Source: a virus. From it: DNA of 23,184 bases. The position numbers were made by a program, and so were the translations under genes. Under the pieces are notes generated by a model. The model saw nothing but the letters and a program-made list of their open reading frames with translations, was not told the origin of the DNA and searched no databases. Location: positions 1-23,184 of the IMG/VR virus record IMGVR_UViG_3300042696_000039; one strand, given 5' to 3'. Below, piece after piece: positions 1-23,184 of the stretch. How positions within the stretch are numbered: position 1 is the stretch's first letter; the number at the start of each line of letters is the position of its first letter.

Positions 1-135
1 CTGGGGGAAACTCCTGCCCGCGTTGGAGATCTCCGCGGCCCGGGTCTTCGTCATCCCCTTGCGGCGCAGGGCTCGGTACACCTTGAAGCGGGTTCGGTAC
101 ACGAAGCCGGCACGGCCACCTCGGTCGCTGACCAC
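1..135 (-). CDS. Partial small basic protein (unknown function)
   Basis: Only the first 45 codons are visible; the rest lies left of the window. Read from a GTG at 135, the segment is Arg/Lys-rich and contains the stretch RRKGMTKTRAAEISNAG. I associate this kind of K-x-R-A-A-x-I-S-N-A-G segment with small, basic, uncharacterised proteins of actinobacteria and their phages; that is from memory. The frame stays open to the window edge. The start is uncertain: no clear ribosome site precedes the GTG, only a G-rich run. It is divergent from the small terminase gene, with 83 bases between them. A DNA-binding role would fit the charge but is not shown. Confidence 0.45.
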   Translation of the reverse strand, partial: MVSDRGGRAGFVYRTRFKVYRALRRKGMTKTRAAEISNAGRSFPQ

Positions 136-218
136 AGCCCCACCCCACGCTCGAATCGAAGCCTAGATGGCATTCTGGCCTACGATTCAAAGGTAACAGG
201 GCTGAGGAGGCATCCACC
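136..218. promoter_or_regulatory. Divergent intergenic control region upstream of terminase
   Basis: This is the only spacer between the minus-strand gene at the left edge and the packaging operon, so promoters for both directions should lie here. On the plus strand TACGAT (181-186) fits a TANNNT -10 box, but no good -35 sits 17 bases upstream. On the minus strand TTGAAT (190-185) and TAGGCT (165-160) are 19 bases apart, which is a weak pair. The region holds one copy of a 16-base element (179-194) that recurs before the portal gene, plus an inverse CTTCGATTC at 153-161. A strong ribosome site, GAGGAGG (203-209), serves the terminase gene. Confidence 0.4.
179..194 (+). repeat. 16-base repeated element, copy 1
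   Basis: CCTACGATTCAAAGGT. It matches 3380-3395 at 15 of 16 bases. Both copies sit just upstream of the first gene of a block (small terminase, portal). Shorter relatives of its core CTTCGATTC lie at 153-161 (minus strand) and 3318-3326. A shared operator or promoter-proximal element is the simplest reading, but no binding protein is identified. Confidence 0.5.
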
Positions 219-761
219 ATGGCCAACCCCAACCAAGACGCACGCAGCGGCCGCGGCCAATACGTCCGCACCCCAGAAGCCATCGCACGCGACACCGAAG
301 CAGCACGCCTCTACTTCGAAGAACACCTCAGCTACCGGCAAGTCGCCAAACAGATGGGCTACAAACACCACAGCTCCGCCATGGAAGCCATCAACCGCGT
401 CATGCGGACAGCCAACCAGCCGGCCCAGGAACTCCGGGACCGGCGCGACCGCGAGCTGCAGTTCCTGTGGGACGCCGCCATGGAGATCTTCAACAAGCGG
501 CATCTCGTCGTGTCCTTCGGGAAGGTCATCGAACGCGACGGTGAGCCCCTGGAAGACGAAGGGCCCCGCCTCCAGGCCCTGGACAAACTCCTGAAGATCA
601 ACGCTGAGTGGCGGAAGCTCCACGGCGCCGACGCCGCAGTCAAGGTCGAAGCCACCGTCCACGAGGTCACTCAGGAGGACATCGAGCTGGCAGCGCTCAT
701 CCGCGAAGCCCAGGCCAAGAATGCCGCAGAGGAAGCGCGCATCAAGGGCGAGACGGGTTGA
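219..761 (+). CDS. terS: Terminase small subunit-like protein
   Basis: 180 residues. Small terminases bind the phage packaging site and feed DNA to the large subunit. A likely helix-turn-helix spans residues 38-62 (SYRQVAKQMGYKHHSSAMEAI), after a charged N-terminus. Residues 65-135 look helical and charged, suited to oligomerisation, and the tail is Ala/Glu-rich. The ATG at 219 is fixed by GAGGAGG at 203-209, nine bases upstream. The assignment rests on the helix-turn-helix, the size and the position two genes before an unmistakable large terminase; small terminases diverge too much for motif proof. Unusually, an HNH gene separates it from the large subunit. Confidence 0.75.
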   Translation: MANPNQDARSGRGQYVRTPEAIARDTEAARLYFEEHLSYRQVAKQMGYKHHSSAMEAINRVMRTANQPAQELRDRRDRELQFLWDAAMEIFNKRHLVVSFGKVIERDGEPLEDEGPRLQALDKLLKINAEWRKLHGADAAVKVEATVHEVTQEDIELAALIREAQAKNAAEEARIKGETG

Positions 762-886
762 TCGAATTGACCCGAACCCGCACAACTCCCCGCGTGAGCT
801 GGGACAATAGAGACACAACCAAAGACAGACCCCGGCGAGTGCTGCGAACACTCCCGGGGCATGGCCGATCTACAGAGGAGATCGAC
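762..886 (+). promoter_or_regulatory. Leader region of the HNH gene (promoter-like box and hairpin)
   Basis: This 125-base gap interrupts an otherwise tightly packed operon. It contains an extended -10-like sequence, TGG then GACAAT (800-808), with no good -35 at 17 bases; TTGACC at 767-772 is 30 bases away. A hairpin at 830-859 and a ribosome site AGAGGAG (874-880) before the ATG at 887 follow. The arrangement suggests the HNH gene carries its own promoter and short structured leader. The promoter is inferred; the hairpin is directly visible. Confidence 0.4.
830..859 (+). terminator. Strong hairpin in HNH leader (terminator-like or 5' UTR structure)
   Basis: CCCCGG (830-835) pairs with CCGGGG (854-859) and GAGTG (837-841) with CACTC (849-853), leaving one bulged C (836) and the loop CTGCGAA. 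That is 11 base pairs, mostly G-C. No T-run follows, so it may be a leader structure rather than a terminator. It ends 27 bases before the HNH start codon. Confidence 0.55.
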
Positions 887-1744
887 ATGACGAAGCGTAC
901 CCCGTCCGGCGTGCCCGGGACATGCTGCGGCGCCTGCGGTCGAAGCAAGGCTGACGAGCCCGATCAGTTCAGGATCAGGCGCCGGAATGGCCGTGAGGCG
1001 CTCAACTGGTGCTGCAAGCCTTGTGAAGCAATCCTCCGGAGGGAGCGCAAGGAGGCCCGAGAAAGGAACGCTCAGCCGTGCTCGGTGAGCGGCTGCACAC
1101 GACCGCAGTACGTTTCCGGCTGGTGCCAGTCCCACTATGACCGGAAGAAGCGCACTGGCGAGACCGGCGCGGCCACCTTCAGGCGGTATGGCTCCGGCAG
1201 CACCTGCGAGTTCGCGGGATGCGGTCGTCCGCATCTGTCCGGCGGCCTCTGCGGGGCGCACTATCAGCAGCGCTTCAACGGACGTCCGCTCGTACCGCTA
1301 CGTCCCCGGCGAGACCCCTACGTTCGAGATGAGCAGGGAAGGAAGTCTTGCGGAGTCTGCGAAGAGTGGCTGCCCACGGACCGCTACTACCGCAACGTAC
1401 GAACGCGTGACGGCTTTGCGACCGTCTGCCGCCGGTGCAACCGCAGCACCGAACTCCAGCGAAAGTTCGGAATCACGCTGACCCACTACGAAGAGATCCT
1501 CGAACGCCAGGGCGGCGGCTGCGCGGCATGCGGTAAGACCGAGAGCGTCAACGGACGTTTCTTGGCCGTCGACCACGACCACGCCTGCTGCCCGACCGAT
1601 GAGACCTGCGGCGGCTGCATTCGAGGCTTGCTCTGCAATCCGTGCAACCTTCTGCTCGGGCTGGCACAGGATGACTCTGCCCGACTCATCGCGCTGGCTA
1701 GCTATATCAACCGCGGCTCTTCCGACCTAGCTGAGTCCGTATGA
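887..1744 (+). CDS. Zinc-finger HNH / endonuclease VII-like nuclease
   Basis: 285 residues. The C-terminal part (about 195-275) matches the recombination endonuclease VII / HNH layout: zinc ligand pairs C212-x2-C215 and C250-x2-C253, the catalytic VDHDH at 228-232, an extra pair C241-x2-C244, then I-R-G-L-L-C-N-P-C-N. The N-terminal part is a string of zinc knuckles: CxxC pairs at 14/17 with 43/46, two copies of C-x4-C-x9-C-x2-H at 65-83 and 107-125, and CxxC pairs at 155/158 with 181/184. The ATG at 887 has AGAGGAG upstream; the frame is open further left but only as an overlap of the small terminase. It touches the large terminase start (TGA/ATG overlap). HNH proteins next to terminases can take part in packaging (HK97 gp74 is the known case); a mobile homing-type nuclease is the alternative. 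Confidence 0.85.
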   Translation: MTKRTPSGVPGTCCGACGRSKADEPDQFRIRRRNGREALNWCCKPCEAILRRERKEARERNAQPCSVSGCTRPQYVSGWCQSHYDRKKRTGETGAATFRRYGSGSTCEFAGCGRPHLSGGLCGAHYQQRFNGRPLVPLRPRRDPYVRDEQGRKSCGVCEEWLPTDRYYRNVRTRDGFATVCRRCNRSTELQRKFGITLTHYEEILERQGGGCAACGKTESVNGRFLAVDHDHACCPTDETCGGCIRGLLCNPCNLLLGLAQDDSARLIALASYINRGSSDLAESV

Positions 1745-3315
1745 TGGAGTACCTCTGCGACGAAGCGGGTCTGCCATACAACGCGACCACCTTCGACCTC
1801 GACGCGCATCTCCAGAGCCTAGACCTGCGGCTCCTCAAGACGGACGAGGGCCGGCGCGCCCTCACCCGGCTCGATCCCCTCGCCTTCGGACTGCTCTACT
1901 TGCCGCACCACATGAAGGGCAAGCAGACTGGCGAGCAGATCACGCTCGCCGACTGCCACCTGGACTGGGCGCGGCAGGCCCGGCAGTGGGTACGCCCCGT
2001 AACAGAGCCGCGCAGCGCACGTGACGTCTACATCAGTCCCCGCGAGTCCGCGAAGAGCACGTGGTGGTTTCTGATCATCCCGATGTGGGCCGCAGCCCAC
2101 GGCTTCGTCCACTTCGTGGCAGCCTTCTCCGACAGCGCCACCCAAGCGGAGACGCACCTAGCAACCTTCAAAGCCGAGTTGGACGGCAACCGACTCCTTC
2201 GTGAAGATTTCCCGGATCTCGTCAAACCAGCAACGAGCAGCCGTGGAGCTGTCAAGGCAGACCGGCAGTCCCAGATCCAGATGTCGAACGGATTCACCTT
2301 CGCGGCACGGGGCATTGACTCGGGGAACCTCGGCCTCAAGGTCGGACGCCAGCGCCCGGACGTCCTGATCGCCGACGACATCGAGAGCGGCGAGGCGAAC
2401 TATTCCGTCCGCCAGGCCGCGAAGCGCCTGTCCACTCTCCAGAACGTGATCCTCCCCCTGTCGGAGTTCGCCCGATGCGTCGTCGTCGGAACGACCACCA
2501 TGGCGGAGGGCCTGATCCATCAGTGCGTCAAGAGCGTCATCACGACTGAGGAACCGGCGAAGTGGATCAAAGAGGAGAAGTTCGACGTCCACTACTACGA
2601 GCCGATCATCCAGACCGAGACCGGTGAGCGGTCGATCTGGCCGGCCAAGTGGCCCATGTCGTACATGCAGGACGTGAGGGCGACTCGGTCCTTCAAGCTC
2701 AACTTCCTCAACCAGCCTTCGAGCGCGAACTCCGACTACTGGGCCGAGGATGACTTCACCTACGGCCACTTCCCCGTAGTGCGTAAATACCTGTCCGTGG
2801 ACGGGGCGGTGACGACCAAGAAGAAGTCTGACTTCACAGCCCTGTCCGTGGTGGGCTACTCGCCCCCGCGTCCCGCGACAGAACGGGGCCGCGCCATGCC
2901 GGCGCGCTGCCTGGTGGAGCACGCCGAGGCAGTGAAGTTGAAGGGAGCGGCGCTACGAGAGCGTGCGTTGCAGATCCTTGACTCCTTCCCGGACATCGGG
3001 GCTCTCCTCGTTGAGAGCAACCAGGGCGGTGACCTGTGGCATGAGGTCTTCCATGACATGCCGGTCCGGGTGGTCACCGTCTCGAATAGTGAGCCCAAGG
3101 AAGTTCGGGCGGCTCGCCTGCTGAACCTCTACCAGCTGCTGCCACCCCGGGTGGTCCATGCGGAGCCGTTGCCTGCCCTGGAGGAGCAGATGTGTTCCTT
3201 CCCGAACGGCCTGCATGACGACCTGGTCGATAGCGTCGGCAACGGGGTTCTGCGCTTCCTTCGGCCGCCGAAGAAGACGCCGCCTCCGTCTGCGTCGCGC
3301 GTCGCGTACACGTGA
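1741..3315 (+). CDS. terL: Terminase large subunit (packaging ATPase-nuclease)
   Basis: 524 residues, normal length for the family. It is the motor that cuts concatemeric DNA and pumps it through the portal. The ATPase half shows a Walker A-like SPRESAKST (99-107, Lys105), Walker B VLIADDIE (208-215) and a coupling segment VVVGTTT (248-253). The RNase H-like nuclease half shows the expected acidic residues: D354 in SVDGA, D364 in KSDFTAL, E425 in LLVESNQGG, and D493/D494/D497 in HDDLVD. The start is ATG 1741 or the adjacent ATG 1744, overlapping the HNH stop, so translation is probably coupled; no strong ribosome site is present. The C-terminus is a short Pro/Lys-rich tail. Confidence 0.95.
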   Translation: MMEYLCDEAGLPYNATTFDLDAHLQSLDLRLLKTDEGRRALTRLDPLAFGLLYLPHHMKGKQTGEQITLADCHLDWARQARQWVRPVTEPRSARDVYISPRESAKSTWWFLIIPMWAAAHGFVHFVAAFSDSATQAETHLATFKAELDGNRLLREDFPDLVKPATSSRGAVKADRQSQIQMSNGFTFAARGIDSGNLGLKVGRQRPDVLIADDIESGEANYSVRQAAKRLSTLQNVILPLSEFARCVVVGTTTMAEGLIHQCVKSVITTEEPAKWIKEEKFDVHYYEPIIQTETGERSIWPAKWPMSYMQDVRATRSFKLNFLNQPSSANSDYWAEDDFTYGHFPVVRKYLSVDGAVTTKKKSDFTALSVVGYSPPRPATERGRAMPARCLVEHAEAVKLKGAALRERALQILDSFPDIGALLVESNQGGDLWHEVFHDMPVRVVTVSNSEPKEVRAARLLNLYQLLPPRVVHAEPLPALEEQMCSFPNGLHDDLVDSVGNGVLRFLRPPKKTPPPSASRVAYT

Positions 3316-3353
3316 GCCTTCGATTCGTTCCGTCGACCGTTGGTGCACCGCCA

Positions 3354-3382
3354 TGACCGAATGCGACACCATCAGCTAACCT
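3354..3382 (+). promoter_or_regulatory. Candidate promoter for the portal/head operon
   Basis: TGACCG (3354-3359), 17 bases, then TAACCT (3377-3382). The downstream box fits the actinobacterial TANNNT -10 pattern; the upstream one only partly fits TTGAC. It lies in the 85-base gap between the large terminase and portal genes, one of the wider gaps in the array. The -10 box overlaps the start of the 16-base repeat. Inferred from sequence only. Confidence 0.35.
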
Positions 3383-3395
3383 TCGATTCAAAGGT
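3380..3395 (+). repeat. 16-base repeated element, copy 2
   Basis: CCTTCGATTCAAAGGT, 15 of 16 bases identical to 179-194. With the preceding A (3379) it can fold as ACCTT / AAGGT around the 7-base loop CGATTCA. Its AAAGG is 6 bases from the GTG at 3401 and could act as, or hide, a ribosome site. A partial copy, CCTTCGATTC, lies at 3317-3326 right after the terminase stop. Confidence 0.5.
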
Positions 3396-3400
3396 CAAGG

Positions 3401-4942
3401 GTGGAGGTCGCATTGGAAGACGCCGCAATGTCCGACCTCATGCTCGGAATCGAAGAACTCGCCGAGGCCCGACCCGAATACGACCGCGCCGCCATGTACT
3501 ACGACGGCAAAGTCCCCGAGGTCTTCACCAGCATCCGAGTACGCCGCGCCCTCGCCCGCCACGACATCGACTTCGACCTCAACTTCGCCAAGACCCCCGT
3601 CAACGCCGTCGCCAACCGACTGAAGATCGCCAGCATCACCAGTCCCGACCCGGCGACCAACGACCTCATCTCCAAGATCTGGCAGGACAACCAGCTCAAC
3701 CTGGAGATGCCCGACGTGTTCCGGCGCGCCGGCGAATACGGCGACGCCTACCTCATGGTCGTCCCCGTCGAGGACGAGACCGGCAACGTCGTCCGCGTCG
3801 AGATGTTCTACAACAGCCCGCAGACCGTCCGCGTGATCTACGACGAAGAGAACCCCCGCCGTAAGCGGTTCACGATCAAACGCTGGGCCGACGGCAACTT
3901 CCAGCGCGCCGAGCTGCTGTACGACGACCGAACCGAACGCTGGACCACCCAAGAAAACTCAACCGGCGACCGGCCCAACGACTGGCAGCACTGGCCCGCC
4001 GACCCGGAAGACCCCGAGTCGTGGCTCATCGAGCACGACTGGGGCGAGCAGCCCGTCTTCCACTTCCGCAACGACCGGCCCTACGGCACACCCGAGCACT
4101 ACGGCGCCTACGGCCCGCAGAACGCGATCAACAAGCTGCAGCAGACCCACATGGGCACGGTCGACTACCAGGGGTTCCCGCAGCGGTACGCGCTCACCGA
4201 CGCCGCGAACACCGATACCAGCGACCTGGAGCCCGGCGACTTCGACGACAGCGACTGGCCCCTCGACGAGAAGGGCCTGGGCCCGTCGGACTCCGGTGAA
4301 GACTCCAGCCTGAAGGCCGGCCCGGGCGAGATGTGGCTGCTGCGCGGCTACAAGACCGTGGGTCAGTTCGAGGCCGCCCAGCCCAGCGTGTTTCTGGAGC
4401 CGATCGACTTCAACATCCGGGCGATGGCGCAGATCACTGACACGCCGCTGCGCATGTTCGACCCACAGTCCGGGCGTCAGCGGTCGGGGGTGTCGTACCA
4501 GGAGGAGGACGGTCCGTTCATCTCCAAGGTCGAGTACCGGCAGACGAGTTACGGCGCCACTGCGCACGAGGCGTTCGTGTTCGCGTTGCGTCGCCTCGGG
4601 GTGGAGAACCCGGTCGTGAACGTGGACTGGGTGCCCGCCCGGTCGGTGTCCACTGCCGAGGGCTGGCAGACCGTCAAGGCGAAGATCGAGGCCGGGGTGC
4701 CGCGCCGGCAGGCGCTGATGGAAGCTGGCTACCGCGCCGAGCAGGTCGACGCGTGGCTGTCCGGCACCGATGACGCCGAGCTGCAGCGCCGCGTGGATGT
4801 TCTCGCCTCGCTTGCGGACAGTGCGCAGAAGCTGGGTGCCGCGAAGACGCTCGGTGTGATCACCGAAGAGCAGGTTGCGGCGCTCATGTCCGGTGCGATC
4901 GATGACCTGGAAGCGCTCGCGAACGCTCAGGAGGCGGGCTGA
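3401..4942 (+). CDS. Portal protein (SPP1 gp6-like)
   Basis: 513 residues. It forms the dodecameric ring at the capsid vertex through which DNA enters and to which the connector binds. The N-terminal segment (residues about 18-75: E-E-L-A-E-A-R-P-E-Y, YYDGK, then NFAKTPVNAVANRL) is typical of SPP1-type portals, as is the late PLRMFDPQSGRQRSGVS stretch. Length and position between large terminase and MuF gene agree. The start is uncertain: GTG 3401 has AAAGG at 3390-3394; TTG 3413 has the best-spaced GGAGG (3403-3407); ATG 3428 has GGAAG (3415-3419) and begins MSDLML. The downstream MuF gene overlaps its stop by one base. Confidence 0.88.
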   Translation: MEVALEDAAMSDLMLGIEELAEARPEYDRAAMYYDGKVPEVFTSIRVRRALARHDIDFDLNFAKTPVNAVANRLKIASITSPDPATNDLISKIWQDNQLNLEMPDVFRRAGEYGDAYLMVVPVEDETGNVVRVEMFYNSPQTVRVIYDEENPRRKRFTIKRWADGNFQRAELLYDDRTERWTTQENSTGDRPNDWQHWPADPEDPESWLIEHDWGEQPVFHFRNDRPYGTPEHYGAYGPQNAINKLQQTHMGTVDYQGFPQRYALTDAANTDTSDLEPGDFDDSDWPLDEKGLGPSDSGEDSSLKAGPGEMWLLRGYKTVGQFEAAQPSVFLEPIDFNIRAMAQITDTPLRMFDPQSGRQRSGVSYQEEDGPFISKVEYRQTSYGATAHEAFVFALRRLGVENPVVNVDWVPARSVSTAEGWQTVKAKIEAGVPRRQALMEAGYRAEQVDAWLSGTDDAELQRRVDVLASLADSAQKLGAAKTLGVITEEQVAALMSGAIDDLEALANAQEAG

Positions 4943-5958
4943 TGCCGTACTCCAGCGACGACCTCATGCGGCTGGTGCAGGGCGACCACACCAGCCAGGT
5001 CGTCGACCTGGAGAACCAGATCGGCGGCCGCGCCCTCGCGGGCAGTGACCGGGCGTTCGAGGAACTGATCCGTCGCACCTTGGCCGCGTGGACGCAGGCG
5101 TTCGGCGGTCCTGACCAGGCGGCGCTGCCGGGTGACGTGCTGCGTCGGATCCTGGCTGTGGCGCAGGCCGCGGTGCGGCGCATCCTCGACAGCATCGGCG
5201 ACCGGGCCCCGGCGGCGCTCGCCGACGGGCTCACCCCGGCGATCACGCTGGGGGTGCGGCAGGGCGCCGAGTTCGTGCGGGCCGCGTCCGGGCGCCGTCG
5301 CCGCGAGCCGCGAGTGCCGTCGGTGGGCCGCGCGTTGCGGGATGAGGCGCGCCGGATCCGCGAGGTGGTGGCCGAACGCCGGGATCGGGCGCTGTTCCTG
5401 CTGCATCCGGACCGGGTGTCGCGCTGGTCGCACCTGCTGGCCGGGCTCGGTGCGGGCCGGGCGGTACTGCCTGCGGTGCGCGCTCATGTGGCGTGGGTGA
5501 TCAATACCGCGGTGCATGAGGGCTTGGATGCGGTAGTGCGGGCGACGGCCCCCTTGCGGGTGTGGGTGTCGGAGGCGGATGCGTGCGTGCGCTGCCTGGC
5601 CTACACCGGGCGCACCGCGAAGCCGGGCGAGCCGTTCCCGGGCGGGCTGTCGTGGGATCCCCGCCAGCGCAAGACCCGGGCGGCCGGCGTCGACGGGCCG
5701 CCGCTGCACGGGCATTGCCGCTGCCGCACCGTGCCCTGGGACGACCGGTGGCGGCCGGACGGTGTCCCGTTCCCGGAGGCGCTTCGCCGTGAGGCTGAGC
5801 GCTCGATCGGCTTCGGCCGGGCCCGCCCGTCGGAGTCTCGTGCTGTGCGGCTGCGTGCGGCGCGGGAACTGCTGCGCACCGTCGATGACTTGCTGCCCGC
5901 GGTCGAGGCCCGCGCCCGCACCGCTTTGAGGACCGGCCGGTTCCCGGCCGCCGCATAG
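4942..5958 (+). CDS. MuF-like minor head protein
   Basis: 338 residues. MuF-type proteins (SPP1 gp7 family) sit inside the head near the portal and are thought to help DNA delivery. The C-terminal MuF domain (about 185-270) shows the family pattern: W-V-S-E-A-D-A-C (C215), C218, a G-x-P-F-P-G-G loop and the closing LHGHCRCR (256-261). The N-terminal half is helical and Arg/Ala-rich, with an RRR cluster near 118-121. Start ATG 4942 overlaps the portal stop by one base, so translation is coupled. It is followed by 50 bases before the scaffold gene. Confidence 0.85.
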   Translation: MPYSSDDLMRLVQGDHTSQVVDLENQIGGRALAGSDRAFEELIRRTLAAWTQAFGGPDQAALPGDVLRRILAVAQAAVRRILDSIGDRAPAALADGLTPAITLGVRQGAEFVRAASGRRRREPRVPSVGRALRDEARRIREVVAERRDRALFLLHPDRVSRWSHLLAGLGAGRAVLPAVRAHVAWVINTAVHEGLDAVVRATAPLRVWVSEADACVRCLAYTGRTAKPGEPFPGGLSWDPRQRKTRAAGVDGPPLHGHCRCRTVPWDDRWRPDGVPFPEALRREAERSIGFGRARPSESRAVRLRAARELLRTVDDLLPAVEARARTALRTGRFPAAA

Positions 5959-6008
5959 ACCCCGGCCGCCCGCCGATGGGCGCCGCGAACCCGTGATGGG
6001 AGAACACC

Positions 6009-6710
6009 ATGGGCATCCAAACCGAGCAGACCGACAGCGACATGGACGTCGAGGTCGGCGACGACACCGAACCCGAGACCGTCGACGAGCCCGACACAGA
6101 GCCCGAGCCCGAGGAAGAGCCGGAGCCGGACGACAAGCCGAAGCCCAAGCCTCCGGCGAAGAAGGCCGACGACGAGTACAAGCCGCCGTCCAAGGACGAA
6201 TGGGCGCGCACCCAGGCTGCGCTGAAGAAGGCAAACGACGACGCCAAGCGGCACCGGCTCCGCAACAAGGAGCTGGAGGACAAGGCCCGCGGGGACGAGA
6301 CGGAGCACGAGAAGGCGCTCCGCGAGGCCCGCGAGGAAGGCGAGAAGCGGTTCCGTACCCCGCTCGTGCGCACCGCGGTCCGAGGCGCGCTGGTCGAGGC
6401 CGGGGCGCTCGCCTTCCTCCAGGACGAGAAGGACCCCAAGTCCGAAGACGCGCTGAAGAAGGGCGAGTCCCGGCTCTCGCGGCTGATGAAGCTCGTCGAC
6501 CTCGACGCTCTCGACGTCGACGACGACGGCTCCGTATCGGGACTGGAGGCCGCGGTCGCCGACGTAATCCACGACTTCCCCGACCTCTTCGCCGCGGCCG
6601 CCCCGCGGAAGCCGAAGCCGCGGCCGACCGGAGCGCCGCGGCCGCCGGCGGTGGAGAAGCCCAAGAGCACCGCAGAGATCCACGCAGCCCGGCTCCTGGG
6701 CAGGGCTTGA
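6009..6710 (+). CDS. Capsid scaffolding-like protein
   Basis: 233 residues. Scaffold proteins guide assembly of the capsid shell and then leave. The protein has the usual character: an acidic N-terminus (1-45) rich in Glu, Asp and Pro (EPEPEEEPEP), a basic Lys/Pro patch (46-55), a charged helical or coiled-coil centre (about 65-120), and a Pro/Arg-rich region near the end. The function is inferred from composition, size and position directly before the capsid gene. ATG 6009 has GGGAGA at 5998-6003; an out-of-frame ATG at 5996 is not used. Confidence 0.7.
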   Translation: MGIQTEQTDSDMDVEVGDDTEPETVDEPDTEPEPEEEPEPDDKPKPKPPAKKADDEYKPPSKDEWARTQAALKKANDDAKRHRLRNKELEDKARGDETEHEKALREAREEGEKRFRTPLVRTAVRGALVEAGALAFLQDEKDPKSEDALKKGESRLSRLMKLVDLDALDVDDDGSVSGLEAAVADVIHDFPDLFAAAAPRKPKPRPTGAPRPPAVEKPKSTAEIHAARLLGRA

Positions 6711-6719
6711 CACCCGCAG

Positions 6720-6742
6720 GTATATTCATCACCAGGTGAATA
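6720..6742 (+). repeat. Inverted repeat upstream of capsid gene (IR-A)
   Basis: TATTCA-type arms surround the perfect palindrome TCACCAGGTGA (6729-6739), with TATTCA on the left (6723-6728) and TGAATA on the right (6737-6742). It is unusually A/T-rich for this window. It could be an operator or a small RNA stem-loop; its end is 4 bases from the next hairpin loop structure. Confidence 0.45.
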
Positions 6743-6743
6743 A

Positions 6744-6760
6744 GCTCCGGTGATCGGAGC
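6744..6760 (+). repeat. Perfect hairpin upstream of capsid gene (IR-B)
   Basis: GCTCCG (6744-6749), loop GTGAT, CGGAGC (6755-6760): six perfect pairs with a 5-base loop. It lies between IR-A and IR-C in the 136-base gap before the major capsid gene. No T-run follows. Confidence 0.5.
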
Positions 6761-6781
6761 CAGCCACCGCCCTTGCTTGCA

Positions 6782-6831
6782 GGCGCCCGTGATGGGGCCC
6801 GAGCCGACAGCCGAATCCCCATCACGACGCC
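6782..6831 (+). repeat. Long hairpin ending just before the capsid ribosome site (IR-C)
   Basis: CGTGATGGGG (6788-6797) pairs perfectly with CCCCATCACG (6817-6826) around a 19-base loop. After a small internal loop, GGCG (6782-6785) pairs with CGCC (6828-6831). That makes 14 pairs. The structure ends directly before the capsid ribosome site GCAGGAGG (6833-6840), so it could stabilise the capsid message or tune its translation. Confidence 0.55.
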
Positions 6832-6846
6832 CGCAGGAGGGCACCC

Positions 6847-7758
6847 GTGGCTCGCAATACGTTGGAAGCGTGGATCCCCGAAGAGTGGGAGACCTCCAAG
6901 GTCGTCCAGACGATGCAGCAGATGTCTGCCGTCGAAGACCTCTCCTCCCCGATCCCCATGGGATCCGACACCAAGCACGTCCCTCGCACCGCAGGCATGG
7001 GCGTCGACGTCGTCGACAAGGGCGGCGCCTACGGCGAGGACACCTCCCTCAACGATGAGGTCTTGCTGACCGTCAAGAAGATCGGCAAGGCGGCCCGTAT
7101 CGCCGAGGAGGACATCGACGACTCCGTCGCCGACGTCATCAGCGCGAAGATGGTCGGCTGGGCGAAGTCCTACGCGAAGTTCATGGACAACGCGTGCCTC
7201 GCCGTGACCGCGGCCCCCGGCACCGGTGTCCCCTTCGCGTCGCTGTACTACCTGCTGGCCACCACCGACAACAACATCGGCTACACCGGCAACAGCAACA
7301 TCACCGTCGCCGCGACCGCCGGCGCCCCGACCTACGCCGAGTTCTCCACCGCGATCGGTAACGTCGAGGCCGGGGACTACTTCGACCCCGGCAGCATGGT
7401 CGCGATCGCGCACCCGGCGTTCCGCAAGAGCCTCCGCGGCGTCCTGGACACCCAGAACCGGCCGATCTTCCTCGAAGGCCTGTCCGGCACCCCCGACACC
7501 ATCTTCGGTGTCCGGGTCCGCTGGTCCCTGGGCGCGCGGACCTCGCCGACCGCGACCGCCACCCCGACCGGGCGCCCGATCGCCGCGTTCGTCAACCCGG
7601 AACTCATGCTCCTCGGCCGCCGGTCCGGCCCCGAGTCCGTGTTCATCGACGGACGCGACGGCCTGTCCGCGCTCACGGACGAGTCGATCCTCAAGATGCG
7701 CGCACGCCGCGCCTGGGCCTACGGGCACCCGGCTGGCGCGGCGATCCTCGTCGGCTGA
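6847..7758 (+). CDS. Major capsid protein (HK97-fold type)
   Basis: 303 residues. It builds the icosahedral shell. Length, position right after the scaffold, and the general layout fit the HK97-fold family: a short N-arm, a charged long-helix region (about 75-115, VKKIGKAARIAEEDIDDS), a Gly/Ala-rich middle, and an end with VFIDGRDGLSALTDES followed by the typical R-A-R-R-A-W-A-Y-G-H-P. The GTG start at 6847 is fixed by GCAGGAGG at 6833-6840. The gene is flanked by hairpins on both sides, consistent with a separately controlled, highly expressed message. Confidence 0.88.
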   Translation: MARNTLEAWIPEEWETSKVVQTMQQMSAVEDLSSPIPMGSDTKHVPRTAGMGVDVVDKGGAYGEDTSLNDEVLLTVKKIGKAARIAEEDIDDSVADVISAKMVGWAKSYAKFMDNACLAVTAAPGTGVPFASLYYLLATTDNNIGYTGNSNITVAATAGAPTYAEFSTAIGNVEAGDYFDPGSMVAIAHPAFRKSLRGVLDTQNRPIFLEGLSGTPDTIFGVRVRWSLGARTSPTATATPTGRPIAAFVNPELMLLGRRSGPESVFIDGRDGLSALTDESILKMRARRAWAYGHPAGAAILVG

Positions 7759-7770
7759 CCCATCCCGGCT

Positions 7771-7802
7771 CCCGCGCCGCTCTCGGCTCAGGGCGGCGCG
7801 GG
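7771..7802 (+). terminator. Hairpin after capsid gene (possible partial terminator)
   Basis: CCCGCGCCGC (7771-7780) and GCGGCGCGGG (7793-7802) form ten perfect pairs around a 12-base loop, starting 12 bases after the capsid stop. There is no T-run. It may cut down read-through into the connector genes or protect the 3' end of the capsid message. Confidence 0.55.
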
Positions 7803-7820
7803 TCTGCAGGGAGGTGAGCC

Positions 7821-8258
7821 ATGGCAACGCGCAAGACACCCAGCAAGAGCAGCGAGCAGTCGGCCACTGACGAGGAGCAGCTGCGGCAGCGGCAGTTCCC
7901 CGCGAAGGCGGGCGCCCCGGACGTCGAGGTCGACGAGCGCTCGGCCGACGGCGCCGAAGGGACGCGGCACGTCAAGGAGTTCGTCGTGCTGGCCGAGCAG
8001 TGGCCGAGCATGGACGAGGAAGCCGCGCACGCCGCGAACCGGGCTGCCGTGACCAACGAGGCGATCCAGCGTGGCCTGCACCCGCGTGGCGACGTGTCGT
8101 TCGACGGTGCCAGCGAGCACGACGACGGCGTCTCCACGGTCCTCACCTACTCGGTTGAGACCGTGCCCGCCTCGATCGACCACACGCCGCAGGAGACGAC
8201 CACACCCCGCGATGTGATCGAGGCCGTGGGCGGCGACACCAGCAAGGCAGGCGACTAG
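7821..8258 (+). CDS. Unknown protein of the head-tail region
   Basis: 145 residues; not recognised as a characterised family. The N-terminus (1-50) is polar and rich in Lys, Ser, Gln and Glu, so probably disordered. The rest is acidic with some predicted strands (FVVLAEQW, VSTVLTYSVETV) and A-A-H-A-A-N-R-A-A. Proteins with a similar V-x-L-x-E-Q-W segment occur, from memory, at this spot in other actinophage arrays. Between capsid and adaptor genes, a decoration or head-assembly protein is possible but not shown. ATG 7821 has GGGAGGTGA at 7809-7817. Confidence 0.7.
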   Translation: MATRKTPSKSSEQSATDEEQLRQRQFPAKAGAPDVEVDERSADGAEGTRHVKEFVVLAEQWPSMDEEAAHAANRAAVTNEAIQRGLHPRGDVSFDGASEHDDGVSTVLTYSVETVPASIDHTPQETTTPRDVIEAVGGDTSKAGD

Positions 8259-8260
8259 CC

Positions 8261-8707
8261 GTGGTCAACGCCTGGGCGACTGCACAGCAGGTCATCGACA
8301 CCACCGGGGTGTCCGTGACCGATCAGCAGCTTGCCCAGGCGCAGGACGACATCGAGATCTTCACCAACCGGGTGTACGAGGACACGCCTCGCATCCGGAC
8401 GCGGGATCTCTACTGGCTGGGCCGGGCCGTCGCCCGTCAAGCCGCATGGCTGGCAGGCCAGTTCGGGCTGGAGACGCGGCTGGATGCCACGCAGATCCAG
8501 CAAGACCAGGTCTCCACCACGCTGCAGGGCGACGGCCTGGTCCTCGCACCCATGGCCGCCCGAGCGCTCCGCCGGGTGTCGTGGATGCGGTCCCGCACCG
8601 TGCACATCCGCTCCGCGATCGAAGGCTCCGGCCCCATCGTCGGCGACTACCTGTCTTACGGCTCGGACGAGCACATGGTCTGGGCCCCGTACACGGGCGG
8701 TGCGTGA
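8261..8707 (+). CDS. Head-tail adaptor (connector) protein
   Basis: 148 residues. Adaptors of the HK97 gp6 / SPP1 gp15 type form a ring beneath the portal. The N-terminal two-thirds is a helical bundle in this style (AQQVIDTTGVSVTDQQLAQA, then the D-L-Y-W-L-G-R-A-V-A-R-Q-A-A-W helix at about 48-65), followed by a strand-rich end. The assignment comes from size, helix pattern and gene order (capsid, x, adaptor, stopper). The start is GTG 8261, two bases after the previous stop; its stop overlaps the next ATG by one base. Confidence 0.65.
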   Translation: MVNAWATAQQVIDTTGVSVTDQQLAQAQDDIEIFTNRVYEDTPRIRTRDLYWLGRAVARQAAWLAGQFGLETRLDATQIQQDQVSTTLQGDGLVLAPMAARALRRVSWMRSRTVHIRSAIEGSGPIVGDYLSYGSDEHMVWAPYTGGA

Positions 8708-9036
8708 TGCAAGCCATCGCCACCACCAAGGTCAGCATCCTGCGCGGCACAGAGACCGACGAGTTCGGCGACGAACGGGACACCACCACCCCGATCGCCA
8801 CCGGCATCCCGGCCTCACTGACCGAGCAGACCCGCCGCGTCACGACCCGCGAGAACCCCACCCCCCGCATCGTCCGCTACGCCGTCGCCCGGGTCCCCGC
8901 CCGCACCGACGTCACCGACCAAGACCGGGTGCGTGACGAACGCACCGGCGCCATCTACATCGTCGAGGCAACCTCCTCGATGGCCAACCCCGCAGCCGTG
9001 CCGGACATCCGGCTCGACCTGCGGCGCACCACCTGA
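8707..9036 (+). CDS. Head closure (stopper) / head-tail joining protein
   Basis: 109 residues. Stoppers close the connector once DNA is packaged. The protein is small and strand-rich, with an extended middle (TRRVTTRENPTPRIVRY) and a typical barrel-like end in which D-R-V-R-D-E-R-T-G-A-I-Y-I-V-E precedes L-D-L-R-R-T-T. That matches small phage head-tail joining proteins. ATG 8707 overlaps the adaptor stop by one base; a longer in-frame extension to the left lies within the adaptor gene and is not needed. Function is inferred from position and shape. Confidence 0.65.
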   Translation: MQAIATTKVSILRGTETDEFGDERDTTTPIATGIPASLTEQTRRVTTRENPTPRIVRYAVARVPARTDVTDQDRVRDERTGAIYIVEATSSMANPAAVPDIRLDLRRTT

Positions 9037-9114
9037 CAACAGCATCGGCCACCAGCGCCCGGGGAGACCGGGCCCGGCCACGAGTACGAGACCACCTTCG
9101 GAGAGGAGGCGGCC

Positions 9115-9486
9115 ATGGCGCGATCCGGTGTGCGGATCGACCCATCAGCGCGCGCACACGTCGACGCAGCGATCAACGACTGGCTCGGCGACGTCATCGG
9201 CCCCGCCATCCTCGGCGACGCCCGCAACTACGTGCACAAGCGCTCCGGCCGCCTCGCTGAGTCTCTGCGCTCCGAGGTGCAGGGCAAGGTACTCCGTGTC
9301 GGCTCGCTGGACTGCAACTACGCGACCGACGTCGAGATGGGCACGAGCCCGCACGTCATCCTCCCGAAGAACAAAAAGGCCCTGCACTGGCCCGACGCCG
9401 ACCACCCGGTCGCCCGCGTCAACCACCCCGGCACCCCGCCAATGCCGTATCTGCGGCCCGCCCTGTTCCAGCGGAGGACCGCATGA
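9115..9486 (+). CDS. HK97 gp10-like tail completion protein
   Basis: 123 residues. HK97 gp10-type proteins act at the head-tail junction. Residues 38-80 show the recognisable pattern A-R-N-Y-V-H-K-R-S-G-R-L-A-E-S-L-R followed by V-G-S...YATDVEMGTSPH, and the end P-x-P-Y-L-R-P-A-L is the common family close. ATG 9115 has GAGAGGAGG (9101-9109). It is preceded by a 78-base gap with a small GC-rich palindrome (CCGGGCCCGG) but no obvious promoter. Its last four bases overlap the next gene (ATGA). Confidence 0.8.
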   Translation: MARSGVRIDPSARAHVDAAINDWLGDVIGPAILGDARNYVHKRSGRLAESLRSEVQGKVLRVGSLDCNYATDVEMGTSPHVILPKNKKALHWPDADHPVARVNHPGTPPMPYLRPALFQRRTA

Positions 9487-9935
9487 GCACGCCGGTCCTG
9501 CACGCCACACCCGAACTCGTCGCCACCGCCTGGCTGAAGACCGTGGTCGGCGACCGCGTCGCGACCACCCTGCCCAAGGACTCCAGCAGTTGGGTCGACG
9601 CCGGGTTCTGCACGCTCGTCGTGGCTGGCGGTACCCCGAACCTGTACGTGCCGCTGCGTGAACCGGTGATGGGCGTGGACTGCTGGGCCGTCAACCCGGG
9701 CTCGCAGAAGCCTCCGTGGGACAAGGCCGCCATGCTCGCCGAGGCGATCCAGGCCGCCTGCTACGACCACTCGGCGATTCCGCAGGTCGTGGATCTGCCA
9801 GCTGGCTACCCACGGGCGCGGGTGCTGTCGGCGTACACCACGGGCGACTACCGGCGGGTGCACGACGACGCATCGTCATACGCCCACTACTCGATCCCTG
9901 GCCTCGTCGTCGCCTGGATGGAGGTGCCGTCGTGA
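9483..9935 (+). CDS. Tail terminator protein
   Basis: 150 residues. Tail terminators (lambda gpU / SPP1 gp17 type) cap the tail tube at the head-proximal end. The N-terminal helix (ELVATAWLKTVVGDRVATTLP), a strand pair around GFCTLVVAGGT, and the P-V-M-G-V-D-C-W-A segment match the mixed alpha/beta layout of this family. The gene sits in the classic slot between gp10-like protein and tail tube. It overlaps the preceding gene by four bases and the next by one base. Confidence 0.65.
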   Translation: MSTPVLHATPELVATAWLKTVVGDRVATTLPKDSSSWVDAGFCTLVVAGGTPNLYVPLREPVMGVDCWAVNPGSQKPPWDKAAMLAEAIQAACYDHSAIPQVVDLPAGYPRARVLSAYTTGDYRRVHDDASSYAHYSIPGLVVAWMEVPS

Positions 9936-10156
9936 TGTGGGCCATCCAAGAGGACACCCCGCACGGGCAGCTCCTGTCGTGGAACGGCAAGACCCTCGTC
10001 CATGGCGACAAAGGCGAGCTGGAATTCCTCCTCACCGGGCCGGTCCGGATCGTGCCGTGCCCGCCGAGCTTGCGCCCAGAGGACTGCCTCGAACTCCGCT
10101 TCCACCCGCAGTACGCCCACCACCAGTTCCCGCTCGTGAGGAGCAACTACCGATGA
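9935..10156 (+). CDS. Small unknown protein in tail operon
   Basis: 73 residues, not recognised. It starts MWAIQEDTPHGQLLSWNGKT and looks like a small strand-rich fold: paired hydrophobic segments (LEFLLTGPVRIVP, LELRFHPQY) with no membrane segment. It begins at an ATG overlapping the tail terminator stop and ends in a 4-base overlap with the next gene. Such tight coupling supports a real gene, probably a minor tail or assembly protein. Confidence 0.65.
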   Translation: MWAIQEDTPHGQLLSWNGKTLVHGDKGELEFLLTGPVRIVPCPPSLRPEDCLELRFHPQYAHHQFPLVRSNYR

Positions 10157-10371
10157 CCCACAAGGTCCGCACCACCATGCGCCCCGACCAGGAGATCGAG
10201 GTCGACGACGCCGAGTACCTCGACCTGAAGCGGCAGGGCCTCCTCGTCGAGGAGACCGCCGAGGAGGAGGTGCCGCCCGCGACTGCGGCGCCGGCCGCCC
10301 CCGAAGCGCCGCCGCAGCCCGCGGCCGTCGCCCCGAAGAAGCCGTCCTCGGCCGGAAGCAAGGAGAACTGA
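10153..10371 (+). CDS. Small unknown protein with Ala/Pro-rich tail
   Basis: 72 residues. The first 35 form a compact segment (VRTTMRPDQEIEVDDAEYLD then LKRQGLL). After an acidic stretch the end is Ala/Pro-rich and probably disordered. I have the impression of similar short proteins just before tail tube genes in other actinophages, without a known role. It overlaps the previous gene by four bases (ATGA) and is two bases from the tail tube gene. Confidence 0.65.
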   Translation: MTHKVRTTMRPDQEIEVDDAEYLDLKRQGLLVEETAEEEVPPATAAPAAPEAPPQPAAVAPKKPSSAGSKEN

Positions 10372-10373
10372 TC

Positions 10374-10934
10374 ATGTCGGTGAACACGGGAAATCTGATT
10401 CAGGGCCCGGCGACGCTCTACTCCGGCGCGTTCGGCGCCACCGAGCCGGCCGACTCCGCTGTCAACTCCACCCCGGCCGCGTCCGCGTGGACGGACCTGG
10501 GCGGCACGCAGGACGGCGTGAAGTTCAGTGCCGACCAAACCTACGGCGAGCTGGAGGTCGACCAGATCACCCTCCGGGTCGGCTCTCGGCTGACGAAGGC
10601 CGACTACACCATCGAGACATCGCTGGCCGAGGCGACGTTGGAGAACCTGTCGCTGACCCTCAACGGCGGCACGGCGGCTTCCGGGTCGGGCTGGAAGTCC
10701 TACGAGCCGAACGTCACCAGCTCCGCGACGCAGCCGAACTACTTCGCGGTGATCCTCGACGGGTACGCGCCGCAGCAGTTCAGGCGCCGGATCATCGGCC
10801 GGAAGGTCCTGAACGTCGACAGCGTCGAGCTCGCCTACACCAAGGACAAGCAGACGCTGATCCCCGCGAAGTTCGCGGTCCACTTCGTGTCCGGCAGCAT
10901 CGCGCCCATCCACGTGGTCGATCAGACCAGCTGA
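10374..10934 (+). CDS. Major tail (tube) protein
   Basis: 186 residues. It polymerises into the tail tube. The sequence is strand-rich with the usual tube-protein features: an N-terminal N-L-I-Q-G-P-A-T-L-Y-S-G segment, a W-T-D-L-G-G-T-Q-D-G-V-K-F turn, Y-G-E-L-E-V-D-Q, and a long middle of alternating hydrophobic strands. Size and position directly before the frameshifted chaperone pair are diagnostic of siphophage order. ATG 10374 is close to AAGGAG (10361-10366). A 43-base gap with GCGAGGAGC follows. Confidence 0.85.
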   Translation: MSVNTGNLIQGPATLYSGAFGATEPADSAVNSTPAASAWTDLGGTQDGVKFSADQTYGELEVDQITLRVGSRLTKADYTIETSLAEATLENLSLTLNGGTAASGSGWKSYEPNVTSSATQPNYFAVILDGYAPQQFRRRIIGRKVLNVDSVELAYTKDKQTLIPAKFAVHFVSGSIAPIHVVDQTS

Positions 10935-10977
10935 CCCCTGCAGCCCATCTCCCTGTCCGTAGCGAGGAGCACCACAC

Positions 10978-11379
10978 ATGGCATCCACCACCCCCGCCCG
11001 TACCCGCCAGTCCGCTGCCGCGAAGAGGGCAGCGGCCAAGCCCGTCAACGGCACCGACGAACTCGACTTCGAGCCGCTGCGGATCGCCTCCGACGAGGAG
11101 ATCGAAGAGGAGCGCGTCGAGCTCTTCTACATCGGCGACACCCCCTACACCATCCCGAAGACCATCCCGCCCGGTGTGGCCCTGCAGTTCCTTCGCGAGG
11201 CCCGCGAGCACGGCCGAGACCTGGCCACCGCCCCGCTCCTGACCCGTGTCCTCGGCGAGGACGCCTACGAGGCGCTGGAGCAGTCGCGGGCGCTGACCGA
11301 GGACCAGATGGAGTGGATCGTCAACAAGGTCCTCGACCTGGCCCTCGGCCGGAAGAAGCGGGAGGGAAAAGCGAAGTAG
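10978..11379 (+). CDS. Tail assembly chaperone, short form (G-like)
   Basis: 133 residues. It is the equivalent of lambda gpG, which coats the tape measure during tail assembly. The start is basic and Ala-rich, then an acidic segment (SDEEIEEERVELF), P-Y-T-I-P-K-T-I-P-P-G-V-A-L-Q-F-L-R, and a helical end. The stop TAG (11377-11379) lies 7 bases after the GGGAAAA slip site. Most ribosomes should make this form. ATG 10978 has GCGAGGAGC (10961-10969) upstream. Confidence 0.85.
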   Translation: MASTTPARTRQSAAAKRAAAKPVNGTDELDFEPLRIASDEEIEEERVELFYIGDTPYTIPKTIPPGVALQFLREAREHGRDLATAPLLTRVLGEDAYEALEQSRALTEDQMEWIVNKVLDLALGRKKREGKAK

Positions 11380-11774
11380 ACGACGGCACTTCGTGGATCC
11401 GCCTCTTCGACCAGATCAAAGAGCCGGACTTCGCGGAGGCCATCGTCGAGCGAGTCGAGGAACTCCTGTGGGTCCTCGACCACCAGGACGACATCGACGC
11501 CGACTTCCTCGCGATCTACGGCCTCGACCTTGAGCACGTCGAGATCAGCAGTCGCCGCTACTTCACCCGGGCCCAACGTCTGACCGCCTTCCAGGGCGTG
11601 ATGGCCGCCCGCGTCGAAGAGGAACGCGAGAATCGGGAGCCGAGCTACACCCCAACCCGCACGAGCACGACCGGCCCGCCACCACGGCAGGCCAGCAGAG
11701 AGACCACCGAGGTCTCACTGACCCAGTTCCGGGCCCAGTTCCCGGGACTCGTGAGCGTGGCACAGGGAGGGTAG
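10978..11774 (+). CDS. Tail assembly chaperone, frameshift fusion (GT-like)
   Basis: A -1 frameshift at GGGAAAA (11364-11370) joins the first 131 residues of the short form to 134 residues in the -1 frame, about 265 in all. The join reads ...REGK-SEVDDG. The T part is acidic and helical (LFDQIKEPDFAEAIVERVEE), then ends in a Pro/Thr-rich stretch. In lambda the T part recruits the tail tube protein while G holds the tape measure. The downstream frame has no well-placed start with a ribosome site of its own, and the tape measure gene begins immediately after its stop. Confidence 0.85.
11364..11370 (+). other. Programmed -1 ribosomal frameshift site
   Basis: G GGA AAA, in the correct phase (zero-frame codons GAG GGA AAA), follows the X XXY YYZ rule and closely resembles lambda GGGAAAG. 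A small stem, CGAAGT (11372-11377) with ACTTCG (11388-11393), follows after one base and covers the zero-frame stop codon. That spacing is shorter than usual for a stimulator. Confidence 0.88.
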
Positions 11775-14700
11775 ATGGCCGGGGCGTTCCGCATCGCCGA
11801 GGGGTACGTCGAGGTCACCGCCGACGAGTCCGGCTACGACCGCGCCATCGACAAGCTGAAGGGCGAGAAGCACAGCGTCAGTGTGGGCGTCGACCTCGAC
11901 GACAAGGACGCGATCGCCAAGCTCGACAAGCTCGTCAAGCCCCGCACCATCAAGCTCACCGCGGACATGGATACCCGCGCGGCCGCCGACGACCTCGCCG
12001 TCCTCACTCGGCGCCGCACCATCGCCGTCGCTGCAGACGTCGACGAAGCCTCCGCCGACGGGGAGTTGGCCGCTCTTGCCGCTGACCGCACGGTGCGGCT
12101 CTTCGTCGACGTCGATGACGCTGAGGCCATCAGCCGCCTCGACGCCCTCACCCGCGACCGCATGGTCCACGTGCTCGCCGACATGGACACCCGTGTCGCC
12201 GCCGCGGACCTCGCCAACCTCACCCAGCGGCGCACCGTCCGTGTGGACGCCGACGCGGACACTGCCGCGGCCGCCGCACGGCTGGACATCCTCACCCGCG
12301 ACCGCACCGTGCGCATCAGGGCCGGTCTCCTCGGAGGCGGAGGAGGCGGGGCAGGCGGAGGTCTCGGCGGCCTCACGTCGAGCCTTTCCAGCCTCACTGT
12401 CGCGGCTGTTGGTGCGCTTCCAACGCTGGCGTCGTTGGCACAGTCGATTCTCCAGATGGGGCCAGCCGCTGCGATTGCGGCTCCTGCCGTGCTGTCGCTG
12501 GGGGCTGCCTTCGCCGCTATCAAGCTCGGCACCAGCGGGATCGGGGACGCGTTCAAGGCGGCGTTCGCGCCGGCCACCAAGAGCGCCTCGCAGGCAGAGA
12601 ACGCAACCCGCAGGGTGGAGTCCGCGCAGCGCTCCCTCGCCAAAGCCCAGCAGGCCGTCAAGGACGCCGAGGTCAACGCGGCCGAGGCCCGGGTGAAGGC
12701 GGCCCGGGACATCCAAGACGCCCAGCAGAACCTGAAGAACACCATCTCGGACGTCGCCGACTCCAACCGGCGCGCCGCCGAGAGCGTGGCCTCCGCCGAA
12801 CGCGACCTCGCCAACGCGCAGAAGGCGGCCCGGCAGGCGCAGCTCGACCTCACCCAGGCACGCAAGGACGCCGCACAGGAGCTGGAAGACCTCAACAACC
12901 GGCTCGCGGACGCACAGCTCGACCAGCGGCAGAAGGTCCTCGACCTCCAGGACGCCGAGCAGGAGCTCGCCGCAGTCAAGGCCAAGGGGTCGAAGGCCAC
13001 CCAGGAAGAGATCGACAAGGCCCAGCTGCAGTACGACAAGGCCGCCCAGGCACTGTCGGAGCAGCAGACCGAGACTGCCCGGCTGCAGGAGCAGACGGAC
13101 TCCGCGAACAAGGCCGGCGTGGAGGGCTCCGACAAGGTCACGAAGGCCAAGCAGAACATCAACGACGCCCAGCAGGAAGTCATCGACAAGACCCGCGAGT
13201 TGAAGGACGCGGAGATCGAGGCGGCCCGCACCCAGCAGGACGGGGCGCAGCGCATCGCGAAGGCCCAGCGCGACGTCGCCGACGCACAGGCCGCCGCAGC
13301 CAAGGCCGCAGCCGATGGCGCCCGACAGATCAAGGACGCGCAGGAGGCCGCCGCGGACGCCGCGCGGGCCCTCGCCGAGGCTCAGACGTCCGGGGCGCTG
13401 GCCACGAACAAGCTCGGCGACGCGATGGCCCGCCTGTCGCCGAACGCCCGCGAGTTCGTCAACGCCGTCCTCGCACAGCGCGAGGCGTGGCGCGGTTTGA
13501 AGCTCGACGTGCAGGACGCCCTCTTCAAAGGCCTGGGCGACACCTTCACCCGCCTCACGTCGAACGTGCTGCCCGAGCTGGACATGGGCCTCGTCGGCAT
13601 GGCCGACAACCTCAACCGCACCGCACGCAACGCCGCAGAAGCCGTCGTACAGCTCGCCAAGACCGGCCAGCTCCGCTCCATGTTCGACGGCCTCAACCGA
13701 GCCACCGGCAACCTGACGAACATCCCCGGGCAGATCATCACCGGGCTGACACAAATCTCCATCGCCGCATCCCCGGCGTTCGCCCGGCTGACGAAGGCCG
13801 CCTCCGACGCAGCGGACCGCATCTCACAGAAGCTCGGCGACGCCTTCAAGTCGGGCGCGCTGGAGGACGCCATCAACAACGGCGTCGACATCGCGCGCCA
13901 GTTCGGCAAGCTCCTCGGCGACGTCTTCGGCACCTTCAGCAACATCATGAAGGCGGCAGCCGCCGGCGGGGGCGATGCACTCGGCAGCTTGGGTGCCGTG
14001 TTCTCCGAGCTGCGGCGGATCACGGCGATGCCGGGCGTCCAGCAGGCGTTGACGTCCGTGTTCACGGCGATCAACTCGATCGCGAAACTCTTCGCCGGCA
14101 CGTTGGGCGCGGTGCTGCAGGCGGTGCTTCCGCTGCTCGCCAAGCTGGCCCCGGTCGTCACCGAGCTGGCGACCAAGTTCGGGCCCGTCCTCGCTGAGCT
14201 GGCGAAGACCCTCGGTGAGGCACTGACGCCGATCATCGACGCGCTGCTGCCGATCGTCACGGACATCGGCGGCATCATCATTCAGCTGGTGCAGGCGGTG
14301 ATGCCGCTGCTGCAGCCGATCGGTAACCTGCTCGGCGCGATCATCACGGCGCTCGCCCCGGTCATTCAGGCGGTCGGCGATGAGCTGGTGACGCTGGTCG
14401 GGGCGCTCGCTACGGGGCTGGCGCCGATCGTGCAGGCCCTCGTGCCCGTGGTGCAGATGTTCGGCCAGTTCCTTGGCCAGCTCGCCCCGCTGTTCCCGCA
14501 GATCATGAACGCGGTCATTCCGCTGATCCCGCCGCTGTCGCAGCTGATCGTGGCGCTGCTGCAGTTGGCGTTGCAGGTGATCCAGCCGCTGCTGCCACTG
14601 ATCGTGCAGTTGGCAACGTTTTTGACGACGTCTTTGGCTACGGCGCTCGGCTATCTCATCCCGGTCATCACCACGGTGATCGGCTGGCTGACCACGTTCA

Positions 14701-16403
14701 CCGACGCGGTAACGAACGTCGTCAAGTGGATCGTCGACAAGTTCCAGTACCTGTACGACGTGCTGGTCGGTCACTCGATCATCCCCGACCTGGTGTCGGA
14801 GATCATCGGCTATTTCACCGGCTTGTGGTCGAAGACGAAGGAGATCTTCAACGCCCTGAAGAAGGGCGTCATCGACATCTGGAACAACCTGTGGAACACA
14901 GTCCGCTCCAAGTGGGACTCCTTCTGGGGCGGGCTGAAAAACGCCTTCTCCAACGCCTGGTCAGTTTTCCGGACCTCCGTGTCGGCGCTGCGCACCTCGA
15001 TCACCAACACCTGGTCGTCCATGTGGAACTCAGCGCGCGACAAGGTGACGTCGATCTTCTCCACCATCAGTGGGAAAATCTCCAGCTTCAAGAACGGCAT
15101 GAAGTCCGCATTCTCCTCGCTGCGGGATTCACTCGGCACGATCTGGAACGGCATCAAATCCAAGATCGGCGACCCGGTGAAATGGGTCATCTCCAAGGTC
15201 TACAACTCCGGCATCCGCACCATGTGGAACACCATCGCCGGAAAGATCAGCAGCAAGCTGACCCTGCCCGCGATCTCTCTCGGCTTCAACCGAGGCGGCA
15301 TCGTCCCCGGCTCCGGCAACACCGACACCGTGCCCGCCATGCTCACCCCCGGCGAGCGCATCCTGTCCAAGCAGCAAGTCGCTCAACTCGGCGGGCACCG
15401 CGGCATCGACGCCATGCTCGGCCAGGACAAGCCCACCCGCACCGGCGGCAACCCGACCCGGCAGGAAGAACGCCGACGCCACCAGGCGGGCACCCAGCAC
15501 TTCGCGTCCGGTGGCATCGTCGGCACCGTCACCGGCGCCATCGGCAACGCGGTCGGCTCCGTCGCCTCATGGGCGAAAGACCTCGTCCTCGGCGGGCTGA
15601 AGGCGGCCGCGCAGAAGGCCCTCAGCAGCCTGGTCAAGCCGCTCATCAACCAGATCCCCGGCGGAGGCTTCGGCAGCCTCTTGAAGGGCCTGTCGAACCG
15701 GGCCGTCGACGGGATGCTGTCGTTCCTCGGTAACGAGGACAAGAAAGCCACCGGCGGGCCCGCGGTGCAGCGGGCGTTGGCGTGGGCGAAGTCCCAGAAT
15801 GGCCTGCCCTACCAGTGGGCTGGTAACGGCAACCCGTCGTGGGACTGCTCGGGGTTCATGTCGGCGATCGAGTCCGTCATCCGCGGGCAGAAGCCGCACC
15901 GCCGGTGGGCGACTGGCGCGTTCGTCGGGAACAACGGGCCGGCCGGGTGGGTGCGGAACCTGAAGTCCCCGTTCATGATCGGCATCACGAATGCGGGCGT
16001 CGGCCACACCGCGGGCACGCTCGCCGGCGTGAACTTCGAGAGTTCCGGCGGCCGCGGCGTCCACTACGGCAGGACCGCGCGCGGCTACAACGACTCGATG
16101 TTCACCTCACAGTGGGGCTTCGCACCGGCCACCAAGTACGACTCCGGCGGCCTGCTCCAGCCCGGCGCGACGATGGCCGTGAACCGGACGAAGCGGCCCG
16201 AGCGGGTCCTCGACGCGCAGCAGACGGCCATGTTCGAGCAGCTCGTCTCCGGCAGCCGTGGGGCGCGGAGCATCGTCATCGAGAACATCACCGTCAGCGG
16301 GACGTTCGACTTCTCCTCCCCGAACGCCCGCCGCGCCGCCGCGAACGCGCTCGTGAAGGACATGAAAGAAGCCCTCCGCAAGTTTGATCGGGAGCGTGCC
16401 TGA
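11775..16403 (+). CDS. Tail tape measure protein with NlpC/P60-like domain
   Basis: 1542 residues; it fixes tail length. Order of parts: six 24-residue repeats (33-176); a Gly-rich then hydrophobic stretch (185-250); a long Ala/Gln/Lys/Asp coiled coil (about 270-540); a helical region; a hydrophobic proline-punctuated region (about 775-975); a Trp/Phe-rich 11-residue-type repeat (about 1020-1155); a G-G-I-V-P-G-S-G-N-T-D-T-V-P-A-M-L segment near 1174; and an NlpC/P60-like domain with Cys1358 in DCSG and His1411 in GHTAG. The family cleaves peptidoglycan peptides, so this end may open the wall during injection; a third catalytic residue is not assigned. ATG 11775 is preceded by GGGAGG. The stop overlaps the next ATG. 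Confidence 0.92.
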   Translation: MAGAFRIAEGYVEVTADESGYDRAIDKLKGEKHSVSVGVDLDDKDAIAKLDKLVKPRTIKLTADMDTRAAADDLAVLTRRRTIAVAADVDEASADGELAALAADRTVRLFVDVDDAEAISRLDALTRDRMVHVLADMDTRVAAADLANLTQRRTVRVDADADTAAAAARLDILTRDRTVRIRAGLLGGGGGGAGGGLGGLTSSLSSLTVAAVGALPTLASLAQSILQMGPAAAIAAPAVLSLGAAFAAIKLGTSGIGDAFKAAFAPATKSASQAENATRRVESAQRSLAKAQQAVKDAEVNAAEARVKAARDIQDAQQNLKNTISDVADSNRRAAESVASAERDLANAQKAARQAQLDLTQARKDAAQELEDLNNRLADAQLDQRQKVLDLQDAEQELAAVKAKGSKATQEEIDKAQLQYDKAAQALSEQQTETARLQEQTDSANKAGVEGSDKVTKAKQNINDAQQEVIDKTRELKDAEIEAARTQQDGAQRIAKAQRDVADAQAAAAKAAADGARQIKDAQEAAADAARALAEAQTSGALATNKLGDAMARLSPNAREFVNAVLAQREAWRGLKLDVQDALFKGLGDTFTRLTSNVLPELDMGLVGMADNLNRTARNAAEAVVQLAKTGQLRSMFDGLNRATGNLTNIPGQIITGLTQISIAASPAFARLTKAASDAADRISQKLGDAFKSGALEDAINNGVDIARQFGKLLGDVFGTFSNIMKAAAAGGGDALGSLGAVFSELRRITAMPGVQQALTSVFTAINSIAKLFAGTLGAVLQAVLPLLAKLAPVVTELATKFGPVLAELAKTLGEALTPIIDALLPIVTDIGGIIIQLVQAVMPLLQPIGNLLGAIITALAPVIQAVGDELVTLVGALATGLAPIVQALVPVVQMFGQFLGQLAPLFPQIMNAVIPLIPPLSQLIVALLQLALQVIQPLLPLIVQLATFLTTSLATALGYLIPVITTVIGWLTTFTDAVTNVVKWIVDKFQYLYDVLVGHSIIPDLVSEIIGYFTGLWSKTKEIFNALKKGVIDIWNNLWNTVRSKWDSFWGGLKNAFSNAWSVFRTSVSALRTSITNTWSSMWNSARDKVTSIFSTISGKISSFKNGMKSAFSSLRDSLGTIWNGIKSKIGDPVKWVISKVYNSGIRTMWNTIAGKISSKLTLPAISLGFNRGGIVPGSGNTDTVPAMLTPGERILSKQQVAQLGGHRGIDAMLGQDKPTRTGGNPTRQEERRRHQAGTQHFASGGIVGTVTGAIGNAVGSVASWAKDLVLGGLKAAAQKALSSLVKPLINQIPGGGFGSLLKGLSNRAVDGMLSFLGNEDKKATGGPAVQRALAWAKSQNGLPYQWAGNGNPSWDCSGFMSAIESVIRGQKPHRRWATGAFVGNNGPAGWVRNLKSPFMIGITNAGVGHTAGTLAGVNFESSGGRGVHYGRTARGYNDSMFTSQWGFAPATKYDSGGLLQPGATMAVNRTKRPERVLDAQQTAMFEQLVSGSRGARSIVIENITVSGTFDFSSPNARRAAANALVKDMKEALRKFDRERA
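11871..12302 (+). repeat. Six tandem 72-base (24-residue) repeats in tape measure gene
   Basis: Units encode residues 33-56, 57-80, 81-104, 105-128, 129-152 and 153-176, with no insertions. A general pattern is R-T-[IV]-x-[LV]-x-A-D-x-D-x(7)-L-x-x-L-x-x-x. Units 1/4, 2/5 and 3/6 are more alike than neighbours: 2 and 5 share ADMDTRxAAxDLAxLTxR, and 1 and 4 share VDxDDxxAIxxLDxL. This points to duplication of a 216-base block (11871-12086 and 12087-12302). A degenerate unit may precede it (residues 10-32). Confidence 0.85.
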
Positions 16404-17611
16404 TGGCGCAGTACAACTGGGGCGACATCCAACTCGGCCGCATCCCCCTACGCGAGACCTTCGACGCGGCGGAGGCAGGCGGGGACTCCCGCGGCATGGA
16501 CATCGACGGGCAGGAGTCCTACCCGCCGCTGACCCGCGCCCAGGTCATCGCCCGCCACGACGGCATCAACGCGCTGGTCACCGGCCAGGTGTTGCCGGTC
16601 ACGTTCACCGACAAGCCAGAACGCAACGGCTACTACGCGATCAAAGCCAGCTCAGCCACGTACACGGAGCAGCGCACCGACCTGGTCACCTCCGACTGGA
16701 AAGTGTCCCTGGACCGGATCGGCTCCGACGCCGAAACCGACCTGCAGTCCCGGCTCACCGGCGCCGTGAGGCTGAATGACTTCTCCCTGACAGGGGAGCG
16801 CTGGCACGCCCCGCCGATTGGCCACTACGGCTATTACACCGGCAGCACGAACCCGACCACGATGACCCGCACCGGCGCCGACGGCACGATCACCGTCTAC
16901 CGCGGCGTCCCCGCGAACATCTCCCCCCGCTGGGGCTGCGACCCCACCGCCTACCTGACCGGCCGGGTCCGCCTCACCACCACCGGCAGCCAGGAGGTGT
17001 ACGGCGCCGACGTGTCCCTCTCGCCGACCGGCTGGGCGCTCACCAACGGCCTCGTCAACATCACCCCATCCGCATCGGCGACGTTCGACGTGCAGGCCTA
17101 CACCGGCGGCGCCTGGCGCTCCAAGCTGTGGAACACCTCCGTCGCCGGATCCGGCTCCTCGATCGGCGCCTGGGACAAGGCCACCCTGCTCCGCAACGAC
17201 CCCGAGGCGGTCATCCTGCGGCTGACGGAGAGCCTCAACCCGGGCCGGGCCACCCTCGACCTCACCCTGCGGCGCGGCTCCCGCTTCGTCGAGGGCTACC
17301 TCCAAGTCGGCACCGCCGCCACGCTCGCCGCGTACCGGGCGAGCCTGGAGACCAACACCAGCGCGGCCGCGTCCGGGTACGTCACCGCAACAGCGAACGA
17401 CGCCGATGGGAATCGCTTCGCCGTGGGCTCCGCGCGCACCTTCACCGCGCACCCCAACGGCGGGGTCATCAAGAACTCGGCCACGTCGATGGACTTCTGG
17501 ATCGGCGTCGTGGCCGGAGGCGGGTCCGCGGTGTCCGGAGATACGGCGGTCGACCTACGGAACATGTACATCGCCGCGATGCCGGAAGCCGTCTACGGAG
17601 TCCGGAGGTAG
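16403..17611 (+). CDS. Distal tail / minor tail protein
   Basis: 402 residues. The gene directly after the tape measure usually encodes the distal tail protein that joins tube and tip. The N-terminus (MAQYNWGDIQLG, then the P-L-T-R-A-Q-V-I-A-R-H-D-G segment with a following VLPVTF strand) fits a small tail-tube-like domain that ends near residue 130. The remaining 270 residues are strand-rich and Thr/Gly/Ser-rich and resemble a carbohydrate-binding or jelly-roll insertion, as seen in enlarged distal tail proteins; this part is inferred. ATG 16403 overlaps the tape measure stop by one base, and three bases separate it from the next gene. Confidence 0.65.
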   Translation: MAQYNWGDIQLGRIPLRETFDAAEAGGDSRGMDIDGQESYPPLTRAQVIARHDGINALVTGQVLPVTFTDKPERNGYYAIKASSATYTEQRTDLVTSDWKVSLDRIGSDAETDLQSRLTGAVRLNDFSLTGERWHAPPIGHYGYYTGSTNPTTMTRTGADGTITVYRGVPANISPRWGCDPTAYLTGRVRLTTTGSQEVYGADVSLSPTGWALTNGLVNITPSASATFDVQAYTGGAWRSKLWNTSVAGSGSSIGAWDKATLLRNDPEAVILRLTESLNPGRATLDLTLRRGSRFVEGYLQVGTAATLAAYRASLETNTSAAASGYVTATANDADGNRFAVGSARTFTAHPNGGVIKNSATSMDFWIGVVAGGGSAVSGDTAVDLRNMYIAAMPEAVYGVRR

Positions 17612-17614
17612 CGG

Positions 17615-20497
17615 GTGGCTGTTCAGGAAGTCCTCAAGTCCCTGGGCTCGTGGGAGGTCAAGCTCCAGCCGAACACCCCCCGCGACATCCTCGACCGGCT
17701 CGACTACTTCGGCCATGTCGCGATCGTGCCCGGCCGGCTCGACCCGCTACAGTACGGCGACAACCTCCTCACCCCCGGCACCGCCCGCTACGTCGGTGTG
17801 CTGCGGACACGGACGATCGGTGACGACGGCCGCACCAACGCCCCCCAGGACGACCTGTCCGTCGGCGGCGTGGGGATGGCGATGTGGCTGGGTGACGAGG
17901 ACGGCAAGGGCGCGGTGTACGAGAACGCCGTCGAACCCGCCAGCGCCAGCTTTGCGACGGCCATCACGATGCTGCTGCCCTCGTCCGGCGCCGTCACGGT
18001 GGGCACCCTGTACAGCGTGGCGGGGCTCTACAGCGGCCACCACCAGTACGAGTCGCCCCGCGAAGCCATCAACTACGTGTGCGACACCATGTCGACGCCG
18101 TCGGTGCCCGTGTCGTGGCGGGTCAACAGCAACGGGACCTTGGATGCGGGCCCGGACAGTCAACTCTTCGTGACCACTCCGACGTGCGTCATCATGGCCA
18201 CCGGCTCCGGCGAGGACATGTCGCTGCGGGCACTGCCCGGGTCGATGGACGTCACCCGGGACGTGGAGGACTACTCAACGCGGGTGGTGCTCCTCGCGGA
18301 AGGCGAGGGCTCCAGCATCGCCACCGGCGCGGCGGACATCTCCCCGGCCACCCCGTACCGGGACATCCACGGCAACGTGCTGCAGATGACCCGGCTGGTG
18401 TCCGAGTCGGACACGGCGACCGCGAACGCCGCGACCCGCGCGCAGTTGGCGTTGTCGCAGTTCACGTCGACCCGCAACGCCCTCCAGCTGTCCACGACGG
18501 ACTACGACATTCACGGCACGTTCCAGGTCGGCGACCGCGTCTGGGTGTACGACCCGGACTCCGGGCTCGTCGACCTCACGGGTGAGATCACGTTCCGCGG
18601 CATGCGGATCAACCCGATCAAGCTGCAAGTCACGGAAGCCCAGTGGGCGATCACCGACCAGTACACGGTCGCCTACCGGGCAGCGGACGGCACGTGGTTG
18701 GACCTCACCCAGTACATCGAGTGGGAGACCGACGCCACCAGCAGCGTCACCGTCGGCGACTTCTCCCGGCAGCTCACCAACACCAGCAGCGAGCCCGTCG
18801 GTTCCCGGCCCAACGCCGACACCTCGGTGCCCGGGCAGCCGGTGTTCGTCACCCCGTTCACCGGCGCCGCCTACCTCGATAGTCGCGGCTTCACCCGGGC
18901 CCGAGTCGTCCTCAACTGGAACGCCCCGCTGAACGTCGACGGGTCCACGATCCTCGACGGCGACCACTACGAGATCCGCTACGCCGTCGACACCGACATG
19001 ATCTACCCGGCGACATGGGCCGCCGTGTCCCAGGTCCGCTGGCAGGACCTGCAGGTGTGGAAGCAGCCTTTCGCTGCACCGAACGCACAGTGGCAGACCA
19101 TGGTCGTCAACTGGGACCAGACCACGGCCCAGCTGCAGGACCTCTCACCGGGCATCGGCTACGACGTGCAGATCCGAGCCGTCGACACCACCGGCAACAC
19201 CGGCGCCTGGTCGAGCGTGACGACGTTCGTCGCATCGACGGACAACATCCCGCCCAGCACGCCGGCCGCGCCCTCGGTGGCCGGGTCACGGATCGCGGTG
19301 CAGATCACCCACCAGCTCGGCAAGTCGTCGGGCGGGACGTTCAACCTCGAAAGCGACCTGGACCATCTGGAGATCCACGTCTCCTACGAGCCCGGCTTCA
19401 CCCCGACCACGGCCACCCTGAAGGGCAAGGCCGTCGCCAACGCTGGCATGATCCAGGCGCAGATCCCGGTCGTCGCCACGGTGCAGATCGAGGAAACCTC
19501 GGCCCGCTACGTGCGGGTCGTCGCCGTCGACAAGACTGGCAACAAGTCCGGCCCCAGCGACGCAGCCACCGCCACAGCGCTCCTCATCGACGACGCCCAC
19601 ATCTCCGACCTGACCGTCTCCAAGGTCACCGCCGGATCGATCCTCGCCGACTGGGTCGTCGCCGCCCGCCTCAAGACCGCCGACACCGGAGCACGCGTCG
19701 AACTCAACTCGGCCGGCGTACAGGCCTACAACACGGCCGGCACGCAGACCGTCAACATCGCCTCCGCTGACGGCTCCGTGAACATCATCGGCACCCTCAA
19801 GTCCGGCACCAGCGGCAAACGCGTCGAAGTCAACCCCTCCTCGCTGCTGCCCGAGATCCGCTTCTACGCCAACAACGGCACCGACTACGGCTACATCAAC
19901 GGCTCCACCAGCAGCAGCGACGTCAACCTCGGCCTGAACAGCTCCCAATACGACGACGGCGGCGGCACCCAAGTCATCTCCCGCGCCTACCTCAGCACAA
20001 GCTTCGCCGAGCTCGCCGTGATCCGCGCAGACACCCAGACCCGCTACGGCGGCTACGTGTGGTCCGGAGTCGGCGCGCTCTTCGCCGGATTCAACCGGGC
20101 GGGCGTCGACGGTGGCCTGCTGTACGCCGACGCCAACCAGGGAAAGTTCGGCTACAACGACGGTACGAACGCCAACTCGTTCACCTACACGAGCAGCGCT
20201 ACCAAGCACATCGGGCAGTGGCCGAACTACCTCTCGGCCGGGGCCACCGACGGACTGTTCACCGGCACGGTGAGCTGGAACTTCGGCACCTCGGGCACGA
20301 ACGCGCTGTCGATGTCCTACGGGCCGACGATGGCGTCGTCGATGATCCCCATCTGCACCTTCCGGTACCCGAACACAGCCATGCGCAAGTGGCAGGTCAC
20401 GGCCTCGTCGACGACCGGGTTCACGTTCGAGGTCGACGCTGCGGGCCCGAACGCGACGAACAACGGCAGCGTCGGTTTCTGGGTGTATCGCGTATGA
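17615..20497 (+). CDS. Tail tip/hub protein with FN3-like domains
   Basis: 960 residues. The N-terminal 350 or so resemble tail-associated hub proteins (strand-rich, with G-D-R-V-W-V-Y-D-P-D-S-G near 310). Residues about 405-545 form a fibronectin type III-like domain (V-L-N-W-N-A-P, D-H-Y-E-I-R-Y, L-S-P-G-I-G-Y-D-V-Q-I-R-A-V-D-T-T-G-N). A second FN3-like unit covers about 548-657, ending R-V-V-A-V-D-K-T-G-N-K-S-G. Next comes ISDLTVSKVTAG (about 662-673), typical of tip proteins related to lambda J. The C-terminal 270 residues are Gly/Ser/Asn-rich and fibre-like. It is likely to act in host recognition and tip closure. Start is GTG 17615, which leaves only three bases after the previous stop. 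Confidence 0.78.
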   Translation: MAVQEVLKSLGSWEVKLQPNTPRDILDRLDYFGHVAIVPGRLDPLQYGDNLLTPGTARYVGVLRTRTIGDDGRTNAPQDDLSVGGVGMAMWLGDEDGKGAVYENAVEPASASFATAITMLLPSSGAVTVGTLYSVAGLYSGHHQYESPREAINYVCDTMSTPSVPVSWRVNSNGTLDAGPDSQLFVTTPTCVIMATGSGEDMSLRALPGSMDVTRDVEDYSTRVVLLAEGEGSSIATGAADISPATPYRDIHGNVLQMTRLVSESDTATANAATRAQLALSQFTSTRNALQLSTTDYDIHGTFQVGDRVWVYDPDSGLVDLTGEITFRGMRINPIKLQVTEAQWAITDQYTVAYRAADGTWLDLTQYIEWETDATSSVTVGDFSRQLTNTSSEPVGSRPNADTSVPGQPVFVTPFTGAAYLDSRGFTRARVVLNWNAPLNVDGSTILDGDHYEIRYAVDTDMIYPATWAAVSQVRWQDLQVWKQPFAAPNAQWQTMVVNWDQTTAQLQDLSPGIGYDVQIRAVDTTGNTGAWSSVTTFVASTDNIPPSTPAAPSVAGSRIAVQITHQLGKSSGGTFNLESDLDHLEIHVSYEPGFTPTTATLKGKAVANAGMIQAQIPVVATVQIEETSARYVRVVAVDKTGNKSGPSDAATATALLIDDAHISDLTVSKVTAGSILADWVVAARLKTADTGARVELNSAGVQAYNTAGTQTVNIASADGSVNIIGTLKSGTSGKRVEVNPSSLLPEIRFYANNGTDYGYINGSTSSSDVNLGLNSSQYDDGGGTQVISRAYLSTSFAELAVIRADTQTRYGGYVWSGVGALFAGFNRAGVDGGLLYADANQGKFGYNDGTNANSFTYTSSATKHIGQWPNYLSAGATDGLFTGTVSWNFGTSGTNALSMSYGPTMASSMIPICTFRYPNTAMRKWQVTASSTTGFTFEVDAAGPNATNNGSVGFWVYRV

Positions 20498-20511
20498 GAA
20501 GCGAGGAACGC

Positions 20512-21003
20512 ATGGCAGCACGAGTGCGCACGGTGGAGTCCGCGGCCGCAACACGGGTCGGGGACGTCGACTGCTGGCAGGTCGTCACCCGCGCCAAGGG
20601 CGACGGTGGCATCACCCACCTGTTCCCGAGGAGCACGCTGGAGTGGCGGGCCGCCGAGTACGGCCTCGACCCATCCGATGTGGACGGCCTGCTGGACGTG
20701 GTCCTGCACGAGCAGCTCTTCGACCACGACACCGCCACCGAGACGGAGCGCGCCTTGCGTGCGGCGCGCAGCACCGCGGACGCCCGCACCAGCCACCTGG
20801 CCAGGATCGCCGCACTCAAAGCGCAGCACCGGATCGCCATCGACGCCGGCGGCCCGCTCGACGCGATCCGGTCCCGGCCCGGCATCAGCGCAGCCGGCGT
20901 GCGCGCCAAGCGCGAGGCGGTCGACGTCCACCGCTGGAACCAGATGTACGGCGGCCTTCCCGTTCCCGTGCTCAGTTCGTCTCAGGAGGTGCCCCGTGCC
21001 TGA
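20512..21003 (+). CDS. Unknown tail-region protein
   Basis: 163 residues, not recognised. The N-terminal half carries H-L-F-P-R-S-T-L-E-W-R-A-A-E-Y-G-L-D and a helix V-D-G-L-L-D-V-V-L-H-E-Q-L-F; the second half is Ala/Arg-rich and helical with a likely coiled coil (about 85-115). No signal or membrane segment is visible. ATG 20512 has GAGGA (20503-20507); an in-frame ATG at 20494 lacks a ribosome site. It overlaps the fibre gene by eight bases. A chaperone or minor structural protein of the tail tip is a reasonable guess only. Confidence 0.7.
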   Translation: MAARVRTVESAAATRVGDVDCWQVVTRAKGDGGITHLFPRSTLEWRAAEYGLDPSDVDGLLDVVLHEQLFDHDTATETERALRAARSTADARTSHLARIAALKAQHRIAIDAGGPLDAIRSRPGISAAGVRAKREAVDVHRWNQMYGGLPVPVLSSSQEVPRA

Positions 21004-22009
21004 TCCGTCTACCACTCGGCTCGCGCTCTACAAGTCCAAGTCGGACGGGTCCGAGCTCGTCAACTACAGCCAGGACATCGGCCAGAACCTCGACAAGCTC
21101 GATGCGGCGGTCGGATTCCAGGCCGTCACCGCTTCCACTAGGCCGTCGTCGCCGTACTCCGGCAAGCCGATCTTCCAGACCGACACCTCGTACTCCACGT
21201 ATTTCTCCAATGGCACGTCACCGGCGTCCGGCTCGTGGGTGGAGATCCCTAACTCGGCTAGCACGTTCGGCGGCAGCCTGAAGCTGGCGGCCGGAACGCA
21301 GGTCAACATCGGCGCGTCCACGTCGTCGGCGCCGCTCGCGGTCATGTCGACCACGTCGAGCGCGAACGTCATCTCCAGCCGGATGACCGGCGACACCTCC
21401 AACTCCCGCTGGTACGTCAACGCGGACGGGCAGACGAACTGGGGCGCCGGCGGCGGCAGCGCTGCGGACACCAACCTGTACCGGTCCGCCGCGAACACGC
21501 TGACCACGGACGACAGTCTGAGCGTGGGTATCAACCTGTCCGTGGCCGGCAGCGGGAGCGTCACCGGCAACCTGAGTGTCACGGGCGGCCTCAGCGTGGG
21601 GGCGACGACATGGACGACGTACACGCCGACGGTCACCAACGGCGGCACGGTGACGTGGCTGACACGGACCGGCTACTACTACAAGATTGGCAAGCTGGTC
21701 TTCGTCTGCATCTTCCTCAACGTCAACGCCGCCGGCTCCGGGACGGGCCTCGTCTCCGTCGATATGCCGTCCAGCGTGGACCGCTCCACCCGGCAGGCGC
21801 TCACGCTGCACGCGGAGACGGTCGGCGCGAACGGCAGCGCCTCGTCGTCGATCCGTGGTGGTGAGTGCGTGTTCTTCACTGGCGGTTCGGGGGCGACGTC
21901 GGACCGGTTGCGGGTCGACAACGGCACGAGCAACGAGTCGAACATTCAGGGCGCTGACCTTCTGGCCAGCGGTCTGATCACTATTCAGGGCTGGTACCGC
22001 GAGGCCTGA
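20996..22009 (+). CDS. Tail fibre-like / receptor-binding candidate
   Basis: 337 residues starting at GTG 20996, chosen because CAGGAGG (20983-20989) lies seven bases upstream. The first 45 residues (L-Y-K-S-K-S-D-G-S-E-L-V-N-Y... then I-G-Q-N-L-D-K-L-D-A-A) look like a tail attachment segment. Then come a Ser/Thr/Gly-rich strand region, short repeats around residues 180-205 (LSVGINLSVAG, GNLSVTGGLSV) as in trimeric fibre shafts, and a C-terminal strand-rich head starting T-T-Y-T-P-T-V-T-N-G-G. Composition, repeats and end-of-operon position support a fibre or adsorption protein; the receptor is unknown. Confidence 0.7.
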   Translation: MPDPSTTRLALYKSKSDGSELVNYSQDIGQNLDKLDAAVGFQAVTASTRPSSPYSGKPIFQTDTSYSTYFSNGTSPASGSWVEIPNSASTFGGSLKLAAGTQVNIGASTSSAPLAVMSTTSSANVISSRMTGDTSNSRWYVNADGQTNWGAGGGSAADTNLYRSAANTLTTDDSLSVGINLSVAGSGSVTGNLSVTGGLSVGATTWTTYTPTVTNGGTVTWLTRTGYYYKIGKLVFVCIFLNVNAAGSGTGLVSVDMPSSVDRSTRQALTLHAETVGANGSASSSIRGGECVFFTGGSGATSDRLRVDNGTSNESNIQGADLLASGLITIQGWYREA

Positions 22010-22023
22010 GAAGGGGCACGAGC

Positions 22024-22233
22024 ATGGCCATGGAGTATCCGTACATACAGGTCTTCGCCCGGAAGGGGAATGACGCCACGGCGACGGTCAACGTGCAGGT
22101 CTCTGAGGAGGCGTATGGCGTGGATCTGCAGGCGTTGGTGGATGCGATCAAGGGGGTGCTGACGGCGGATGGTGATGTTCCGACGTTGGCGGCGACGCGG
22201 TATGAGATGAGCGTGACGACGACGCAGATGTGA
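22024..22233 (+). CDS. Small unknown protein at end of tail operon
   Basis: 69 residues, MAMEYPYIQVFARKGNDAT at the start and a helix V-D-L-Q-A-L-V-D-A-I-K-G-V-L in the middle. Not recognised. ATG 22024 has GAAGGGG (22010-22016) upstream. It is the last plus-strand gene: the minus-strand operon ends three bases away. Codons here use more G/T-ending third positions (e.g. GCG, GTG, GAT, GTT) than the tail genes, and the next stretch on the right shares this look. Confidence 0.65.
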   Translation: MAMEYPYIQVFARKGNDATATVNVQVSEEAYGVDLQALVDAIKGVLTADGDVPTLAATRYEMSVTTTQM

Positions 22234-22236
22234 TGT

Positions 22237-22500
22237 TCAGGGCAGGGCGTCGACTTGGGGGTCGGTGCAGGTGAGCGGCTGGTGGGCTTCGGCTTGTTCG
22301 AGCTGTGACTCGGCCTCGGCGAGCCGTCCCTCAGTGTCGGTGAGCTGGTCTTGCAGGCTCTCGTTCTGCTGTTGGAGAGCTGTGTTCTGCTGCTGGAGGA
22401 CGTTGACTTGGGCTTGTAGCAGGAGGTTGGCGTCGAACAGTTCGTTGCACTTCTGCCGGTAGGTGGGGAAGGCGTCTTCGACGCTGATCTGCTGGGTCAT
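22237..22500 (-). CDS. Coiled-coil protein (unknown function)
   Basis: 87 residues from the ATG at 22500-22498. Residues about 24-72 form a strong coiled coil with heptad-spaced leucines and Gln/Asn/Glu (QVNVLQQQNTALQQQNESLQ, then L-T-D-T-E-G-R-L-A-E-A-E-S-Q-L). The rest has no recognised domain, signal peptide or membrane segment. The ATG overlaps the stop of the upstream 67-residue gene (ATGA), so it is the last gene of the minus-strand operon and probably translated by coupling. Its stop lies three bases from the convergent plus-strand gene. Confidence 0.7.
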   Translation of the reverse strand: MTQQISVEDAFPTYRQKCNELFDANLLLQAQVNVLQQQNTALQQQNESLQDQLTDTEGRLAEAESQLEQAEAHQPLTCTDPQVDALP

Positions 22501-22700
22501 GGCTGTTCCGTTCCGTTGATGGCTTGGTCCCAGGCGACGCTGTCGGGGTGGTGGTGTGTGGCGTGGCTGGCCGCGAGGGCGGCGAGGAAGTGAGCGGCGG
22601 CTTCGGTGGCCGCCCCGGCACGGGCATCGGTGCCTTCGGCCATGTCGGCACAGCGCGAGAGGAGGCGTTCGCCTTCGCGGTAGTGGTCGGACCCGTTCAC
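22497..22700 (-). CDS. Small helical protein (unknown function)
   Basis: 67 residues from a GTG at 22700-22698, with GAGG 7-10 bases upstream on the coding strand. It begins VNGSDHYREGERLL and is Ala/His-rich (A-A-H-F-L-A-A-L-A-A-S-H-A-T-H-H-H). Small proteins with an H-Y-R-E-x-E-R-L-L start are, as I remember, frequent in Streptomyces and their phages and lack a known role. It overlaps the glycosyltransferase stop by four bases (GTGA) and the coiled-coil gene by four, so the three form one operon. Confidence 0.7.
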   Translation of the reverse strand: MNGSDHYREGERLLSRCADMAEGTDARAGAATEAAAHFLAALAASHATHHHPDSVAWDQAINGTEQP

Positions 22701-23184
22701 GGGCGCCTCGCTGCTGCGTCGCCGCGCCCCGGGATCCCGGAGCTGTTCGCGCCATGATGAACCCAAGCCCACGTGCGCCTCGGAATGTGGATCATCTTCG
22801 CCCCGGACTGCGCGCACCCCACGGTGAAGTGCCAGTCTTCGCCGCCCCGGTGCCCGCCGACGATGCTGTCCGGGGGCGGGTCGAAGAACCCGACCTGCTT
22901 GGCCAGCTCGGTGCGCACGAGCGTGGTGATGGTGGTCTGGTGCGGGTGCTGGGGGTCGAACTGCTTCCCGAAGTGGCCGAGGGGGTCGTTCGCGGGCCAG
23001 GGCTTCCCGTCGGGGAAGTGGACCATGTAGTAGGAGAAGACATAGTCCGCGCGGAAGATCTGCGCACCCTTCGCCAGCACCTTCAGGTGCTCGGGGTAGA
23101 ACCAGTCGTCCGAGTCGAGGAAGGCCACCCACTCGGTCTTCACCGCGTCGAGCGCCCGCTGCCGGGGGATGGCGGCGCCGTCGC
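22697..23184 (-). CDS. Family 2 glycosyltransferase, 5' truncated by window
   Basis: 161 residues are visible; the N-terminus, with the nucleotide-binding start of the GT-A fold, lies beyond the right edge. Visible motifs fit GT2: P-R-Q-R-A-L-D-A-V then EWVAFLDSDDWFYPEHL, where DSDD is the metal and nucleotide-sugar binding D-x-D, and later GGEDWHF, whose E-D is the usual base-containing motif. A GTG at 23143 is an internal codon, not the start, because the GT2 pattern continues upstream. The enzyme transfers a sugar from a nucleotide donor; donor and target cannot be read from sequence. Next to tail genes, a virion protein or host surface glycan is a likely target, by inference. Confidence 0.85.
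   Translation of the reverse strand, partial: DGAAIPRQRALDAVKTEWVAFLDSDDWFYPEHLKVLAKGAQIFRADYVFSYYMVHFPDGKPWPANDPLGHFGKQFDPQHPHQTTITTLVRTELAKQVGFFDPPPDSIVGGHRGGEDWHFTVGCAQSGAKMIHIPRRTWAWVHHGANSSGIPGRGDAAARRP

Follow-up and report, generated by a model that had tools for sequence, protein, structure and literature searches.

The residues of a tape measure protein (TMP) that set the length of a phage tail have been sought mostly by engineered deletions. The head-proximal end of such a protein was resolved by cryo-EM in Staphylococcus phage 80alpha, where the N-termini of three TMP copies lie at the neck and each copy contributes a strand to a sheet shared with the hairpin of the tail completion protein before continuing into helices; only residues 1–37 are modelled in that structure (PMC11661146). 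Inside the tube of phage 812, the N-termini of the TMP were found to meet the end of the DNA (PMC12886913). At the opposite end, the TMP C-terminus is located at the tip in both lambda and 80alpha. Furthermore, the first 154 residues of the TMP of TP901-1 are essential (PMC5099701). TMPs with a variable number of repeats are also already known, namely with an 11-aa aromatic repeat that is gained or lost in blocks (PMC3271669). For a regular N-terminal array of 24-aa strand-helix units that varies beside a constant core and is exchanged among TMP types, no description was found in the open-licence papers searched.

Such an array is encoded in the window analyzed here, a stretch of viral DNA of 23,184 nucleotides (IMG/VR record IMGVR_UViG_3300042696_000039), whose relevant features are listed in Table 1. 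The gene product is a siphophage TMP; its identification as a TMP, made earlier in a sequence-only reading, is supported by its PHROGs matches (E 8e-138 for the best-matching family) and by its position after an overlapping pair of tail chaperone-like genes with a −1 shift site. These two ORFs (10978–11379 and 11313–11774) overlap in the −1 frame, with the motif G_GGA_AAA at 11364–11370. The motif stands in the frame of the first ORF, just before its stop, and the −1 frame goes on as the second. The pair is likely made by a programmed −1 frameshift, judging from this arrangement; neither ORF has a PHROG match.

Table 1. Features of the TMP gene in the window (all coordinates are window positions)
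Feature	Position	Strand	Basis
TMP gene, 1542 aa	11775..16403	+	ORF; phrog_6090 E 8.4e-138, many further TMP families
N-terminal lead MAGAFRIAEG	11775..11804	+	alignments: nearly invariant among close relatives
Unit 0, residues 11-34, strand-helix, proposed neck-docking	11805..11876	+	register with units 1-6; PSSM score 24.6
Unit 1, class A	11877..11948	+	
Unit 2, class B, genuine counterpart of unit 5	11949..12020	+	16/24 residues shared with unit 5
Unit 3, class X, most divergent	12021..12092	+	
Unit 4, class A-like, most similar to unit 6	12093..12164	+	
Unit 5, class B	12165..12236	+	
Unit 6, class C	12237..12308	+	
Closing strand VRIRA, from residue 179	12309..12323	+	translation
Glycine-rich linker	12324..12374	+	translation
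TMP core, constant length (1293±3 aa) in 27/40 relatives	12519..16403	+	

Residues 11–178 of the TMP (window 11805–12308) consist of seven gapless units of 24 residues. Six of them had been recognized before, with a phase set two residues earlier, and are confirmed at residues 35–178 (11877–12308); the seventh, unit 0, lies upstream of these and in register with them. In self-matching, the score at offset 24 reached 192, compared with −64 ± 25 in 5000 shuffles (maximum 36), and that at offset 72 reached 175, compared with −38 ± 19. A periodicity z-score is not specific by itself, as the array-free TMPs of phages Kromp and Zuko reach 9–10 via charged coil. The periodicity of 216 bases proposed for the DNA is also present, in the form of a 33-mer repeated at 11966–11998 and 12182–12214 with 82% identity.

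The sequence-only reading had further proposed that units 1–3 correspond to units 4–6, with the pairs 1/4, 2/5 and 3/6 most alike. The pair 2/5 was upheld, being reciprocal best matches with 16 of 24 residues identical and 74% identity at the DNA level. The other two pairs are less clear, as units 4 and 6 (14/24, score 63) are more alike than units 1 and 4 (11/24, score 54) and 3/6 is weak. The pairing 1-3, 2-5, 4-6 ties with 1-4, 2-5, 3-6, both scoring 175. Across six genomes of the window clade, the best partner of unit 4 is unit 6 in five, the best partner of unit 6 is always unit 4, and unit 3 has no stable partner. A clean 3+3 duplication is thus only partly supported. The 72-residue order itself was significant when residues were shuffled within columns (p = 0.005), and it gains independent support from relative L122, whose four units (0-A-B-C) amount to one 72-residue block fewer than the 0-A-B-X-A-B-C of the window clade. 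Since other orders prevail in most of the remaining relatives, the 72-residue order is a local feature of the window clade. Internal duplication as such is borne out, with different numbers of units among relatives.

The design of the unit was derived from 256 distinct 24-aa units, unit 0 excluded. Positions 1, 3, 5 and 7 are hydrophobic in 95–100% of these units and positions 2, 6 and 8 in less than 5%, while positions 16 and 19 are hydrophobic in every unit. In addition, Asp is found at position 8 in 95%, Thr or Asp at position 9 in 93% and Ala at position 12 in 93%. This pattern suggests a beta-strand with one hydrophobic face (residues 1–7) that leads into a short amphipathic helix N-capped by Asp8, and supports the earlier proposal of a strand-helix array as opposed to a coiled coil. 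The paired Asp residues were also suggested to bind metal. The DxD pair occurs in about half of the units (D6 in 53%, D6 and D8 together in 52%), which would favor a metal site in each unit, but 43% of the units keep D8 without D6, including highly conserved ones such as SVDTRVAADE, and D8, with Thr or Asp next and then an amphipathic helix, is consistent with a helix cap. The metal-binding array was rejected on this conservation, and a metal site in each unit is very improbable.

Structure prediction gave a less definite picture. For the window array (24 sequences), AlphaFold returned seven helices about 24 residues apart and no sheet (pLDDT 51.5), and for relative L033, with about 12 units (14 sequences), it returned alternating strands and helices at a 24-residue spacing in part of the array (pLDDT 45.9). 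With pLDDT of 46–52, both models are too weak to confirm the fold. No significant match was obtained with Foldseek for the better-patterned model (best E 0.076), and known solenoid families such as leucine-rich repeats yielded neither a Pfam match above the cut-off nor a confident solenoid model. The best profile match in the PDB, a MarR regulator at E 0.008, was judged to be chance, and assignment to a known solenoid or repeat family was rejected. These results bear on the possibility that the array of each chain forms a compact beta-alpha sheet or solenoid that docks the tape at the neck or caps it there, in which case the number of units would be nearly neutral for tail length. The hydrophobic faces of strand and helix would suit a layered beta-alpha fold, and strands are adjacent in part of the L033 model, but neither a confident monomeric fold nor a Foldseek match was obtained. 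We regard such a compact fold as a serious but unlikely alternative, to which the length evidence considered below also applies.

Relatives are encoded at 48 IMG/VR loci and by prophages in 11 Streptomyces genomes; two of these prophages, with about nine and seven units (L052 and L056), are found in S. stelliscabiei. Among 298 genomes drawn from the same family, the array profile matched in 23, several of these matches being weak and only some inspected. The shortest arrays have two detectable units (L138, L151) and the longest about 12 (L033), the number of units being given as span/24 because some middle units of the relatives have 21, 27 or 30 residues. Core length, taken as the distance between a conserved motif and the stop, was determined in 40 complete distinct TMPs. 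In 27 of these the core spans 1280–1305 aa (mean 1293, sd 3), and the arrays of the same 27 proteins range from 96 to 288 aa, or about 4 to 12 units, which excludes a unit count fixed in relatives. Total TMP length rises with array span with a slope of 0.95, so that array length is not compensated, and no compensation between array and core length was seen in the 27 constant-core TMPs. A minority of TMPs have a changed core, for instance L039, L024, L028, L055 and L061, which differ from 1293 aa by about −77, −24, +50, +127 and +361 aa, respectively.

The variation of the array is also apparent in phages with similar tail genes. Compared with the window, relatives with four (L122), nine (L012) and 12 units (L033) have major tail proteins that are 81% identical, chaperone G proteins that are 62–64% identical and TMP cores that are 70–76% identical, whereas their arrays share only 42–54% identity. 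The array is thus what varies, whereas the remainder of the tail is kept. In lambda-like phages, TMPs are coated by chaperones. If the tail assembly chaperones (G and G-T) bound the units one after another, the number of units would set the chaperone load and not the structure of the virion. Such coating, together with the chaperone pair that precedes the TMP gene in the window, would be in line with this role; the similarity of chaperone G in phages with four, nine and 12 units argues against it, as do the Streptomyces phages Kromp and Zuko, where the chaperone pair is retained without an array. A role of the units as chaperone sites is accordingly quite improbable. Kromp and Zuko have related cores (45% identity over about half of the core, and 35%, respectively).

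Similar units were furthermore found in TMPs whose N-terminal caps and cores are different. For instance, L041 and L125 are 50% identical over 126 array residues with no detectable similarity between their cores, and L124 and L125 are 55% identical over 80 array residues, with cores that match in the C-terminal part only. In sequence comparisons, the array thus behaves as an exchangeable module. Altogether, the best explanation of these observations is that the array evolves by gain, loss and exchange of whole units, independently of the core and in the window clade as a 72-residue block.

Comparable designs exist beyond these relatives. A tblastn search of the array against the phage collection gave no match at E 0.01, and profile scoring later found the TMP of Corynebacterium phage Poushou, in which at least three units match the 24-aa profile at exact 24-residue spacing with 13–22 bits (shuffle maximum 2.6). 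Poushou differs from the window in genus, in its core (29% identity over two thirds) and in having fewer units. The TMP of Gordonia phage GMA4 carries a gapless strand-helix repeat in the same place (score 142 versus 29 ± 5 in shuffles), but its period is 22 aa, the 24-aa profile finds no match in it and hhalign detects no homology. The 80alpha TMP likewise begins with a strand and then a helix, a succession seen in the window by residue pattern only, and carries a strand-helix repeat with DxD-T/N motifs before its hydrophobic segment; its units are longer (period about 30). Homology of the units to the 80alpha N-terminus was not detected (unit profile score 0, hhalign probability below 1%), and the likeness of 80alpha and GMA4 to the window array is one of pattern. 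The parallel with Poushou, GMA4 and 80alpha points to strand-helix arrays as a common, little-described design of the TMP N-terminus. The variable TMP repeats described by Belcaid et al. (2011; PMC3271669) and in TP901-1 (PMC5099701) resemble the window array in being tandem, in differing in number among relatives and in being gained or lost as multi-unit blocks. Unlike the N-terminal 24-aa strand-helix units, those repeats are 11 or 18 aa long, marked by aromatic residues and located in the body of the tape; with 24 aa and no conserved aromatics, the window units do not qualify as 11/18-aa aromatic repeats. A second repeat, located in the core of the window TMP (14116–14604), has seven hydrophobic, proline-rich copies of about 33 nt (11 residues) and comes nearer in size to the 11-aa repeats already known from TMPs.

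The reading that we favor, with a little better than even confidence, is that the array constitutes the head-proximal strand-helix segment of a TMP trimer, in which units 1–6 repeat the docking motif of unit 0 down the lumen. Unit 0 would correspond in place to the N-terminal strand-helix of the 80alpha TMP that joins the tail completion protein hairpin at the neck, and by position and pattern it is likely the docking strand-helix. Units 1–6 would follow as copies of the motif in the head-proximal part of the tail lumen, before the glycine-rich linker, a hydrophobic segment and the coiled core, and the array would be exchanged between otherwise different TMPs. We infer the trimeric state, the lumen position and the neck docking of the window array. 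In the window genes from capsid to major tail protein (8261–10371), no PHROG of known function was matched and no neck or tail completion protein could be named.

As it varies freely beside a core of nearly fixed length, the array could lie outside the ruler, although faster gain and loss of units in a repeat would produce the same picture. The roughly threefold variation in array length beside a core held to ±3 aa, together with the glycine-rich linker that separates the two, would also be expected of the compact fold outlined above. Length arithmetic in 80alpha points the other way. For its TMP of 1154 aa and a tail of 39–40 rings, with an assumed ring rise of 41 Å, a TMP spanning the whole tail would extend by 1.4–1.5 Å per residue, compared with 1.8–1.9 Å without the 245-residue N-terminal array. 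The ring count thus needs the whole TMP, which leans toward an array that is stretched along the axis and adds tail length, and a compact fold outside the ruler would leave too few residues. Furthermore, a tail lumen of about 35 Å (Douge) leaves little room for three solenoids.

For an array in the form of a head-proximal strand-helix segment of the trimer, extra units would most likely lengthen the tape by about 3.4–3.6 nm each. A stricter version holds that the array is a length-tuning cassette, in which an axial strand (about 23 Å) and helix (about 18 Å) per 24-residue unit match about one tail ring (about 41 Å), so that each unit gained or lost would add or remove about one ring with the core unchanged; we consider this one-to-one correspondence improbable. 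If the array extends the tape, the tails of the L033 and L122 phages should differ by about 27–29 nm, and if it lies outside the ruler, they should not differ. A natural test of which part is the ruler is provided by at least 27 TMPs that share a core length of 1293 ± 3 aa and similar tail genes and have about 4 to 12 units. Some of them sit in named Streptomyces strains, among them prophages of Streptomyces sp. NRRL S-1022 (L058, about 12 units), Streptomyces sp. LUP30 (L051, nine) and S. spinosisporus 7R016 (L050, seven), and the tail lengths of a few would tell whether the head-proximal segment counts.

Two further observations concern other parts of the window. Toward the C-terminus of the TMP, residues about 1343–1494 (15801–16256) resemble an NlpC/P60 cell-wall hydrolase domain; the Pfam NLPC_P60 match is weak (E 0.03) and a PHROG endolysin match over residues 1040–1494 is strong (E 6e-61). 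Upstream, the gene before that of the major capsid protein contains acidic, proline-rich short repeats (6062–6146) and probably encodes a scaffold.
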